From positions 62,001 to 126,000 of the forward strand of contig JAUIIL010000009.1 of NCBI GenBank assembly GCA_030431635.1: DNA of 64,000 bases, read 5' to 3'. This DNA comes from Bacteriovoracia bacterium. Lineage in GTDB: Bacteria; Bdellovibrionota; Bacteriovoracia; Bacteriovoracales; Bacteriovoracaceae. Each line of letters opens with the position of its first letter. The stretch's first letter is position 1. The translations under genes were made by a program, and so were the position numbers. Of the stretch, positions 1 through 64,000 are shown piece by piece. The notes beneath the pieces are model-generated. The model was not told the origin of the DNA. It searched no databases and was given only the letters and a program-made list of their open reading frames with translations.

Positions 1-1150
1 TGTTAGTTGTATTATTGGCCCCACTCTTATGCCAAAGGTGCCCGTCCCAAATGGCCAGTGAGCCTTTTTTCCCTGTAATGGAAACAAGATCAGAGCGGTT
101 CTGATCTTCTGATTTTGGTTTACGCAAAAATTTGTGTGAACCAGGTAAGCATAGAGTCGCTCCGTTTTCGACCGTGAAATCATCAAGCATATAATTAATA
201 TTGGCCCTAATGATCCATTGGGGTAGTGGCTCAGGAACAGCTGCATCAACGTGAAGAATAGAAGCCTTTCCTCCTTGCCCAATAATATTTGTGTGCCAAC
301 TACTTAAGACATATTTGTCATGAAGAGAGTCTCTATTAAACATATGCTCCATGATTTCAAGAATAAGAGGGCGTTGAATGAGCTCTCTGAATTTTTCATG
401 CTTATTAAGAAGATTATAAACTCTTTGACATTTATCCTGCCCACCATAGAAGAAACCACAACCTTGTTTGGCCTCCCACTCAGCGAGCTTAATAATAATT
501 TCTCTGACTTCCTTTGCTTCATCTTCACTTAGAACATTTTCAATCAGAGCATATCCTTTTTCATCAAGAGACTTTTTAATTTCACTTGTAAAAAGTGAGC
601 CTTTGCCTTGAAGTTCTCCCACAAGACCTTTGTGAGCAATAAGTCCAAGGATATTAGAAACAAAACAGGTAATTGCTGAAAGAGTAGGAGTGAGTTCTTT
701 TTGCTCATGAGTAGCGAGGAAATCACCAACATAAGAATTGTCTTTATAAGATTTCACAGAGTCTAGTGAGTCTTTTATTTCGAGAGTCCCCAAAGCTATT
801 TTTTCTGCATTCATAAGACTCAGAAGTTTTTCATTTAGTTTTTTAGTTAGGGATACAAGAGAAGGTCCCATCTTGTTTACTTCATGCTTAAGGATATCGT
901 TTGAAGCAAGGAAGTTAAGACCTAAGGATTCTTGAAAATAGCGGTTGGTGGTAAAGAGATTGATATCATTTAAGTCATATTTTCCAAGTGAGAAAAGTCC
1001 AACAAGAGTTTTGAAATAATTCACTGCGTCTTCACTCTGCTGAACACCGAACTCAGTCTCAGTAATGAGTTTATCTAAAAGCTCGTTGATTATGGAAAGA
1101 CTTGTGTAAGACTTAACGTAGTTTTGACTCTCTGATGTCCAGTATCCCAT
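1..1150 (-). CDS. Phytanoyl-CoA dioxygenase (PhyH)-family protein, 3' end beyond window
   Basis: Partial gene reading off the left edge; 383 residues are visible. The start is the ATG at 1150-1148, preceded by GAGTGAGG. Residues 1 to about 190 are helical and match nothing I recognise; a PhyH-type Fe(II)/2-oxoglutarate dioxygenase domain starts near residue 195. The iron ligands are visible as H300-x-D302 (in LHVDAA) and a distal His374 (in LWHKSG); the 2-oxoglutarate-binding Arg would lie beyond the edge. Family members hydroxylate small molecules, sugars or lipids in the cytoplasm. The gene follows the sugar-cluster genes 1254-6498 on the same strand after a gap of about 100 bp, so a glycan-linked substrate is likely but inferred. 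Family assignment is fairly sure, substrate unknown. Confidence 0.8.
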   Translation of the reverse strand, partial: MGYWTSESQNYVKSYTSLSIINELLDKLITETEFGVQQSEDAVNYFKTLVGLFSLGKYDLNDINLFTTNRYFQESLGLNFLASNDILKHEVNKMGPSLVSLTKKLNEKLLSLMNAEKIALGTLEIKDSLDSVKSYKDNSYVGDFLATHEQKELTPTLSAITCFVSNILGLIAHKGLVGELQGKGSLFTSEIKKSLDEKGYALIENVLSEDEAKEVREIIIKLAEWEAKQGCGFFYGGQDKCQRVYNLLNKHEKFRELIQRPLILEIMEHMFNRDSLHDKYVLSSWHTNIIGQGGKASILHVDAAVPEPLPQWIIRANINYMLDDFTVENGATLCLPGSHKFLRKPKSEDQNRSDLVSITGKKGSLAIWDGHLWHKSGANNTTN

Positions 1151-1253
1151 CGAATCCTCACTCTTTTTGATTATCTTCTTATCATTTCTAGCATGAAGCC
1201 AGTGAACAAACAAAATAAAATTTATGGCCTTTAGAACTGACCTAGCTCATTGA

Positions 1254-2129
1254 CTAATAGTGAAATTCTTCTTCTTTAATTTCTTCTTTGTTCTGCCAGT
1301 ACCATTGATAGAGTTTAGCGATACTCTCTTCAATAGGAGTGAATTTAAACTCTGGGTATTGGGCCAAAAACAAAGAGTTATCTCCACTATAGCATAGGGG
1401 ACTATCCTGCTTGACTCTGACTTCAACGGTTTGCGAAGATTGAGAGGCCATGATACTGGCCAATTGGGAGAACTTGTATTCATTGCCAGTACAAATATTA
1501 TAAACGTGATGCTTAGGTTGCTGTTTAATAAAATACTCAGTGACACGAACTAGATCATCAACACTTAAAAAATCAAAGGCCTTGTCATCGTTGATCGTTA
1601 GTGGAAGACCCAAAACAGCTTTAGCACAAAAATTTGAAATGACTCTGTAGCGCCAGTCTTCGTATTTTCCAAAAACTCCAAAGACTCTTAAATTATAAAT
1701 ATTACTACTTTTAAGTGCATGTTGAGTCATGATGTACTTAGAAAGACCATACTGATCAGTAGGGACATGCTGATCAAAATAATCTTCTCTCATTTTTGAT
1801 TTCCAAAAAGGACGACTAAACTCCGCCCCTGAACCGTAATAAAGCATCTTTCCAAAGTGATCGCTATTTCTAGCCAGGTGAAAATACATTTTAGTGTTAT
1901 TTTCTAAAACTTTTGCAGGATCTTTTTTGCTATCAATAGGAGCAGCGTCATAAGTTGCAGTATGAATAACAACATCATATTTTGATTCTTTTAAATGCGT
2001 TTGTACTTTTTGTGCATCAAGAAGATCAAGTTCTTGCCGAGTTGGTGCGTAGATATCGTATGAGTCATGAAGAGTTTCAACTAAGTTTTTGGCAAAAACG
2101 CTTCCACCACCAGTAATTAAAATTTTCAT
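1254..2129 (-). CDS. NAD(P)-dependent epimerase/dehydratase (extended SDR)
   Basis: 291 residues. The N-terminus holds the dinucleotide-binding turn ITGGGSVFAKN (residues 5-15, a variant of GxxGxxG). The catalytic pair is Y127/K131 in YGLSK, with Ser100 in YYGSGAEF as the third member. The family oxidises, reduces or epimerises nucleotide-bound sugars in the cytoplasm; RmlD, GDP-fucose synthase and UDP-glucose epimerase are relatives. The ATG at 2129 is preceded by CAGGATTCAGT and overlaps the gtrA-like stop by four bases, so the two are translationally coupled. Context points to synthesis or modification of a surface glycan sugar. The exact reaction cannot be told from sequence. Confidence 0.85.
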   Translation of the reverse strand: MKILITGGGSVFAKNLVETLHDSYDIYAPTRQELDLLDAQKVQTHLKESKYDVVIHTATYDAAPIDSKKDPAKVLENNTKMYFHLARNSDHFGKMLYYGSGAEFSRPFWKSKMREDYFDQHVPTDQYGLSKYIMTQHALKSSNIYNLRVFGVFGKYEDWRYRVISNFCAKAVLGLPLTINDDKAFDFLSVDDLVRVTEYFIKQQPKHHVYNICTGNEYKFSQLASIMASQSSQTVEVRVKQDSPLCYSGDNSLFLAQYPEFKFTPIEESIAKLYQWYWQNKEEIKEEEFHY

Positions 2130-2590
2130 ACTGAATCCTGTTGCTTGAAGATAATACTGACATCTTTTTGTTTGAAAGAGAAATGTTTGTGTCCAATATA
2201 GCTAATAATAACGGTAAAACCAGTCAGCAGAAACTGTGCTAGATATGGGATAGTGTATTGGTATTTCTCTAAGGCCAGTGAAGTGTATAAAGGAGGCAGT
2301 AGGGTTTCTTTGAAAACTGGAAAAAGAACAAGGCCAATAAGAATAGAGACCCCATAAACGAGATAGAAGCGAAAATACTCGATTAAAAAATTCCCCTTTG
2401 TTTTAAAAACAAAAAATTTATAACACAGGTAAGCGTTAGTGATAGATAAGATCCCACTAATAATAATGATAATAGAATCTGATAAAAAAGTTGATGTGAG
2501 ATAGTAGAGAACTCCAAAGCTAAGCTGGCCAAAAAGGGTATTCCAACCGCCAACAAGAAGATAGTAAGTGGCCTCTTTCTTATCTACCAC
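2126..2590 (-). CDS. GtrA-like membrane protein
   Basis: 154 residues with four hydrophobic segments (about 10-30, 40-62, 72-95, 112-138), the length and profile of the GtrA family. GtrA proteins are thought to flip undecaprenyl-phosphate-linked sugars across the inner membrane for lipopolysaccharide or teichoic acid decoration. The start is a GTG at 2590, inside the end of the ThDP enzyme gene (7-base overlap), and the stop overlaps the next start, so it is one link in a coupled operon. A flippase in the middle of sugar-synthesis genes supports a membrane-assembled surface polysaccharide. No glycosyltransferase gene is visible on this side of the window edge. Confidence 0.8.
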   Translation of the reverse strand: MVDKKEATYYLLVGGWNTLFGQLSFGVLYYLTSTFLSDSIIIIISGILSITNAYLCYKFFVFKTKGNFLIEYFRFYLVYGVSILIGLVLFPVFKETLLPPLYTSLALEKYQYTIPYLAQFLLTGFTVIISYIGHKHFSFKQKDVSIIFKQQDSV

Positions 2591-4398
2591 TGGCTCTCTT
2601 CCATAAGAGGAATGAGCATGTTTTGTTTAAATTCCTCTCTGTCTAAATATGGCCAGAGATCTTCCATTGGCATCGAGGTGATGCTTCCGTCAGGATTAAC
2701 TTTTGATTTCACTCGAGGACTTGTCATGTGCTCTGGATCAACAATCAAGTCAACAATGACTGGCCCCTCTTGTTCCAGGACTTCTCTTAAATCTCTTTCA
2801 AGATTTTCTTGAGTTAAAACTCTCTTAAAACCAAGCCCATAGGCCGTTGCGAGTTTTTCTAAGTCAGGTAGGGTTAAACCACTTTCAGGGTTAGAGGCCA
2901 CAAGCCTTCCTTCAAAATAATTATTCTGGGTGGCCATGATTGAGCCGTATCCGTCGTTATTAAGAATTAAAAGTTTAATAGGTAGATTCAAGCGTTTGAT
3001 TGTTTCAAGTTCTTGAATGTTCATTTGAAGTCCGCCATCTCCGTTAATGAGAATCGTTCTTTGCCTACCACTAGCGATACACACACCAATAGAAGCGGGT
3101 AGACCAAAGCCCATGGCCCCAAGTCCCATCGTATTAATCGCCCTCTGTCCTTTTTTTAATTTAAAAGCTTGCATAAAAACTTCACTACAAGCACCGGAGC
3201 TTCCTGGAACAAAGATGTCATTACTTGAACTCATTTGAGATAAAACATCCATTAAGTGATAAAGATTCACAGGTCCTTCAGGCTTTTTATCTTCTTCTTG
3301 AATCAGAGGATATTTGGCTTGAAGAGATTTAGAATGTTTAAGCCACTGCTGCCATTCGGGAGAGACTTTAATGTCATTTTTTAATTCAAGGAGAGTTTGA
3401 ATAAAGTCAGCAACATTTTGTTCAGAGGTGACATCAAAGCCCCCTTCAAACTTATTTAACTCATCTTTATCAATATCAACAACCACTCTCTTGGCCGCAC
3501 GAGCAAAGTTCTGAACATTAAAAGCTGTCTGTCCAGTATCAAGTCTTGCTCCAAGAACAAGCATAAAATCACTATTTTGTTGAGTAAAATTGGCCCCTCT
3601 TTGTCCTATTGAACCGGGCCTCCCACAATAATAGGGATGATCTTCTTCTATTAAATCAATAATCTTCCATGTTGTGAGGACAGGAATCTGAAGTGTTTGC
3701 ATGAGCTCTTCAAATTGTTTAAAGCTGCGAGATAAACGAATCCCATTTCCTGCAAAAAGCACCGGTCTTTTTGATTGGTTTAAAAGAGAAATGCATTTTA
3801 AAACATCACTTTTAAGATTGGCCAAATTCGTGAGTGGTTTTTCTTGTGAAGGATCGAAGCCTCGAAGTTCATTGGGTTCAATTTGAGCTCCCTGAACATC
3901 TAAAGGAATATCAAGCCACACTGGACCTGGGCGACCGGACTTGGCCAAATAGAGTGCTTTTTCTAAATGAAAACGAATTTCTTTGGGGTCCAAGACTGTT
4001 AGAGCATATTTTGTGAGTGGTTTCACTATACTGATAATATCAATTTCTTGTGGGCCATTTTGCCTATGAGTAGAGGTCTTCTTAATATCGGCCCTCTTCA
4101 CTTGTCCTGATATAAAAAGAAGAGGAGTTGATTCTTGATAGGCACCAGCAAGGCCAGTAATTGCGTTTGTCCCTCCAGGGCCCGTAGTTACAAGCGCCAC
4201 TCCAAGATTTTGAGTATATTGAGAGTAAGCTTCTGCTGAAATCGCACAGGCCTGTTCATGTAAATTGGCCACATAACTAAGTCCTTCACAGTTACCAAAG
4301 GAATCAGCTAAATGCATACAGCCCCCACCAGGGATAAGAAAAATATCTTTTACTCCTTGGTCTCTGACAAATTCCGCGACATAAGTACTTAGTTTCAT
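2584..4398 (-). CDS. Thiamine diphosphate-dependent enzyme, acetolactate synthase-like
   Basis: 604 residues with the three-domain layout of the acetolactate synthase/benzoylformate decarboxylase family. The activating glutamate is E48 in NLHEQA; the central FAD/NADP-like domain is about 200-340; the ThDP/Mg motif begins GDGG at 453 and ends at N480-N481. It lacks any ilv neighbour and sits in a sugar cluster between a HAD phosphatase and GtrA, so it is unlikely to be the branched-chain amino acid enzyme. ThDP enzymes in O-antigen and nonulosonate-type loci join or cleave keto-acid units on sugars; that role here is inferred. The ATG at 4398 is preceded by AGTAGG. Confidence 0.85.
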   Translation of the reverse strand: MKLSTYVAEFVRDQGVKDIFLIPGGGCMHLADSFGNCEGLSYVANLHEQACAISAEAYSQYTQNLGVALVTTGPGGTNAITGLAGAYQESTPLLFISGQVKRADIKKTSTHRQNGPQEIDIISIVKPLTKYALTVLDPKEIRFHLEKALYLAKSGRPGPVWLDIPLDVQGAQIEPNELRGFDPSQEKPLTNLANLKSDVLKCISLLNQSKRPVLFAGNGIRLSRSFKQFEELMQTLQIPVLTTWKIIDLIEEDHPYYCGRPGSIGQRGANFTQQNSDFMLVLGARLDTGQTAFNVQNFARAAKRVVVDIDKDELNKFEGGFDVTSEQNVADFIQTLLELKNDIKVSPEWQQWLKHSKSLQAKYPLIQEEDKKPEGPVNLYHLMDVLSQMSSSNDIFVPGSSGACSEVFMQAFKLKKGQRAINTMGLGAMGFGLPASIGVCIASGRQRTILINGDGGLQMNIQELETIKRLNLPIKLLILNNDGYGSIMATQNNYFEGRLVASNPESGLTLPDLEKLATAYGLGFKRVLTQENLERDLREVLEQEGPVIVDLIVDPEHMTSPRVKSKVNPDGSITSMPMEDLWPYLDREEFKQNMLIPLMEESQW

Positions 4399-4414
4399 TT
4401 TTGAACCTACTTGT

Positions 4415-4981
4415 TTATTCTTTGATTTGATCTAGTATCTCAGTAATTGAGGCCTTTTGACTATTCCAGGGAGCAGGAAAAGTAAAACTTTTAATAGAAA
4501 GTTCTTCTGCTTGTTTAATATTAGAAGGCGTATCATCGATGAAGTAATCAACATGCTTCATTTTTTTTAGCATATCTTTTTTATTTTTTTCATAACTAAA
4601 GCTTGGGTCATCTTCTCTCGTAGAAGGAACAAAGAAAAACCCCCTGACCCATTGGCCAAAGAAAGTAAAAACCCAGTCTGAGGCCTGAGCACTCGTATGA
4701 ATTGGCCTTGCCGTAAGAATTCTATGCTCAAATAAATGCCCTTTTTCTTGAAACCAAGAAAGAACTTCTGGGTGGGGAGGTTTTTTGGCCGCTTTTGTTA
4801 AGCGAAAGCTATCTAGTGAACTAAGATACTGCTCTTTTGTAATTCCAAGAATCTCATGAGGGGGATTCTGCGTTAGCTGTTCAAAAGAAGCTTGGTATTT
4901 TTGACCGTAGTCTGGGTCTTCGCACCAGTCCTTCATTAAAGTATTAAGGACGTCGTCAAGATCCCAGACGATTGTTTTCAT
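4415..4981 (-). CDS. HAD-superfamily phosphatase
   Basis: 188 residues. Motif I is WDLDDVLN (nucleophile D7, acid D9), motif II ILTAR near residue 90, and motif IV YFIDDTPSN near residue 140. This is the pattern of a small soluble HAD phosphohydrolase. Its ATG overlaps the stop of the NeuB-like gene (ATGA), so it is co-translated with it. By analogy with sialic acid and legionaminic acid pathways, where the NeuB product is a 9-phosphate in some branches, it could dephosphorylate the sugar acid; this is inference. A 5'-nucleotidase-like role is the alternative. Confidence 0.75.
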   Translation of the reverse strand: MKTIVWDLDDVLNTLMKDWCEDPDYGQKYQASFEQLTQNPPHEILGITKEQYLSSLDSFRLTKAAKKPPHPEVLSWFQEKGHLFEHRILTARPIHTSAQASDWVFTFFGQWVRGFFFVPSTREDDPSFSYEKNKKDMLKKMKHVDYFIDDTPSNIKQAEELSIKSFTFPAPWNSQKASITEILDQIKE

Positions 4982-6498
4982 GCTTTAGTAAGCCAATAAT
5001 TAATATGTGTTTTTCTATTTTTGTTAAGAGCTATTGAGGGATCTGTATAGTAGGAATCATCTCTGTAATGAGTGGATGAGATCTCTTCAATAATGGCCCC
5101 AGTTTTACTGATAAATTCGTGCCTCACACCTCTTTCAACAACAACAATTTCTCCAGGGTGAAGTTCTCTCATTTGTCCATCAAGCTTCATCTCAACAACA
5201 CCATGAAGAATATGAAAGGCTTCTTCTTTTTTCTCATGGTACTGCTCAGGGTGAAGTTGTCCTGGGAGACTTACAATAAGTTTCTTACAGTACTCTCTAT
5301 TAATATAATTAAGAATGGTACAACCAACTTTATCAAAATTATCAATACCAAAATGGTGAGAAATCTCAATATCAATTTTTTTAGGAACAGTGACTCCGCT
5401 TTCATCAATAATAGCTTTTACCTGATTCATGATTTGAAAAACTTTTTCTCTCTTATCCACTTGAAGAGCATTTTGACCGAGAATAATAGCTTCATTGGCC
5501 TCAATTGTTCTGGTGGCCACAAAGTCAGTGTACTTTGAATAGTCATTGGCCTGAACTTGATTATCGATACAAGGAATGGCCAAAAAAGTACTCTCTAATT
5601 TTACCACTTCTCCTTCTTCAATTCTCTTCTTAGCAAACGCTCCTCTTCTAAGAGAGCGCAAAGTAGTTACAGCTTCTTCTGTTAAGGCCCTCTCTGGAGC
5701 ATTCTTCTCTCCACAATAGGTCAGGGAAGCTTTGAGAGCATTAAGCCATGTTCTTAACTGCTCTGGAGTTGCTGAATAACCATTGATAGCATATTCCTGC
5801 GTTGGAACTCCAACATGTTTTTCAAAGATACGAACACCTTTACCAGTCACTATCCCTACAATTTGCGTGTTGTTTGGATCTTCGTGAGTCGAAAAACCAA
5901 TTTCAATGTTCTTATATCTTTTTTGAAGTTCATCAATTTGATTTAATTGGTGGTTCTGGTCACTGGTAGGATATTCTCCAACGCAATGCATGAGGCAAAA
6001 ATCTTTTTTGCGGTTTTCAAAAAAACTAACCACTCTATCGATGTCACCATAAGTCACTCCAGCAGTGGAAGCAATAATAGGTTTATCTTGTCTGGCAATT
6101 TCTTCTAAAAGTGGCCAATCAGTTAGGGAGCAGCTCGCGATTTTAATGAAGTTATACCCATGATTAACAACATTTTTCACTGAGTCTTCATCAAAAGGTG
6201 TACAAAGAGTCATGAAGCCACAGTCTTCAGCTTCTTTTTTTAGCTCTAAGAATTGCTCTTGAGTGAGTTTTGTTTCAGAAAAGCGCTTAATATACTTAAT
6301 ATCGAGTCTGTCTTTGTAGTCAGGATGAATAAAAGTCTCTAGGTTACGGTACTGAAACTTGAAAGCAAATTTGTAAGGGAACTCACTAGCAACTCTTTGA
6401 AATTCTTTAATAATCTTTTTTCCGTGTTCAACGTTACCCATATGATTATTGGCCATTTCAAGAATGATTAGATGATCAGTACCAATCGCATTAAACAT
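4978..6498 (-). CDS. NeuB-family sugar-acid synthase fused to SAF and C-terminal cupin domain
   Basis: 506 residues from the ATG at 6498, chosen because GGGAG lies five bases upstream; an upstream TTG at 6528 would add ten residues without a ribosome site. Residues 1 to about 270 are a NeuB-type TIM barrel (LEMANNHMGNVEHG, IKIASCSLTDW, FEKHVGV), which condenses phosphoenolpyruvate with an N-acyl sugar to a nonulosonic acid. A SAF/antifreeze-like domain follows (about 280-345, RRGAFAKKRIEEGE), and about 400-480 is a cupin with histidine/glutamate metal ligands (HPEQYHEKKEEAFHIL). The cupin fusion is unusual for NeuB. It is the first gene of the minus-strand cluster; no CMP-transferase (NeuA) is visible. 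Confidence 0.85.
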   Translation of the reverse strand: MFNAIGTDHLIILEMANNHMGNVEHGKKIIKEFQRVASEFPYKFAFKFQYRNLETFIHPDYKDRLDIKYIKRFSETKLTQEQFLELKKEAEDCGFMTLCTPFDEDSVKNVVNHGYNFIKIASCSLTDWPLLEEIARQDKPIIASTAGVTYGDIDRVVSFFENRKKDFCLMHCVGEYPTSDQNHQLNQIDELQKRYKNIEIGFSTHEDPNNTQIVGIVTGKGVRIFEKHVGVPTQEYAINGYSATPEQLRTWLNALKASLTYCGEKNAPERALTEEAVTTLRSLRRGAFAKKRIEEGEVVKLESTFLAIPCIDNQVQANDYSKYTDFVATRTIEANEAIILGQNALQVDKREKVFQIMNQVKAIIDESGVTVPKKIDIEISHHFGIDNFDKVGCTILNYINREYCKKLIVSLPGQLHPEQYHEKKEEAFHILHGVVEMKLDGQMRELHPGEIVVVERGVRHEFISKTGAIIEEISSTHYRDDSYYTDPSIALNKNRKTHINYWLTKA

Positions 6499-6652
6499 GA
6501 TAGCTCCCTGTGTTATTTTTGCTTTCAAGACGCTTATTTTATCTGAAGTTATCAGATTAATGTCAAGCAGATTTTAGGATTTACAAATGGAGTAAGATTT
6601 TAAAAAATGACTCTGAAAATAAGTTTCGTTTTCTATTAAAAGTGAAGTGTTT

Positions 6653-7798
6653 ATGCCTACTGAGTCTTGTCGTTTTTGTCACCATCCTTTCCACTCAAAA
6701 CCCCTTTTGCGTTTTGAGAATTTCCCTGCAGCGGCCCAAAACATGCCTGATGAGACAAATCTCCATCTTGATAAGGGAGTGACTCTCGAGGTCTTTGAAT
6801 GTGAAAGTTGTGGGGTGGTTCAACTTAATAACGATCCCGTGAGTTATTACCGAGAGGTGATAAGAGCAGTGGCCTACTCTGAAGAAATGAAGGCCTTCAG
6901 ACTTAAGCAGTTTTCTGAATTTCTTCAGAAGTATCGACTTGAAGGTAAACTGGTTTTTGAATTAGGAGCAGGTAAAGGAGAGTTCTTGGCCCTGATGCAA
7001 GAATGTGGGGCCAAGGCCATTGGTATAGAGTATGCAAAAAGTTCGGTAGAGGAAGCTCAAAAAACTGGGCTTCATGTTTTTCAAGGCTATATCGAGAAAG
7101 AGCAGGAGAGTTTATTAGACGCACCTTATGATGCTTTTTTTGTGTTAAACTTTTTTGAGCACTTGCCAGAACCAATGAACGTCTTAAATTGCCTGAGAAA
7201 AAACTTAACGGATAATGGTGTTGGCCTTATTGAAGTGCCTAACTTTGATATGATTTTAAAAAAGAAAATGTTCTCGGAGTTTATTCCCGATCATCTTTTT
7301 TATTTCACAAAAGACTCTCTAAAGCGTGTCTTAGAAATGAGTGGTTTTGAGGTACTTGAGTGCAAAGAAATTTGGCATGACTATATTATTTCTGCTGAAG
7401 TGAGAAAAAGAGCGAAGCTTGATATCTCTCATTTCTACACTTATCAAGAAAAAATGAAAAATGAGATAAATGTTTTCGTTGATAAGTTCTCTCCTCAAAG
7501 TGTAGGAATATGGGGAGCAGGCCATCAGTCCCTCGCTCTCATTTCACTGAGCTCTCTTAAAGGAAAAATAAAATACATCGTTGACTCTGCTCCTTTTAAG
7601 CAAGGCAAGTATTCACCCGCTTCTCATATTAAGATAGTTCCTCCATCAACATTAAAAGATAACCCAGTTGAGGCCTTAATCATTATGGCGGCCAGCTACT
7701 CTGATGAAGTGGCCTCTATTGTGAAAAGAGATTATCCGCAAATGAAAAACATGGCCATTTTAAGAGATGATGGATTGGAGCTTGTCAGTGAATTATAA
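6653..7798 (+). CDS. SAM-dependent C-methyltransferase-like protein with N-terminal zinc site
   Basis: 381 residues from ATG 6653; a GTG two codons upstream is possible. The N-terminal 60 residues hold two cysteine pairs (CRFCHHP and CESC) as in the putative zinc-binding domain of NDP-hexose C-methyltransferases. SAM motif I is FELGAGKGEF near residue 105, and the C-terminal 120 residues contain IWGAGHQS, matching the Rossmann-like C-methyltransferase C-terminal domain. It is divergent from the NeuB cluster across a 150-bp gap and overlaps the following Nudix gene. Its likely substrate is a nucleotide sugar of the same glycan. Family is confident; substrate is inferred. Confidence 0.8.
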   Translation: MPTESCRFCHHPFHSKPLLRFENFPAAAQNMPDETNLHLDKGVTLEVFECESCGVVQLNNDPVSYYREVIRAVAYSEEMKAFRLKQFSEFLQKYRLEGKLVFELGAGKGEFLALMQECGAKAIGIEYAKSSVEEAQKTGLHVFQGYIEKEQESLLDAPYDAFFVLNFFEHLPEPMNVLNCLRKNLTDNGVGLIEVPNFDMILKKKMFSEFIPDHLFYFTKDSLKRVLEMSGFEVLECKEIWHDYIISAEVRKRAKLDISHFYTYQEKMKNEINVFVDKFSPQSVGIWGAGHQSLALISLSSLKGKIKYIVDSAPFKQGKYSPASHIKIVPPSTLKDNPVEALIIMAASYSDEVASIVKRDYPQMKNMAILRDDGLELVSEL

Positions 7799-8345
7799 CG
7801 AGGCCATTGAGCTTTTAGAAAGTTATATCAAAGACCCGAAACAAGGACTTCCCGAAGAGGTTTTTTATTTTATTAGCCGAATTACTCCTATGGTTAATGT
7901 GGATTTATTAATTAAAAACGATGAGGGAGAAGTGCTTTTAACTTGGAGGGAAGATGGTCGCTTTAGTCCAAGTTGGCATATCCCCGGAGGAATTATCCGT
8001 TATCAAGAAACGGCAGCTCAGAGAATTGAACAAGTGGCCTTGAATGAATTAGGAGTAAAGGTTGAGTTTGAGAATAAAGTTTTGGCCATGAATGAAATTA
8101 TTATTCCTCATCGAAAAGTCAGAGGTCATTTCATTTCTTTATTATTTGAATGTAGATTAAAAACAAATTTAGATGAATCATTAAAGTTGAATTCAAACAT
8201 AGCTAAACCAGGACAATGGTCCTGGTTTAAAACAGCTCCAGAGAACCTAATTACTGTTCACGGGATGTATAAATCCTTCTTTAATGACCAGCGGGCCACA
8301 GATTCTTTAACTTTAAAAACTCAGATAGGTGCGACCACTTATTAA
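7788..8345 (+). CDS. Nudix hydrolase, GDP-mannose mannosyl hydrolase-like
   Basis: 185 residues from GTG 7788, which has GGAG seven bases upstream; it overlaps the methyltransferase gene by 11 bases. The Nudix motif spans about residues 68-90 (starting PGGIIRYQET) but departs from the consensus: the RExxEE helix reads QVALNE. The same kind of degenerate box is typical of GDP-mannose mannosyl hydrolase (Gmm/NudD), which splits GDP-hexoses with inversion at carbon 1. With sugar genes on both sides a nucleotide-sugar substrate is reasonable. Cytoplasmic; no signal peptide. Confidence 0.75.
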   Translation: MNYNEAIELLESYIKDPKQGLPEEVFYFISRITPMVNVDLLIKNDEGEVLLTWREDGRFSPSWHIPGGIIRYQETAAQRIEQVALNELGVKVEFENKVLAMNEIIIPHRKVRGHFISLLFECRLKTNLDESLKLNSNIAKPGQWSWFKTAPENLITVHGMYKSFFNDQRATDSLTLKTQIGATTY

Positions 8346-8350
8346 GAAAA

Positions 8351-9454
8351 CTAATTTCTTTGGTGGCGCTGTCTTAAGATCTCCTCTCTTTCTTTTCTAA
8401 GACAAAGTTTGATGGCTTCTTGTAACTCCACATTAAAGTGAAGAGAGGTTCCTTTGTTAGAGCCCTCTCCTCTAGAGTTGCATCCCCCATTAGTATGGAT
8501 CCCAATAACCGAGTCAGTTTTCTCATGAACAACAGGTGTGCCAGAATTTCCTGGATTGGTATCAACATAATAATAAAGAACAGGTGAGAAGCGCACGAGT
8601 TTACCTAAGTCTGTTTGTTGAGTTTGATTTTTAGGGTTTTCATTATCAGTACCAAAGCCAGTGATACGGATTTCATCGTCTATTTTGATGGGTGAGTAGT
8701 TCATTTTGTAGAAACCCTGAACATCTCCTGGAAATTTATTGGTGAGTGGGTTTGCCTTATAGCGGATAACGGCCCAGTCTTGTCCCATTCCTTCGTACTC
8801 ATGGCCAACAACTTCTTCTTTGGCATATTGATCTTCTGGTTGAGCGGGAACTGGGTTACCTTTAGCATCAGAAGCCGGAACTTGAAACTCTACAAAATCA
8901 ACAGTCTCGTGACAATGGCCGGCAGTGAGTAAACAGCTTTTTGAAATCATTCCTCCTGAACAACCTCCGTTACCTTTCGTATCTTGCATCATTCGGCCCA
9001 TTCTCTTCTCTTCAGAAAAACTCCGATCGTCTTGCTCGCAAATGCTCTGAGGTCTCATGATGGGATGTCTCACTCTCACTTGGGCCTTACTTATTTTAAG
9101 TTTTTGGAAAGTCTTTTTGTTTCTTATCACAAGAGTTAGGTAGAGTTTTTGCCCTCTTAAAATTGGAGAACTATAGTCAAAACCTTTCACTATTTTATCA
9201 GTTAAAAAAAGTGGTTTTTTAGCAAAGGCGTAATCAACTTTGACATAATTTCCACTTCCAATTTGAAAGTCTTGAAAAAGAACTCTGATATCACTGGCCC
9301 CTCGTGAATAAAAAGATTGTTTAAAAATACTTTGCTGAGTTTTTTGAATTGTCTCTGGTAAGATTTCCCACTCCATTTTTTGTTCAACAACTCTAAATTG
9401 AGCAAATGAAGTCTTTAAAATGGCCAGTAATATGAAAAAAAGAGTCCTTTTCAT
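8351..9454 (-). CDS. Secreted trypsin/V8-like serine protease
   Basis: 367 residues with a signal peptide (residues 1-18, cut after TSFA). The chymotrypsin-fold triad is visible: H180 in LTAGHC, D226 in GQDWAVI and S304 in NPGNSGTPV. The PGNSG form around the serine is that of the glutamyl endopeptidase (V8, S1B) branch. About 130 residues between signal and protease domain probably form a propeptide or extra domain. It ends five bases from the convergent Nudix gene. It is likely an extracellular or periplasmic enzyme, fitting prey-protein digestion if the organism is a predator (inferred). Confidence 0.85.
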   Translation of the reverse strand: MKRTLFFILLAILKTSFAQFRVVEQKMEWEILPETIQKTQQSIFKQSFYSRGASDIRVLFQDFQIGSGNYVKVDYAFAKKPLFLTDKIVKGFDYSSPILRGQKLYLTLVIRNKKTFQKLKISKAQVRVRHPIMRPQSICEQDDRSFSEEKRMGRMMQDTKGNGGCSGGMISKSCLLTAGHCHETVDFVEFQVPASDAKGNPVPAQPEDQYAKEEVVGHEYEGMGQDWAVIRYKANPLTNKFPGDVQGFYKMNYSPIKIDDEIRITGFGTDNENPKNQTQQTDLGKLVRFSPVLYYYVDTNPGNSGTPVVHEKTDSVIGIHTNGGCNSRGEGSNKGTSLHFNVELQEAIKLCLRKEREEILRQRHQRN

Positions 9455-9536
9455 CCTTGTTCCCCTTGTAAAATCCTTTTTTATCTGAGTATTCTAGTGG
9501 GGAGAGTTTAGGACCGGCCAGAAAAAAATATAACGC

Positions 9537-9555
9537 GTCGATAAATAAAATCGAC
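9537..9555. promoter_or_regulatory. Short inverted repeat upstream of the M64 peptidase gene
   Basis: GTCGAT (9537-9542) and ATCGAC (9550-9555) form 6-bp arms around an AT-only spacer, 17 bp before the GTG start at 9573 and just before the ribosome site GAGGGAG. It may be an operator, but arms this short can arise by chance. Confidence 0.25.
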
Positions 9556-9572
9556 AAGCAGAGGGAGTTAGA

Positions 9573-11219
9573 GTGAGATCTTTATTAGTTCTTTTTTTTC
9601 TATTATTTTCAATCACAGCTCATTCAACCTATAAGGTTCAGTACTACTCGAGTAATAAAAATGTTAAAGTTATCTCTGTCAGAAAAGTTAACCTAATAAT
9701 AAAAAAGAGGTTTCAAGTTCTTCGAGACATCCCGGTGGATCTTGAAGAAGGATCTTCTAAAGAGAGAACCCGCTTTAAAGAAGTTCTTTACCAAGATCAA
9801 TTTTTGCCACCTCTATTTGCTCGTTCTCAATCTTTACATGCTTTTAATGGGCCAAATCTCACTTGGCCAAACTCTGAAGTGAGAACATTAGTCGATCAAG
9901 GACCAGATAGTAATAGAATCACTCTGACAATTTTGGGTGATGGGTACACTTTGGAGCAAAAAGAGAGATTTTTTAGTGATGCCAAGAGATTAACTCAAGA
10001 CTTATTTAAAGGACAAACTTTTGCTAGTTACCTTCCTTTATTTAATGTTCACGCTGTCTTCACTCCTTCTGCTGAGTCTGGAATTACTGATCTAGTTCAA
10101 AAAAGAACGGCTTTCTCGCTCTATCGATCTCCCAGAGGATCGAAAAGAGGAATTCTTCCAGGAAACAGAAGTGCTCTTGAAAAAGCACTAGGCCTGGCCC
10201 CTGCACCTGCTGATTATCCTATTGTTATCGCCAATGATGAGTATTACGGAGGACTTGGTGGCCGTTATGCTATAACAACTCGCTCGCTGACAAGTGGATC
10301 GATGGTTTTGCGCCACGAGCTTGGGCATAACTTTGGAAATGTTGGGGAGGAGTATGACGGAGGAGGAGTCTATCAGGGGGCGAACTTTTCTTCTTCAAAA
10401 AATCTTCCGTGGAGGCACTGGGAAAGTGGTGATAGAGAAATCCATCAGGCCCTTAACCTCGGAGGAGAATATCTTTGGAAAAGTATTACTCGTGAAGACT
10501 ATAGTTATGATTTTGACTTTCCTAGTGATTCTTTGAGGATGAGTGCCCGCTACCGAATCGGAATTACCTTAAGTAGTGTAGGGTGGTCGCACCCAAATGA
10601 AGTTAGCATTTTACTTGATGGTGTTGAGGTGCCTTATAAAGGAGTTTTCACCAAAGATAGAAGTTTCTTTGAAGTCCTGGTTGAAAAGTCTGTTGAAGCG
10701 GGGAGGCATACTTTAACCATTCGAGATAATCATCGTGATAATGATAATGTTTTGGCCTACTTTCGTGTTTATGCTTATCCCATGAATTATAATTTTAGTG
10801 AAAATAAAATAGCTGGTTTTGCTAATTATAATGAGAGTTCTCGCTTAGTTGGATACAGACCAACTCACAAGATGTGTCTTATGCGAGATATGAGATCGGT
10901 TAATTTTTGTCCTATTGATAAAGAAAATATGTGGCAGCGTTTTTTAAATACAGTTTCACTTATTGATGAGGTTGAAGTGACTTCTATTAATAACGAGAGA
11001 AAAGTCATCTTGAAATCTCCTAAACTTCAAGGTCTTGCTATTTCTTGGTTTAAGCGAGAAGGGAATCAGTGGAATGAAATCACTAAGCTACGAGGTCAAC
11101 AAACCTGGGTGGCCGGTGAGAGAAATTCCGGTTCATTTAAAGTGGAAGTCCTCTACAAAACACCGGAGGTAAGGAAGTATACCGATCGCTTTAGAGCGCA
11201 AGCAGAGTTTTCTCTTTAA
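9573..11219 (+). CDS. Secreted peptidase of the M64 (IgA peptidase) family
   Basis: 548 residues; the GTG start at 9573 has GAGGGAG upstream. Residues 1-19 are a signal peptide. The metallopeptidase core is LTILGDGYT (about 117-125) followed by H248-E249-x-x-H252 and the GEEYDGGG segment at 258-265, the zinc signature of M64 peptidases. About 240 further residues follow, including a beta-rich stretch (about 320-400). M64 enzymes are exported zinc endopeptidases. Together with neighbouring exported peptidases it suggests a set of digestive enzymes. Its end overlaps the convergent gene by 29 bases. Confidence 0.85.
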   Translation: MRSLLVLFFLLFSITAHSTYKVQYYSSNKNVKVISVRKVNLIIKKRFQVLRDIPVDLEEGSSKERTRFKEVLYQDQFLPPLFARSQSLHAFNGPNLTWPNSEVRTLVDQGPDSNRITLTILGDGYTLEQKERFFSDAKRLTQDLFKGQTFASYLPLFNVHAVFTPSAESGITDLVQKRTAFSLYRSPRGSKRGILPGNRSALEKALGLAPAPADYPIVIANDEYYGGLGGRYAITTRSLTSGSMVLRHELGHNFGNVGEEYDGGGVYQGANFSSSKNLPWRHWESGDREIHQALNLGGEYLWKSITREDYSYDFDFPSDSLRMSARYRIGITLSSVGWSHPNEVSILLDGVEVPYKGVFTKDRSFFEVLVEKSVEAGRHTLTIRDNHRDNDNVLAYFRVYAYPMNYNFSENKIAGFANYNESSRLVGYRPTHKMCLMRDMRSVNFCPIDKENMWQRFLNTVSLIDEVEVTSINNERKVILKSPKLQGLAISWFKREGNQWNEITKLRGQQTWVAGERNSGSFKVEVLYKTPEVRKYTDRFRAQAEFSL

Positions 11220-11937
11220 TTTCAAAATTTTTTAAATCTTCCACGAGTTCTTGATATTTTAATGAGCTTTTAAACCATAAACGCTCATGTTCACTCTTAA
11301 TAAGATTTAATAGGTCATCATTTTCTAACCGCTCTTTTTTTGAGAATAGAAAAATATCAGAAAAATAAAAATAGCGGCTATCAAAGGTATGCCCTTTCAC
11401 GTAGGCTTTGAGACAAGTTCTTATAAAAAGTTGAGACTCTATTCCTGGAACGAAATTTACTTTACATGTCAGCCTATGGGACAAAGAAAAGTTTTGAGCG
11501 ATGAAGTTTCCTTTTTCATCAGAGTTTCCATAATTAAGATAAACATAACCATCGTAATAATTTGAATCACCATTATTAATAAAAGAATTTGAAGTAAAAA
11601 CCTCATCATTTTCGCTAATAAACTTAAGAGATTGGCAATCGAGGACTTCTCTATGACTGCCAAGTAGCGTACTGAAAAAAAGCTGAGGGTCTTTAATAAG
11701 ATTTTGTTTTAGTGAGTTTTCTTTCGCGGAGTAAAGAGAATCATTTATGGGAAGATAGTTATCGGCAAGAATGTCAGCACTAGGGACATGATTTCCGTAA
11801 TGGTAGAGAACTGTTTGTTTGGAGAGAAACTTAGACTCACGATCGTTGAGAAAGTCTTGAATAATCTCACCATATCTAATATCGCAGGCAAAAAGAGAGA
11901 GAGTTGTAAAAAATGAGAGTCCTAATATCCTCAACAT
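11191..11937 (-). CDS. Exported protein of unknown function
   Basis: 248 residues beginning MLRILGLSFFTTLSLFAC. This is a signal peptide; the cysteine at 18 in LFAC could be a lipobox, although the -3 position is atypical. I recognise no family. The protein is polar, with scattered cysteines (about 98, 155 and 165), suggesting a disulfide-bonded periplasmic or surface protein. It is convergent with the M64 peptidase gene and overlaps it by 29 bases, and is divergent from the metallopeptidase at 12045. Confidence 0.6.
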   Translation of the reverse strand: MLRILGLSFFTTLSLFACDIRYGEIIQDFLNDRESKFLSKQTVLYHYGNHVPSADILADNYLPINDSLYSAKENSLKQNLIKDPQLFFSTLLGSHREVLDCQSLKFISENDEVFTSNSFINNGDSNYYDGYVYLNYGNSDEKGNFIAQNFSLSHRLTCKVNFVPGIESQLFIRTCLKAYVKGHTFDSRYFYFSDIFLFSKKERLENDDLLNLIKSEHERLWFKSSLKYQELVEDLKNFEIKEKTLLAL

Positions 11938-12044
11938 AATTCTTTGTAGGAGTTGAGACCTTTTGCGTCAATGGAGGGACTAATTTTTACATATCTCTAG
12001 GGTCTGACTTGTCTTAAAGCGAAGATAGGGGTTTCTTACTGATT

Positions 12045-12665
12045 GTGAGAACTTGGTGGTCATTTCTTTTTTTCATCTCTTATTCTGTGTATTCACAAGA
12101 TTTTCTTATTGAGTATGCGCAGAAAAAATCTAGTGAAATTGAAGAATTTTGGGCCAAAGAATTTCAATCAGATGATAGGTATGCTCCCGTCAAAAAAATT
12201 ATTTTTGAGTCTCAACTAGACGAAAGTCTTGGGGGGATGTCTGAGTTGTTTAAACTCTTTTTTAGATCGTTGGTCTCTTTCTCTAGCTATGATTATGAAT
12301 TTAATCAAATTTGTATTAGAGAGGGGCTCTTTGAACGAGTAGAAAATGAGTATGGCCTTATCTTTATTGAGTATACTCTTGCTCATGAATGGGCCCATCA
12401 TATTCAGTTCCTTCTTCAAAAAGAAGTGAATTTTCTCGAACTCGATTTACTAGAAACAAGGAAAATTGAACTCCAGGCCGACTGCATAAGTGGTTTTTAT
12501 TTTAATCAAAACTCTCTGGGTAAAGAAGAAGTCTTACAAATTAAAAGAACTTTAGAAAACTTAGGAGGGGATGATGAGCATGGTAGTTCACAAGAGAGAA
12601 TGAAGGCCTTTGAAAAGGGTCTTCAATTTTCTCACTTAAACGAGTGCTTTAAAGAAGAGCAATAG
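12045..12665 (+). CDS. Exported zinc metallopeptidase, YpfJ-like
   Basis: 206 residues with a signal peptide (1-17, ending VYSQ). The zinc site is H114-E115-x-x-H118 in LAHEWAHHIQ, and the ELQADC segment at 142-147 supplies the third ligand, the arrangement seen in the putative neutral zinc metallopeptidases of the YpfJ/PF04228 type. The start is taken as GTG 12045; the ribosome site is weak, so the start is uncertain, but the signal peptide directly after it supports it. It belongs to the run of exported hydrolases between 8351 and 13536. Confidence 0.7.
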   Translation: MRTWWSFLFFISYSVYSQDFLIEYAQKKSSEIEEFWAKEFQSDDRYAPVKKIIFESQLDESLGGMSELFKLFFRSLVSFSSYDYEFNQICIREGLFERVENEYGLIFIEYTLAHEWAHHIQFLLQKEVNFLELDLLETRKIELQADCISGFYFNQNSLGKEEVLQIKRTLENLGGDDEHGSSQERMKAFEKGLQFSHLNECFKEEQ

Positions 12666-12777
12666 GGGTAGGTGTAAGTTTCTGTTAGATTTAAAAAGAC
12701 GACTAAGTACTTTTTACATCATTTTTCTTACGAGATGATACATTTGCCCCACATTTAGACTACTTAAGCTCTCTATC

Positions 12778-13536
12778 ATGAAAAATAAGAGAGTTATTTC
12801 CCTTTTACTTACCTACCTTTTCCTTTTTCCAGCACAACTTTTTGCAGGAAACTGTGATGAATCCTTTGGGAGTTACCAAGAGGAGAGTCTATATTTTTAC
12901 GGAAAAGAGATTAAGTATAAAGTGGTACCTTTGGATTTTAAAGGCCGCAACTATAAGCAAAAGAAATTTTTTAGAAAAGATGAGCTCCCATCGAAAACCG
13001 CCGTCTATATTGTGATTAACCCTCCTCACCATGTCTCTATTTATAACCAAGGTGAAATCTATGAATCAAATATTGATATTACCTACTCGAGCTTTATGGG
13101 GCTTAAAGGCACCCTCAAAGAGAAAAAGAGAAGTTTTGTGGCTGAAGGTTTTTTGGTGGGACTAGATGATGGTACTGGAGAGTTTTCAAAAGGGTTAAAA
13201 AAATATGTAGCAGAGCATGGTATTCCTTATGGAATGAGTTGTGCTGATACTGTCTGCCGTCTTTTATCAGATTATTCTTCGATAAAAATTGATGGGAAAA
13301 AATTGAAAACAATTTTTATTACAACATTGATAAAAAAACTTCTTCATGCCCAGGATAATAATCTTGGATTAAGTATTGAAACTTTTAAGATGACTGACTC
13401 TAGCTTGCTTTCGGCCTATAAATCATTGCAAAACGAGGAAATAGTATTCATGTTTGGAATTCTTCTTAAGCCAGTTATCTTATTTCTTCTTGCAGGTGCA
13501 ATTGGTCTTGGAGTTTATGCTGTTAGCTCAAACTGA
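12778..13536 (+). CDS. Exported protein, possibly a permuted NlpC/P60-like cysteine hydrolase
   Basis: 252 residues with a signal peptide (1-23, ending LFAG) and a C-terminal membrane segment (about 228-248). In between, H85 in HHVSIY, E96 in IYES and C155 in GMSCADTVC stand in the order expected for circularly permuted NlpC/P60 (YiiX-like) enzymes, where the His comes before the Cys. That assignment rests on these motifs only. If right, it would be an envelope hydrolase of peptidoglycan or lipid held by its C-terminal anchor. It overlaps the end of feoB by 14 bases. Confidence 0.5.
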   Translation: MKNKRVISLLLTYLFLFPAQLFAGNCDESFGSYQEESLYFYGKEIKYKVVPLDFKGRNYKQKKFFRKDELPSKTAVYIVINPPHHVSIYNQGEIYESNIDITYSSFMGLKGTLKEKKRSFVAEGFLVGLDDGTGEFSKGLKKYVAEHGIPYGMSCADTVCRLLSDYSSIKIDGKKLKTIFITTLIKKLLHAQDNNLGLSIETFKMTDSSLLSAYKSLQNEEIVFMFGILLKPVILFLLAGAIGLGVYAVSSN

Positions 13537-15334
13537 TCTTAACAATAAGGCCTAAAAAATAGGCAAGAACGGAATATCCTAAAAAAGTCATCCACGCAAT
13601 TTTTGAGCTACCTGATTCTTTCTTGAGCATGGCCACGGTTGAAATACATTGAAGTGCAATGGCATAGAAAACAAGTAAGGCCATGGCGCTGGCAAAAGTA
13701 AGCCCATCAGCTTGTATGTTTTGGGCCAGAGAAGCAATGTTCTCATCTGCTCCTTCTACTCCATAAAGTGTTCCTAAAACTCCAACAAAAACCTCTCTGG
13801 CCAAAAAGGAAGCAAGGATGGCCACTCCATAGCGCCAGTCAATTCCAAGGGGTTGGAAAAGCGGGGAGAGGAAATGTCCTATTTGTGAAAGCCAAGAACT
13901 CTCAAGTTTTCCTGCTCCATAAGGGAAGTAGCTCAGAACCCAAACAATGGCCGTCACACTAAAAATAACAGGACCCGCTTTAACAACAAAGCTTTTAGTC
14001 GCATGTAATGCTCTCATAGCAAGAGGTTTAAAAGCGGGAAGTCGATAAGGAGGAAGTTCTAAAATAAAAGGAGCATCCATTACTTCTTTCTTATTTACTC
14101 GTGATAAAACAGCACTCACAACAAGTGCAGTTAAAAGGCCAAAAATATAAAGAGCGAAAAAACTAAGTCCCCTCAGATCGAGCAGTCCATAAAACACCTT
14201 CTCTTCTGGAACAAAAGCTGAAATAAAAAGAGCATAGACAGGTAGCCTCGCTGAACAAGACATGAGAGGTATTGTTATTAGAGTAATAAGTCTTTTTTTA
14301 GGGGACTCAATTACTCTGGCCGCCATCATTGCTGGAATGGAGCAGGCAAAACCAGAGAGGTAGGGAATAAAACTTTTCCCAGAGAGTCCAAAGTAGCTGA
14401 AAGGCCTATGGCAAATAAGGGCCGCACGCACTAAGTAGCCACTATCTTCAAGTAGCCCAATAATAAAAGAGAGGATCATAATTTGTGGGGCAAAGACAAG
14501 AAAAGAGCCGAAACCTCCAAAAAGAGCGTCATTAATAAAATCACTGACAATTCCCGCAGGGAGTGAACTAGTCACAAAAACACCTAGCTGCCCTATGACT
14601 TCTTCAATAAGATCCATTAAAGGAGAGGCCCAGGTAAAAATACTTTGAAATAACAACCCCATAATGAGGAAGAAAGCAATACCACCGACAAAGCTGTGCA
14701 AAAAGAATTTATCGATTTGAGTTTGGTTTTTAATAAAAAAGACACCACCAAGGTCAAGTTCCTTCACAACTTCTCGGGCCCTAACAACTGCTTTTTGCTT
14801 TGAATACATTTCTCCTTGAGGGAGATAGTCATTGGGAGAGTTTGAGATTTTAACGATGGCCTTTTTAAATTCATCTACTCCTTCTAGTGTCTTGGCCGAA
14901 AGGGCGTAGAGGGGGCTTCCTAAAAGTTTTGTTAGTTTTTCTACTGAGAGTTCCGACTTTTGAGGAAGCTCATCAATCATATTTAAAGCAAAAATAATAG
15001 GTTTTTTATATTCTGAAGCAAGGGCTTGTGCTTGTAGCCCAAAGACTAAACTTCTCTCAAGTCTCGTAATATCGAGTGTACAAATAACAGATTTAATTTT
15101 TTCATCCTTAAGGGACTGATGAAAACCAGCAATGGCTATTTCCTCATCCTTAGTCATAGCAGTGAGGGAGTAGACACCTGGGAAGTCAATCAGCTCAAGC
15201 GTACCACACATCCCTCTCTTCAGTTCAACTGTTGCCCCAGGAAAGTTAGCAACTTTTTGCTTTAATCCTGTGAGCCTATTAAACAGAAGGGACTTGCCAG
15301 AATTGGGTTTACCTAAAATTAAAATGCTACTCAT
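13523..15334 (-). CDS. feoB: Ferrous iron transport protein B
   Basis: 603 residues. The N-terminal G domain shows G1 GKPNSGKS (8-15), G3 DFPGVYS and G4 NMID, followed by the cytoplasmic helical spacer and a membrane domain with two Gate repeats, including LSGFACSIPAMMAAR and SCSARLPVYALF with the conserved cysteines. FeoB moves Fe2+ across the inner membrane. At about 600 residues it is a shorter version than the 770-residue enterobacterial form. Its ATG overlaps the feoA stop (15331-15334), so the pair is co-translated. Very sure. Confidence 0.95.
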   Translation of the reverse strand: MSSILILGKPNSGKSLLFNRLTGLKQKVANFPGATVELKRGMCGTLELIDFPGVYSLTAMTKDEEIAIAGFHQSLKDEKIKSVICTLDITRLERSLVFGLQAQALASEYKKPIIFALNMIDELPQKSELSVEKLTKLLGSPLYALSAKTLEGVDEFKKAIVKISNSPNDYLPQGEMYSKQKAVVRAREVVKELDLGGVFFIKNQTQIDKFFLHSFVGGIAFFLIMGLLFQSIFTWASPLMDLIEEVIGQLGVFVTSSLPAGIVSDFINDALFGGFGSFLVFAPQIMILSFIIGLLEDSGYLVRAALICHRPFSYFGLSGKSFIPYLSGFACSIPAMMAARVIESPKKRLITLITIPLMSCSARLPVYALFISAFVPEEKVFYGLLDLRGLSFFALYIFGLLTALVVSAVLSRVNKKEVMDAPFILELPPYRLPAFKPLAMRALHATKSFVVKAGPVIFSVTAIVWVLSYFPYGAGKLESSWLSQIGHFLSPLFQPLGIDWRYGVAILASFLAREVFVGVLGTLYGVEGADENIASLAQNIQADGLTFASAMALLVFYAIALQCISTVAMLKKESGSSKIAWMTFLGYSVLAYFLGLIVKISLS

Positions 15335-15579
15335 TTTGCTTCTTTAATATAGATTTTTTCGGCCACAGACTTCTCAATGGAAAACACACTATCAGCGACT
15401 TGATAAAGTCTTGGCCCATTTAAAGGTAGTTTTTTAAGACATGTAACAGATTGTCCGAAATCAAACCCTGTTTCTTTCAGTCTTGTGGATAAACAAATTT
15501 CTAAAGAGTGATCAAGATCCTCAATGAGAGCGGTTTGTTTTTCTGCTATATCCCAAAGAGAAGAGGTTTTAACTGTCAT
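15331..15579 (-). CDS. feoA: Ferrous iron transport protein A
   Basis: 82 residues from ATG 15579, chosen because AGGA lies just upstream; an earlier in-frame start at 15603 has no ribosome site and lies inside the palindrome. The sequence has the SH3-like FeoA pattern: a short leucine-rich start, LKETGFDFGQSVTCLKK in the middle and a C-terminal strand ending in the EKIYI segment. FeoA is a small cytoplasmic partner of FeoB. It is the first gene of feoAB and begins just downstream of a 16-bp palindrome that probably controls the operon. Confidence 0.85.
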   Translation of the reverse strand: MTVKTSSLWDIAEKQTALIEDLDHSLEICLSTRLKETGFDFGQSVTCLKKLPLNGPRLYQVADSVFSIEKSVAEKIYIKEAK

Positions 15580-15589
15580 TCTTATTCCT

Positions 15590-15605
15590 GTTTGATATAT
15601 CAAAC
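15590..15605. promoter_or_regulatory. Perfect 16-bp palindrome at the feoAB start, putative metal-regulator operator
   Basis: GTTTGATATATCAAAC is perfectly self-complementary. It lies 11 bp upstream of the feoA ATG, abutting the ribosome-binding AGGA. Location and symmetry suit an operator for a dimeric iron-responsive repressor (Fur- or DtxR/MntR-type); the sequence is not a classic GATAATGATAATC-type Fur box. Regulator identity is inferred. Confidence 0.55.
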
Positions 15606-15722
15606 AAAATAGGGCAACTGCCGAAGTTCGTCAAGATGGAAGCAGCGCTTCTTAAGATGAAATAAAAATATCTAAATCAAACTTGATGGGTATAATGAAA
15701 GTAAAAGATTAAAGGAATATTA

Positions 15723-16511
15723 TTGAAACATCTAAAAATATATCTCTTTCCAATAGTTGTGGGGCTTATTGTGGGCTCTATGGCCTTTTTTTATCTTTTT
15801 CTCCCACAGGACAATCCCTACAATTTGACAGATAAGTTAGCAACAGACTACCAGGCCTTTAGTTTTGAACATATGATGGCCAATAAAAAATCTTCTCTAG
15901 CAGGTGAAGAGTCGCAGAAAATTTGGCAGCGCTATCAACAAATCTACTCTCATGTCGAGAATATCAGGACGGCTTTAAAAAGAGTTATTAAAAAAGAGCG
16001 CGACTGGTTAACGGCCATCACTTTTCTTGAAGCTAGTCCACTGAAACCAGGGCCAAACTTTGATTTTCATATGTTAACAGGTATTTGGAGAAGTGAAGGG
16101 AAGAAGGAAATCTCTCTTAATTGGTTAGGTTCTCAAAGTGCTGGTGCCAAGAAAGAAGTCGAGTTATACCTCGCTCAAAGAACTCAAACACTTGATGTCG
16201 GAGCTCCCAAGCAAGACTTGGTACTTATCAGCCATAATAAAGACTTCAATAGTTTTTTACTAACTTCGGGGCAGAGTTCTCAAACTGAAGAGAAAACTCA
16301 AAGGGCCGTTGGCTTTGCTTTATCAAAAAAAATTTTGTTTTGGATAAACAAACCCCTCATTTCAGAAGAAAAGGTTCATTACCATCTCATCCTCTATTCC
16401 TGGGAAGAGTTGAGTTTCATTAAGGAAGAGTTGAGCTTTACTTGGGATCAGAACACAAGACTTATTGATGGCACCCCTAAATGGCAATTAACAAACTTCA
16501 AAAGACTCTAG
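15723..16511 (+). CDS. Membrane-anchored protein of unknown function
   Basis: 262 residues from TTG 15723 with AAAGGA upstream. One N-terminal hydrophobic segment (about 8-28) is followed by a polar domain, so this is a signal anchor or uncleaved signal peptide with a periplasmic body. No recognisable family. It lies 54 bp before htpX on the same strand and may share its transcript; a TATAAT at 15691-15696 could be its -10 box, without a good -35. Function not assignable. Confidence 0.6.
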   Translation: MKHLKIYLFPIVVGLIVGSMAFFYLFLPQDNPYNLTDKLATDYQAFSFEHMMANKKSSLAGEESQKIWQRYQQIYSHVENIRTALKRVIKKERDWLTAITFLEASPLKPGPNFDFHMLTGIWRSEGKKEISLNWLGSQSAGAKKEVELYLAQRTQTLDVGAPKQDLVLISHNKDFNSFLLTSGQSSQTEEKTQRAVGFALSKKILFWINKPLISEEKVHYHLILYSWEELSFIKEELSFTWDQNTRLIDGTPKWQLTNFKRL

Positions 16512-16565
16512 CCCTTGACACCCACAAAAGAGTTATTAACTTAAAGAAGTTAAAAGGAGAAACAA

Positions 16566-17456
16566 ATGCTTAAGCGGATTCTACTATTCTCTCTCACTAA
16601 TATACTCGTAATTATTACGATTAGTTTTTTTATGCGCTTACTAGGCGTAGGCCCTTACATCACTCAATATGGACTTGATTATAACTCGCTAGCTGTCTTT
16701 TGTTTGTTGTGGGGGATGGCCGGTTCCTTTATTTCTCTAATGCTCTCAAAATTCATGGCAAAGACTATGATGGGGGTCAAGTTGGTGGATGCTAATGATC
16801 CACATTACGGAGCTGTTGTACGCAAAGTTCATGAATTTGCTAGAGGTGCAGGAATTTCTAAAATGCCAGAGGTAGGAGTTTACAACTCAGCTGAAGTGAA
16901 TGCTTTCGCCACAGGACCAAGTCGTAATAATTCCTTAGTGGCCGTGTCCACTGGGCTTCTTCAATCGATGAATGAAAGTGAAGTGGAAGGAGTTCTTGCT
17001 CATGAAGTGGCCCATATTCAAAATGGAGATATGGTGACAATGACTCTTATCCAAGGGGTTGTGAACGCTTTTGTTATGTTTTTTGCGAGAATTGCGGCTT
17101 TCGCACTTAGCAATGCTTTAAGAAGTGATAACGAAAGAGAAGGTGGACTAGGTTATTTTGGTCACTTTATTGCGGTCATGGTTTTTGAAATTATGTTTGG
17201 TTTCTTAGGAATGTTTGTGATTGCTTTCTTCTCTCGTTTTCGTGAATACAGAGCAGATGCTGGAGGAGCGAAATTAGCAGGAAGCCAAAAAATGATAGCG
17301 GCCCTTGAGAGGTTAAAGTTAAATTTTAATCGTGTGGATGACTCTGCTGAATCCATGAGAGCGATGAAGATTTCCTCTCGAAAAGGTCTCATGAACTTTC
17401 TCTCCACTCACCCTAGTCTTGATAATAGGATTGCTGCGCTTAAGAGAGCGAGTTAA
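16566..17456 (+). CDS. htpX: Membrane zinc protease HtpX
   Basis: 296 residues, the usual HtpX length. Two N-terminal membrane segments (about 4-24, 38-62), the zinc motif H146-E147-V-A-H150 in LAHEVAHIQNGD, two further membrane helices, and the third zinc ligand in FREYRADAGGA near residue 226. HtpX degrades damaged inner-membrane proteins together with FtsH. A ribosome site AAAAGGAG lies upstream of the ATG. The last 17 bases overlap the convergent gene. Very sure. Confidence 0.95.
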   Translation: MLKRILLFSLTNILVIITISFFMRLLGVGPYITQYGLDYNSLAVFCLLWGMAGSFISLMLSKFMAKTMMGVKLVDANDPHYGAVVRKVHEFARGAGISKMPEVGVYNSAEVNAFATGPSRNNSLVAVSTGLLQSMNESEVEGVLAHEVAHIQNGDMVTMTLIQGVVNAFVMFFARIAAFALSNALRSDNEREGGLGYFGHFIAVMVFEIMFGFLGMFVIAFFSRFREYRADAGGAKLAGSQKMIAALERLKLNFNRVDDSAESMRAMKISSRKGLMNFLSTHPSLDNRIAALKRAS

Positions 17457-18381
17457 GAGTTTGCTGGTAATCTTTAACCAGTTTTTCAACCAGCTCTTGA
17501 GTTGTGGGCAGATCTTTAATTAAGGAGATCGCTTGGCCGATTTCAAGTTCTCCCTCATCAAGTTTTCCCTCAAGCATACCAGCTTTGGCCCTTCCTTTTC
17601 CTAAGAGCTCTTTTAACTCTTGGGCCGAAGCGTTTTTTTCTTCGAGAGATTGCACTTGATTAAAGAAGAGATTTTTAAATAGTCTCACAGGAACGAGCTT
17701 TTTCATGGAAAGTTTTGTATCTGAGGCCTGAGCTTTCAAAAGCAATTCTTTGTATTTTATATGGGCACTTGATTCCTGAGTCATAAGAAATCTTGTTCCC
17801 ATTTGAACCGCTTGAGCACCTAACGCCAAAGATGCGCATATTCCTCTCGCATCTACGATTCCTCCTGCTGCAATGACCGGAATTTTAACAGCATCCACCA
17901 CTTGCGGAACAAGACTCATCGTTGTGATTTCATCTATCCCGTTGTGTCCGCCAGCTTCAAAACCTTCGGCGATAATAGCATCAACTCCCGCATCTTCACA
18001 TTTCTTGGCCAAAAGAGGGGAAGCGCAGACATGAATAACGATGCAGCCCTTTTTTTTCAGTTCTTCAGTAAACTTTCTGGGACTCCCAGCAGAAGTGATA
18101 AAAACTTTTATTCCATGTTTAAGTGCGACCTCAATTTGCTCAGGTGCTCCTTTATAAAGTAAGGGGACGTTCACAGCTAGTGTTCCTGATTTTCTAAGCT
18201 CTTGAGCTTTTTGGAGGTGGGAAGCAAGTAAATCTGGTTTCATTGAACCTGCTCCAATGACACCCAAGACTCCAGCATTAGCACTTGCGGCCGCTAGTTT
18301 CGCTCCCGAGACCCAAACCATTCCTGCTTGAATGATTGGGTACTTAATTTTCAAGAGCTCACAAAGGGGAGTTCTTTTCAT
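17440..18381 (-). CDS. Nitronate monooxygenase/enoyl reductase-like FMN protein
   Basis: 313 residues of the 2-nitropropane dioxygenase family: an FMN TIM barrel with PIIQAGMVWVSGAKLAAA near the start, GFEAGGHNG near residue 143 (catalytic-histidine region), PVIAAGGIVDARG and ALGAQAVQMGTRFL for phosphate binding. Members oxidise nitronates or act as FabK-type enoyl-ACP reductases; sequence alone does not decide. The start codon overlaps the stop of mnmD (18378-18381), so the two are co-translated. Confidence 0.85.
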   Translation of the reverse strand: MKRTPLCELLKIKYPIIQAGMVWVSGAKLAAASANAGVLGVIGAGSMKPDLLASHLQKAQELRKSGTLAVNVPLLYKGAPEQIEVALKHGIKVFITSAGSPRKFTEELKKKGCIVIHVCASPLLAKKCEDAGVDAIIAEGFEAGGHNGIDEITTMSLVPQVVDAVKIPVIAAGGIVDARGICASLALGAQAVQMGTRFLMTQESSAHIKYKELLLKAQASDTKLSMKKLVPVRLFKNLFFNQVQSLEEKNASAQELKELLGKGRAKAGMLEGKLDEGELEIGQAISLIKDLPTTQELVEKLVKDYQQTLNSLS

Positions 18382-19094
18382 TTTATTCTCCTGTATTCAT
18401 CAATATTTTCTTCACGTAACACAATGGCAGGAGAGCGCTCAAGCTTGTCGAGAATTACGGGGTCTTGTTCTCCTTGATTAAAGGCGATCGTTGCACTTCT
18501 CTTTGGCCCAAACTTATGTCCTTCTCGTAAAATCCACCCGGCCTCAATCATGCTCTTTCTCACTGAACTTGAGGCACTATAAGTGGACATTATAGTTTGT
18601 GAATGGGAAAGACTTCTTAAAAGTGTAAACCACTCAACAGTCCAAAGCTCTGGGTTTCTTCTGGGTGAGAACGCATCTTGATAGATACAATCAAATTTTC
18701 TTTGAGGGTATTGTTTCTGGAATGCTTTAAGAGTTTCTCTAGCGTCTCCAACTAAAATCTCTAGTCCATGAGTTGGTAGAGAGCGCTCTTTCATGGCCCA
18801 AGCAACAAGCTCTGGATCTATTTCTACGGATAAAAAAGAAAGATGACATGAATCGTTTTTAAGAGCATGAAATGTTGTCTCCCAACCAATTCCTAGTCCG
18901 AATCCAATTTCTAAAATAGAAATTTCTTTTTGTTCTTTAGATTTTTCTAAAACTTGGCAGGCCTTAAGGTAATGCAACTTTGTTTCTTCGACAGCTCCGG
19001 CTTCAGAGTGGCAATTCTCATTATAAAGTTCACTATAAAGGGTTTGAGAACCGTCTTGAGTGGAAACTATGTGGTAATTTTTGGGCGCTTTCAT
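18378..19094 (-). CDS. mnmD: tRNA 5-methylaminomethyl-2-thiouridine methyltransferase, MnmD type
   Basis: 238 residues matching the methyltransferase half of MnmC without the FAD oxidoreductase half. Features: YSELYNENCHSEAGAVEE near the start, SAM site LEIGFGLGIGWETTF near residue 62, the family signature YQDAFSPRRNPELWT, and STYSASSSVRKSMIEAGW near the C-terminus. The enzyme methylates nm5(s2)U34 of tRNA in the last step of wobble modification. Stand-alone MnmD proteins are common outside enterobacteria. It overlaps both neighbours by four bases. Confidence 0.85.
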   Translation of the reverse strand: MKAPKNYHIVSTQDGSQTLYSELYNENCHSEAGAVEETKLHYLKACQVLEKSKEQKEISILEIGFGLGIGWETTFHALKNDSCHLSFLSVEIDPELVAWAMKERSLPTHGLEILVGDARETLKAFQKQYPQRKFDCIYQDAFSPRRNPELWTVEWFTLLRSLSHSQTIMSTYSASSSVRKSMIEAGWILREGHKFGPKRSATIAFNQGEQDPVILDKLERSPAIVLREENIDEYRRIK

Positions 19095-19834
19095 GCGAGG
19101 AAAAAATCTTTTGCTTGATTAGCAACCCATTCAGGATAGTCTTCAGAAAGACCGTGCCCGGCACTCTCATGATAATGAATAGGACAGTTCCAAACACTAG
19201 CAAGTTTCTCTGAACAGCGGTAATGGCAAAGTTTGTCTTCTTTACTTGCTAGCAGAAGACATTTTGACTTTGGAGGTTTTACTGAAGTTGAGAACTTCGC
19301 CGCTGCCCACAACTGACGAAGACCATTGGCCGTAGAGACAGGTCTAGTCTTCGCGATTTCAATCCATTCTTTTAGAAGTCTACTTCTTACTTTCTCATTA
19401 TTGCAGACCATATTAAGAATAAGCTCTTCTTTTTTCTCTAAACTTTTTGTTAAAGCAATTTTTAAAAATCTCAGGATACTTTTTGGTTGAACTCTTTCAT
19501 ATAAGTGAGAGAGATTTTTAAAACTAGAGTTCATGATAATAACTTTTTGAAAATCATCGGGATAGTCATGTATCCATTGTGAAGTAATCATTCCTCCAAG
19601 AGAGATCGAGATGAGATAATTATGCTCTCCTTTTTGTTCGAGAAATTGGGATCTCATATCATCTACAATGGCCTGGATTGAGGTCGGGCTCTGCTCTCTA
19701 AAACGTTCCCCTACACCAGCGGGAGTCAAATAGCATATTTTGCAATCTGGTAAGGTCTGTTGGAGGATCTCAGGGAAAATGGACCAGTGCGCCGGTTCTC
19801 GGATAAGTCCTCTAATTAAAAAGATATTCATCAT
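19091..19834 (-). CDS. Alpha/beta-hydrolase fold protein
   Basis: 247 residues. The nucleophile elbow is ISLGG with S78 (the usual first glycine is a serine), and the catalytic histidine is in ESAGHGLSEDYPEW near residue 230; LLASKEDKLCHY near residue 200 supplies the acid. Cytoplasmic, no signal peptide. AAAGGATAG precedes a double ATG, so the start is 19834 or 19831. First gene of a three-gene coupled operon with mnmD and the FMN protein; substrate unknown. Confidence 0.75.
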   Translation of the reverse strand: MMNIFLIRGLIREPAHWSIFPEILQQTLPDCKICYLTPAGVGERFREQSPTSIQAIVDDMRSQFLEQKGEHNYLISISLGGMITSQWIHDYPDDFQKVIIMNSSFKNLSHLYERVQPKSILRFLKIALTKSLEKKEELILNMVCNNEKVRSRLLKEWIEIAKTRPVSTANGLRQLWAAAKFSTSVKPPKSKCLLLASKEDKLCHYRCSEKLASVWNCPIHYHESAGHGLSEDYPEWVANQAKDFFLA

Positions 19835-19892
19835 CTATCCTTTCTGTGCTAACTTTTTAGGGTCAAGGTAACACACTTAATGGGAGACGGGT

Positions 19893-20429
19893 ATGATTCT
19901 AACTGATAAAGAGATTCTTGATCAAATTGAGAAAGGGACAATCGTTGTAAAGCCTTTTGAGAGAAAGTGCTTAGGGACCAATAGCTACGATGTTCACCTC
20001 GGGAAGACCCTGGCCCTTTATAAAGATGAGATTCTTGATGCTCGTAAGCACAATGAAATAGAACTTTTTGAAATCCCAGAGGAAGGCTATGTGCTTGAGC
20101 CAGATAAGCTCTATCTCGGTGTTACCTTTGAATATACGGAAACCCATAGTCATGTTCCTTTTTTAGAAGGAAAGTCTTCTGTTGGAAGACTTGGAATTGA
20201 TATTCACGCAACAGCCGGTAAAGGGGATGTTGGCTTTTGTAACTACTGGACTCTTGAAATTTCTGTTAAACAGCCAGTAAGAGTTTACGCTGGTATGCCA
20301 ATTGGGCAGTTGATTTATTTTGAAATTAAAGGGGACGTCGAAGTTCTTTATAATAAAAAACCTAATGCGAAGTATAATCCTAAGGCCAATGTACCAGTTG
20401 AATCAATGATGTTTAGAAACCAATTCTAA
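19893..20429 (+). CDS. dcd: dCTP deaminase
   Basis: 178 residues of the trimeric dCTP deaminase/dUTPase fold. It starts MILTDKEIL, has NSYDVHLG near residue 28, EGKSSVGRLG for phosphate binding, HATAGKGDVGF with the catalytic-glutamate region TLEIS following, and GMPIGQLIYF near residue 130. The enzyme deaminates dCTP to dUTP to feed dTMP synthesis. Slightly shorter than the 193-residue E. coli protein at the C-terminus. The end overlaps the convergent transporter gene by 17 bases. Confidence 0.92.
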   Translation: MILTDKEILDQIEKGTIVVKPFERKCLGTNSYDVHLGKTLALYKDEILDARKHNEIELFEIPEEGYVLEPDKLYLGVTFEYTETHSHVPFLEGKSSVGRLGIDIHATAGKGDVGFCNYWTLEISVKQPVRVYAGMPIGQLIYFEIKGDVEVLYNKKPNAKYNPKANVPVESMMFRNQF

Positions 20430-21339
20430 CTCGTCTGTTTCTCACCGCATTTCTTCTTGAGATGAGGCGAGATGCGTAGGGCAAAAACGAAATAGCGCAG
20501 ATAATCAGGACTGCTCCAGTAAGAGCAGTTGTTGTTATTCTTTCTGAAAGGAAGAAGTACCCGAACATGGCCGCAAAAGGGGACTCCATAAGAAAAATCA
20601 TACTTGCTATATGAGAAGGAACCTTTCTTTGGGCATAAACTTGTATTGTAAAAGGAAGAATAGTACAGACAAAAGTAAGGATGGCCAGGGCACTACCAGC
20701 TTGTCCCCATGCATAAGTAGAATCTTGAAGTAGTATCGTGAAGTCAGGGAAGGGGTAGAAAACGAGTCCCTGTACTAACGAGACGAAAGTAATTGTGATG
20801 TTTTGGAGAAGAACAAAATAAAGAGGGTGGCTGTTGGAGGCAAATTTTCCAACAAGATAAATGTGGAGAGCACAGAAAAAAGCACAAGCAATTGTATAGG
20901 TATCTCCTTTATTAAGAGAGTTGAAATCTAAATCACACATAAGAAAAATACCAAAGAGGGCCAGGGTAAGTAGAGGCCAGAAACCAGCTTCAAGTTTCTT
21001 CTTATCAATAATGACTACAAGTAAGGGAGTAAAAAACGCGAACATAGCTGTCAAAAAACTACTTTTTGCGACACTCGTATACTGGAGCCCTGTAATTTGA
21101 AGTTGGATAGAAATCATTAAAATAACCCCACAAAGTATAGGGCCATAGCTCAATTGTTTTTTTATTTCCCCTATTTTATTAAAAAATAGCAGAGGTAGAA
21201 AAACTATTGAGCTCAGAGCAAATCTAACAAAGACAATAGCATTAGGGTCGAAAGCTTGGCTGGCCCATCTGGTGCCAACATAAGATATTCCCCAACTTGC
21301 TGTGCCCAATAGTAAAAGAAGGAATGAGGTCAAATTCAT
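20413..21339 (-). CDS. EamA/DMT-family transporter
   Basis: 308 residues from ATG 21339; an in-frame TTG at 21375 would add 12 polar residues, and neither has a clear ribosome site. Ten hydrophobic segments in two repeats of five give the drug/metabolite transporter layout, with the typical RFALSSIVFLPL near the start and an AMFGYFFLSERIT motif in the second half. Such proteins export amino acids or metabolites at the inner membrane. Substrate not deducible. A strong promoter pointing the other way begins about 70 bp upstream. Confidence 0.8.
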   Translation of the reverse strand: MNLTSFLLLLLGTASWGISYVGTRWASQAFDPNAIVFVRFALSSIVFLPLLFFNKIGEIKKQLSYGPILCGVILMISIQLQITGLQYTSVAKSSFLTAMFAFFTPLLVVIIDKKKLEAGFWPLLTLALFGIFLMCDLDFNSLNKGDTYTIACAFFCALHIYLVGKFASNSHPLYFVLLQNITITFVSLVQGLVFYPFPDFTILLQDSTYAWGQAGSALAILTFVCTILPFTIQVYAQRKVPSHIASMIFLMESPFAAMFGYFFLSERITTTALTGAVLIICAISFLPYASRLISRRNAVRNRRVRIGF

Positions 21340-21410
21340 GTAATGACTTGTAGCACAACAGTTTAAACGTTGCAATAGCTATAACTCATACATGGTTAAG
21401 ATTTGACAAA

Positions 21411-21438
21411 TTGACAAAATTTTATCGGGCACTATAAT
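21411..21438 (+). promoter_or_regulatory. Near-consensus sigma-70 type promoter
   Basis: TTGACA at 21411-21416 and TATAAT at 21433-21438 are both perfect hexamers, separated by 16 bp. A second TTGACA lies at 21403-21408. It reads toward the small gene at 21498, about 60 bp downstream. It is the best-matching promoter I found in the window and implies strong constitutive expression. Confidence 0.8.
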
Positions 21439-21497
21439 AGTAATTCTGTGTAATTATTAGATAGGTAATAACCTACTTATCTATAAAGGAGGTAACT

Positions 21498-21632
21498 ATG
21501 AGTTTTGAGCAACGGTTACGTAAAGAGCAAGAAGAAATTAAGGAGCTCCTCGCATCGATTGTGAACATACCTCACGAATCCAAACCTGATGAAGAGCAGC
21601 CACCTTCAATAGAACATGACCAAGAAAAATGA
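21498..21632 (+). CDS. Small acidic protein of 44 residues, unknown function
   Basis: Starts MSFEQRLRKEQEEIKELL and ends with a proline/glutamate-rich tail. AAAGGAGG sits five bases before the ATG, a perfect Shine-Dalgarno match. A consensus promoter lies upstream and an intrinsic terminator overlaps the stop codon, so it is a complete single-gene unit. The N-terminal half should form an amphipathic charged helix, the C-terminal half is likely disordered. No signal peptide or membrane segment. Function unknown; a small regulator or a protein-binding peptide is possible. Expression signals make it a real gene despite its size. Confidence 0.75.
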   Translation: MSFEQRLRKEQEEIKELLASIVNIPHESKPDEEQPPSIEHDQEK

Positions 21633-21657
21633 GAGGCCTGAGGGCCTCTTTTTTTTT
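21632..21657 (+). terminator. Intrinsic terminator of the 44-residue gene
   Basis: AGAGGCC (21632-21638) pairs with GGCCTCT (21643-21649) around the loop TGAG and is followed by a run of nine T. The stem starts in the stop codon of the small gene. Confidence 0.85.
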
Positions 21658-21706
21658 GAACGAAATTTTCTTGAATTTTTCATGAAACAGGGAGATAAGT
21701 AGCTTT

Positions 21707-22159
21707 ATGAGTCTATCAATACAATTAGTGCCAGTAGAAAAGAACTTAGAAAATTCTGAGGCCATCGCTAATATTCATAAGGAGCATTACGATAGAGTTC
21801 CTTATTTACCATCTGCTGAAGATATTCAAACCAGCAAAACTCAGTATTTTTGGGCCTATGTTAATGAGGAGAGAATAGGTATTACGGGCTATTATCTTAA
21901 AACGAAAACTTTGGCCGAAACGGTGAAGACAATCATCTTCAAAGAATACCGAGGTAAGGGCTATGGAAAGATTCTTTCACAAGAAATAGAAGATAAGTGT
22001 AAAAGTATTGGCATCAAAAAAATTATGAGTACCATCTACAGCTTTAATATCCCCATGATTTCTATCAAATTAAAGCAAGGTTATATGATTGAAGGCTTTC
22101 ATCCCGATCATGAGGCGCCTGGATTTGATGAGTACAGTCTCGGGAAGATTCTCAAGTAA
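21707..22159 (+). CDS. GNAT-family N-acetyltransferase
   Basis: 150 residues. The acetyl-CoA-binding signature is YRGKGYGKIL near residue 83 (R/Q-x-x-G-x-G/A), preceded by the beta-4 strand ending VKTIIFKEYRG, and ends in the beta-5/6 region LKQGYMIEGFHPDH. Cytoplasmic acetylation of an amine on a protein or small molecule; the substrate is not known. A weak ribosome site (GGGAG) is somewhat far from the ATG. It probably has its own promoter since the terminator at 21657 precedes it. Confidence 0.75.
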   Translation: MSLSIQLVPVEKNLENSEAIANIHKEHYDRVPYLPSAEDIQTSKTQYFWAYVNEERIGITGYYLKTKTLAETVKTIIFKEYRGKGYGKILSQEIEDKCKSIGIKKIMSTIYSFNIPMISIKLKQGYMIEGFHPDHEAPGFDEYSLGKILK

Positions 22160-22285
22160 AAAGTTTAAGTAAAATTAGTTGATATGGATGATCGGGATTT
22201 CGATAATTTAGATTCTTTCTCATTCGTCATAACGCCAGGCAGCTAAATAAATACGACATGTTAATTCATTTTTAGCTTGAAAAAT

Positions 22286-22343
22286 ATTCCAAATGGAATA
22301 CTTTATTAGCAGGGAAATTATTCTCAATGGAATATTTTGGAAT
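22286..22343. promoter_or_regulatory. Repeated ATTCCA/TGGAAT operator-like sites
   Basis: ATTCCAAATGGAAT (22286-22299) is an inverted repeat with a 2-bp spacer. A second copy with a degenerate left arm, ATTCTCAATGGAAT, lies at 22320-22333, and a half-site TGGAAT at 22338-22343, just before the start at 22356. The two full copies are 34 bp apart, about three helical turns. The identical 14-mer recurs at 54352-54365 before another regulator gene. Probably binding sites for a dimeric regulator. Confidence 0.6.
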
Positions 22344-22355
22344 GGGAGCTAATAA

Positions 22356-23009
22356 ATGACTGTTAAAGAAAAAAGAGTTTGGGTCTATTGTAACGAAATC
22401 AATGGAACAATCTATAAGGATGCTTTTTCTCATCGCTACGATGTAAGTTTTTTTAATCAAGAAGGGGATTTTATTAGTTCTCTCTCTTCTGTAAAAATTC
22501 CGGATATGATTATTTTGGAAGCTAACGATAATAACGCTTTCACTCTTCAAAAAATCAAACCCGTTTTGGAAGCTATTCCTTCAATTCTTGTGAGTGATAG
22601 TGATGATTTAGAATTTATCCATTTTTGTTATGAGGTTGGTGTCAGTGAGATTTTCGTCAAACCAACACCTCAGAATCTTTTAAGAGCGAAAATTAAGAGA
22701 CTACTCTATCCAGAATTTAATAGTTACAAAAAATCAAACTTAGAGAGAAGATTTGATGAGCTAAGTCTAACTATTAAAGAGATAAAAATTCTAAGAGCTT
22801 TACTAGGATCTCCAACAAAAAGATTGCATCGTGCTGATCTTGTCAAGAGTATTTGGGGTGGCCTAACTGTTCATCATAAAACTTTGGATGTTCACATCTA
22901 TAACTTACGAAAGAAATTAATTGGAACTGAGTTTACCATTATTTCAGAAGGCTCAGGGCAGTTCTCTGTGAGAGTGAGCTACAACAGTATTAGTCAGCAA
23001 GCCATTTAA
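22356..23009 (+). CDS. OmpR/PhoB-type winged-helix regulator with atypical receiver
   Basis: 217 residues. Residues 8 to about 115 have the length and pattern of a response-regulator receiver, but the phospho-acceptor position carries E55 (PDMIILE) instead of Asp and the acidic pair after strand 1 is missing; K102 in the IFVKPT segment is kept. Residues about 125-210 form a winged-helix DNA-binding domain (SLTIKEIKILRALL, then VDVHIYNLRKKL-like recognition helix). Glu at this site often mimics the phosphorylated state, so it may act without a kinase. TGGAAT repeats lie directly upstream and may be its own binding sites. Confidence 0.8.
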   Translation: MTVKEKRVWVYCNEINGTIYKDAFSHRYDVSFFNQEGDFISSLSSVKIPDMIILEANDNNAFTLQKIKPVLEAIPSILVSDSDDLEFIHFCYEVGVSEIFVKPTPQNLLRAKIKRLLYPEFNSYKKSNLERRFDELSLTIKEIKILRALLGSPTKRLHRADLVKSIWGGLTVHHKTLDVHIYNLRKKLIGTEFTIISEGSGQFSVRVSYNSISQQAI

Positions 23010-24384
23010 TTCTTATTCTCAAATAAAGATACACAAAGAGTAGAGTGGTAAAATAACTTGAAACATAGTTAGAGTACCACTTTTGGTGGTAGAAATCTGA
23101 ATAAACAATTACGCTTAAGAGACAAATGGTGTGTGAAACTAAAACAACATCAAGTTTATAATTGTAGATTTTACTTTTATGACTTAATAAACGAAAAGTA
23201 ATGAGAGTGAGAAATCCTGCTGCAAAATACGATCCTGCATTAAGGACAAAATAAACAATACCATCATAATAAGAGCAGATATAGGAGAAGAGAGAAATCA
23301 GGACTAAGATAATAAAAGAAGTTAAAAACTTATTCTGTAATTTTTTCTGTTTGATATCATTATAAAAATTAAGACCAATTGAGCTGATAGCTGAATCTAG
23401 AGTGCTCATTGTTGAAGCAAGAACACCAGCTAGCATAAGACCTTTGAGAATATGGGTTGATTTCAAATTTACTATTTGTGTAAAGAGATAATCACTATGA
23501 GCGTTTTGGAGTTGTGCCCGTAAAGGTTCTTGGGCCCAAACAAATTGACCTAAACTAAGAAAGAAAAAGGCCAGTAAAGAACTAATCGCTATGGATAAAT
23601 AAATAGATATTTTCGCTTCTTTAATATTTTTGGCAGCCTTTATTCTCTGGATTGAGTCTTGATCAAAAAAAAGAAAACTCCCATAGAAAAAGCCTCCTAA
23701 GATAATAGCAATATTATTGATGAAACTTGATTCAAACAAATGCAGTCTTTTAGCATGAGAGAGAACACTATACGTTTTATTCACTTCTTCTAGAGAGAAA
23801 GCTCCAAGCTCATTAAGAAGAAATAGGAGAGGTAAGAACATAAATAAGCATTGGAGAGAGTCTGTGATGGCAATTGTTTTTAAATTTCCAAATAAAGAAT
23901 ACAAAGAAGTTAAAAAAACAATTCCCGCAATAGAGTAGAGGAGAGGATAATTAAGAAGATTTGAGAATAGGAGGGAGCCAGCGTAGAGTTTTGCTCCCAC
24001 TATAATAATTTTGATCAAAATATTTATGCAACTATGAATACTTTGTACTGTGAGGTTGTTATTGGAGCGCAGATAATCAAACAAGGTATTATAATTATTG
24101 TAAATATCTGAAAGTATGTAATGACTTAGACTTAGTCTGGCCAGGGCAACACCAAAATAGAGCAATAAAAAAGAGTTTTGGCCATAAAACCCGAGTGAGG
24201 TAATCCCAACAAAGGTGATGGTAGAAGTTTCAGTGGCTGTTAAACTTAAAGCTAAATTTACAAAACTAATGTCTTTATGAGATAAGAAGTGCTCCTCAGT
24301 AGGTTGGTCAAAATTGAACGTTTTTATGGCAAAAATAAGCATAAGAGCGAGAGAGAAAAAACAAATGACGAGGCTTAAGTCCAT
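22990..24384 (-). CDS. Sodium:solute symporter family transporter
   Basis: 464 residues with 12-13 hydrophobic helices. The SSS/LeuT-fold signature region is ALSLTATETSTITFVG near residue 45, and a second helix pair carries LASTMSTLDSAISSIG near residue 320, the conserved serine-rich sodium site of this family. Transports a solute such as proline, sugar or sialic acid with Na+ across the inner membrane; the substrate cannot be told. A sialic-acid-type substrate is not specifically supported. The end overlaps the convergent regulator gene by 20 bases. Confidence 0.85.
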   Translation of the reverse strand: MDLSLVICFFSLALMLIFAIKTFNFDQPTEEHFLSHKDISFVNLALSLTATETSTITFVGITSLGFYGQNSFLLLYFGVALARLSLSHYILSDIYNNYNTLFDYLRSNNNLTVQSIHSCINILIKIIIVGAKLYAGSLLFSNLLNYPLLYSIAGIVFLTSLYSLFGNLKTIAITDSLQCLFMFLPLLFLLNELGAFSLEEVNKTYSVLSHAKRLHLFESSFINNIAIILGGFFYGSFLFFDQDSIQRIKAAKNIKEAKISIYLSIAISSLLAFFFLSLGQFVWAQEPLRAQLQNAHSDYLFTQIVNLKSTHILKGLMLAGVLASTMSTLDSAISSIGLNFYNDIKQKKLQNKFLTSFIILVLISLFSYICSYYDGIVYFVLNAGSYFAAGFLTLITFRLLSHKSKIYNYKLDVVLVSHTICLLSVIVYSDFYHQKWYSNYVSSYFTTLLFVYLYLRIRIKWLAD

Positions 24385-24427
24385 AAAAATTCATGCCCCA
24401 TTTAGGGTTAAGTTAATAAAAATTCAT
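24383..24427. promoter_or_regulatory. 12-bp direct repeat between symporter and HTH regulator
   Basis: ATAAAAATTCAT occurs at 24383-24394 and again at 24416-24427, 33 bp apart (about three helical turns). The first copy overlaps the symporter start. It lies in the divergent promoter region of the regulator at 24496 and may be a pair of operator sites. Confidence 0.4.
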
Positions 24428-24495
24428 AAGTCTAACTGACATGTTTATGATAGCTTGAACTTAATGTCTTTGGTAATAAAAAGGTAGAGAAACTC

Positions 24496-25344
24496 ATGAA
24501 CAAAAACGAAGTAAGAATCGCCCCCATTTTTCGTTACGGACGTAAGATAAATGCCATGAGCCAGGTGGATTTATCAGATGCTCTTGGTGTAAGGCAATCA
24601 ACAGTTTCCAAAATTGAAGCTGGGAAGAGCATGCCAACTCTAGATATTGTTGTTCGTTTTTGTGAACTCACTAAAATTTCACCAAACTGGTTCTTGATTG
24701 GCCATTTAGAAATTGAACCGACTGAGAATTGGGATACCGATCAAAGAAAAGTTTTTAAAAATGAAAAAAGCTTTATGGAAGAAGGTGGAACTAAGATTAG
24801 AAGTTTTGCACCTATACTGGGCTATATGCAAGAGAAACTGGGATATGAAGGTTATGAGAAGTTTTTGAAAGATATGGGACTAGATCCAGATTATCTTATC
24901 AACTGGGACTCTGAAGTTCATATGAGTGCTTTTTTGGAAATTATTCAGAAGTTAAGAACAAGAGAGCTCGCAAATTTCACTGAAATATCAGCTTTTTTTA
25001 ACGACAAAAAAACACATGGGCTTTTGGCGAAGGAATACTTAGATAGTAAGTCTGTTGAGTCTGTCATCAAAACATATATACAAAACCAAAAAAAATATCA
25101 ACGAAACTTCTCTTTATATGTTGAGAAAGAAGAGAATATGACAAATGTTCAGCTTCACCTGAAATCAAGCTACAAAGAGACAGTCTCAAGTTATGTTGAA
25201 TCAATTGGTGATATTTTTAATCTGTATGTTGAGGCATGGCTTGGTGGCCTTGTGAATAGTTTTTTAAAGGGGATTAAGCTTCAGACCAAAACGCCTATCA
25301 TTGATAAAGATGCTGCTTTTAAAGGTGAGTATCTGCTCTGCTAA
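24496..25344 (+). CDS. XRE-type HTH regulator with C-terminal sensor-like domain
   Basis: 282 residues. Residues about 10-65 are a Cro/C1-type helix-turn-helix (DLSDALGVRQSTVSKIEAG). Residues about 95-270 form a separate domain with LKDMGLDPDYLINW followed by a long alpha/beta region. The phrase resembles the N-terminal ligand-binding module of AraC-like regulators or the DUF2378/V4R-type fold, but I cannot confirm this. Two other proteins here (52562 and 54422) share this length and plan. AAGGTAGAG precedes the ATG. Probably a ligand-responsive regulator of the divergent symporter or the next gene. Confidence 0.75.
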   Translation: MNKNEVRIAPIFRYGRKINAMSQVDLSDALGVRQSTVSKIEAGKSMPTLDIVVRFCELTKISPNWFLIGHLEIEPTENWDTDQRKVFKNEKSFMEEGGTKIRSFAPILGYMQEKLGYEGYEKFLKDMGLDPDYLINWDSEVHMSAFLEIIQKLRTRELANFTEISAFFNDKKTHGLLAKEYLDSKSVESVIKTYIQNQKKYQRNFSLYVEKEENMTNVQLHLKSSYKETVSSYVESIGDIFNLYVEAWLGGLVNSFLKGIKLQTKTPIIDKDAAFKGEYLLC

Positions 25345-25445
25345 TAAAGCTATAACCAAATACCTTGATAATTATCATGCCTTTCGTCTCAGATATAAAA
25401 AATCTTTACTGTAGTAGACGGTGTAACTAATCCGAAAATGGTTGT

Positions 25446-26513
25446 ATGAGTTTACTAAAATTTCTTACTTTAATGAGTAGTAGGCTTTCTTTGCACAAAA
25501 GGAGCTATTTAACGCCATTTGAGCTCGTTAATTTAATTGAAGCGATTAAAAATGATGACCTAAGTATTGAAAATCAATCAAAATTGTTGAAACAGGTGAG
25601 TGCCTATACACCAGGAGATAGGGTTGTCATCTTTAATTTAAAAATAGGCCTCTTTGCTGGGTTCCTTAATGTTCCATATATTAAGGAAATAGGGTTTGAA
25701 TTTTTTACTTTCTCTGAGTGCGACAGAAGCTCTCAATCCCATTTCTTGCTTAAAGAGCTTCCTCTATGTTGTAGATTAAAAGAGAGCTCTCCAGGAATAA
25801 AGAATGAGAGAATGGTCGCGCTTTTCATCGAGCAATTTGTAAATACGCTTTCAGATAAAGAAAAAATCAAGTTTAAATCAATTTTCTTCATTGATAAATT
25901 CGTGAGACGCTTCCTTGAGATTTCCTCTAAAACAAGTAAAGGCTTAGTTCAAGGGGACTATTTTACTGAACTCTACTCACTTGATGAAGAAACTTTAAGC
26001 TCCTATGCCTCGAACTGGATCTATCATCATGAGTATTTTCATCGCTCAGGTAGACTTCCTTTACCAGACTTTATTAAATACAAAAATTCAAAGGCAGCTG
26101 GTTCTGTCGAGGAGATAAGAGTTGATTCTCTTGCAATGCTAGCTCTATTAAAAAATTCAGACTTAGAGAAACGTCTCACTTTTAAATATATTCTCCATGA
26201 AAGACTCTTTTACTACCCATCCATTCATGGGCCTTTAGAAGATTATGATTCAATGAGCTCAGTGATTCTTTTTAATAAGCTTAAAAAGTTTGCTGGTATC
26301 CGTATTTTGGGTGGAGAAGGTCTTCAGTTTGATGAGAAATTTTTCTCAAAAGTTTTGGTTGAAATAGTCAAAGAGGTTGCTTCTTTAGAGAGAGTTATCG
26401 CACCGAAAGCTCCCTACAAAGCTAGAGAAGTCTATAATTCTTACATAGAAAAAAACAGTATCGAAGAGTTTATTGAAATATTCGACTCTTACAAAATTGA
26501 TAAAGCCGCCTAA
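25446..26513 (+). CDS. Protein of unknown function with HEXXH motif
   Basis: 355 residues, no signal peptide. No family recognised overall. H195-E196-Y-F-H199 in IYHHEYFHRSG, followed after about 25 residues by EEIRVDSLAML (E222/E223, D227), looks like a gluzincin-style zinc site with an acidic third ligand. The surrounding sequence is helical. If functional it would be a cytoplasmic metallohydrolase. The start at ATG 25446 has no good ribosome site; the next in-frame ATG would remove ten residues. Confidence 0.6.
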   Translation: MSLLKFLTLMSSRLSLHKRSYLTPFELVNLIEAIKNDDLSIENQSKLLKQVSAYTPGDRVVIFNLKIGLFAGFLNVPYIKEIGFEFFTFSECDRSSQSHFLLKELPLCCRLKESSPGIKNERMVALFIEQFVNTLSDKEKIKFKSIFFIDKFVRRFLEISSKTSKGLVQGDYFTELYSLDEETLSSYASNWIYHHEYFHRSGRLPLPDFIKYKNSKAAGSVEEIRVDSLAMLALLKNSDLEKRLTFKYILHERLFYYPSIHGPLEDYDSMSSVILFNKLKKFAGIRILGGEGLQFDEKFFSKVLVEIVKEVASLERVIAPKAPYKAREVYNSYIEKNSIEEFIEIFDSYKIDKAA

Positions 26514-26581
26514 TTGTTATGTGATTTACAAAAGGGCCTGTAGAAGCTAGAAAAAAAAGAAACTAACTGGAGGCTTTATTA

Positions 26582-27439
26582 ATGAAACTCTCATTTATTT
26601 TGCTCTTTTGTGTTCTTAGCGTTTATTCAAAAACTTTTCTTTATTTTCATGGTGGGCCAGGTGGAAACTCTTTACCAGAGCAGAATCTTCTCGCTGAAAA
26701 ATTCAAAGGGAAGGGACACAAGATTGTTTTTTGGAATGAAATTTCAAAAGTCAGAGACGAGGGTTATAAGTTTACAAAAGAATATGCTTTTAAAAAGAAT
26801 CTTCATTCGGCAAGAGAGTTTTTACTAAAAAATCATCATGATGATGAGGTTTATTTGATAGGGCATTCATTTGGGGCTCACTATGTTCTTGATCTTGCAA
26901 GGCAATTCCCTCAGTTTGTTGCTGCCAACCTCCTCATTGGTCCAGTTCTTGATACTACTCAAACAGATAAGTTGATCGTTGAGTTTAACTTAAATACCTT
27001 AGACAAAGATTCAGAAGCTCATAAGGCTATGGAGAAAGTTGCCGCTAATTATGATGAGGAACTCGAAAAATCACGGGCCATGATTTATCAAACGGCTTTT
27101 ACTAACCCAGCTTTTGTCCCTGCTTATTTCAATTCTCCTGATAAACTTCAAGCTTATTTTGCTTATTTAACAGGTGCCTATGCTTTTGACTTAGAAGTGT
27201 TGGTTGATGTTCGTGCTTCAATAAATCCTGCTTTTTATAGGAGACGTCCAACAACTGTTCCAACATTGGCCCTTTTTGGTTCAAAAGATCATGTCTCTCA
27301 AATTGATTCTCAAAGATATGTTCTTGAGTCACAATTTGCTGATATTGAAATGAGAGAAGTTCTTAACCAAAAGCACTTCTATCATCTTGAAGATTTTGAT
27401 GGATTTTATTCAGAAGTTAGTAATTTTATAGCTTATTAG
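26582..27439 (+). CDS. Exported alpha/beta hydrolase
   Basis: 285 residues with a signal peptide (1-16, ending VYSK). HGGPGG at 23-28 forms the oxyanion loop typical of proline iminopeptidase-like hydrolases; the nucleophile is S96 in IGHSFGAH, the acid is in FGSKDHVSQID and the histidine in NQKHFYHL. GGAGG precedes the ATG. Probably a periplasmic or secreted peptidase or esterase. The stop overlaps the convergent ThiF-like gene by four bases (TTAG). Confidence 0.8.
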   Translation: MKLSFILLFCVLSVYSKTFLYFHGGPGGNSLPEQNLLAEKFKGKGHKIVFWNEISKVRDEGYKFTKEYAFKKNLHSAREFLLKNHHDDEVYLIGHSFGAHYVLDLARQFPQFVAANLLIGPVLDTTQTDKLIVEFNLNTLDKDSEAHKAMEKVAANYDEELEKSRAMIYQTAFTNPAFVPAYFNSPDKLQAYFAYLTGAYAFDLEVLVDVRASINPAFYRRRPTTVPTLALFGSKDHVSQIDSQRYVLESQFADIEMREVLNQKHFYHLEDFDGFYSEVSNFIAY

Positions 27440-28473
27440 AGTAGGTAATTGTTAATTTTATCAAGGTCGATAGAGTAATTACCACTTTTAATGTCATAGA
27501 GGATAATATCGAGGACGCTCTTAGTAATCATTGATGAAAAGAGGGCTGCTTCCCATGCCAGTTGGGAGTAACCGCCGAGTGTTCCATCTTTGATTCTTTC
27601 AATTGTCTGCTTTTGTCTATCAGTTAGGTTTTCATATCCGTTTGGAAAGTATTCCATGAAATATCTTGTTTTCTCTTCAAAGCTTTTTGAATGAAAATTT
27701 GAAAAGTCCTCATTTTCAAAGGCAATAGGGACATCTTCTTTGTCAAAGCGGTTAATGATAATAACACCTTTTTCATCAAACCCCGTCAGCATTGGAATTT
27801 TATGTTTTTTACAATACTTTCTAATAAGTATCTTAGTAGGGACGTCATCGGCAGCGTCTAAGACAACTTTATTTTGAGCATTTGATTGAAAAAACGCTTC
27901 AATATTATCAGCATTCAATCCTTCATTAAAAAGTTTCAAATTTAGATAAGGATTATATTCATATAAATCTTTCTTGAGCGCATCGAGCTTATGAAGTCCC
28001 CAATTAACAACAGAGTCACTAATAATTCGAGTCCCATTGGAAGGTTTAATCTCTTTGATTTCTGCTATATTGAAGTTTTCAATTCCAGACTTGGCCATGA
28101 CATGAGTTGCATTGGAGCCAACAGAAGAGCCAACGACAAAAACATGAGATTGTCTGAGTTTTTGCTGCTCTTCTTCAGTTATTTTATCTTTATTTCTCCA
28201 TGTAATGAGGCTTTGAAAGGATTCTTTATCGGGAATAATAACAACTTCGTTACCTCTCCAAGGGAAATTAACACCGACGAAACAATGCTTTCTATGTGAG
28301 TTAGTACATCTGGCAATTTCATTAAGCTCTCTTTCTTGTATTTCACGTGAATTAATCACAATAAAATTTTTCCTTTGAGCTTCTTTAATAATCTCATCGA
28401 TACAACTCCCTTTAATAAAATAAGGGGTGTCTTCTTTCGTAATACTTGATTTTTTTTGAGTGAATAATTTCAT
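27436..28473 (-). CDS. ThiF/MoeB/HesA-type (E1-like) adenylyltransferase-fold protein
   Basis: 345 residues. An N-terminal part of about 100 residues precedes an E1-like Rossmann domain: VFVVGSSVGSNATHVMAKSG (nucleotide loop), then LHKLDALKKDLYEYNP and VVLDAADDVPTK, the conserved ATP/Asp region. Such enzymes adenylate the C-terminus of a ubiquitin-like protein or a peptide. I do not see the CxxC zinc pairs or an obvious thioester cysteine, so it may be a non-canonical member that activates a carboxylate without sulfur transfer. No ubiquitin-like partner is encoded nearby. Confidence 0.75.
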   Translation of the reverse strand: MKLFTQKKSSITKEDTPYFIKGSCIDEIIKEAQRKNFIVINSREIQERELNEIARCTNSHRKHCFVGVNFPWRGNEVVIIPDKESFQSLITWRNKDKITEEEQQKLRQSHVFVVGSSVGSNATHVMAKSGIENFNIAEIKEIKPSNGTRIISDSVVNWGLHKLDALKKDLYEYNPYLNLKLFNEGLNADNIEAFFQSNAQNKVVLDAADDVPTKILIRKYCKKHKIPMLTGFDEKGVIIINRFDKEDVPIAFENEDFSNFHSKSFEEKTRYFMEYFPNGYENLTDRQKQTIERIKDGTLGGYSQLAWEAALFSSMITKSVLDIILYDIKSGNYSIDLDKINNYLL

Positions 28474-28548
28474 AACTATACCAACTTGCTAAATTGTAAG
28501 TGATGTTATTTGTTTGAGTCAAAAGAGGAATTTTATTTTCGCGGTAAA

Positions 28549-31500
28549 TTATTCTTTACTCTGCTCAATCACTTGATTTAGCTCATCTAAGAGCTTTGGG
28601 TTCTTTGGAGTAGGCTTGTTCCCGTCTTTTTTCTCAATTTTAGGAAATGAAGCCGGGGAGCGCTCAGCTCCTTTTCCTGTGATGAAATCTTGGTATTGTT
28701 GAGTGAGTTCATCAGCAACGTTATAAACCAAGGGAGGTATATTGGCCGCTTTAGTTCCGCCAATCTGATACTCCAAGAATTCTAGGGAACCTTCATCGTT
28801 AAGTTCATAGATAGCAATAGCATTTTCATCAAAAAAATCAACTTCAATAGACTTCTTACCGGCCTTATGCATATCGACAATAAGAGCATCAAGTTTGTCC
28901 TTGGGTAGGGCGAGCTGGTCATTTTGAGTATCAATGGCCTTATTTCTCAAAATAATATGAACACGATCTTCTTCTTCGTTAATTCCCAAAGACACACCAC
29001 CAGAATCGGTTGCGTCTCTTAGGAGCTGTTTCATTTTTTCATTTTTTGTCATTCTCAGCTCAAGCTGCTTATCCTCTGTGAAAGTTCTTGGAGCGTATTT
29101 TCCAGAAGCTCTCATCGCTCCTTGGGCCGCTCCGTAGCTACCAGCAGAGGTGAGTGAAGGTGAGGAAGATGTGGCAGCTTTACTTGCAACTTGTCCGGCA
29201 GCTCGCGAGGCACCTTGGGCCAAGGCACTACCTAAAGAGCTCTCTGAATTATCTCCAAAAGCGATACTTGCTCTCTCTCCTGATTTACGGGCCCTATCAA
29301 CATCTGAATAAATCTGATTCATCTCCTGGGCCCTTGCTTTTTGCTCTTCTTCAAGTTCAGTGATATTTTTTTCTAATTCATTTTTTCTCTGAATGTCTTT
29401 TTCTCTGGCAAGCTCTTCCTTGTATCTCTCAAGTTCTTTTTGAGCATCTTCGACTTTATTTTTAAGAGAGTCGACGTAACCTCGCAACTCATCTGAGTTC
29501 TCTATGTTATTAGAGCTAGCGATATTTTTTGAGAGATCGTTTGTGACTTTAGCAAACTGACCATTAAATTGACTTGCGTTACTAATCAGATCAGGTGTGA
29601 AAGGACCAGGAACGACCGCCTGATTTGATTGAGAAACAGCAGGGATATCTTCGCTTACAATTGAGTTTTTTCCACTGCTGGCCGGAGAGCGGTCTCCTGC
29701 AGCGTAATTGGCATGAGCTTCTTTTACTTGTTCTTCAGTTAGGCCTTTTCCTTTTAAAAAGTTTGCTCTCATTCGAGCGGCATAACCATTCGCTGCAAGT
29801 GTTTCTCTAGATGGGGCGTAGATAACTTTTCCGTTGTCATCCACTTTATAGTCGTTACCTTTTTGGTTCCTGCTATCAGAAACGTTTGAGATAATAGCTT
29901 GCTGAATTTTTGAAGCCTCTTCTCCAGCTTCAAAAAAGAGTAGGGAGTCTTGTAGCCGTTTTTCTGAAACAGCTAAGTCTTTTTTACTATCGTAGTAGCG
30001 ATTTCCTTCTTTATCAACAGCATTAAGTTTTGATTGAAAAAGCTGCGCTAATGTCGACCATGTTTTTTCAAAATACTCTTTATTCCCACTATCACAAAGA
30101 CTTAGCAACGCTTTGTTATCTAGGTTTTCTTTGAGACAAACTTCATTTAATAGTTTGTTTTTGTAACCAGCAATCTCCTGATCGTTTGAAGGGAATTTAA
30201 AAAATGGTTTCCCTGTTTTTAATGGGTCATCTTTAAGAGCATTGATAATAGAACAGTACTTAGTCATCATATTATCATCTTGTGAGGTGACTGCTCTAGA
30301 ACTCTTTGCATAAGTATCTCTTTGGTTAGAATCATCAAGTAAATCCAAGATATTTTGATAAGCCTTAACCGTTTGGGTCGCTTTTTCACCTGTATAAGCT
30401 TCTCTATTATCTAGATTCTCGCAATAACTTAAAAGAAAGTTTTGAGCGATTTCTTTCTTTTCATCACCATGCTCTGCCATGGCCCTTGCTATAGTTGGTC
30501 TCATTTCTCCTTTAAGAGCTTTAAGATCGTTATGGCTTGGAAGGGCACAAGCAAACTTTTCTAAACTCTCTTGCATGGAAACACAAGACTTCGCAATATC
30601 ATCAATCATAGGTTCAAAAACTTTTTCCGTTTCTAGTCCTATCTGCCCTTTGTTTAATCCAATGCCATAAACATTATTAACAATAGCATTAAAGAAGTTT
30701 TCTTGTTGCTCTATCGTTAAAGGAGCTCCAATTTCATTTTTATTTTTCATTTCTAACTCAAGACCTCTTTGGGCCTTGGCTAATCCTTCCAAGAAAGGCT
30801 TGAAAGAGGATGGGTTAGAAACGATTGAGCGGAAAAGAGGATCTTCGTATGCAAATTGGAATGCTTTAAATGCCTCTCTATCTTTTAAGATTTCTCCAAA
30901 GACAACACTTTTAAGATTATTAAGGTTCAAATTTTCCAAAGACGTAACTTTATGAAATTGCTCTAAAATTTTGGATGCCCCTTTAGCAAGAGATTGCATT
31001 GCTTGAGTACGCTCATGTGATAGTTTCATATTGTTTAGAAAATCAAACTCCGACTTACTTAAGCACTGATTAGACTGGATTTCTTTATCATCGCCTTGAA
31101 AGATAGAGCTAACACTTTTATTTTGGAAATTTTTATCTACAGGAAGCTCTAATAAAGAGCTTGCATACTGATGGTAGTAGGCGCTTTCAAAATTATCTCT
31201 CCAATTATGTGTTGGCCCTTCCTTATAGATTTTTTTTAGATCTTCTTGCAAAAAGGCCCACTGAGTTTTAACTCCCTTTTTATTAACGTTACAAGGGTTG
31301 CCTTTCGCAAGGAGAGTGGCCATTAAATTTTTGGGCTGGCATGAAGCGAGTTTTCTCTTTGATTCTTCGCTGATTGAGTTGGCACTAATGAGTGTTTCTA
31401 AGTTTGAAACTTCTTGCATCTTTTGCATCACAAGAGTTTGATAGCGCTGTAGAAACATAGAACCCATCTCATCTTCTATTAAGACTTCTCTTTCAAGTCT

Positions 31501-31878
31501 ATTTTCTTTAGATTCTAAGTTTCTTGTGAGAGAGTTCTCACAGTTATTACAAATTAGAGTATCAAGCATGGGTTCAGCTGAAAGATTACTTTTTCTTGAG
31601 AGATCTGTGATAGAACACTCATTTCCAAGGAAGCTTATCATTGATTCAATTGAATTTGCAGAAGGTATATCTAGGTGAGAGTGACAATCACCTTGAAAGT
31701 TCTTTCCTTGAGCTTCGCTTTTATTTCGGTGCTGCCTTCTGATTTGTCTTTTTTTCCCTCTTTCAATATGAAAGATACCTCCGCTATTATTAGTTTCTTT
31801 ATTAGTTTGAGAATAAGAAACTTCTAATTTGAAGATAGGACAAAAAATTAGAACAATTAATAATACAAAAACTCTCAA
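28549..31878 (-). CDS. Large exported protein of unknown function with coiled coil
   Basis: 1109 residues from a TTG at 31878 with GAGGAG upstream. Signal peptide 1-24. The middle (about 100-700) is helical with several cysteines (such as LICNNCENSL); about 790-880 is a heptad-rich Lys/Glu coiled coil, followed by a Ser/Ala-rich linker and a C-terminal domain of about 150 residues. No family recognised. It directly follows the exported protein at 31903-32652 with a 24-bp gap and probably forms an operon with it. Likely a periplasmic or surface structural protein; possible link to prey interaction is guesswork. Confidence 0.65.
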   Translation of the reverse strand: MRVFVLLIVLIFCPIFKLEVSYSQTNKETNNSGGIFHIERGKKRQIRRQHRNKSEAQGKNFQGDCHSHLDIPSANSIESMISFLGNECSITDLSRKSNLSAEPMLDTLICNNCENSLTRNLESKENRLEREVLIEDEMGSMFLQRYQTLVMQKMQEVSNLETLISANSISEESKRKLASCQPKNLMATLLAKGNPCNVNKKGVKTQWAFLQEDLKKIYKEGPTHNWRDNFESAYYHQYASSLLELPVDKNFQNKSVSSIFQGDDKEIQSNQCLSKSEFDFLNNMKLSHERTQAMQSLAKGASKILEQFHKVTSLENLNLNNLKSVVFGEILKDREAFKAFQFAYEDPLFRSIVSNPSSFKPFLEGLAKAQRGLELEMKNKNEIGAPLTIEQQENFFNAIVNNVYGIGLNKGQIGLETEKVFEPMIDDIAKSCVSMQESLEKFACALPSHNDLKALKGEMRPTIARAMAEHGDEKKEIAQNFLLSYCENLDNREAYTGEKATQTVKAYQNILDLLDDSNQRDTYAKSSRAVTSQDDNMMTKYCSIINALKDDPLKTGKPFFKFPSNDQEIAGYKNKLLNEVCLKENLDNKALLSLCDSGNKEYFEKTWSTLAQLFQSKLNAVDKEGNRYYDSKKDLAVSEKRLQDSLLFFEAGEEASKIQQAIISNVSDSRNQKGNDYKVDDNGKVIYAPSRETLAANGYAARMRANFLKGKGLTEEQVKEAHANYAAGDRSPASSGKNSIVSEDIPAVSQSNQAVVPGPFTPDLISNASQFNGQFAKVTNDLSKNIASSNNIENSDELRGYVDSLKNKVEDAQKELERYKEELAREKDIQRKNELEKNITELEEEQKARAQEMNQIYSDVDRARKSGERASIAFGDNSESSLGSALAQGASRAAGQVASKAATSSSPSLTSAGSYGAAQGAMRASGKYAPRTFTEDKQLELRMTKNEKMKQLLRDATDSGGVSLGINEEEDRVHIILRNKAIDTQNDQLALPKDKLDALIVDMHKAGKKSIEVDFFDENAIAIYELNDEGSLEFLEYQIGGTKAANIPPLVYNVADELTQQYQDFITGKGAERSPASFPKIEKKDGNKPTPKNPKLLDELNQVIEQSKE

Positions 31879-31902
31879 AAAAACTCCTCTCTAAAGTTTT
31901 TC

Positions 31903-32652
31903 TTATTTAAATGAGCTTCCAGCCTCCGCTTTAAGCTCTTTTATCGAAAGAGCACCGTGAACTTTTTTTAACTCATTTGCATATCTTAAAAGCTGATCTT
32001 TAAAGTCTGGATATTTTTTTACTTTATCATCAGGATGAACTTCCGCTAAATCTGTCAAAAAATCATAAATAGTAAACTCAAGTTCCAAGATAGAATCAAA
32101 AACTCTAACTGAATTTATATCTGCATTAAAATGATTTTCTTTGTTATACAAAGAGTAGACCCAGCTTGTTTTTTCATTATAGAAAGCAATCCCATCAAGA
32201 GTTGCACGAGTAACACCGTTCCCTTCACAGTTGACTTTCGAATAGACTTCATTCCAGCGCTCTCCAATATATTCTTGATATTTCTGTGGAGTTTCAAAGC
32301 TTTTATAGCTAACTCCATCAATTTCTAAGATCTTTTCAAAAATGGGTTCTATTGGCCAATCTTCCCAATTATAACCACCCGTCTGAGCGAAATGACATAG
32401 TTCTTTTATATTTTCATCCGTCAAACCATACTTCTCTTTCAGTTCATCATTCGGGTTATTCAATACTGCTTGAGCGATATCTCTTGCTCCAGTTGAGTCG
32501 GCAACCTTATTTGAAGCTTCAAGCATTGTATTTGATACCTCATCGACTTTGCAGTTGCCCTGACAGTCATTCATGGCGACAAGTTCAAACGCAATTGTGT
32601 TCACAGCAAAAGTCATTAACATCACGCCTGTTAAAGTTGATAACAAAGTCAT
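31903..32652 (-). CDS. Exported protein of unknown function
   Basis: 249 residues. N-terminal signal peptide (about 1-22), then MNDCQGNCK with a close cysteine pair; two further cysteines at about 87 and 140. GGAG precedes the ATG. The rest is polar and mixed helix/strand with no known motif. First gene of a two-gene unit with the 1109-residue exported protein, so the products may interact. Confidence 0.6.
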   Translation of the reverse strand: MTLLSTLTGVMLMTFAVNTIAFELVAMNDCQGNCKVDEVSNTMLEASNKVADSTGARDIAQAVLNNPNDELKEKYGLTDENIKELCHFAQTGGYNWEDWPIEPIFEKILEIDGVSYKSFETPQKYQEYIGERWNEVYSKVNCEGNGVTRATLDGIAFYNEKTSWVYSLYNKENHFNADINSVRVFDSILELEFTIYDFLTDLAEVHPDDKVKKYPDFKDQLLRYANELKKVHGALSIKELKAEAGSSFK

Positions 32653-32851
32653 TTTAAATCTCCATTTAATTGTTCGGTTATTTTATTTAATTTCTTAAGC
32701 TTTTATCTCTATAACACACTGTAATTTTAGGTGCTTAGAAAGCTGATTAAATAAGTAATATTTTCAGGTAGTAGTGGCCAGTTTTGTTGGCAAATAATAG
32801 CTTTTATAAGCTCAACTCTTGAAATTTAGCTTAGTTAGCTTGTTTGGACCT

Positions 32852-33754
32852 TTAAGAACATACAGCCTTTTTATTTTCTTTAAGAATTCCTAATATCGTA
32901 AAAAAGCAGCAAAGAAATATCCCCAAAGCTGATAAGTAGTTTAGCTGTAGTCTTTTATCAAAAAACTCCAAAAGAAAAGTTGTCGCTGGAGTCAGGGACA
33001 AAAGAAGAGAAACAAGAAGAGGTTCACTGTGTTTTATTCCATATTGAATTAAAAGCATGGGGAGCATTATTCCAATAACGGCAATTCCTATAATCGATGG
33101 CATTAAATGTAGGTCATGAAATGTATTTTCAATGGAAATATTATTAAAAAGAAGAAAGAGCAAAGAGGCCAGCGAGATAGCAATGAAGCGAGCACTCGTT
33201 ATTGAGAGTGTTGTGAGATTAGTTGAACTTAAACTTTTTGAAATATAAGTATTTAAAACCATTCCAAGTCCAGATAAAACAGCAAGCACAACTCCCAGAG
33301 TGACTTTAAACTTATCACTAACAATAAAGGCAGATTTCCCATCAATGGCGACGTATGAAAGAAAAATACAAGAGAGCACGACAAGTGTTGGATATAGTAT
33401 TTTTGTCTCTTTCTTTTTCAAGACAACTTTCTCAATAATTGCTGAAAAACCTGGCCCGATTGAAAATGAGATGGCCCCAACTATAGCGGGTTCTATATAT
33501 CTTAAGGAAACAAAGAAACTAAGCCAATTAAGTGCTGTAACAAGGTTAAGAAAAATTAAATTCCTTAACTGCGCTTTATAGTCCTGTACTTTGTTCTGCC
33601 TGAGACTCAAAGCTATCAAAGCGAGGAATATTGTTGCGATCGAAAAAGTTAAAAAAGCGACTAAAACTGGGTCATAGCTAGTAAATAAATTACCTAAGAA
33701 AACATCTTGAGCAGAGCCAATAAGGACAAATAATAAAACGGATAAGAATCCCAT
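32852..33754 (-). CDS. EamA/DMT-family transporter
   Basis: 300 residues with ten hydrophobic segments in two halves, DMT layout. It aligns by eye with the transporter at 43302-44147: both have NLVT-x-L-x-W near residue 70, RYIEPA/RYIPAS, SF/LGPGF-type glycines and SLLLSLTP/SLSP near residue 245. The two lie on either side of the 34007-43298 cluster in the same orientation. Substrate unknown; metabolite export is typical. It is divergent from the cluster's first gene across 252 bp. Confidence 0.8.
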   Translation of the reverse strand: MGFLSVLLFVLIGSAQDVFLGNLFTSYDPVLVAFLTFSIATIFLALIALSLRQNKVQDYKAQLRNLIFLNLVTALNWLSFFVSLRYIEPAIVGAISFSIGPGFSAIIEKVVLKKKETKILYPTLVVLSCIFLSYVAIDGKSAFIVSDKFKVTLGVVLAVLSGLGMVLNTYISKSLSSTNLTTLSITSARFIAISLASLLFLLFNNISIENTFHDLHLMPSIIGIAVIGIMLPMLLIQYGIKHSEPLLVSLLLSLTPATTFLLEFFDKRLQLNYLSALGIFLCCFFTILGILKENKKAVCS

Positions 33755-34006
33755 GAAATATAATTACACTAGTTTTCTTTATCAGCAATTGCATAAGTTC
33801 TTTTTTATTACTAGTTTTAACAAAAAATTTTAAGGGCTTACGATCACTCTCGAATTCAACTATTACTTATAAACCCCTACAGAGTCTAATAATTCAAGCT
33901 TATTCAATTAGTTCCAGTCGCTTTTGGATGTGTAATTTCTACAAATAAAGAATAAATTTCAACACTTAGAAATGTTAGATGCTAGAATTTAACGCAAGGA
34001 GATATT

Positions 34007-35206
34007 ATGGAAAATCAGGTTCGTCCCTGGAAGGGGAACCTAGGCAAGATGATCCAATTCTCAAAAAAGAATTGGGCTCTAATGCATGATAGTAGTCTAA
34101 TTTATTTAACAGCAAAAGCTAAAGGTCGTAAACTTGTTGAAGGTGAACACGAATTCATCAACATGGTTAGTTGTGATTATCTAGGCATATCATCTCTTGC
34201 GGTTGTAAATAATGAGATAAGACGGATTCTAGATGAAGATATGCCAGTTAATCTATCCGTTTCTTCGGTTAGAATACAGTCTTCGCTTTTGAAAGATGTT
34301 GAGAGTAGGTTTGAAAATCTTTATGATATTAAATGTTTAATAAGCTTAAGTGCATCTGAAGCATCGAGTGCATTATTACCACTTTTAGCATCTGGCTACT
34401 TCCATGATTTTGATAAACCTGTAATGGTGTTTGATAAACAAGCTCATTTTTCTCTTAAGTATATTGCTCCCATCTGTATGAATGAGACGTTAACTCTCGA
34501 AATTGATAAAGATAATATGCAAGCATTGGAAATAATTTGCAGAGAAAATGAAAATGTAGTGTATGTTACAGATTCAGTTTATTCTTTAGGTGGTGAAAGT
34601 GCTATTGATGCTATTATAGAACTTCAGAAAAAATATAATTTATATGTTGTATTTGATGAAGCTCATTCTACATCGATCTATGGAGATCATGGAGAAGGAT
34701 TGATTCGTCCAAAATATAAAGAATTTCCGAAAGAAACATTTATCATATCGTCTTTTAATAAAGCATTTGGTGCTGCTGGTGGTGCTATTTTTATGTCAAA
34801 GGAATATAACAAACATGAAATAAAAACTCTGGCTGGACCTTTAGGATGGTCACAATGCATTTCCAATCCTGTTTTAGCAGCAATAAAAGGTGCTCTTACT
34901 GTTCATGAAAGTGGGTATGTAAGAGAGTTGCAGGCTGAGCTTAGAAAAAAATTACAATTATTTGATGAAAAAATTAAAACAAAACAATCAGGTTCATTGG
35001 CACCAATTAGAATCATTCCAACCAAGAGCTTAGAAGATACAAAGAATAAGGCTAAATTTCTTTTTGAGAATGGTTATTATCTAGCGCCTGTATATTTCCC
35101 AATAGTTCCTAAAGATACATACGGAATGAGAGTAATGTTACGTGCGGATCTGCAAATTCAAGAAATTGATAAATTAATTTTATTATTAGGTGAGATAAAT
35201 GATTAG
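34007..35206 (+). CDS. PLP-dependent alpha-oxoamine synthase (BioF/KBL/CqsA fold)
   Basis: 399 residues, full length for the family. H147 (QAHFSL) would stack on the PLP ring, D217 and H220 in DEAHSTSIYG contact the cofactor, and K252 in SFNKAFGAAGGA is the Schiff-base lysine. Family members condense an amino acid (or S-adenosylmethionine) with an acyl-CoA to an alpha-aminoketone: BioF for biotin, KBL for threonine breakdown, CqsA for the CAI-1 autoinducer. Lack of biotin or threonine genes and the coupled lyase, dehydratase, transporter and sensor genes argue for a specialised product. AAGGAGATATT precedes the ATG. GGCC words are absent, unlike the neighbourhood. Confidence 0.85.
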   Translation: MENQVRPWKGNLGKMIQFSKKNWALMHDSSLIYLTAKAKGRKLVEGEHEFINMVSCDYLGISSLAVVNNEIRRILDEDMPVNLSVSSVRIQSSLLKDVESRFENLYDIKCLISLSASEASSALLPLLASGYFHDFDKPVMVFDKQAHFSLKYIAPICMNETLTLEIDKDNMQALEIICRENENVVYVTDSVYSLGGESAIDAIIELQKKYNLYVVFDEAHSTSIYGDHGEGLIRPKYKEFPKETFIISSFNKAFGAAGGAIFMSKEYNKHEIKTLAGPLGWSQCISNPVLAAIKGALTVHESGYVRELQAELRKKLQLFDEKIKTKQSGSLAPIRIIPTKSLEDTKNKAKFLFENGYYLAPVYFPIVPKDTYGMRVMLRADLQIQEIDKLILLLGEIND

Positions 35207-36011
35207 AAGCTTATTAAATACTCCAGCGGATCACGAGGGAATGCTTTTGAAAGCGATTGAAACAAATGCAGACGCTTTAATCTTTGATTTGGAAGATGGT
35301 GTTCAAATTGGAAATAAAGAAAATGCAAGGATTGGATTACGTAGGATATGGAATAAAGTTAAAATTAGAAAAAGAAATATATTTATCAGAATTAATGACG
35401 TTCATACTATCGAAGGGATAAAGGATATAAACTTCCTATTTGAAAATAACATAGAGCCTTGCTTTATCATTTTGCCAAAGGTTGAAAGTGGCATCGAAGT
35501 TCAATTAACTAGAAAATTATTTAAAAAATCAAAACTTTGTCCAATTATTGAAACTTCAAAAGGAGTTACTGAAGCGAAGTCGATAATAAACTCATTGAAC
35601 AAGGGTGAGTATCTAATATTCGGGGAAGCTGATCTTTCAAGTCAGTTAAGAATTTCTCTTTATTCGACTTTTATTAAAGAAATTAAAAGACAATTAGTGC
35701 TGCTAAGTAACGATGAAAATGTTGGCGTTATTGATTCTCCGTGCTTTAGGTTAAAGGATGAAAGTTTTTTAACACAGGAAGTTCAGCACAGCTATGACTT
35801 TGGATTTAGTTCTAAAATTGCAATTCACCCTTCTCATATATCAATCATTAATAAAGTTTTTTCTCCTAGATATGAGCTTTCATATGACGAGATTCAAATA
35901 TTAGAACAATACAAAGATGAGCATAGTGGTATTAAAGTGAACAATGGTGATATGGTCGGTCCACCTATGGTGAGAATGATTCGAGAAAAAGAGGAACAAC
36001 TTGAAAGATAA
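35199..36011 (+). CDS. CitE/HpcH-HpaI family carbon-carbon lyase
   Basis: 270 residues. RSLLNTPAD at the start, ALIFDLEDGVQIGNKENAR (metal/CoA region) near residue 28, FIRIND near 65, ILPKVES near 92, IETSKGV near 118 and the FGEADLSSQL segment near 145 follow the CitE/malyl-CoA lyase barrel. These enzymes make or split beta-hydroxyacyl-CoA-type esters from an acyl-CoA and glyoxylate, pyruvate or oxaloacetate. The ATG overlaps the synthase gene by 8 bases with AGGTGAG upstream. Together with the MaoC-like protein it could supply an unsaturated acyl-CoA for the oxoamine synthase (inferred). Confidence 0.8.
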   Translation: MIRSLLNTPADHEGMLLKAIETNADALIFDLEDGVQIGNKENARIGLRRIWNKVKIRKRNIFIRINDVHTIEGIKDINFLFENNIEPCFIILPKVESGIEVQLTRKLFKKSKLCPIIETSKGVTEAKSIINSLNKGEYLIFGEADLSSQLRISLYSTFIKEIKRQLVLLSNDENVGVIDSPCFRLKDESFLTQEVQHSYDFGFSSKIAIHPSHISIINKVFSPRYELSYDEIQILEQYKDEHSGIKVNNGDMVGPPMVRMIREKEEQLER

Positions 36012-36492
36012 AAAAATGTTCAAACAAATTGATGAAGATATCTATGAAGAAAATTTCGGTTTGCTTTATGGAGATTTTAAAGAAAAATGTATCATTAAAC
36101 ATTTTCCAGGAAGAACAATCACGGAAACAGATAATATGCTAATTAGCATGCTTGGGATGAATGTTCATCCAATACATATTGATTATGAGCACTCAAAAGG
36201 AAATGAATGGGGAAGGCCAATAGTTTCAAGTTTGGTGACAGTAGCCATTGTGGGAGGTTTGAGTTTACGAGGAACTAGTGCTCAAGGATTAATGAATCTT
36301 GGTTGGAAGAATATAGAATTACCTAATCCTGTTTTTATTGGTGACACTTTATATGCTCAATCAAAATGCATAAATAAAAGACTTTCGAAAAGCCGAGAGC
36401 ATGTTGGGATTGTGCAAATGGAAACAATCGCTAAAAATCAGAAAAATGAAGTTGTTATAAAGTGGGAGCGTACGTTTATGGTGAGGGTTTGA
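36001..36492 (+). CDS. MaoC-like (R)-hydratase/dehydratase
   Basis: 163 residues from TTG 36001, with GAGGAA upstream; an ATG at 36016 is the alternative. The hot-dog fold signature is FPGRTITETDNMLISMLG followed by MNVHPIHIDYEHSK (the catalytic Asp/His region of MaoC hydratases) and FIGDTLYAQSK near residue 115. The family hydrates or dehydrates CoA-bound enoyl/hydroxyacyl groups, including mesaconyl-CoA. It overlaps the lyase gene by 11 bases. The lyase plus hydratase pairing matches the logic of beta-methylmalyl-CoA chemistry. Cytoplasmic. Confidence 0.8.
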   Translation: MKDKKMFKQIDEDIYEENFGLLYGDFKEKCIIKHFPGRTITETDNMLISMLGMNVHPIHIDYEHSKGNEWGRPIVSSLVTVAIVGGLSLRGTSAQGLMNLGWKNIELPNPVFIGDTLYAQSKCINKRLSKSREHVGIVQMETIAKNQKNEVVIKWERTFMVRV

Positions 36493-37613
36493 TGAATAAA
36501 TATTTAGGCTTTTTATTACTTTTAGGATTAATCGTATTTTCAATTCTAGATAATGGACTTCCTGCATTTTTTGATGAACTTTCAAAAAATTTAGGCATTA
36601 ATAAAGGTATACTTGTAAACTTAATATCTACCTGCTCTTTTGGAATCGTAATTGGTTTATTGTTTTTTTCAGGCTCTATAAATAAGGCTAATTATGGTCT
36701 TTATTTAAAAATTGCTGTTTTACTAGGAGTTTTATCGGCAACACATGTCCTAAACTCATCATCTTATGAGCTTTATTTGTTAAGTCGTTTTTTTTTAGGC
36801 TTATTAATAGGTCTAATCAGTTCAATGGCATGGTGGTTTTCGTTTAACTTGTCAGGTAATTCTACAAGCTATGTTGTTTATATTATGACCGCTAGACCTT
36901 TATCAATTGCCTTAGGAGTGCCTCTTTTAACATTTTTTAAAGATTATATATACTGGGAATGGCTTTATATTGGGTTCTTAGGATTAGTAGTTTTATATTT
37001 ATTTATCCCTGTAAAAAAATCGGAAGAGGAAGTAAAAACTCATATTTGGGCTGTTTATAGAGAAATATTTTCTAATAAGAGCGCGTATTATTTTTATTTA
37101 ACTATATTAACAAATGCGATGGGCTATTTAGGTTTTTATGTAATTATTCCATTTTGGGAGAATATTGCGATAGAAAAACTTTTTCTCTTTTATGGATTAA
37201 CTGAAATCACAGGAACTCTCTTGTCAAAAAAGGCAATTTTTTCTAAACAATCGCCACTTTATATTTCTTTTGGAATATTAGTGTTAATGCCCTTGATCGT
37301 ATTTTTTGATATTCATGAGTACGTTAATATAGCGGCAATCGCGTTATATATATTTGCTGCAAGAGTTTATATTGTAAATGTAGCAAACACTATTCCTAGA
37401 ACTTTTTCTTATTTAAGCCGAAAAGATGGGCTTGGGACGTGTGGCTCTCTTATTGGAGTATTTGCCTGGTTAGGGTTAGGATTAATATCTTTCATAAGTT
37501 CTTTTTTTCTCGTTAATAAAAGCCTATCAATACTCTATATAATGCTTCTGGTTTTAAACTTAATATCAGTACTACTTTTTAAACTAAAACTTCAAAGGAT
37601 TTATTATGCTTGA
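36492..37613 (+). CDS. MFS transporter, candidate exporter
   Basis: 373 residues from ATG 36492; its A is the last base of the MaoC-gene stop (TGATG), with GAGGG upstream. Eleven or twelve hydrophobic helices with a central charged loop (near residue 178, KKSEEE) and an RFFLGLLIGL segment near residue 105 fit a major facilitator. Placement between biosynthetic and sensing genes suggests export of the cluster product. Direction and substrate are inferred. It overlaps the next gene by 8 bases. Confidence 0.75.
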   Translation: MNKYLGFLLLLGLIVFSILDNGLPAFFDELSKNLGINKGILVNLISTCSFGIVIGLLFFSGSINKANYGLYLKIAVLLGVLSATHVLNSSSYELYLLSRFFLGLLIGLISSMAWWFSFNLSGNSTSYVVYIMTARPLSIALGVPLLTFFKDYIYWEWLYIGFLGLVVLYLFIPVKKSEEEVKTHIWAVYREIFSNKSAYYFYLTILTNAMGYLGFYVIIPFWENIAIEKLFLFYGLTEITGTLLSKKAIFSKQSPLYISFGILVLMPLIVFFDIHEYVNIAAIALYIFAARVYIVNVANTIPRTFSYLSRKDGLGTCGSLIGVFAWLGLGLISFISSFFLVNKSLSILYIMLLVLNLISVLLFKLKLQRIYYA

Positions 37614-38343
37614 AATATTAAAAAATAATCAAATTTTCATCGGAGACAAAAGATTAGACCAATTGGTAAATGGAATGATTCAAGCAACCGAGGAGCAGAA
37701 GACTTATTACTTTGAAAGCTTAGATTCGGCAAAAATTGATGAAGTGGAAAGTGAAAGTCAAATGATAAAAAAAATATTTTTTACTTTTAATCAAAGAACT
37801 AACTTGAAGCCAGTTGTTACTTCCGATAAAGATAAGTATTATTGGTATGGATTGTATAAAAATAGCAACGTATGTAGTATTTTTCAAAAAGATGAAGAGT
37901 TAGAATATTTTGAGAATTACCGGTTATCAGATGTTGAAACAAGTTATTTAGAAGATATTTGGATTCATCAGTATTCTAAGTCAGCAGCACTAAATAAAAA
38001 ATCAAAAAAAATCAAAAAACAACTTATTGGAAGAATTAGTCGTTTCCAAAATTATAAGGACCATTTTATAGTAAAAAGAAATGGTATTATTGTTGCACAT
38101 ATGGCTTTTAAATATTTTTACTATCCCATGGCTGGGTGTGAGTGTAGTGCTATCCACCTATGGATTGATGAATCAGAGTCATCCCGCAAGTCTATTCATC
38201 AATTTTTCTCACAATTTGTGGATAAAGTACATTCTGTTACTCCAATGTTTTGCGGAGTTTCTTATGATAACGACAAAGCGTTAAGAAGTGCTATTAAATA
38301 TGGGTTTACTCCTTTTTTTCTAGAAATTAAAAAATATGAATAA
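37606..38343 (+). CDS. GNAT-fold-like protein of unknown activity
   Basis: 245 residues. The C-terminal half (about 145-245) has the GNAT order of strands: HFIVKRNGIIVAHMAFKYF, a CSAIHLWI strand, then a helix and VSYDNDKALRSAIKYGF, the usual end of acetyltransferases. The classic R/QxxGxG/A loop is not clear, so catalysis is uncertain. The N-terminal 140 residues are unrecognised. AAAGGA precedes the ATG. It may acylate the cluster product or a pathway intermediate. Overlaps both neighbours by 8 bases, so it belongs to the same unit. Confidence 0.55.
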   Translation: MLEILKNNQIFIGDKRLDQLVNGMIQATEEQKTYYFESLDSAKIDEVESESQMIKKIFFTFNQRTNLKPVVTSDKDKYYWYGLYKNSNVCSIFQKDEELEYFENYRLSDVETSYLEDIWIHQYSKSAALNKKSKKIKKQLIGRISRFQNYKDHFIVKRNGIIVAHMAFKYFYYPMAGCECSAIHLWIDESESSRKSIHQFFSQFVDKVHSVTPMFCGVSYDNDKALRSAIKYGFTPFFLEIKKYE

Positions 38344-39424
38344 ATTCTTCTTGTTAATCATTCTCATTCTAGATGTTCAAGCTAAGGATATTTTAGTTGG
38401 AATCCTATTAGGCTCAAAAAAGGATGGACTAAGAAAAACAAGCTACTCCCAAAAGTTTTATGATGCTGTTGAAATGGGATTTGAGCAAGCAAAGCATGAT
38501 TTAAAGAAGAAAAATATTTTGGTAAAGTTTAAAGTATATGAAATTGAAGAGGATCCTCTAGCTTCATATTACTCAGCTATGAAGGCCAAGAAGGATGGGG
38601 TTGATTTTTTAATCGGACCTTCAGTATCGTTCTACATCCCAGGTGTTGTGAAAGCCTTAGAAGGAACAGGTATAGTTGCTATAACTCCATATGCAAGCAC
38701 AATAAAGATAAAAGATAATCCTAATATCTATAATATTTCGAAACTCGATGACATTTTAACAAAGTATTTAGAAGAGTTTGTAAATAAGAAATTCAAAGGT
38801 AAAAAAAGAGTGTTGGTCTGTGCAAAAGATGTAGAGGTTTCTTATTCTGCATGTCACTCTTTTTCTGAGAATTTTATTAATGAATCTATTTCGATTTCTA
38901 CAGATTCAAATTTAACGAATATCGAAGAACTAGTTAAAAAAATTGTAAATTTAAAACCTGATATAGTGATCTCTCCAAATAGAATTCCAATAACAGGTTT
39001 TTTAATTAAGAAATTATTAGCAAAAAATTTTAAACCAGTATTTATTGGTAACTCTTCCTTGGGTGAAGTTTACGCCACTGGATTAGTGGAGTTAGTTGGG
39101 AGAAAAGACTTTGAAGCGTTCATGGTAAGAGAGTTTTCTTCCCATAACTTGAAGCAAAAAATGAAGTTTCCAGCTGTATTTGAGAAGTTGAATGAAGATT
39201 ATGGCAATCCGAGATTGACTAGCTTGCTTTTTTATGACGCAGCTGCATACTCAATGGAAGTATTATTAAAATCTGGTTCTGTAACAATGGATAGTTTAAG
39301 AAAAAACTATAATTTTGAATCCACTCTTTTTTCACAAAGAAATAAAAAAGATATCTATAATGTCGTTTATCTTAAAGATGGAGTCTATAGGCATTATAAA
39401 GAAGTTAGTTATGAAAATAAGTAG
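38336..39424 (+). CDS. Periplasmic binding protein, LIVBP-like (Peripla_BP_6 type)
   Basis: 362 residues with a short signal peptide (1-16, ending VQAK). DILVGILLGSKKDGL opens the first lobe; the FEQAKHDLKKK helix, FLIGPSVSFYIPGV (ligand-loop serines) and ITPYAS follow the branched-chain amino-acid-binding protein pattern. No ABC permease or ATPase gene is near. Instead the stop overlaps the sensor kinase gene by 14 bases, as with binding proteins that present a ligand to a kinase (LuxP with LuxQ, TorT with TorS). Likely periplasmic ligand receptor. Ligand unknown, possibly the cluster product. Confidence 0.8.
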   Translation: MNKFFLLIILILDVQAKDILVGILLGSKKDGLRKTSYSQKFYDAVEMGFEQAKHDLKKKNILVKFKVYEIEEDPLASYYSAMKAKKDGVDFLIGPSVSFYIPGVVKALEGTGIVAITPYASTIKIKDNPNIYNISKLDDILTKYLEEFVNKKFKGKKRVLVCAKDVEVSYSACHSFSENFINESISISTDSNLTNIEELVKKIVNLKPDIVISPNRIPITGFLIKKLLAKNFKPVFIGNSSLGEVYATGLVELVGRKDFEAFMVREFSSHNLKQKMKFPAVFEKLNEDYGNPRLTSLLFYDAAAYSMEVLLKSGSVTMDSLRKNYNFESTLFSQRNKKDIYNVVYLKDGVYRHYKEVSYENK

Positions 39425-41390
39425 TTTTATAAGAAGAACATTCAGAAATCTTACTTTAATTTATTTTGCAGTAAATTTGATCGTTCTATCTTTTTCTTTG
39501 TATCATTTTATATACTTAAATATCAAGATTATTTCTCAGGATGCTAGAGAGCTACTAAATAAAGAAAAATCTTATTTAATGTATAATTTTCTGAATGACT
39601 CAAATTCACCTGAGGCTCGAGATACAATAAATCGTATAAATCAAGATTTAAAAATTATTGAGATAAGTAAATTAAATAATCATACTCAATTTGAAATAGA
39701 TTTATTTGATCTTATACCTTATAAGTTGAGTTTTGCACAAGAAGAACTAGCAACCTTCTACTTTAACATTATTTATAAAAATTTAAACTATGGGCCTGTG
39801 GTTGCTATTTTATTAGCATATTTATTAGTAGCTTTTTTAATATATAGAATTGTTATTGTTAGATTGATAGATTACTTAAAAGAGAATATACAAAGTCCAC
39901 TAGATTCACTAGATATTTATTTTTCTAAACACTTAATGAATGAGAGTGTCGATTCATTTCCCGAAAGTTCTGGTTTTATTGAGCTAGATGCAAGTTTAAA
40001 GAATATCAAGACAGAGCTTTCTAATTACTACACAATTAAGAAAAATTACTTGCGTGATCAAGAAAAAGCATTGATCGGTAAGCTTGCTACGCAGGTTTCT
40101 CACGATATTCAATCTCCTCTTGCTACTCTAGATAGCCTTGTAGATTCATTAAATGGCGAACTTGATGATGATAGATTAACATTATTGAGGCTTTCAATAG
40201 ATAGAATAAAGACAATAACAATGGACTTAAAAGGTAAGACTGTTGAAGATGTATACCCATTAGACTTAGATTTAATTATTAGGAAATCTCTTAAGGAAAA
40301 GGGGTGGGAATTTAAAAATATTTCATTTGAATATAATGCATTAACCAAAGATTGCTTTTCTAAGGCTAGCAGTATTGAACTTAGGAGAATATTAAGCAAC
40401 ATTATAAATAATTCGATTGAAGCTTGTAGCATAGATAATCATTGGATAAAAATATCACTTTTTAATGATTCTAGATTTAATGTTATTGTTATTCAAGATA
40501 ATGGTCATGGAATTAAGGATTCTTCCTTATCTAAAATATTCGAAGAGGGGTACTCTACAAGAAAAGAGAACTCCGGTTTAGGGCTTAGTCATGCTAAAAA
40601 ATATATCGATTATTTAGGCGGGAAGATTAAAGTTGAATCAACATTAAATATAGGAACAACAATTACAATAAAACTGAAACGTGTAAAAAAACCTAGTTAC
40701 TTTACATCTACTGTCAAGTTAAAGAAGAATATTTATATAATTGATGATGATCCCAGTGTTCATAAATTATGGGCAAGTAAAATTTCAAGTTTTACATCAT
40801 TTGTCAAACCAGAAGATTTTCTAGCAGAACTACCCACTATCAATAAAAATAACTCAACTTTTATTGTGGATTATCATTTTTCGAATTCACATTTGACGGG
40901 TTTGGATATTGCTAAAAGATTAGAAGGGGGAAGTATTTACTTGCTAAGCAGTTCTTCGGAGTCAAAAGAACTTGTAAGCTATGCTAGTAAGAAACCTATA
41001 TTCTTAATGGATAAGTTGTATATTAATGATTTTTTGATTGATTTTGAACCCAATGAAAGTCTTTATGATCTTGTCCTAATAGACGATGATGATCTTTGTC
41101 GCTTGAGTTGGCAGGTCAAGGCAAAAAACTTAGGCAAAAATATTCTTCTGTGTAGAAACTATGATGAATTAAGGGAGAAAATCAATATTATTCCAAAAAA
41201 TATACCAATATTCTTAGATTCTCTTGAGAATGAGAGAGTCTCAGGTGATCTGATAACTAAAAAACTTTATGCAATGGGCTTTATCAATCTTTATTATGCG
41301 AGCGGATTTACTGATGAAGATTATAATTTCCCTGAAGTGATAAAAGGGAATGTAGGCAAGTCGTTTCCTGAATCATATATTATTTCTTAA
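39411..41390 (+). CDS. Hybrid histidine kinase with two receiver domains
   Basis: 659 residues from ATG 39411; earlier in-frame starts lie well inside the binding-protein gene. Membrane segments at about 14-38 and 128-150 enclose a periplasmic domain of about 90 residues. The dimerisation histidine is H231 in VSHDIQSPLATL. ATPase motifs: NIINNSIEA (N box, 330-338), QDNGHGIKD (362-370) and SGLGLSHAK (388-396). Receiver 1 has IIDDD (443-447), D487 and K535. Receiver 2 has LIDDDD (556-561), D603 and K650, and is shortened. The small periplasmic part suggests that it senses through the binding protein before it. No DNA-binding output domain is present. Confidence 0.9.
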   Translation: MKISSFIRRTFRNLTLIYFAVNLIVLSFSLYHFIYLNIKIISQDARELLNKEKSYLMYNFLNDSNSPEARDTINRINQDLKIIEISKLNNHTQFEIDLFDLIPYKLSFAQEELATFYFNIIYKNLNYGPVVAILLAYLLVAFLIYRIVIVRLIDYLKENIQSPLDSLDIYFSKHLMNESVDSFPESSGFIELDASLKNIKTELSNYYTIKKNYLRDQEKALIGKLATQVSHDIQSPLATLDSLVDSLNGELDDDRLTLLRLSIDRIKTITMDLKGKTVEDVYPLDLDLIIRKSLKEKGWEFKNISFEYNALTKDCFSKASSIELRRILSNIINNSIEACSIDNHWIKISLFNDSRFNVIVIQDNGHGIKDSSLSKIFEEGYSTRKENSGLGLSHAKKYIDYLGGKIKVESTLNIGTTITIKLKRVKKPSYFTSTVKLKKNIYIIDDDPSVHKLWASKISSFTSFVKPEDFLAELPTINKNNSTFIVDYHFSNSHLTGLDIAKRLEGGSIYLLSSSSESKELVSYASKKPIFLMDKLYINDFLIDFEPNESLYDLVLIDDDDLCRLSWQVKAKNLGKNILLCRNYDELREKINIIPKNIPIFLDSLENERVSGDLITKKLYAMGFINLYYASGFTDEDYNFPEVIKGNVGKSFPESYIIS

Positions 41391-41492
41391 TAAATCAGAG
41401 TGTATGAAGTTAGCATTGACATGAGTGATTATAAATTGAGTGCAACTAATTAATCTCTCTTATTGTAAAGAGAAAGCTCTGCTAATTATCAA

Positions 41493-42134
41493 TCATAACC
41501 CCGTAATAAAAGAATTCGCAGGATCTAACAAAATAGCATCAAGGCCGACCTTTTTTGCTCCTTCGACATGTTGAGGGGAGTCGTCAATGAATAGTGTCTT
41601 TCTTATATCAAGAGAGTTCTCTTTGATAACATATTCATAAGCAGCGGCATTTGGCTTTCTTTCTCCTATCTTGTGAGAAAAATAAATTCCATGAAACTCT
41701 TCATAGAATCCATTTAGCTGAGGCTTGCTTGCAATATAATCGTTTAGATAATTTTCGTGAATTTGATTGATATTACTCAACATGAAGACTTTTTTCTTTT
41801 TCTTTAATTCCTTAAGATAAAGGAGTCTTTCGACTCTAATTTCCTTAAGCATTGAGTTCCAAGCTTTTATAATGTCTTCATCATTTGAATTAATTTTCAA
41901 GAGTTCTTTTAGTTTTTTTATGAATTCTTCTTGAGAGATTTTCCCTATTTCTAAATCATTAAAAAACGAGACTTGATTCTTTTTATTATAAAAAGAAGAA
42001 GCATCAACTTCTCTTGATAGGGCCGTTAACTCTTTGATTGTATCTGAGTAATCAATATCGATAAAGATTCCTCCATAATCAAAGATGATATTATCTTTTC
42101 CTTCGATAAGTTTATTAAATTCTTCAGCTCTCAT
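41493..42134 (-). CDS. HAD-superfamily hydrolase, YihX-like
   Basis: 213 residues. Motif I reads IIFDYGGIFIDID with Gly in place of the second aspartate, as in YihX-type sugar phosphatases (FDLGNV); motif II is FMLSNIN, motif III lysine in KIGERKPN and motif IV FIDDSPQHVEGA. Likely a cytoplasmic phosphatase of a sugar or nucleotide phosphate. It starts inside the end of the nucleosidase gene (11-base overlap) with GGAAGG upstream, so the two are co-translated. It contains normal GGCC words, unlike the cluster on its right-hand transcription side. Confidence 0.8.
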   Translation of the reverse strand: MRAEEFNKLIEGKDNIIFDYGGIFIDIDYSDTIKELTALSREVDASSFYNKKNQVSFFNDLEIGKISQEEFIKKLKELLKINSNDEDIIKAWNSMLKEIRVERLLYLKELKKKKKVFMLSNINQIHENYLNDYIASKPQLNGFYEEFHGIYFSHKIGERKPNAAAYEYVIKENSLDIRKTLFIDDSPQHVEGAKKVGLDAILLDPANSFITGL

Positions 42135-42873
42135 TCTGGCCTTCCAAACTCTCTAGTAACTTTGCCGTTACTTTAGCAGCATTCTTAGAAGCTTTTTCTA
42201 AAAATAATTTGAAATCACTCTTAATTGTGCCATCTGGTAAGAGTCTGTCAGAGACTGTTTTGGCAATAATAAAGGGAACACCTACTTTATTGGCAACATA
42301 TCCAATGGCAGAAGCCTCCATATCAACCAGTGTTGCATCAGGGTGAAGTTTTGCTAAATCTTGTTTTCGTTCTGTAGTGCCTACAAACTCACTTCCAGAT
42401 AAGATTAAACCTGGAATCACTTCAAGCTTGTTTACGAAATCTAAATTTATATTTTTCTTTTTTGATTTGATTAGGGGGTCATGATTATTGTTATCTTCTT
42501 CGGTTAGTATGAGTTCTCCTGGATACATTCGACAGTCATCAAAATCGAGGCTTGATAAATAATCATGCTGAAGTACTGATTCGGAGATAATCATATCTCC
42601 AATTTTTAAGTCAGATCGTAATGCTCCACCAACTCCAATGAGTAATATCTGGTCAATATCTATTTGCTCTAAAACCATTGCGAGCCCAATACCCGCATTA
42701 ACGTTTCCCATTCCTGTTTCTTTGACGTAGATATCATGTTGGCCATACTGATACTTTAAGGCAGTTAAGTTAAATTTTTTCGATACAACAATCTCTTCTG
42801 CTTCACCTTTTAACTCACTTATCAAAGCATTTTTCTCTTCAGGTAGTGCGCACATGATTAGAATAGAACTCAC
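42124..42873 (-). CDS. mtnN: 5'-methylthioadenosine/S-adenosylhomocysteine nucleosidase-like
   Basis: 249 residues from GTG 42873 (GGAGG seven bases upstream), the usual length; a longer frame reaching 43038 lacks a ribosome site. ALPEEKNALISEL near the start, GMGNVNAGIGLA near 60, LIGVGGALRSDLKIGDMI near 83 and VDMEASAIG with catalytic-Asp SDRL later are the MtnN/Pfs signature. It hydrolyses methylthioadenosine and adenosylhomocysteine; a futalosine nucleosidase is an alternative. CqsA-type synthases using S-adenosylmethionine release methylthioadenosine, which makes the location near the oxoamine synthase suggestive, but the enzyme is also housekeeping. Confidence 0.85.
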   Translation of the reverse strand: MSSILIMCALPEEKNALISELKGEAEEIVVSKKFNLTALKYQYGQHDIYVKETGMGNVNAGIGLAMVLEQIDIDQILLIGVGGALRSDLKIGDMIISESVLQHDYLSSLDFDDCRMYPGELILTEEDNNNHDPLIKSKKKNINLDFVNKLEVIPGLILSGSEFVGTTERKQDLAKLHPDATLVDMEASAIGYVANKVGVPFIIAKTVSDRLLPDGTIKSDFKLFLEKASKNAAKVTAKLLESLEGQNES

Positions 42874-42995
42874 AATAGGTCCTCCATTAAAACAGTAACT
42901 TAAATCAAATAAATTATGACATAAAAGACTTTGAAAAAATAATAAATATGTATTATTTATATTAAACTGGGATTCATATGAGAAAGAATTTATAA

Positions 42996-43298
42996 ATGAA
43001 TATTTTAATAGATGATGATGAATTAATAAGAATGTCATGGGAGTTAATGGCTTCCAGGAAGGGAGATATTCTCAAGGCATACAGCTCAATTGAAGACTTT
43101 TTGAAAGAAAAAGAGATATATAATTCTGAAGTAAAAATTTATGTGGATTCATCTCTTGGGAACGGAGTTAAGGGAGAAGAGGAGTCAAAAAAAATATTTG
43201 ATGCTGGTTTTAAAAATATTTACCTTGCTTCAGGGTATGTTTTTGAGACTCTGCCTGAATGGATAATAGGACAAGTTGGGAAAGAGTATCCTCTTTAA
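42996..43298 (+). CDS. Orphan compact receiver-domain protein
   Basis: 100 residues, a single domain. IDDD at 5-8, D51 in VDSSLG, S79 in ASGY and K96 in VGKEYP match the receiver residues, with spacing shorter than in CheY. It aligns along its full length with receiver 2 of the kinase (IDDD-x-L-x-R-x-SW, KK-x3-x-GF-x-N-x-Y-x-ASG, VGK-x-P). It may accept phosphate from that kinase or compete with its receiver. It lies divergently from mtnN and no GGCC word occurs in it, like the 34007-41390 block. Confidence 0.75.
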   Translation: MNILIDDDELIRMSWELMASRKGDILKAYSSIEDFLKEKEIYNSEVKIYVDSSLGNGVKGEEESKKIFDAGFKNIYLASGYVFETLPEWIIGQVGKEYPL

Positions 43299-43301
43299 AA
43301 A

Positions 43302-44147
43302 TCACTTCTTCATAAAACTCACAACAAACAAAAAGTTTATGATGATAATGAGGCCTCTGGCGTCTAAAGTCTCAAAGCCTCTTACCACTTGAACGATATA
43401 AAGCATAAAGGGGGAGAGGGATAGCAGCAGAGAGGTCATTAATGGGTTATTCTTGCTAATTCCATAGGTTAAAAGCCATAGGGGAAGGGCAATTGCTAAG
43501 ATTGAGAAGAGAGAAAGGTAGAGGATTTTAGAGTCAAGAAAAGTAAATGATGGAGTTTGATTCAATAGAAAATATATAAGGCAAGAAAGGCCTAACAAAA
43601 TAAATCTCTTGCTCATTATTTCTTTGGCCGTGACACCTTTATTTGATTCGAGCTTAACCAAGATATTATTAATTGCTGTGAAGAAAGCGGCTAAGCTTAC
43701 ATAGAGAATACCTGTGAGTTTGATGTTAAAGCTTGTTTTTGAAATAATAAGAAAGGCAACTGTACTGAAGACTCCTATTGAGCAGATTAAATTTTTATAG
43801 TTTAAGTGATTTTCGTTTTTGGCAAAAATGTATTGCATGAGAAAGATAGTAAAGACAGGACCTAGGGAAAAGTTAAGCATGCTGTTAATAGAAGCAGGAA
43901 TATAGCGAAGGGCCATAAGATAGCAAAACCACATTAAAAATGTCACTAGGTTAATTTTCAAGGAGCTCTGTAAAGACATGTGACTACGAACTCTTGTGAT
44001 TTTACTTAAAAGAAGAAAGAGAGCTGTCGTAATGCTAAAACCAAGGCCAGCGACTAAGGCAAAGTGATAACGACCTAAGAACTCAGCAAAGAAGGAATCT
44101 CTGAGCGCAATTAAAAAAGTTGCCAGTAAAATAATGAATGCTTCCAT
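43302..44147 (-). CDS. EamA/DMT-family transporter
   Basis: 281 residues with ten hydrophobic helices. It is a paralogue of 32852-33754 (shared NLVTFLMW, RYIPAS, NFSLGPVF, SLLLSLSP positions). It ends three bases from the orphan receiver gene on the opposite strand. Inner-membrane metabolite exporter by family; substrate unknown. Confidence 0.8.
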   Translation of the reverse strand: MEAFIILLATFLIALRDSFFAEFLGRYHFALVAGLGFSITTALFLLLSKITRVRSHMSLQSSLKINLVTFLMWFCYLMALRYIPASINSMLNFSLGPVFTIFLMQYIFAKNENHLNYKNLICSIGVFSTVAFLIISKTSFNIKLTGILYVSLAAFFTAINNILVKLESNKGVTAKEIMSKRFILLGLSCLIYFLLNQTPSFTFLDSKILYLSLFSILAIALPLWLLTYGISKNNPLMTSLLLSLSPFMLYIVQVVRGFETLDARGLIIIINFLFVVSFMKK

Positions 44148-44269
44148 TCTAAAATTTTATCATAATTTCAATGAGATAGCTCCCCAAGAGTTTAGGGGAA
44201 ATCTGTTATTTTTTCATTTTTGAAAAGTATCACTAGAATTTCTAACATGCTGAAGTTAGGTAGGAAGTA

Positions 44270-45400
44270 ATGAAGTTACTACTGTATTTGTTCGTGCTAC
44301 ATACTCCATTCATCTTTGCTCAAAAGAGAACGTTCTATCCTCCTGTAAGGAAAATGGGACAAATTGCTCACCTGTTAAGACTGTCGCCAAAAAACCTATT
44401 TTCTAAAAACTTTTACCAAAGGGCCAAGTCTTACTTAAAACAGAAAACGAAAGGGATTCCTGTTTGTGGACATCAATTTGTTAATAATGCCGATTACTCG
44501 AAAGAGTTATTGGAAGTTAACCAGTCTCGACTTCAACCAACTCAAGAGAATTCTTTTCATTTCTATAACAAACCAGAGGATTGGGAGAACTTTGCTAAAA
44601 AACAAATTGGTTATTGTAGAGGGTTCGCGATTGTTGGCTCTTCTTTTTCTCAAAGAAGTGTCTTTGCTTCTGAATTAAGTTCAGAGCAACTTAATTATCT
44701 AGCTCATACGCAGAGGTTTTCTTACTTGAAAGAACTTCCAGAAAAAGGAAGTGAAGCTTGGGATAAACTTATTAATCGACTGACTCAAGAAATTGTTGAT
44801 GGAGAGGTAAGAATAATTCCTGGATATAAAAATTTATATGAGCTAAGTCAGGCCCATGAAACCCAACTAAGAATTTTAGTCCTTGAAGCATGGGCGAAGT
44901 ATACAACAAGCTTAGATACATTTCATATGGTGAGACAGATGTATAGGGAGATCACACCCCAATACGCAGAAAACTTTGTGACTTTTATGAAGACTCGTTT
45001 GCAGGCCGGTCATAATTCTTTAATCTATTTCTCTCTCGACCCTTCTAATACTCCAGAGGAGAAGAAGTTTTTAATGAAAAAGCTCTCTCCCAATGTGATT
45101 CACGTGGTAGAAGCAATAGGGCTAGAAGAAATTGAGCATGGGTTTTATCGTTTAAAAATATGGGATAGAAATTTTCCAGCAGAAGAGAATCCAAAATCCC
45201 TTTATATTAACACCGAAACAGGCCACACCTTTTATCCTCAGTGGGGGAAAGAGTATCCTTACGCAAAAGGCTATCTCTCTGATATTGGGATTCCAGTAGA
45301 AAATGAATTTCACCACGCTCAGACCCTCGATTCCTGGGGGGCCTTCCGTCTAGAATTTCCTAATATTTACAAAGAGTTAGTTCAAAAAAGAAAGCTTTAA
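44270..45400 (+). CDS. Exported protein, possible papain-like cysteine hydrolase
   Basis: 376 residues with a signal peptide (1-17, ending IFAQ). C116 in GYCRGFA, H278 in NVIHVVEAIG and D299 in LKIWDRNFP occur in the order and contexts of a papain-like Cys-His-Asp/Asn triad, as in C39- or transglutaminase-like hydrolases. No family is recognised overall, so this is tentative. AGGAAG precedes the ATG. It could be an envelope or secreted protease. Confidence 0.5.
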   Translation: MKLLLYLFVLHTPFIFAQKRTFYPPVRKMGQIAHLLRLSPKNLFSKNFYQRAKSYLKQKTKGIPVCGHQFVNNADYSKELLEVNQSRLQPTQENSFHFYNKPEDWENFAKKQIGYCRGFAIVGSSFSQRSVFASELSSEQLNYLAHTQRFSYLKELPEKGSEAWDKLINRLTQEIVDGEVRIIPGYKNLYELSQAHETQLRILVLEAWAKYTTSLDTFHMVRQMYREITPQYAENFVTFMKTRLQAGHNSLIYFSLDPSNTPEEKKFLMKKLSPNVIHVVEAIGLEEIEHGFYRLKIWDRNFPAEENPKSLYINTETGHTFYPQWGKEYPYAKGYLSDIGIPVENEFHHAQTLDSWGAFRLEFPNIYKELVQKRKL

Positions 45401-45447
45401 ACTCAAGTATTTGCTCTTTTAAACCGACGAGAAACGAAAGGATTCCT

Positions 45448-46524
45448 ATGTATAAGTTGTTAGTCTTTTTTCTTGTGATTGGTTCAAGTACAAAGGCCCA
45501 GGTGACCAGAAAACTCATCTGTCCTTTTGCTGTTGATGCTGGAAGAAGTTATGGGGCAGAAATATACAGTAAGGCGCCTGGTTGTTCAGCGGTCACACAT
45601 CTAAAAAGAATAAAAGAAATGGTTTATGAGAAAGAAGGGTTAAGTTGTTTTGACGATGTACCTGAATGTAAAAAACGCTTTGAAGATCTCCTTTGGGATC
45701 TCTCTGATCATAACTGCTCAACGATGGAGAAAGAAATCTATGAGGCGGTTGAAAGTATTGCAAACACTCTTTCTCTTTCTTACAAGAGAGATAAATCACT
45801 TCTTTATTTAAGTTCAAATGCTCTCAAAATTATGGGACAAAAAGGGGTTGTTCAACAATTAACAAGAAGACATAAAAAAACAAGAGAAGCTATTTTGCGT
45901 TTATATTCATGTGATCTCTGGCAATACTACTGGCAGAAGAGCTGTGTCGAAGTGGCAGATATAAATAATAAAATATATGATGAGGAAATTGTTCCCAATA
46001 TGAAGAAGCTTTCAATAAAGCAGACAAAAGAAGAGAAGTTCGATCCTAAGACTATTTCTAAAGTCAATCAGTTCAAAGATGAAGTTCAAAATTTTATGAA
46101 AAAGAGGATCAAGGAAAATCTTAAAGAGTATAAAAAGGTCATTAAGGATAAAAGGCACAAGTATGATGTAAAGTTAGCGGCCAAAAGATCGAGGGCCTTA
46201 GGACATGCTTATGTCTATTGTGTGAATGCTTTTCCCTTCTTAAGCAATAAGGGATTTAGTAGTAACAAAGAAGTCTTCTTTCACCAATTGATGAAAAAAA
46301 ATGAATTTGAAAGTCTTTGCCGTGGAGTTGTTGAATGTGGTCGAATGGCCTCTTTTCCCCAAAGTCTCATCCCTCAAAGCTTTGATATTAACTTCGAAGC
46401 AGAGTATGTCTGTATAAACCGTACGGATGAAGAGGGGATAGAGAGAACTCAAATGGCCACCAGAATGTATGAAGCTGGCTTTGATGGCAATAAGTGTACG
46501 AACTTAGAAAAGCTTAAAGACTAA
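45448..46524 (+). CDS. Exported cysteine-containing protein of unknown function
   Basis: 358 residues with a signal peptide (1-17, ending TKAQ). About 14 cysteines in pairs (ICPF, GCSA, SCFDDVPEC, NCST, SCDLW-like, LCRGVVEC) indicate disulfides in the periplasm or outside. The middle (about 190-250) is strongly basic and helical. AAAGGA precedes the ATG. Follows the possible cysteine hydrolase by 47 bp and may share its transcript. No known domain seen. Confidence 0.6.
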   Translation: MYKLLVFFLVIGSSTKAQVTRKLICPFAVDAGRSYGAEIYSKAPGCSAVTHLKRIKEMVYEKEGLSCFDDVPECKKRFEDLLWDLSDHNCSTMEKEIYEAVESIANTLSLSYKRDKSLLYLSSNALKIMGQKGVVQQLTRRHKKTREAILRLYSCDLWQYYWQKSCVEVADINNKIYDEEIVPNMKKLSIKQTKEEKFDPKTISKVNQFKDEVQNFMKKRIKENLKEYKKVIKDKRHKYDVKLAAKRSRALGHAYVYCVNAFPFLSNKGFSSNKEVFFHQLMKKNEFESLCRGVVECGRMASFPQSLIPQSFDINFEAEYVCINRTDEEGIERTQMATRMYEAGFDGNKCTNLEKLKD

Positions 46525-46526
46525 GA

Positions 46527-47708
46527 TTACTCAATAACAATATCAACTCTTCTATCTTCATCAATGACTCTCTCTTGAGTTGCACTGAGCTCTCCTCTAG
46601 CAGTTGTATCAACGGCCTTAATCTTCATTCCTAATTGATTAAGGTAGTTTTTGACCGCTAGGGCCCTTTTGATAGAAAGAATTGTATTATAGTCTTCATT
46701 TCCTGACTTATCAGCAGATCCAATAATATGAACTTTTTGGTCTGTTCCAAGTTCTTTCACTAGCTCTCTTAAACGCTTTTTCCCCGAATCAGTTAATTGG
46801 GTGCTATTAGAAGCAAAGAAAACAGTCTCAGTTTCTGTTCCTCTTGGAATCTCCTTAACTAGATTAATTGTTCTATTGTGAATAAGAGTTGGAGTCATCT
46901 TTATCCCAAAAATAACTCTAAAGTGATCTCCTCTATAGTTTGAAATATCTCCAGTCCCGACTGATGCGAAGAGTTTGGAGCTTCTATTAAGTCTATAGTG
47001 AGAGTTCACTGATAAGTGCTTGAAGTAGTTATCACTATTGGTATCAATGGTGTATTCTTGATAAAACTCAGGACCCATCGCAAATTTATCATTGAAATGG
47101 TAGTTGGCCCCAAGAGCAGTAATCACTCTTTCTTTGGTTTCAACATTATTAAACTCTGAGTTTCCAGCATAGCGAAATCCAACGTTGGCCACACTATCTA
47201 TTTTCCCCCATGAGCGCGAAGCAATGAAGCTAGTTTGCAGGGCCACTGAATTATCTGAAAGAAGTAAATCACTCTCTCCAGTAGGAAGAACAACAGAAGG
47301 GGAGAAAGCAAAATTCACTTTATTAAAAGTGAAGGGCAATTGATATTTATAAAGGAGAGTCGTATCTCCCATGGCCCAGTCACTGTTTTGTGTATTAAAA
47401 GAAATTTGGTTAGCTGAAGAAGAGATACCAAAATAGTTGTCTCTATCAAAAAGGTAACCAGCTCTCAGTTCAAGAGAATCAAGTCTTTCTGTTTCAAGAC
47501 CTTGATTGTTTCTGACTAAGAGTGGACTCTCGTGATAACTATAGTTCGTAGAAAAATAGAAATTCGATCTTGTAAAAAGATTATAAGCATTTCTCAACGT
47601 CTCTTCAGAGTAAGTGAAGCTGTGCCCATGCGAAGGTGTAAAGGATTGCATATTAAAGCTAGCATAGGCACTGGAGATAGCTATTAATAAGGCGAAGCTC
47701 TTTTTCAT
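46527..47708 (-). CDS. OmpA-family outer membrane protein
   Basis: 393 residues with a signal peptide (1-16). Residues about 25-270 alternate short beta strands with aromatic ends, ending in HFRVIFGIKM, as in an outer-membrane barrel. Residues about 285-393 are an OmpA peptidoglycan-binding domain: FFASNSTQLTDSGKKRL, HIIGSADKSGNEDYN, IKRALAVKNYL and EDRRVDIVIE. It links outer membrane and wall. It follows the lipoprotein gene by three bases, forming a two-gene operon. Confidence 0.85.
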   Translation of the reverse strand: MKKSFALLIAISSAYASFNMQSFTPSHGHSFTYSEETLRNAYNLFTRSNFYFSTNYSYHESPLLVRNNQGLETERLDSLELRAGYLFDRDNYFGISSSANQISFNTQNSDWAMGDTTLLYKYQLPFTFNKVNFAFSPSVVLPTGESDLLLSDNSVALQTSFIASRSWGKIDSVANVGFRYAGNSEFNNVETKERVITALGANYHFNDKFAMGPEFYQEYTIDTNSDNYFKHLSVNSHYRLNRSSKLFASVGTGDISNYRGDHFRVIFGIKMTPTLIHNRTINLVKEIPRGTETETVFFASNSTQLTDSGKKRLRELVKELGTDQKVHIIGSADKSGNEDYNTILSIKRALAVKNYLNQLGMKIKAVDTTARGELSATQERVIDEDRRVDIVIE

Positions 47709-47711
47709 CTC

Positions 47712-48803
47712 TTATTTATCCTTTTTGACATACTTGATAATAAGCTGTGGGTTTTCAACTTTTGTATCATCTGTAATCACAAAACTAGCACTACCAGAGT
47801 TCACAATCTGCTTAAGTTGAGTTTTATCTACTTTAAGAAGTTTTGTTAGGCTGATATAAGCATCTTTTCTAAAGTAAACTTTTTCAGTGGGACTCTTTCC
47901 TAATGAGATGATTCCAGCGAAATCAGAAGTCTCTACCAGTTGTATTTTCTCATCTGTCCAAAACTCTTGAGTTCTAATCATTTTGAAAAAACCAAGTAAG
48001 CCAGAGCGCTCTTTTAGAGGTGATCCTGAACATTTTCTCATATCAAGAGAGCAGAAGAGCTCAGTTCCTTTATTTCTCCAGAAAGTATATAAGTTGGCCT
48101 GTACAGCGACATCGAGGATTTCTAATTCATCCCAATTACCTGCTGGGATAGTAAAGTTGAAAACAACTTGATTATCTTTAGCGCAATCAAACCTCCTTAC
48201 TTTTTTACCACTAGGATCTTCAACCTTTTCACCACATTTTCTTCTTCCTTCATTGTGTGTAATAACGGGGTAACCACGAGCTAAGAAGAAGCCTTTTTGT
48301 CTATAAGGGAATGGCCCAAGGTTTTGAATATCAGAGTCACTTAACTCATTTGCATCATATCGTTTTGTCCACACTCTCTGAGCACTTGTTCCGTTCTGAC
48401 CATCGTTTCCATTTCCACCATCGTTTCCGTTTCCACCGTCGTTTCCATTTCCACCATCGTTTCCGTTTCCACCGTCGTTTCCGTTTCCACCGTCGTTTCC
48501 ATTTCCACCGTCGTTTCCATTTCCACCGTCGTTTCCATTTCCACCGTCGTTTCCATTTCCACCGTCGTTTCCATTTCCACCGTCATTTCCGTTTCCACCG
48601 TCATTTCCGTTTTGACCGTCGTTTCCATTTCCACCATCGTTTCCGTTATTATCACCCGGCTCTTCCGTATCAAGTGGGTCAGAATCGTTTTCGATGACGC
48701 TTTCAAAATCACCTTCAACAAGGGAGTCTAGCGTTGGGTTATCACCACAAGAGGTTAAGGCCAATAAAAAAAGAGTCATTAAAAAGAGTGTGAGTGTTTT
48801 CAT
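47712..48803 (-). CDS. Lipoprotein with GNDGGN tandem repeats
   Basis: 363 residues from ATG 48803 (AAGG five bases upstream); an in-frame ATG at 48827 lacks a site. Signal peptide ends in the lipobox LTSC near residue 22, so it is lipid-anchored. A linker of fourteen GND[GQ]-type hexapeptides (GNDGGN, two with Q) follows, then a folded domain of about 220 residues with two cysteines pairs (RKCGE, LFCSLDMRKC). The flexible acidic repeat may act as a spacer. Co-transcribed with the OmpA protein. Confidence 0.75.
   Translation of the reverse strand: MKTLTLFLMTLFLLALTSCGDNPTLDSLVEGDFESVIENDSDPLDTEEPGDNNGNDGGNGNDGQNGNDGGNGNDGGNGNDGGNGNDGGNGNDGGNGNDGGNGNDGGNGNDGGNGNDGGNGNDGGNGNDGGNGNDGQNGTSAQRVWTKRYDANELSDSDIQNLGPFPYRQKGFFLARGYPVITHNEGRRKCGEKVEDPSGKKVRRFDCAKDNQVVFNFTIPAGNWDELEILDVAVQANLYTFWRNKGTELFCSLDMRKCSGSPLKERSGLLGFFKMIRTQEFWTDEKIQLVETSDFAGIISLGKSPTEKVYFRKDAYISLTKLLKVDKTQLKQIVNSGSASFVITDDTKVENPQLIIKYVKKDK
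48393..48644. repeat. Fourteen-copy 18-bp in-frame tandem repeat
   Basis: 252 bp of 18-bp units coding for GNDGGN (two units GNDGQN) on the minus strand. Units differ mainly at third positions (CCATCG/CCGTCG/CCGTCA). Copy number can change without a frameshift. The apparent frames on the other strand (His/Arg/Phe-rich) are artefacts of the repeat. Confidence 0.95.
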
Positions 48804-49041
48804 AAGTACCTTGAAACATCCTTTCATTCATAAAAAAATAGAATAGATATATATTTTTAATATACTAAGCCGCACAATCATTGCACAGGTCAGTGCAGCA
48901 ATATAATAGTGCTCCTCTAGCTAGATTCCAAGCCTCACTGAAGAGTTTTCAAAGACGTGTTTAATTTTTAGACGAAGTGAAAAGAACACCCGTTCACTAG
49001 TAAAGCGTATAACTCTTAAACACTCACGAAAAGACTACAGG

Positions 49042-50349
49042 ATGAGGCAATTTTACTTTATTGCAACGAGTCTTAGCGTTAGAATCTCACAAATGGATTT
49101 ATTGCAAATTATAATGGTTACTTTTATCAGTCTGTTCTCTTTTAGGTATTTTAAAAGAGAAATAGACCATGTCCCTGTGGCCCATAGGGCGGTTAAAAGT
49201 TGTCAGCTTCACTTTCTCTCCGTTTCAAATCAGAAACCGATTAATAGCCTCGTTAAAGTGGCCGATGATTTGTTGGATTCTCGTTTAGGAATGGAAGAAT
49301 CAACGAATCTTTTTTTTGAAGTAAAAAATATCAAAAATAAATATGCAGCGGTTTTTAGTTCTGATGTACTCTCTCGGGCCCTTATAACGAATCAATACAT
49401 AGACAAAAAAAGTGCCATAGAGCTTGCCCGAGATAACTACCAATTTTCTTCTGAGCTTATTAATAGAGGGGACTTAGTTAACATTAGGCTGGCGATGGAT
49501 GCAGCTGAAGTTCAATATGAAGAGGTGATGACTGCCATTCAATCAAAAATCAAATACAGAATAAGAGAAGCTTTTAGTCAGCGTAAAGTTTCACAAGCCT
49601 TTAAAGAAAAGGCCATTAGTGCTTTGTATGATTATAATGAAAGCATCTGGACTCTTCACTTAAGACATTCAGAAATGAAATCTCTAGATAACTGGATGAA
49701 GGCCAAATCAGAAGGAGGCGATGCCTTGACTGATTTTAAAATCGAACTGGAAACCCAGTTTAACAATCGAATTGATTCATTGAAAGAGAAGATGAAAAAC
49801 GTTTTTAAGAGAACGGCCAATAACACCAATGTGATGTCAGATAGGTTTGATAGTGAATCATTTCAATATGGAGCAAATTTAAAAGATGTTCTCATTGATT
49901 TATTCATTGCTTCTGAAGTTGATATAAAAAAGATTCCATCAATGATAGAGAATGCAAACTCTCTTTTTAAACCGATGCTAGAAGCAAATTTTTCTAGACC
50001 TTATGAAAACTACCACCTTCTTACCGATTATGAAGCTTTTGTGAAAAGGTACAAAGTCCTTCTGGAGCTTCTTACTAATAAAATGAAAGAAGCCCGGCTT
50101 GAAGTTGATCTTGGGACTATTCAGAACTTTATTAAAACTCTAGATATTCATGATTTTAAAATTAGTATAGAGGACATTGAAATAAGTGCAAGAAAAGAGT
50201 TGGCCAGAGTTGATAGGGGGCGTCCTACAGAAGTTGAGCGACGTATGCTTGAGAGAGCAATGAAATTTATTGGTCACCATACAGAACTTATGAACAAAGA
50301 AGCTTTAAAAACCTATAATCAATATCAAATTTATAAACGACTTCTATAA
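49042..50349 (+). CDS. Membrane-anchored helical protein of unknown function
   Basis: 435 residues with one N-terminal hydrophobic segment (about 19-36), followed by about 390 residues of charged helix without cysteines. Start uncertain: ATG 49042 has no spaced ribosome site, and M18 is a possible alternative. No family recognised. The largely helical, Lys/Glu-rich body could be cytoplasmic or periplasmic. It stands alone between the divergent lipoprotein gene and a small zinc-site gene. Confidence 0.55.
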   Translation: MRQFYFIATSLSVRISQMDLLQIIMVTFISLFSFRYFKREIDHVPVAHRAVKSCQLHFLSVSNQKPINSLVKVADDLLDSRLGMEESTNLFFEVKNIKNKYAAVFSSDVLSRALITNQYIDKKSAIELARDNYQFSSELINRGDLVNIRLAMDAAEVQYEEVMTAIQSKIKYRIREAFSQRKVSQAFKEKAISALYDYNESIWTLHLRHSEMKSLDNWMKAKSEGGDALTDFKIELETQFNNRIDSLKEKMKNVFKRTANNTNVMSDRFDSESFQYGANLKDVLIDLFIASEVDIKKIPSMIENANSLFKPMLEANFSRPYENYHLLTDYEAFVKRYKVLLELLTNKMKEARLEVDLGTIQNFIKTLDIHDFKISIEDIEISARKELARVDRGRPTEVERRMLERAMKFIGHHTELMNKEALKTYNQYQIYKRLL

Positions 50350-50434
50350 AAAATATTTTTTTTATTTGGCCAAAAAAATCCGGCTTAACTTCACCTTGTC
50401 TTTTCCGATATACTTATTCCAACCAAGGAGTAGA

Positions 50435-50677
50435 GTGAGCCAGAAGTGTCCGATATGCCTTCTAGGAGGGCACGAAGAGCAACAGAGTCGATACTATTCG
50501 AATATAATTTATTTATCAGGACAAAGAACACAGCCTCTTACTTTATGCTATTCGCACGATATTGAACTGTTTAAATTAGGTCAAAAGCAATTTGCTTTGA
50601 AATACAAGGACTTAGTTAAAAAGCCAGTAAAATCTATTGATAGTGGTGTACTTGATTATCTAAAAAAGTATGCTTAA
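50435..50677 (+). CDS. Small protein with possible zinc site
   Basis: 80 residues from GTG 50435, preceded by AAGGAG; an earlier in-frame start at 50366 has no ribosome site. CPIC near residue 5, GGH after it, and CYSH near residue 38 form a likely C2-x-CH type zinc-binding set. The C-terminus is basic and helical. Cytoplasmic; unknown function. Confidence 0.6.
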   Translation: MSQKCPICLLGGHEEQQSRYYSNIIYLSGQRTQPLTLCYSHDIELFKLGQKQFALKYKDLVKKPVKSIDSGVLDYLKKYA

Positions 50678-50774
50678 TTCTTAGTTCAAAATTGAAATAT
50701 TTAAAATCTCCAATTAACAAAAACTATTCAGTTAGCACTCTCTTTTTATAGGCTATCCAAAACTGGAGGCCATT

Positions 50775-52349
50775 ATGAATGTTTTATACTTTTTTGCTTT
50801 ATTTTTTCTATTTTCTTGTAATGAGGAGAGCCCTCTTGCTCAATATAATAATATTGAAAAGAATGAGCTTCAGACTTCAACTGATAATCTTGCTGAGGTT
50901 AAGAATAATTCTTTTCCTAAAATAGAGTTTTCTCCAAACGAACTTAGTATAGCAAATTTATCTGAAGGAAAGAGCTCTCAAATTTTAATAGGTCCACAAG
51001 AGGCCAAACTTTCGTCTTGGTATCAATTTATCTCTTTAAAGAAATTAAGGGGTGATAAAATACCATCTAGTTTCACAGCTTTTTCAAATTTTATTGAGCT
51101 TGAAGAAGATAAACGCGATGAGTTTAATTTCTCTCTTGCAAGTCCAAACTCTAATTGGTCACTTGAATTTCAAGGAAAATTGAATTTCAGCAACATGGGA
51201 GCGGTTGATAGTGTTTCAGAGTTAGTCTTGGGATTATACTACTGGAACGGGAAAGAGTGTGTTTTTCTAAGTTCGGCCAAGCTTGAGGCCTTACTTCCTC
51301 AAAAAACATCCATCTATGACCTGGTTCATTTAAAAAGCTTTCCTAGAGTAAAGTTGCGTTTTGATGACTTAACAAATGAAGAGTTAAGTGTGCTTATGAA
51401 TTCTAAAATCCTTCTGAAAATTGAAACCGCAGTTTATAGAGAAAAAGAGAGAGTCTTTACTCAGAAAGAGTTAGAAGCGCAGATAGAGAAAAAAATTCAA
51501 GTCACTATTTTATCCCCGGAAAAGTTTCAAAAACAGTATTTCTCTTCTCATGATGGAGAGTCCTACAAAAGTTTTTTTATACGCTCTTTCCCTGAAACTC
51601 AATTTTTAAATCAGGAAAGTCTGTTAAGTATAGATGGCCTCAAAGCGAAAGCTGTGATTACGAATCTAAATGATTTGGAAGAGCTAAGTATTGAGGATAA
51701 ATTTCTTTTTGCAGGCTATTCAAATGAAAATAACTTGTTCTCTCAAACGAGAAAAGAAGAACCCGTTATTTTATGGCAATCAAATTTAAGTTCACTCAGC
51801 TCAATAAGAATGAATACAAAGGAAGAAAATTTCGAAGGTCATACAGAGGAAGAGAGTATTGAATTTGAAGTCAACAAAACAAGAGATGATTTTACTCAAA
51901 GAATAGTAAAAGTCGTTCTAGAGGACTTAATGGAAACTCGCTTTGCTGAAAAAGAGATTATTAAGCAATATGGCTCTCCCTCAAACAGATCAATGTGTGG
52001 TTACTTTAGAATTGGCAAAGATGGATATAAATTAGATCAATTTGTTGATAAAGATTACTTTGAAGTACTTGTAGAATATTTTAATGAACAAGATGAACTT
52101 ATCCTTAACGATAAAAGCTTTATCAATTTTAAAAAATACAATTCAAAGCATGTGAGTAATTTTTCTGTCTTTAAGAACAGCCCCCAAGCGGTTAAGGCCA
52201 AAATTGTCATTAAAAGAGCAAATAAGGAAGCTAAAAGCGCTGTTGTTAAATATATGGGCCCTGGAAATTGTCCATACAACGTTGTGGTTGACACTTCTTG
52301 GGTTGAATATGGTCAGTATAAATTTCATTATGATGTGAGTGTGAAATAA
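50775..52349 (+). CDS. Large lipoprotein of unknown function
   Basis: 524 residues. Signal peptide with lipobox LFSC at 12-15 (then NEES), preceded by GGAGG. The rest appears beta-rich in the first half (about 60-240) and ends in a C-terminal part with SMCGYF and GNCPYN cysteines (about 410 and 500). No family recognised. Acidic residue after the lipidated Cys (N, E, E) does not indicate inner-membrane retention, so outer-membrane location is likely. Confidence 0.65.
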   Translation: MNVLYFFALFFLFSCNEESPLAQYNNIEKNELQTSTDNLAEVKNNSFPKIEFSPNELSIANLSEGKSSQILIGPQEAKLSSWYQFISLKKLRGDKIPSSFTAFSNFIELEEDKRDEFNFSLASPNSNWSLEFQGKLNFSNMGAVDSVSELVLGLYYWNGKECVFLSSAKLEALLPQKTSIYDLVHLKSFPRVKLRFDDLTNEELSVLMNSKILLKIETAVYREKERVFTQKELEAQIEKKIQVTILSPEKFQKQYFSSHDGESYKSFFIRSFPETQFLNQESLLSIDGLKAKAVITNLNDLEELSIEDKFLFAGYSNENNLFSQTRKEEPVILWQSNLSSLSSIRMNTKEENFEGHTEEESIEFEVNKTRDDFTQRIVKVVLEDLMETRFAEKEIIKQYGSPSNRSMCGYFRIGKDGYKLDQFVDKDYFEVLVEYFNEQDELILNDKSFINFKKYNSKHVSNFSVFKNSPQAVKAKIVIKRANKEAKSAVVKYMGPGNCPYNVVVDTSWVEYGQYKFHYDVSVK

Positions 52350-52458
52350 AGTTTCTAATAAAGAGAGTAGGGTTAATAGAGAACCTTTATGATGCAGTAG
52401 GTCTTTGAGGTTAAGTAACTGTATTTATGTGAGGCGTGTAGAGAGTATTTAAAAAAAA

Positions 52459-52481
52459 TTAGGTATTCTTAATATACCTAA
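52459..52481. promoter_or_regulatory. 8-bp inverted repeat upstream of HTH gene
   Basis: TTAGGTAT (52459-52466) and ATACCTAA (52474-52481) are perfect arms around 7 bases, about 80 bp before the HTH gene at 52562. Candidate operator for that gene or a neighbour. Confidence 0.4.
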
Positions 52482-52561
52482 AATGAAATTATGTTGCTAT
52501 GAAAGACTCTTATCGTTATAAAACTTAAGAGTGGGTTTTTTAACCAAAACGATGTTAGCAT

Positions 52562-53422
52562 ATGATAAACTTAAAACCAAATAGCACGACAGGTTGGAAG
52601 GTCATTAGTAAGTTACGTGAGTATCTTAATCTTGATATAATGACCTTATCTGAAATAGCAGGGATTAGTGTCGACAGAATTAGATATCTAGAAACAAAAA
52701 ATCTTCCTATTGACGCTGTTGCCTTCTTTCGTATTTGTAACTACTTTAATTTAGATTTTTATGATTTTCTCTACGATCGAATTGACTATGAATGTTTAAG
52801 AAAAAATTTTCTCAACCAAGAGATAGCTTTGCCTGAAGTTTATAGCCATCAGTGTACAAGTGACGTGAAAACGTTGAGGAATATATTAGATTTTGTAGGG
52901 AAGAAAAGTCTGGCCCAAAAAAACCTTCTCAAAAGAAAATTTCAAATCCCTAAGGGGTTGCTTTCTGAAGAGAATTATCCCGTTAGCATAAAACTTCTAA
53001 GTGATATAAGTCATTACTTATCAGAAAACTTTAGCTATGGTTCAGCTGAATTTAGAGAGATGGGAAGAAATTTCTCCAAATCAAATATGAACACAGATTT
53101 TTATCAAGGTATTTTTTCTCACAAAAAAGCGGTTGATGTCTTTGATGCATTTTTTGTTAAAATTAACTCTCTTGAGCAAAATTTTGATTATCAGATTGAT
53201 ACAAATATCGAAAATGAATTTAAGTTTTTATGTAAACCTAAAAAAGAGTTAATAGGTGGCTCATTAGAAGATTCTTTACATAATAAACAACTTTGTACAG
53301 TCAGAATGAATGTGATCGCTGAAATTCCCATTGTACTTGGCTATCAAAACTCTGAAGCTATCAAGAACAAATGTTTTATTGATGGATACGATCACACAGA
53401 GTATGTCGTCTCTTATTATTAG
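52562..53422 (+). CDS. HTH regulator with C-terminal sensor-like domain
   Basis: 286 residues. Residues about 15-70 form a Cro/C1-like HTH (LREYLNLDIMTLSEIAGISVDRI). The remaining about 200 residues are a separate mixed domain with FLCKPKKELIGGSL and a long C-terminal part; length and plan match 24496 and 54422. The start ATG has no clear ribosome site. It is convergent with the acyltransferase-like gene and shares a TTAG stop overlap with it, so it may regulate that gene or respond to its product. Confidence 0.7.
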   Translation: MINLKPNSTTGWKVISKLREYLNLDIMTLSEIAGISVDRIRYLETKNLPIDAVAFFRICNYFNLDFYDFLYDRIDYECLRKNFLNQEIALPEVYSHQCTSDVKTLRNILDFVGKKSLAQKNLLKRKFQIPKGLLSEENYPVSIKLLSDISHYLSENFSYGSAEFREMGRNFSKSNMNTDFYQGIFSHKKAVDVFDAFFVKINSLEQNFDYQIDTNIENEFKFLCKPKKELIGGSLEDSLHNKQLCTVRMNVIAEIPIVLGYQNSEAIKNKCFIDGYDHTEYVVSYY

Positions 53423-54174
53423 GCTGCTTTCTTCCTAATATTGTAGGTGTTTTCAGATAGGTAATCTTTGTTAATAATTAGTCTATCTTCCCAAAGTTCC
53501 TGGTAATTACTTGAGATCTTTTTGGCCTCTTCTGGAGTTTCTTCTATTTGAATAAATTGTGTAAGGTCATTATGAGCAAAAAAGACAGGTAGTGGGGGTA
53601 GTTTCTCTCCATTATAATACATTGCTTTGTAACCCATATGTTCATACTTCTCTTCCATTTTAAAGCGAACAGTTCCGCCTCCAATGACTTTTGGTGATTG
53701 ATTGTATTCTCCATTAAAAGCATGAAAGCTAGTCATCATGTCCCAGGCAAATTTTCTCTTAATGGGATCTTTGATAATGTCAGGTGATATTGTGAATCCC
53801 CCGTTATAATAAACTTCAAAGCCTAGGTTATTATTTTTTTCTACGAACTCCTCTACTATCTGAGCATGTTTTTCACTATTATTATATTTCGCAATTGCAA
53901 CTAATGGATTATGGAGATTGAACACTTTTAGTCTAGATAAAGGTGTTGTTTTGTAGGCCATTAAAGGAATGTATTCGTTGTTGATGATTTCAAATGTTGC
54001 ACAATGGGTGGCCACAAAATCAGAGGTATCAACCGGAAGCATTCCATACTCATAAACTCGACTGTAACCTCTGATTTTTAAATCGATAATTTTAGAAAAA
54101 ATTTCTCTTGAAAAAGGGTCTGACATTGAGTCTATAGGGCAATCAAGAACAATCATTTTGTATTTTGCATTCAT
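53419..54174 (-). CDS. Possible GNAT/LuxI-fold N-acyltransferase
   Basis: 251 residues, no signal peptide. The N-terminal half has KIRGYSRVYEYG-type aromatic-basic residues, then SDFVATHCATFEI and PLMAYKTTPLSRL, the order of the first strands of autoinducer-synthase-like acyltransferases. The second half contains GGFTISPDI and an FAWDMM helix. I cannot confirm the LuxI family, and no strict R/E catalytic set is evident. Neighbours on both sides are HTH regulators, which is suggestive. Alternative: a plain GNAT protein. Confidence 0.4.
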   Translation of the reverse strand: MNAKYKMIVLDCPIDSMSDPFSREIFSKIIDLKIRGYSRVYEYGMLPVDTSDFVATHCATFEIINNEYIPLMAYKTTPLSRLKVFNLHNPLVAIAKYNNSEKHAQIVEEFVEKNNNLGFEVYYNGGFTISPDIIKDPIKRKFAWDMMTSFHAFNGEYNQSPKVIGGGTVRFKMEEKYEHMGYKAMYYNGEKLPPLPVFFAHNDLTQFIQIEETPEEAKKISSNYQELWEDRLIINKDYLSENTYNIRKKAA

Positions 54175-54351
54175 GAACAGTATTTCGGTTTAATTTCGGT
54201 TAGCAAAAAGTAAAGAAAAACAAACCTACATGAAAGACGTGAGATGAAAATTGTTTTAAATACAGATACTTAGACTAAAAAAAGTGAGTAAAATAGCCAG
54301 CTTAGATTGATAAAATAAAAAGGAAAAAGAGAAGACTATTTCTCAAATGAT

Positions 54352-54365
54352 ATTCCAAATGGAAT
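54352..54365. promoter_or_regulatory. ATTCCAAATGGAAT operator-like site
   Basis: Identical to the 14-mer at 22286-22299 upstream of the winged-helix gene. It lies about 57 bp before the HTH gene at 54422. The arms ATTCCA and TGGAAT flank two bases. Probably bound by the same regulator. Confidence 0.6.
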
Positions 54366-54421
54366 AACATACAAAGAAAAGTTTAATATATTTTTAACAA
54401 AAATTTTGCTTGAATCTGCTG

Positions 54422-55276
54422 ATGATAGTCAGGCTTTTTAATACCGGAGATATTCTAAAAGCGATTAGGAAAAAATTTTCTGTTAGCCAGAGCTATGTCT
54501 GCCACATTTTGCAGATATCTCAATCAAAAATTTCAAAAATAGAGAGTGGAATTGATTTAAAAATAGAGGCAAGGAAATGGATTGAGTTATGTCGCCATTT
54601 TAACATTGAGCCAGACAGTATCGTTAACGGGTATATCGAATTCAAAAATAGCAAAGATATAACGTTAAATAACTCAGGTAATGTTGGAGATTTTTCGGTT
54701 CCAGAGCGCTATAAATATTTAGCAGGCTCAACTGTAAGGACTACTATTCCATTTGTTAATATGCTTTGTGAGTCAAAAGGGGGGGGATATGCGACTGGGT
54801 ACCTCGAGAGCAAAGGGATTTCTAGTGATTATTTCTGTATTTTAGAAAACCCCATAAATATTAACTTTACAAGCGACATAGTAGAAGAAATTGGTCTTGG
54901 ATTAAACGATTTAGATATGTATTTCAAGAAAGACAAAATAAAGAAAGTAATAAGCCAAAAAGAACTACATGGTATCTTTTGGAAAGATTATGAAGAAGAA
55001 AATAAATTACAAAATAGAATTAGTAGGTTAGTGAGTAATGTCGGTAAGTATGAGACTAATTTTAAATACACAATTGTAGAGTACCAAAAATCTAAGGTTA
55101 CATTAAGCATTCAAAAGAACGAACATTTGAGTGAGTTTTATATTTCAAAAAATGTTCTAGAATTTTTTGAAAATTATAGAATGAATTACCTGAAAAACTT
55201 CTGTGCGCTTATGAAAAGGAAAAAGCTTGGTAATAAGCAGCTTTCCATAATGAAAGTTGGTATTTTGAAAGGTTGA
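54422..55276 (+). CDS. HTH regulator with C-terminal sensor-like domain
   Basis: 284 residues from ATG 54422; a TTG at 54410 could add four. HTH at about 8-60 (FSVSQSYVCHILQISQSKISKIESG). The remaining part has a C-terminal alpha/beta domain with YLESKGISSDYFC, recalling the GLDPDYL segment of the 24496 protein. The gene and the stretch before it are AT-rich with no GGCC. An ATTCCAAATGGAAT site lies upstream. Likely a ligand-responsive regulator; ligand unknown. Confidence 0.7.
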   Translation: MIVRLFNTGDILKAIRKKFSVSQSYVCHILQISQSKISKIESGIDLKIEARKWIELCRHFNIEPDSIVNGYIEFKNSKDITLNNSGNVGDFSVPERYKYLAGSTVRTTIPFVNMLCESKGGGYATGYLESKGISSDYFCILENPININFTSDIVEEIGLGLNDLDMYFKKDKIKKVISQKELHGIFWKDYEEENKLQNRISRLVSNVGKYETNFKYTIVEYQKSKVTLSIQKNEHLSEFYISKNVLEFFENYRMNYLKNFCALMKRKKLGNKQLSIMKVGILKG

Positions 55277-55402
55277 GTATGGGCAATTTAAAACAGAGAT
55301 TTCAAATTTCATAGGAGCTATATCGTCTTAGTTAGATAGAAGCTAAGTAAAAAAAGGTTAAATTTGATAGCTCATGAGCGGCTGCGAGTTCGATTCAGGC
55401 CA

Positions 55403-55428
55403 CGCACGATAAGAAACATTATCGTGCG
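55403..55428. repeat. 10-bp inverted repeat after the RHH gene
   Basis: CGCACGATAA (55403-55412) and TTATCGTGCG (55419-55428) form perfect arms with a GAAACA loop. It abuts the 3' end of the RHH gene (stop at 55429). No T-run follows on either strand, so it is not a standard terminator; it may stabilise the mRNA end. GTTCGATTC at 55388-55396 looks like a tRNA T-loop, but flanking arms do not pair. Confidence 0.6.
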
Positions 55429-55638
55429 CTAGCTATCTAAGAAAGCCCTGATGAGCTTTTTAATCATTGTGGTATAGCCTATGTTTTGTTGCTCGCACTT
55501 ATACTTAAATGCTTTGAGAAGCTCAGGTTCAATTTTAAGAGTGATAAGCTTACTTTTGCTTTTCTTCTTTACCGTATTTATTTTTCTGCAATTTTCTAGA
55601 AAATGAAGTCTTTCTTTAATCTCTTTTTCTGTTGGCAT
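55429..55638 (-). CDS. Ribbon-helix-helix-like protein, candidate antitoxin
   Basis: 69 residues. The C-terminal half ITLKIEPELLKAFKYKC followed by GYTTMIKKLIRAFL has the strand-helix-helix pattern of CopG/BrnA-like repressors. It starts inside the end of the nucleotidyltransferase gene (23-base overlap), so the two are translated together. As a pair it looks like a toxin-antitoxin-type module; DNA binding at the 56092-56121 palindrome is plausible. Function inferred from arrangement and fold. Confidence 0.65.
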   Translation of the reverse strand: MPTEKEIKERLHFLENCRKINTVKKKSKSKLITLKIEPELLKAFKYKCEQQNIGYTTMIKKLIRAFLDS

Positions 55639-56089
55639 TTTTTAGTTCCTTAATATCAATTAAATCTTTGTCTCGTCCGCTCATTTTTTTCATTTTTAGA
55701 AGGTCTTTGTAAGAAATAACTTTTAGAGTTATTTCTTCGTACAAAAAGTCTTCAGTTTTGACCTCTCTAGCATCCATATTAATAAGAATATCTACTTGTT
55801 CGATTTGATTTGGGCCTCCAACAAAGTTCCAGGCAATAAGGTTCTTTTTTTCAATGTATTCGTCTTTAAAATGAAAAATATCTTCAGCATTTACAGGTAA
55901 TCGAGATAAAAATCCAAGCTCTTTCATTGCTAATTCGACATTTTTGAGGTTCTTGAGTGTTAAGTTCGTGAGAAAGTCTATATCAACGGTATTTCTGGGA
56001 TATCCATGTAAAGTAACTGCATAACCACCACAAATGGCGTACTTTATCTTTTTTTCGTTAAATTTTTTAATAATTTTTTTGAGCAGCAT
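55616..56089 (-). CDS. Nucleotidyltransferase-fold protein, candidate toxin of the AbiEii/MNT kind
   Basis: 157 residues from ATG 56089; an earlier frame start at 56125 lies inside the palindrome. CGGYAVTLHGYPRNTVDID holds the GG and D36-x-D38 catalytic pair of pol-beta-type nucleotidyltransferases, with a later aspartate in the EQVDILIN segment. Members such as AbiEii and MNT add nucleotides to tRNA or proteins, or act as antitoxins (HEPN partner). Here it precedes an RHH gene, not a HEPN gene. Activity is inferred; a plain tRNA-modification role is possible. Confidence 0.7.
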   Translation of the reverse strand: MLLKKIIKKFNEKKIKYAICGGYAVTLHGYPRNTVDIDFLTNLTLKNLKNVELAMKELGFLSRLPVNAEDIFHFKDEYIEKKNLIAWNFVGGPNQIEQVDILINMDAREVKTEDFLYEEITLKVISYKDLLKMKKMSGRDKDLIDIKELKNANRKRD

Positions 56090-56091
56090 TC

Positions 56092-56121
56092 TTTTTAGTA
56101 TATACTGGTATATACTAAAAA
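56092..56121. promoter_or_regulatory. 30-bp inverted repeat at the NTase/RHH promoter
   Basis: TTTTTAGTATATAC (56092-56105) and GTATATACTAAAAA (56108-56121) are perfect 14-bp arms with a TG spacer, ending two bases before the ATG at 56089. Placement suits autoregulation by the RHH protein. The A-T run also resembles a terminator, but it precedes the start. Confidence 0.65.
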
Positions 56122-56137
56122 ACAATAGGGAAATGAA

Positions 56138-56473
56138 CTATCTTTTTCCACCTTGTGAAGAACAACTAATTGATAATAAGATATCTCGTCTCCATAGACT
56201 CCAATTAAGGGTGCTTTTGTTCCATATTGTAGCACTTGCGTAGTTTCTGGCAGGTGTGAACTTGTCATAAATTTCTAGTTCGTATTCGAAACGACTGATG
56301 CGTTTAAGGTAGAAGCTAAACTCTTCAAAACGAGATAATAAGACTTTTTTTTGCTCAGGGATTGTTTTTGATACATCCCAAATGGTTTGGGAATCTTTTT
56401 TGGCAATACAATTAACACTTCCTTGGGCCGTGCTAAGAATCGTTAACAAAATAATAGCTGCTTTAAGTTTCAT
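56138..56473 (-). CDS. Small exported protein of unknown function
   Basis: 111 residues with a signal peptide (1-19, ending AQGS). Two cysteines (near 22 and 104) may pair. No known motif; no ribosome site visible before the ATG. It lies upstream of the NTase/RHH genes on the same strand with 48 bp between them, mostly palindrome. Confidence 0.55.
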   Translation of the reverse strand: MKLKAAIILLTILSTAQGSVNCIAKKDSQTIWDVSKTIPEQKKVLLSRFEEFSFYLKRISRFEYELEIYDKFTPARNYASATIWNKSTLNWSLWRRDILLSISCSSQGGKR

Positions 56474-56501
56474 GAGGAAATTATAGGCATAAAAAGAAAG
56501 A

Positions 56502-56521
56502 AAGGGCCATTTTTGACCCTT
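56502..56521 (-). terminator. Intrinsic terminator of the gene at 56537-57253
   Basis: Read on the minus strand, AAGGGTC and GGCCCTT pair (with one T-G wobble) around AAAAAT, and are followed by a T-rich stretch (TTTCTTTCTTTTT). It lies 15 bp after the gene's stop. Confidence 0.6.
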
Positions 56522-56536
56522 ACTTTTCGTTTTTGT

Positions 56537-57253
56537 TTATTTAAGACCTTCTTCAAGGCACTGAACTTTGCTTGAAAGGTAATAAATTGATTGGCAAGTT
56601 TCTAAGATATAGTCCAACTCTTTAGTATCAATAAAATCAATCCCACTTTTAAAACAGTTGAACTTGTCGGAGTCGTATTTCGCTTGAGAACACATGGCTT
56701 TCAGGGCTCCTTTGGCCTCATGGTTACTGAGCATAACCTTATAATGAAAACTAGCAAGCCCTTTTTTTAAGCATTCATATTTTTGACTTTCATATTGGTT
56801 AATTCCACACATACGATTTAGATGATTAAGATCTTTTTCATCAATAAAGTCGATGCCAGCTTCAATAACAGAGCTTTTTCCTGATAGATAGTACATGTCG
56901 CTGACAGCACTAATGAGAAAATCAGTTGCTGAAATTCTCTGAGAAGATGGCTTTTTGCCTCCACCTTGTTCTTGGCATCTCGGTCCTTTACAGTCATCGT
57001 AAACTGTTTCTCCTTTTAAAATAGAGAGAACTTCTTCTAATTTTTCATCAATTCTTCTTAGATCTCTTTGGGCCAAATAATTCAGATTTCTTTGAATTTG
57101 ATTAGATATTTTCTGAACTTTATTGAAAATTTTTGCTTCCTCTTCTCGTCCTCTCTCCCTACTTTCTTCTCTTCCTCTCCCTCTTTGTTGCGCAAAACTG
57201 TTAATAGATAGTACAAGACAAAATAACAGACCGATTTTTTTAAAATCACTCAT
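56537..57253 (-). CDS. Exported protein with cysteine-pair repeats
   Basis: 238 residues with a signal peptide (1-21, ending SFAQ) and an Arg/Glu-rich stretch next. From about residue 110 the protein repeats a unit of about 40 residues built on C-x3-Y-x-S-x-K-x3-C-x3-G, seen two or three times fully and partially at both ends (YYLSGKSSVIEAGIDF, YESQKYECLKKGL, YDSDKFNCFKSGIDF, YYLSSKVQCLEEGL). Each unit could be a disulfide-linked helix pair. AGGAGAGCAGGGG precedes the ATG. Unknown function, probably periplasmic. Confidence 0.65.
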   Translation of the reverse strand: MSDFKKIGLLFCLVLSINSFAQQRGRGREESRERGREEEAKIFNKVQKISNQIQRNLNYLAQRDLRRIDEKLEEVLSILKGETVYDDCKGPRCQEQGGGKKPSSQRISATDFLISAVSDMYYLSGKSSVIEAGIDFIDEKDLNHLNRMCGINQYESQKYECLKKGLASFHYKVMLSNHEAKGALKAMCSQAKYDSDKFNCFKSGIDFIDTKELDYILETCQSIYYLSSKVQCLEEGLK

Positions 57254-57414
57254 CCCCTGCTCTCCTTTCTAGGTTTGATAGTTGATGATGGGAGCAAGAC
57301 AGATGCCATGGAAGATTTCGAAATTTCAGATACAAGATGCATCGCGCTTCATTGCCAAAAAGACACCAGTGCTCTTATGGCCCTAGTGGAGAAATATCTT
57401 TTCAATACCAATTA

Positions 57415-58320
57415 TTAAAAGCGATAAATTTTTTTAGCGACTTGATAAGTTTGAACATAGGCTTCAACTGTTTTATTAATGGGATGACTGTAACCACCAC
57501 CAACTGCCATCGCGATAGGAATAGACTGAGTTTGGGCGTAGTTAAAAACAAGTTGATCCCTGAGGGCCACGCCTTCAAGGGATATATTCAGTGAGCCCAG
57601 CCTATCATCTTTTAAAATATCAACACCTGCTTGATAAAGAATAAGATCGAAAGCTTGAGTTGAGAGTTTCTTGAGTACTCTTGAAAGCTTATCTAAGTAT
57701 TCATCATCTTCAGTACCTGCTTCAAATTCAACATCAAGATGAGAGTTCACTTTTCTAAAGGGATAATTTTTTCTCCCATGTAAAGAGACAATAAAAACAT
57801 TTTCATCTTCTTTAAGAATGGAAGCATTTCCATTACCTTGGTGTACATCTAAGTCTAAGATCAAAACCTTAAGTTGAGGGCGATGGATTGCTAAGTAGCG
57901 GCAGACAATAGCAAAATCATTAAAAAAGCAAAACCCTTCTCCCCTATCTGCATGAGCATGATGTGTTCCTCCGGCCAAAGCACCACTAAAGCCCACTTCA
58001 AGAGCGTGACAAGAAGCTTGGAAAACTCCGTCAGCAGAAGCTCGGGCCCTATTAACCATTTCCTGGTTTAGGGGAAGCCCTATCGCTCTGGCTTCTTGAC
58101 TTGGGAGAGTAAGAGAGAGTAACGAATCAACATAGTCTTTGGTATGGGCCAAATAGAGAAACTCTTTATCGATGGGAGTTGCTTGAATAAGAAGTTCTTC
58201 TTTTAAAATATTTCTTTTCAAAAGCTCTTCTCTTAAACGGCGGTATTTTGTCATTGGAAACCTGTGCCCAGGCTCAAGTGGAACTTCGTAAGTATCGCTG
58301 TAGTAAAACTTTGGCATCAT
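57415..58320 (-). CDS. Histone deacetylase-family (HDAC-like) amidohydrolase
   Basis: 301 residues from ATG 58320; the next ATG is 58317. GGTHHAHADRGEGFCFFND carries the paired catalytic histidines, ILDLDVHQGNG the zinc ligands Asp/His, and GVDILKDDRLG plus AVGGGYS complete the site. Bacterial members deacetylate acetylpolyamines or small amides, and acetoin-utilisation AcuC is a relative. Cytoplasmic zinc enzyme; true substrate unknown. Convergent neighbours are absent; it is followed by exported-protein genes. Confidence 0.88.
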   Translation of the reverse strand: MMPKFYYSDTYEVPLEPGHRFPMTKYRRLREELLKRNILKEELLIQATPIDKEFLYLAHTKDYVDSLLSLTLPSQEARAIGLPLNQEMVNRARASADGVFQASCHALEVGFSGALAGGTHHAHADRGEGFCFFNDFAIVCRYLAIHRPQLKVLILDLDVHQGNGNASILKEDENVFIVSLHGRKNYPFRKVNSHLDVEFEAGTEDDEYLDKLSRVLKKLSTQAFDLILYQAGVDILKDDRLGSLNISLEGVALRDQLVFNYAQTQSIPIAMAVGGGYSHPINKTVEAYVQTYQVAKKIYRF

Positions 58321-58414
58321 CTTTGCTCTATAATAACCCAAATAGATTAAAAAAATAACAAATTAAAAGCTTATTTGATTTTATAACTGTTTAACTTTTT
58401 GACAAGGTATACTT

Positions 58415-59125
58415 ATGAAGACAATTCTAACTATTATGCTTTTTACGCTAATGAGTGCTTTTGCTCAAGACTATGACCCTAAATTTAGAGCTTCAGAGGA
58501 GTTTCTAACTTGCTCTTTGGATCTTGATAGCGAAGGTTATCGTGAACTTGTCTTTGCTTTAAGAGAAGTTCACGAATATAAGGGGCAAAGTCTGAGAATG
58601 CGACTTAGCCAATTTGAGCATGGTTTTAGAACTTACGAAAAATCCTATGGAGATGATAAGGTAAAAATGCTTTTTAATCCTTCTCGTTGTCAGCTTAAGG
58701 TTTACAGTGAAGAGAATACAGCTGAAGAGTTTGAACTTGGTATTGATATGTATAAAGGTCGGGCAATGGGAGGAACGATATTATTTGCTGCTAAAGTAAG
58801 AGGCCGAGTGATAGAATCATTTGGAAATGTATTTGCGTCATTAGGAAATGAATTGATTCAAAATAGAGAAGCAACTTTTTACTGTGAGACAAAAGAATTA
58901 CGTTTACTTGAGATTTTAGAAGACTCTTGCCAAAACTTGAGCGATCTGGATGAAGTCATCGAGCTGAAAACAGTTGCTGACTTTGAAAGTTTGGCCAAAA
59001 AAGTTCAAGAGAAAAGAGCGGAATTAACTCAGCAAGAAAGAGAACTCTTAAGAGAATGGGAATTGCAAAAGAATCAATTAATATTTAAAATAGATAGTCT
59101 CAAAAATAAAGTTCGTCAGAACTAA
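58415..59125 (+). CDS. Exported protein with C-terminal coiled coil
   Basis: 236 residues with a signal peptide (1-17, ending AFAQ). The body contains two cysteines in TCSLDLD and RCQLKV, and later FYCETKELRLLEIL and DSCQNL; the last 50 residues are a charged coiled coil. AAGG precedes the ATG. No family recognised. It is divergent from the HDAC gene and followed directly by the hydroxylase-family gene, perhaps in one transcript. Confidence 0.6.
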   Translation: MKTILTIMLFTLMSAFAQDYDPKFRASEEFLTCSLDLDSEGYRELVFALREVHEYKGQSLRMRLSQFEHGFRTYEKSYGDDKVKMLFNPSRCQLKVYSEENTAEEFELGIDMYKGRAMGGTILFAAKVRGRVIESFGNVFASLGNELIQNREATFYCETKELRLLEILEDSCQNLSDLDEVIELKTVADFESLAKKVQEKRAELTQQERELLREWELQKNQLIFKIDSLKNKVRQN

Positions 59126-59148
59126 ATTTTTTGCTAGAATATCAGTTA

Positions 59149-59928
59149 ATGTCTGATGTTATTCAATTAAGATTCTATTCTTTTGTTTTAGTTTTGATCT
59201 TGCTGATTATAGGAGAGTTCCTCTACCCCTATTACAAAAACCAACCTAAAACGTTGAAGAGATGGGTCATCAATACTGGACCAAGTTTATTATTCGCTCT
59301 CTTTTATAAGATCTTCACCCCCCTATCGCTATCAGCTTTTGCTTATGTGTGTTTACAAAGAAATTGGGGACTATTCAATATGCCCTATTTTGATAATTAT
59401 TCAAATTTAACGTTGTTTTTCTACCAGTTATATATCTTTGATTTATCTATTTATTGGCAGCATCGGCTTTTTCACAAGATAAACTTTTTTTGGCGGTTTC
59501 ATAAAATCCATCACTTAGATAAAAAAATGGACTTAACAACTGGACTAAGATTTCATCCAGTTGAACTTTTTTTCTCTCTTCTGTTAAAGTTTTTTCTTAT
59601 TCTTACTTTTGGCATTGATTATGTAAATATTATTGTCTTTGAATCGGTATTGACCCTTGCTTCTCTTTTTGAACATGCCAATATAAAACTTCCAAAGATA
59701 TTTGAAAAGGTTTTAAGGTTTTTTATTGTCACTCCTCAGATGCACTACATTCATCACTCACAAGAGCCCTCTCAAATGAAATCAAATTATGGCTTCTTTC
59801 TCTCTATTTGGGATAAGCTATTTGGGAGTTATAAGAACGATTTACCTGAAAACCTTAAACTCGGTATCAAAAATAAGGATGATGTTAAAGGGTTGTGGGC
59901 TTTACTCGTCCTTCCTTGGGAAAAATAA
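59149..59928 (+). CDS. Fatty acid hydroxylase/sterol desaturase-family membrane protein
   Basis: 259 residues from ATG 59149; an upstream TTG is possible. Four or five hydrophobic helices and the histidine boxes of the di-iron family: WQHRLFH (near 105), FHKIHHLD (near 120) and MHYIHHSQEP (near 200). Members hydroxylate or desaturate membrane lipids such as carotenoids, sterols or fatty acids. Probably modifies a membrane lipid at the inner membrane; product unknown. It ends two bases from the convergent gene. Confidence 0.85.
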   Translation: MSDVIQLRFYSFVLVLILLIIGEFLYPYYKNQPKTLKRWVINTGPSLLFALFYKIFTPLSLSAFAYVCLQRNWGLFNMPYFDNYSNLTLFFYQLYIFDLSIYWQHRLFHKINFFWRFHKIHHLDKKMDLTTGLRFHPVELFFSLLLKFFLILTFGIDYVNIIVFESVLTLASLFEHANIKLPKIFEKVLRFFIVTPQMHYIHHSQEPSQMKSNYGFFLSIWDKLFGSYKNDLPENLKLGIKNKDDVKGLWALLVLPWEK

Positions 59929-59930
59929 AT

Positions 59931-60845
59931 TTAATTATTGAGGATCTTTTCAAATTCGACATCGTACTCGTTATTGATAAACTCTTCTTGCTTCATATGA
60001 GGAGTACTGGCCATTTCTCTATGAGGAGAGTGAACTTCTTTGACTAATGCGGCCCTATTTTCTAAGAGTTCATTAAAACAATATTCTTTCGCTATCTCAA
60101 GGTACTTATTAAATTGTTCTTGAATGTGGCCATTGTATTCAGCAATACTCTTACGCCACTTGCTTTGAAGAAGTTCTTTTGTTTTTAACTCTTTCATCTT
60201 TAGCTTCATAATCTCTAGATTGGTTTCAATCTGTTTGAGAGTTTCATCTTTTGTTTTACGATAATATTCATTGGCCACCTTTTTAGCACTTAAAGAAGGT
60301 GTCAACGGTACATATTGAGAGTAATTTTCTTTCTTTTGTTCAGAGCTTTTATTCAATGAATAAGACTGAAGCCAGCTATTGATATCTTGAACTAACCCCT
60401 GACAACTCAGCTTTAAATCTACCTTATCTTGGGACTCTTTTTTCACTGAAGCGATTGTTCTTTTTATTTGAGGTCTACTCTTATATTTAATAGAGGCAGC
60501 TTTGGCGAAGCTTACTTTTTTATCCTCTTCTTCAATTTTATTTTGTGGGAGGCTACAAACAACATATTCCTTTTTATATTGCCAACTCTCTTGCGAGAAA
60601 TTAACTTCACAAACGCTTTCTTCACAGTTCTGATGATAACGAGAAACATATCGTTTTTTGCCAGTTTTTTTATAAGTAATACTTTGGAAGTATTCCTTAT
60701 GAATTTTTTCACCAGCTTTTTGGCATTTTTTTTCTGCCACATCATGGCCATATCTGATGATTTCCTTAATTTGCCCTGATTGAGCATTAAGAGAAATCAA
60801 AAGAGAAAAAACAAGTAAAATAAAATTCTTAAAATTTTGAGCCAT
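59931..60845 (-). CDS. Exported helical protein of unknown function
   Basis: 304 residues from ATG 60845, where a signal peptide (ending LNAQS, about residue 20) begins; the frame is open further upstream but that stretch is covered by the small gene at 60829. Four cysteines near residues 35, 72, 77 and 92 lie early in the mature protein, and a long Lys/Glu/Gln helix follows. Coupled to the 52-residue gene (17-base overlap). No family recognised. Confidence 0.6.
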   Translation of the reverse strand: MAQNFKNFILLVFSLLISLNAQSGQIKEIIRYGHDVAEKKCQKAGEKIHKEYFQSITYKKTGKKRYVSRYHQNCEESVCEVNFSQESWQYKKEYVVCSLPQNKIEEEDKKVSFAKAASIKYKSRPQIKRTIASVKKESQDKVDLKLSCQGLVQDINSWLQSYSLNKSSEQKKENYSQYVPLTPSLSAKKVANEYYRKTKDETLKQIETNLEIMKLKMKELKTKELLQSKWRKSIAEYNGHIQEQFNKYLEIAKEYCFNELLENRAALVKEVHSPHREMASTPHMKQEEFINNEYDVEFEKILNN

Positions 60846-60987
60846 GACCATAATTTCCATACGTAGAAAGATTAAACTCTTTAACAACAAGAGATGAAAC
60901 TTCTCTTTGAGGATTTTTTTGGCCATGAAGAATAAAAGTAAAAAAGAGAAAGAAGACAATGAAAGAAAATCTAAAAGCAAATGACAT
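60829..60987 (-). CDS. 52-residue secreted peptide
   Basis: A short gene with a strong signal: GGAGG five bases before the ATG at 60987, and a typical hydrophobic signal peptide ending FILHGQ (about residue 23), leaving a mature peptide of about 30 residues ending in a Gly/Tyr/His/Ser-rich tail (YGNYGHGSKF). It overlaps the start of the next gene by 17 bases in another frame, so translation is probably coupled. No cysteines. Function unknown; a secreted signal or structural peptide is possible. Confidence 0.6.
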   Translation of the reverse strand: MSFAFRFSFIVFFLFFTFILHGQKNPQREVSSLVVKEFNLSTYGNYGHGSKF

Positions 60988-61090
60988 GCAAACCTCCGAA
61001 CTAAACTCCTATCGGACTTTTGCAAGAAATAATGAGCAGAAAAAAGTGAATAATATTTTTCAAAAAAAATTTTTTGAGTGTAATTAGAAT

Positions 61091-61399
61091 TTATTCACAA
61101 GATTCAAAATCTTTAAAGTAAAGTGGAAGAAGTTCATCTGGAATTTGATCGATGTAGCGGTCAATTGGAATAATATAAAGACATAAAAACTCGGCTCTTC
61201 CATTGCCCTTTAAGTTTCTGACTTTTAGCTCATAAGCAAGTTGGTCAGTTTCCAATGAATGAAAACTGTAGGTCTCTAGGGCCTTAATCTTTCTTAAGAC
61301 TGACTGATTTGATAGAATTTTAGCGCCATCAATGGCCGCAAAATCATTGCAGTAAGCAATCGAAGTTATCAGATAACAAAGAAAAATGAATCCTTTCAT
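61091..61399 (-). CDS. Small exported protein of unknown function
   Basis: 102 residues with a signal peptide (1-17, ending AYCN) and AGGA before the ATG. Cysteines at about residues 17, 75 and 101. Unknown family. It is divergent from the tyrosine recombinase, with the dif-like repeat between them. Confidence 0.55.
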   Translation of the reverse strand: MKGFIFLCYLITSIAYCNDFAAIDGAKILSNQSVLRKIKALETYSFHSLETDQLAYELKVRNLKGNGRAEFLCLYIIPIDRYIDQIPDELLPLYFKDFESCE

Positions 61400-61505
61400 A
61401 ATAAATCCTGATTAATTCAATTCTTCAGGATATTTCTGTCTTTGACAAGAATGATTTTAAAAAAGAATTTAAGCGATTTCCCAACAGAAACAATTGAAAG
61501 TATTT

Positions 61506-61543
61506 AATTTACTACCTATAATATACATTATAGGTAGTAAATT
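61506..61543. repeat. Perfect inverted repeat with dif-like core
   Basis: Arms of 17 bp (AATTTACTACCTATAAT and its exact complement) flank an ATAC spacer. Read as 11-6-11, the central hexamer is TATACA (61522-61527) between ACTACCTATAA and TTATAGGTAGT. The 14 bases ATAATATACATTAT are identical to the centre of E. coli dif on the opposite strand (11-6-11 layout). It ends 18 bp before the recombinase start. Either a Xer recombination site or an operator. Confidence 0.7.
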
Positions 61544-61561
61544 TAGTGTTTTTTATTGATT

Positions 61562-62518
61562 ATGGACTTAATTGAATCAAAATATCATCGGAAATGGCTG
61601 GGAGAATATTTAGTTAATTGCCGTCATAATAATAAGTCTGAGAAAACACTGTTGAGCTATGGTAGTGATCTAAAGCGCTTTATTTGCTGGTTGGAGTTCA
61701 CACAGAAAATATCCCTTTATCAAGTGAAGGCCGCGACTATAAGTGCTTATTTGAAGTATTTAGAAGGAAGCCCTCCTTGTTATAAGAAAAATTTCTATGA
61801 GATTCTTTTTTTCTGGCTTAAATTCCCTATTCATAAAAAAGAGTACCTAGAAGACTTTAGACCACTAAGCGTAGGGAGCAAAAGAAGGCATCTTTCATCA
61901 TTAAACAACTTTTTTAGTTTCTTAATACAAAACTATGAAGATAAAACAAGAAAGTTTAAGACGAACCCTGTTAAGCCTAAAATTCACTCGATTAAGGTCA
62001 AAGACAAAGATGTGAACTCCACAACCTATCTTCCGGATCATGATTGGGAATCAATTTTAAGCAAGACGATTAGAGTGAGAGATAAGTTGATACTTGCTCT
62101 TATGTATTACGGAGGATTAAGACTAGAGGAAGTTGTAAATCTGGATCTTTCCCATTTTTCCTTTACTAAAAAGAGTATTAAATTTGTGAGAAAAGGTGGC
62201 TATGTTCATGAACTCGTTCCAGAAAATAGTCATGTTATTTTTGATTATCTTTATAAATGGCTGCAAATAAGAACTTTTTATGGAGAACCTCTCTTTCTTA
62301 CAAAACAGGGAAAAAGAATAAGTAAAAGAGGCGCCTACTCCTTAGTCATGCAGGCCATAAAAAGAGCGGATTGCACGACAAAAGGCTTGTCTCCACATAG
62401 TTTCAGGAAAGCATGTGCAACGGGTCTTTATAAAAAGACAAAAGACTTATTATATGTGAGAGATTACTTAAATCATAAAGATGCGAAAGTGACTCAAGGA
62501 TATATAGAAATGGTCTAG
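61562..62518 (+). CDS. Tyrosine recombinase (Xer-like)
   Basis: 318 residues from ATG 61562; a TTG two codons upstream is possible, and no ribosome site is seen. Core-binding N-terminal domain (about 10-130, with an extra stretch near 70-100) and a catalytic domain (about 150-318). All six catalytic residues are present: R187 (GGLRLEE), K211, H279 and R282 (HSFR), H305 and the nucleophile Y314 near the very C-terminus. The protein is of the XerC/D/H size and lies beside the dif-like repeat. Could be the chromosome-dimer resolvase of a single-recombinase system or an element-borne recombinase. Confidence 0.85.
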   Translation: MDLIESKYHRKWLGEYLVNCRHNNKSEKTLLSYGSDLKRFICWLEFTQKISLYQVKAATISAYLKYLEGSPPCYKKNFYEILFFWLKFPIHKKEYLEDFRPLSVGSKRRHLSSLNNFFSFLIQNYEDKTRKFKTNPVKPKIHSIKVKDKDVNSTTYLPDHDWESILSKTIRVRDKLILALMYYGGLRLEEVVNLDLSHFSFTKKSIKFVRKGGYVHELVPENSHVIFDYLYKWLQIRTFYGEPLFLTKQGKRISKRGAYSLVMQAIKRADCTTKGLSPHSFRKACATGLYKKTKDLLYVRDYLNHKDAKVTQGYIEMV

Positions 62519-63114
62519 CACTGCTGGAGAATATCGCGTCTAACAAAAAGACCAAAAGATTTATTCTGAACTTTAAAAACTCCACGATGTTTTCTTCTTT
62601 TACTGAAGTAGAAATCTCCATTTTTGCTATTGTAAAATTGCTTGATAGATTCACCTTTGAGGTGAACTGAGCGTTGATAAAGTGTATGCCTGGCAGCAAT
62701 ACCAGATGAAGATTGAATCCATCTTTGAAACTCTATCGTTTTCTCTCTGTTTTTAGAAATTTCAATTCCAATATCAAATCCAAGAATTTTTAAAGAAGTT
62801 TGAGCGGATATATTTGTTTGAAAAGAGAGAGCAGTAGACCAATTAGCGAAGCGGTTGCTCTCATCAAAGCACTCTTCTTCAAACCAAGGAAAGCCTGGAA
62901 CTGGGCTTTCTTCGATAATTTCATTATAAAAAGTGATATAACGCCAATAAAGATTTTTTTTTGCTTTATGAGTCTCTCCTATTTTGATTTTTTGATAAGT
63001 TTGATGAGTGGCAGGAGATTGCAACTCGATAGGTTCAGCTGCCATGGGAAAGTCTTGGGAAAAGACGTTACAAGAGAGTATAAATACTATCGTTGAAATA
63101 AAATAAATCTTCAT
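62515..63114 (-). CDS. Exported protein of unknown function
   Basis: 199 residues with a signal peptide (1-19, ending VFSQ). Two cysteines (near 82 and 199, the last residue). It ends on the same CTAG as the convergent recombinase gene. Weak ribosome site. No motif recognised. Confidence 0.55.
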   Translation of the reverse strand: MKIYFISTIVFILSCNVFSQDFPMAAEPIELQSPATHQTYQKIKIGETHKAKKNLYWRYITFYNEIIEESPVPGFPWFEEECFDESNRFANWSTALSFQTNISAQTSLKILGFDIGIEISKNREKTIEFQRWIQSSSGIAARHTLYQRSVHLKGESIKQFYNSKNGDFYFSKRRKHRGVFKVQNKSFGLFVRRDILQQC

Positions 63115-63187
63115 TCTACTATGTTAAGATATTGTTAAGGGAATCGACAATTATCTTAAGGCCTAGAACTTCTAAAAAAGACTAACA

Positions 63188-63445
63188 CTACTTATTTTGA
63201 GATTTTTCAAACTCAACGGCGTATTGGGGTTTAGACTCTCTTGAGTATGGAATAACCTTGATCTCAACTTTCAGGGCGTCGTTAGGTTGGGATATTGTTT
63301 GTAGTCGCTCAGAGAAATCAATTTTAGGAGAGGGCCCTTCATCTTCTCCAGATACTTCAATTCCATGTTGAGTTAAGGTTTTCTTGATTAATTCAAAAAT
63401 AGTTGATTTACCTTCGTGACGTGAACCAAATATTTTTATGATCAT
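63188..63445 (-). CDS. Miniature protein with a P-loop-like motif
   Basis: 85 residues. G7-SRHE-G12-K13-S14 matches the Walker A pattern GxxxxGK[ST], directly after a first strand (IIKIF). No Walker B or guanine-specificity motif fits in the remaining length, so it may be a P-loop remnant or a small partner of another protein. Last of three overlapping small genes with the genes at 63445 and 63669. Confidence 0.6.
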   Translation of the reverse strand: MIIKIFGSRHEGKSTIFELIKKTLTQHGIEVSGEDEGPSPKIDFSERLQTISQPNDALKVEIKVIPYSRESKPQYAVEFEKSQNK

Positions 63446-63669
63446 TATTTGATTCCGACAGCTAGCTCGAACTGTTCTTTTGTAATCAAATTTTCGCTGA
63501 TAGATTTTTTAACAAGCATGAGGGCCTGAACATATTGTTGTCTCTGATCTGAGGCCACCAAAGAGAGATCGATATGTTTGAACTCATCAAGGGCCGTTGA
63601 GGATTTAACTGTTCTTTTAAGAAGTTTAATAGCTTCTTCTAATCTCTTCTTTTCATCACTTTCACTCAT
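63445..63669 (-). CDS. Small helical protein of unknown function
   Basis: 74 residues with helical, charged sequence; no motif or signal. The stop and start overlap neighbours by one base on each side (63445 and 63669), so the three small genes form one unit. Confidence 0.55.
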   Translation of the reverse strand: MSESDEKKRLEEAIKLLKRTVKSSTALDEFKHIDLSLVASDQRQQYVQALMLVKKSISENLITKEQFELAVGIK

Positions 63670-63854
63670 TAAGTTTTCTCCTGAGATAGTACAGTATATT
63701 CAGCTTCAACAATATTTCCCTGGGCTTGATCGTGAGCTTTTTGGGCTTGCTGTTCGAACTTAATTTTCGCCTGACGAAACATTGTATAAAGACTCCAGAC
63801 TTTTCTTATAATATAAAATAAAAAAATAAAGACGATGATTTTTAGTAAACTCAT
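63669..63854 (-). CDS. Small membrane-anchored protein
   Basis: 61 residues; one N-terminal helix (about 4-20) and a charged, glutamine-rich tail. It resembles small DUF4834-type single-span proteins, without further proof. First of three coupled small genes. Confidence 0.5.
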   Translation of the reverse strand: MSLLKIIVFIFLFYIIRKVWSLYTMFRQAKIKFEQQAQKAHDQAQGNIVEAEYTVLSQEKT

Positions 63855-63890
63855 ATGAGCATACTAAAACTCTGTGCTCTAAGCGTCAAC

Positions 63891-64000
63891 TTACTCTTTT
63901 TCCTCTGAATTATCAGACGTATCTTGTTGTTTTTTCGCTTCTTTTGCCTTAGCAACTTCTGCTTCTGCCTTAAGTTTTTCTGCTTCTGCTTTGGCCTTCA
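63891..64000 (-). CDS. C-terminal end of a Lys/Ala/Glu-rich protein
   Basis: Partial gene, stop TAA at 63893-63891, reading in from the right edge. The visible 36 residues form an Ala/Lys/Glu repeat (KAEAEKLKAEAEVAKAK) and an acidic tail. Low complexity gives no family clue. Confidence 0.55.
   Translation of the reverse strand, partial: KAKAEAEKLKAEAEVAKAKEAKKQQDTSDNSEEKE

Follow-up and report, generated by a model that had tools for sequence, protein, structure and literature searches.

The analysed window is a 64,000-nucleotide stretch of a contig from a Bacteriovoracia bacterium, and seven overlapping open reading frames (ORFs) were found on its plus strand between positions 34007 and 41390, where the original prediction had placed them. 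In order, these encode an alpha-oxoamine synthase (AOS; 34007–35206, PF00155), assigned by profiles, tree and residues to the PRK07505/KtmB/Alb29 clade; a KtmA-like carbon–carbon lyase/aldolase of the HpcH/HpaI–CitE type (35199–36011, PF03328); a RipB-like, KtmC-like MaoC-type dehydratase/hydratase (PF01575; starting with TTG at 36001 or ATG at 36016 and ending at 36492); an MFS transporter, presumed to be an exporter (36492–37613 from an ATG, with a longer GTG-initiated ORF from 36462; PF07690); a 245-amino-acid protein, here ORF5 (37606–38343); a secreted, sensor-type binding protein (PBP) of the LIVBP family (Peripla_BP_6; 38336–39424, PF13458); and a membrane histidine kinase (HK; 39411–41390) with a HATPase_c domain, two transmembrane segments discerned by eye, a phospho-acceptor histidine (H231, numbered from the ATG at 39411) and two C-terminal receiver-like domains. 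Pfam and NCBIfam profiles upheld the identities proposed earlier for the AOS, HpcH/CitE, MaoC, MFS, LIVBP-type and HATPase_c proteins, but not the 'GNAT-like' label of ORF5, which gained no backing from Pfam, NCBIfam, PDB profiles or hhalign and whose AlphaFold model was of low confidence (pLDDT 41). A promoter and terminator scan gave results no better than those from shuffled sequences.

The full set of seven genes is repeated, with order and strand preserved and mostly with overlaps, at a locus in another family of the phylum (L089, in genome G179; 22–46% identity). Because the complete ordered set is found there, the seven genes are, judged by homology and gene order, one real conserved unit beyond chance, as had been proposed; the L089 set includes an MFS homologue (28% identity) and, at the position of ORF5, a counterpart 22% identical to it. 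This version is carried by only two genomes of the phylum. Single-sequence scans returned no close relatives, and in an empty-site comparison the gene upstream of the unit had no relative in the family either. The nearby MTA/SAH nucleosidase of the original prediction is present (PNP_UDP_1; it passes TIGR01704 and misses PRK05584), but it lies on the minus strand, is missing from L089 and falls outside the conserved unit.

The AOS scored 376.6 bits against the PRK07505 model (NF005697; cutoff, 342) and has its catalytic residues intact (the PLP lysine K252, plus H147, D217, H220 and R375); R64, E118 and D145 of the lyase are invariant with its relatives, as are D39, N49 and H54 of the MaoC enzyme (numbered from the ATG at 36016). 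In CqsA–CqsS and LqsA–LqsS alpha-hydroxyketone signalling, an AOS-family synthase is coupled to a sensor kinase, and the synthase in the window had been likened to CqsA, with the nucleosidase linked to it through methylthioadenosine. Neither idea survived: the alpha-hydroxyketone autoinducer synthase model (NF005526) gave 78.7 bits (cutoff, 428), the nearest solved relative of the AOS was Alb29 (PDB 8xha; 236 bits, versus about 46 for CqsA), and the methylthioadenosine link is unsupported because the CqsA analogy is. The window unit further differs from those systems in having a separate PBP, extra enzymes and an exporter. The expectation that the synthase lies outside the BioF and KBL families was borne out, the BioF, KBL and ALAS models scoring 108.8, 84.3 and 51.4 bits, all far under their equivalog cutoffs. 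These scores bear on a reading of the unit as primary metabolism or catabolism, namely a RipBC-like pathway for the breakdown of itaconate or a C5 acid with its regulator and a BioF/KBL-type AOS. Among named models, RipC (168.8 bits) and RipB (146.6 bits) were indeed the best for the lyase and the dehydratase, but both scores are far under the cutoffs (375 and 340), no CoA transferase is present in the unit and the AOS, while passing the PRK07505 cutoff, falls far short of those for BioF and KBL; we consider this reading very unlikely.

AOS, lyase and dehydratase genes were found together in tens of loci of the Myxococcota, Pseudomonadota, Acidobacteriota and Actinomycetota (with GC3-weighted ORF calling in GC-rich loci). 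The window AOS, on a long branch (2.38), sits among the AOS of such trios in the tree, and its grouping with ktm-type AOS is modest (support 82/70). One of these loci (L181) contains all six ketomemicin-type gene classes; its AOS passes PRK07505, and its AOS, aldolase and dehydratase are 36%, 29% and 47% identical to those of the window. Because the trio matches the ketomemicin-type pseudopeptide core seen in these four other phyla, it is, on sequence grounds, of an already known kind, and its predicted coupling to export and sensing is the new part. The earlier statement that this gene set is known from no described system must be narrowed to match: an AOS, an aldolase and a dehydratase are the published core of ketomemicin clusters (PMC11943689), whereas no description of their coupling to a PBP and a kinase was found in the literature covered. 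Like the ktm clusters, the window has an AOS of the KtmB-type clade with an HpcH aldolase and a MaoC dehydratase adjoining it (judged by the PRK07505 model and the tree); unlike them, the window and L089 units lack an ATP-grasp ligase, an amidinotransferase and a dehydrogenase, and the window unit has the MFS, ORF5, PBP and HK genes instead. Alb29 (albogrisin), although the nearest solved AOS, belongs to a separate AOS subclade. In the dynaplanin pathway (DynZ–DynY), likened here by description only, DynZ is described as a KtmB homologue acting together with a GNAT encoded nearby, whose proposed role is the addition of an acyl group (PMC9239090); the literature covered describes no lyase/dehydratase or PBP–HK pair with Alb29 or DynZ–DynY. 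In searches run without a positive control, none of the trio loci searched in other phyla had the MFS, ORF5 or PBP of the window alongside, and the sensor-type PBP was not found in six trio genomes, in 189 genomes of the myxobacterial phylum (E ≤ 1e-70) or on the plasmids and viral contigs searched.

The most likely chemistry is that the lyase and dehydratase supply the AOS, as originally proposed; their families match the AOS/aldolase/dehydratase core of ketomemicin-type clusters. The CitE-type enzyme would couple malonyl-CoA or another acyl-CoA with an alpha-keto acid, and dehydration by the MaoC enzyme would then produce an unsaturated acyl-CoA. The AOS would combine this with an amino acid, with loss of CO2, to yield an alpha-aminoketone or carbonylmethylene pseudodipeptide, whose double bond may stay because the unit encodes no reductase. 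ORF5 could modify the product, the MFS protein would export it, and the LIVBP-type protein would bind it in the periplasm and set the kinase.

On the sensing side, the PBPs of the window and L089 pair in the tree (support 99/96; the window PBP is itself on a long branch, 2.33), and sensor and maker therefore stay together. No LivHMGF genes lie beside the PBP in the window or L089; by contrast, such genes adjoin the binding protein at four other loci (L153 and L157–L159). The arrangement resembles LuxP–LuxQ in combining a binding protein with a membrane hybrid-type kinase, but no LuxP was among the PDB matches of the PBP profile and the LuxQ model scored 46.5 bits against 1200. Pfam did not recognise the two C-terminal HK receivers or the orphan receiver downstream (42996–43298, plus strand), even when they were searched alone. 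As noted earlier, the orphan resembles the last HK domain (32%, 2e-12); it also resembles the C-terminus of a related kinase (at L141), and the acidic patch, aspartate and lysine are kept (by eye). Because of these resemblances and retained positions, the HK C-terminal domains and the orphan are, by sequence comparison, divergent receiver-like domains; the kinase would signal through its own and perhaps through the orphan. The orphan is absent from L089, so it stands outside the conserved unit; it is possibly an output partner of the kinase.

About 25 further loci of the phylum contain sensor-type PBP–HK pairs. Enzyme genes accompany the pair at 13 of these, an EamA exporter at nine and a LysE exporter at one, and overlaps of a few bases are usual in these operons. 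Enzymes linked to the homologous pairs include a radical SAM enzyme and an FAD monooxygenase, and a sigma54 regulator is often present. The window shows the same pattern, with a sensor-type PBP followed directly by an HK, and enzyme and exporter genes in the same overlapping operon. The recurrence of homologous PBP–HK pairs in overlapping operons alongside different enzymes and unrelated exporters favours a make–export–sense cassette with interchangeable makers; no description of such operons was found in the literature covered (subscription papers lay outside it). For the window, we infer the substrates, the export and the identity of the ligand with the cassette's own product, and we give about an even chance to a self-contained cassette whose proteins produce a small molecule, export it and sense it. 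Counted against self-sensing are the long AOS and PBP branches, the restriction to two genomes, the lack of a clear orthologous sigma54 regulator in the source genome or G179, and nine related PBP–HK loci whose sole companion is a lipocalin-like gene, without an exporter.

LIVBP-type proteins mostly bind amino acids, and for this reason the ligand may be foreign. The main rival is a cue-induced inhibitor: the trio would make a ketomethylene pseudopeptide that the MFS protein secretes, and the PBP–HK pair would sense an outside cue distinct from the product, such as amino acids of prey or neighbours, and switch production on. The nearest matches of the PBP profile are binding proteins for branched-chain amino acids (4gnr, 7e-50; the predicted PBP model is poor, pLDDT 47), and related PBP–HK pairs without any exporter occur in the same phylum. 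Ketomemicins are described as having protease-inhibitory activity and arphamenines as inhibiting aminopeptidase B (PMC11943689), and dynaplanin inhibits metabolism (PMC9239090). Inhibitors, not parts of sensing circuits, are what the pseudopeptide AOS pathways in the literature covered make. We regard cue sensing as possible, at well below even chances; alone, it leaves unexplained why homologous PBP–HK pairs accompany several unrelated enzymes and exporters from three families (EamA, LysE and MFS). Alternatively, the PBP–HK pair might respond to the exported product solely to adjust how much of it is made or exported (self-immunity or feedback), with no cell-to-cell role. Sensor and exporter do share one tightly packed unit, but the extra receiver-like HK domains, the nearby orphan receiver and the sigma54 regulators of related operons, some of which adjoin conjugation-type genes, point to wider targets, and such feedback seems unlikely.

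Returning to the make–export–sense cassette, the sister cassettes with a shared detector and other makers and exporters suggest a family of self-made signals, seemingly undescribed; the literature covered yielded no account of such a self-made signal in the phylum. We tentatively propose, at slightly under even chances, a modular cell-to-cell signalling family in which one homologous PBP–HK detector would be joined to different makers (the pseudopeptide AOS trio, a radical SAM enzyme, an FAD monooxygenase or a decarboxylase) and exporters (MFS, EamA or LysE), the signal of the window would be a carbonylmethylene aminoketone and the radical SAM version would control conjugation. If so, the signal enzymes and the receptor would share one stretch of DNA, making signal, detector and targets directly testable; the swapped makers would represent several new signal chemistries at once, and AOS/aldolase/dehydratase trios would gain a role outside inhibitor clusters. 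In the radical SAM operons of the same phylum, homologous PBP and HK genes (in some cases with NtrC) likewise share one overlapping operon with an enzyme and an exporter; there, a short radical SAM protein serves as the maker and EamA as the exporter, and the L141 kinase of this type of operon has the same receiver-like tail as the window HK.

The seven plus-strand genes at 34007–41390, whose ends overlap by 1–14 bases with starts taken at 36492 and 39411, were assigned by Pfam and NCBIfam to an alpha-oxoamine synthase (AOS), HpcH/CitE lyase, MaoC dehydratase, MFS protein, LIVBP-type binding protein (PBP) and histidine kinase (HK), whereas the fifth (ORF5, 37606–38343), previously called GNAT-like, matched no family in either database. 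ORF5 also had no PDB profile match below 0.88 and no match (hhalign) to two neighbouring acetyltransferase-like proteins, and its AlphaFold model had a pLDDT of 41. When 291 genomes of the phylum were searched with the AOS, a single further member turned up, at 39% identity, in a genome of a different family (G179). The locus there (L089) has the complete set of seven genes, in unchanged order and on a common strand (AOS, CitE, MaoC, MFS, ORF5, PBP, HK), most of them overlapping. Identities between the two loci were 37% (AOS), 28% (PBP), 28% (HK), 27% (MFS) and 22% (ORF5) for aligned pairs, and 36% (CitE) and 46% (MaoC) by tblastn. As judged from sequence, gene order kept at such divergence is strong evidence for joint function or joint transfer, and the seven genes almost certainly form one functional unit, as originally predicted. 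The L089 kinase lacks receivers, and downstream of the L089 unit there is neither a nucleosidase nor an HAD or receiver gene; these features therefore fall outside the conserved unit, and the nucleosidase first placed with the module does not belong to it. In the window, the HK tail and an orphan protein (42996–43298, +) are receiver-like, resembling each other and the tail of a related kinase; Pfam recognized neither. The unit's low GC content (30.7%, versus 35.4% for the window) and the occurrence of its AOS in no other of 129 genomes of the order would fit horizontal gain.

The window AOS passed one model alone, PRK07505 (376.6 bits; cutoff 342). Assignment to BioF, KBL or ALAS was rejected, as was a CqsA type (78.7 bits; cutoff 428), so that profile matching placed the synthase in none of these groups and the analogy to CqsA was not borne out. 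Its nearest solved structure was Alb29 (236 bits, versus approximately 46 for CqsA; 8XHA, named as Alb29 in PMC11906848). Related AOS genes adjoin a CitE-type gene, and in most cases one for MaoC as well, at tens of loci (Myxococcota, Pseudomonadota, Acidobacteriota and Actinomycetota), and partner genes at such loci of other phyla include Zn-dehydrogenases, ornithine-cyclodeaminase-like proteins, MFS proteins and very large putative NRPS-like ORFs. One Holophagales contig (L057) held two AOS copies, one adjoining CitE and MaoC genes. A locus from the family of Micromonospora (L181) encodes an ATP-grasp ligase, Zn-dehydrogenase, HpcH aldolase, AOS, MaoC and amidinotransferase. This set corresponds to the six genes published for ketomemicin clusters (aldolase, PLP C-acyltransferase, dehydratase, ATP-grasp ligase, amidinotransferase and dehydrogenase; PMC11943689). 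In the AOS tree, the window (on a long branch, 2.38) and L089 fell, with modest support (82/70), within a group otherwise of AOS from such AOS–CitE–MaoC trios, including L181. Catalytic residues were kept in the AOS (K252 and others), lyase (R64, E118 and D145) and MaoC protein (D39, N49 and H54). The trio is best read as a carbonylmethylene-forming core, making it a variant of the core known from ketomemicins that lacks their ligase, amidinotransferase and reductase. Its product would very probably be an alpha-aminoketone or pseudodipeptide, with the MFS protein its likely exporter.

By profile, the window PBP was nearest to branched-chain amino acid binding proteins rather than LuxP, contrary to the likeness originally drawn. 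Across 369 genomes of the phylum, a sensor-PBP profile recovered approximately 25 sensor-type PBPs at E below 1e-77, followed by ordinary LivJ proteins, a gap that is partly by construction because the profile was partly built from those sequences; seven loci outside the profile also scored above the gap. The genes of these PBP–HK operons mostly overlap or abut, and their companions vary: an AOS (two loci, the window and L089); a short radical SAM protein (ten loci, nine of which also encode an EamA transporter and most a sigma54 response regulator), which forms a fusion with the PBP in L141 and with the exporter in L149, a locus that has an additional PLP decarboxylase; a FAD monooxygenase and LysE exporter in one tight operon with PBP and HK (L152:1096–5686), a third maker/exporter combination; an alpha/beta hydrolase (L142); a phytochelatin-synthase-like protein directly upstream (L160:6039–9236); a small Lipocalin_5 protein (nine loci, L154–L156, L161–L165 and L167), recurrent in the phylum, mostly with a sigma54 regulator and without an exporter; and, in one locus (L166), no gene of that sort. 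In the PBP tree, the AOS-type pair was supported (99/96) and maker types clustered. This neighbour survey and tree indicate that the combination of enzyme, exporter, PBP and HK recurs with exporters from three unrelated families, a pattern difficult to account for were the sensor unconnected with the enzyme's product. The chances are about even that the window PBP–HK pair would sense the exported trio product; the chief rival, that a foreign cue triggers production of an exported inhibitor, is less likely, and is suggested by the description of ketomemicin-class compounds as protease inhibitors and by the affinity of LIVBP proteins for amino acids.

AOS-made signals (CqsA, LqsA) and PBP–kinase receptors (LuxPQ) are established ideas. 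When tested, neither these systems nor ketomemicin fully matched the cassette, and the literature searched held no description of the joined cassette or of the operon family around the same detector, which has a fair chance of being a new class of signalling cassettes.

Four radical SAM-type operons (L144, L145, L148 and L150) and one lipocalin-type operon (L156) lie beside a shared gene cluster, represented in L148 by a TraC/VirB4-type conjugation ATPase, with the other members assigned by clustering; this placement hints that a PBP–HK–sigma54 sensor may govern when an integrated element is transferred. In the window, EamA transporters (30% mutual identity) flank the module at 32852–33754 (−), for which a search of 124 other genomes from the family gave no relative at E ≤ 1e-30, and at 43302–44147 (−). 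Further along, an ORF at 47712–48827 (−) combines a signal-like N-terminus with a long GGNGNDGGNGNDG repeat.
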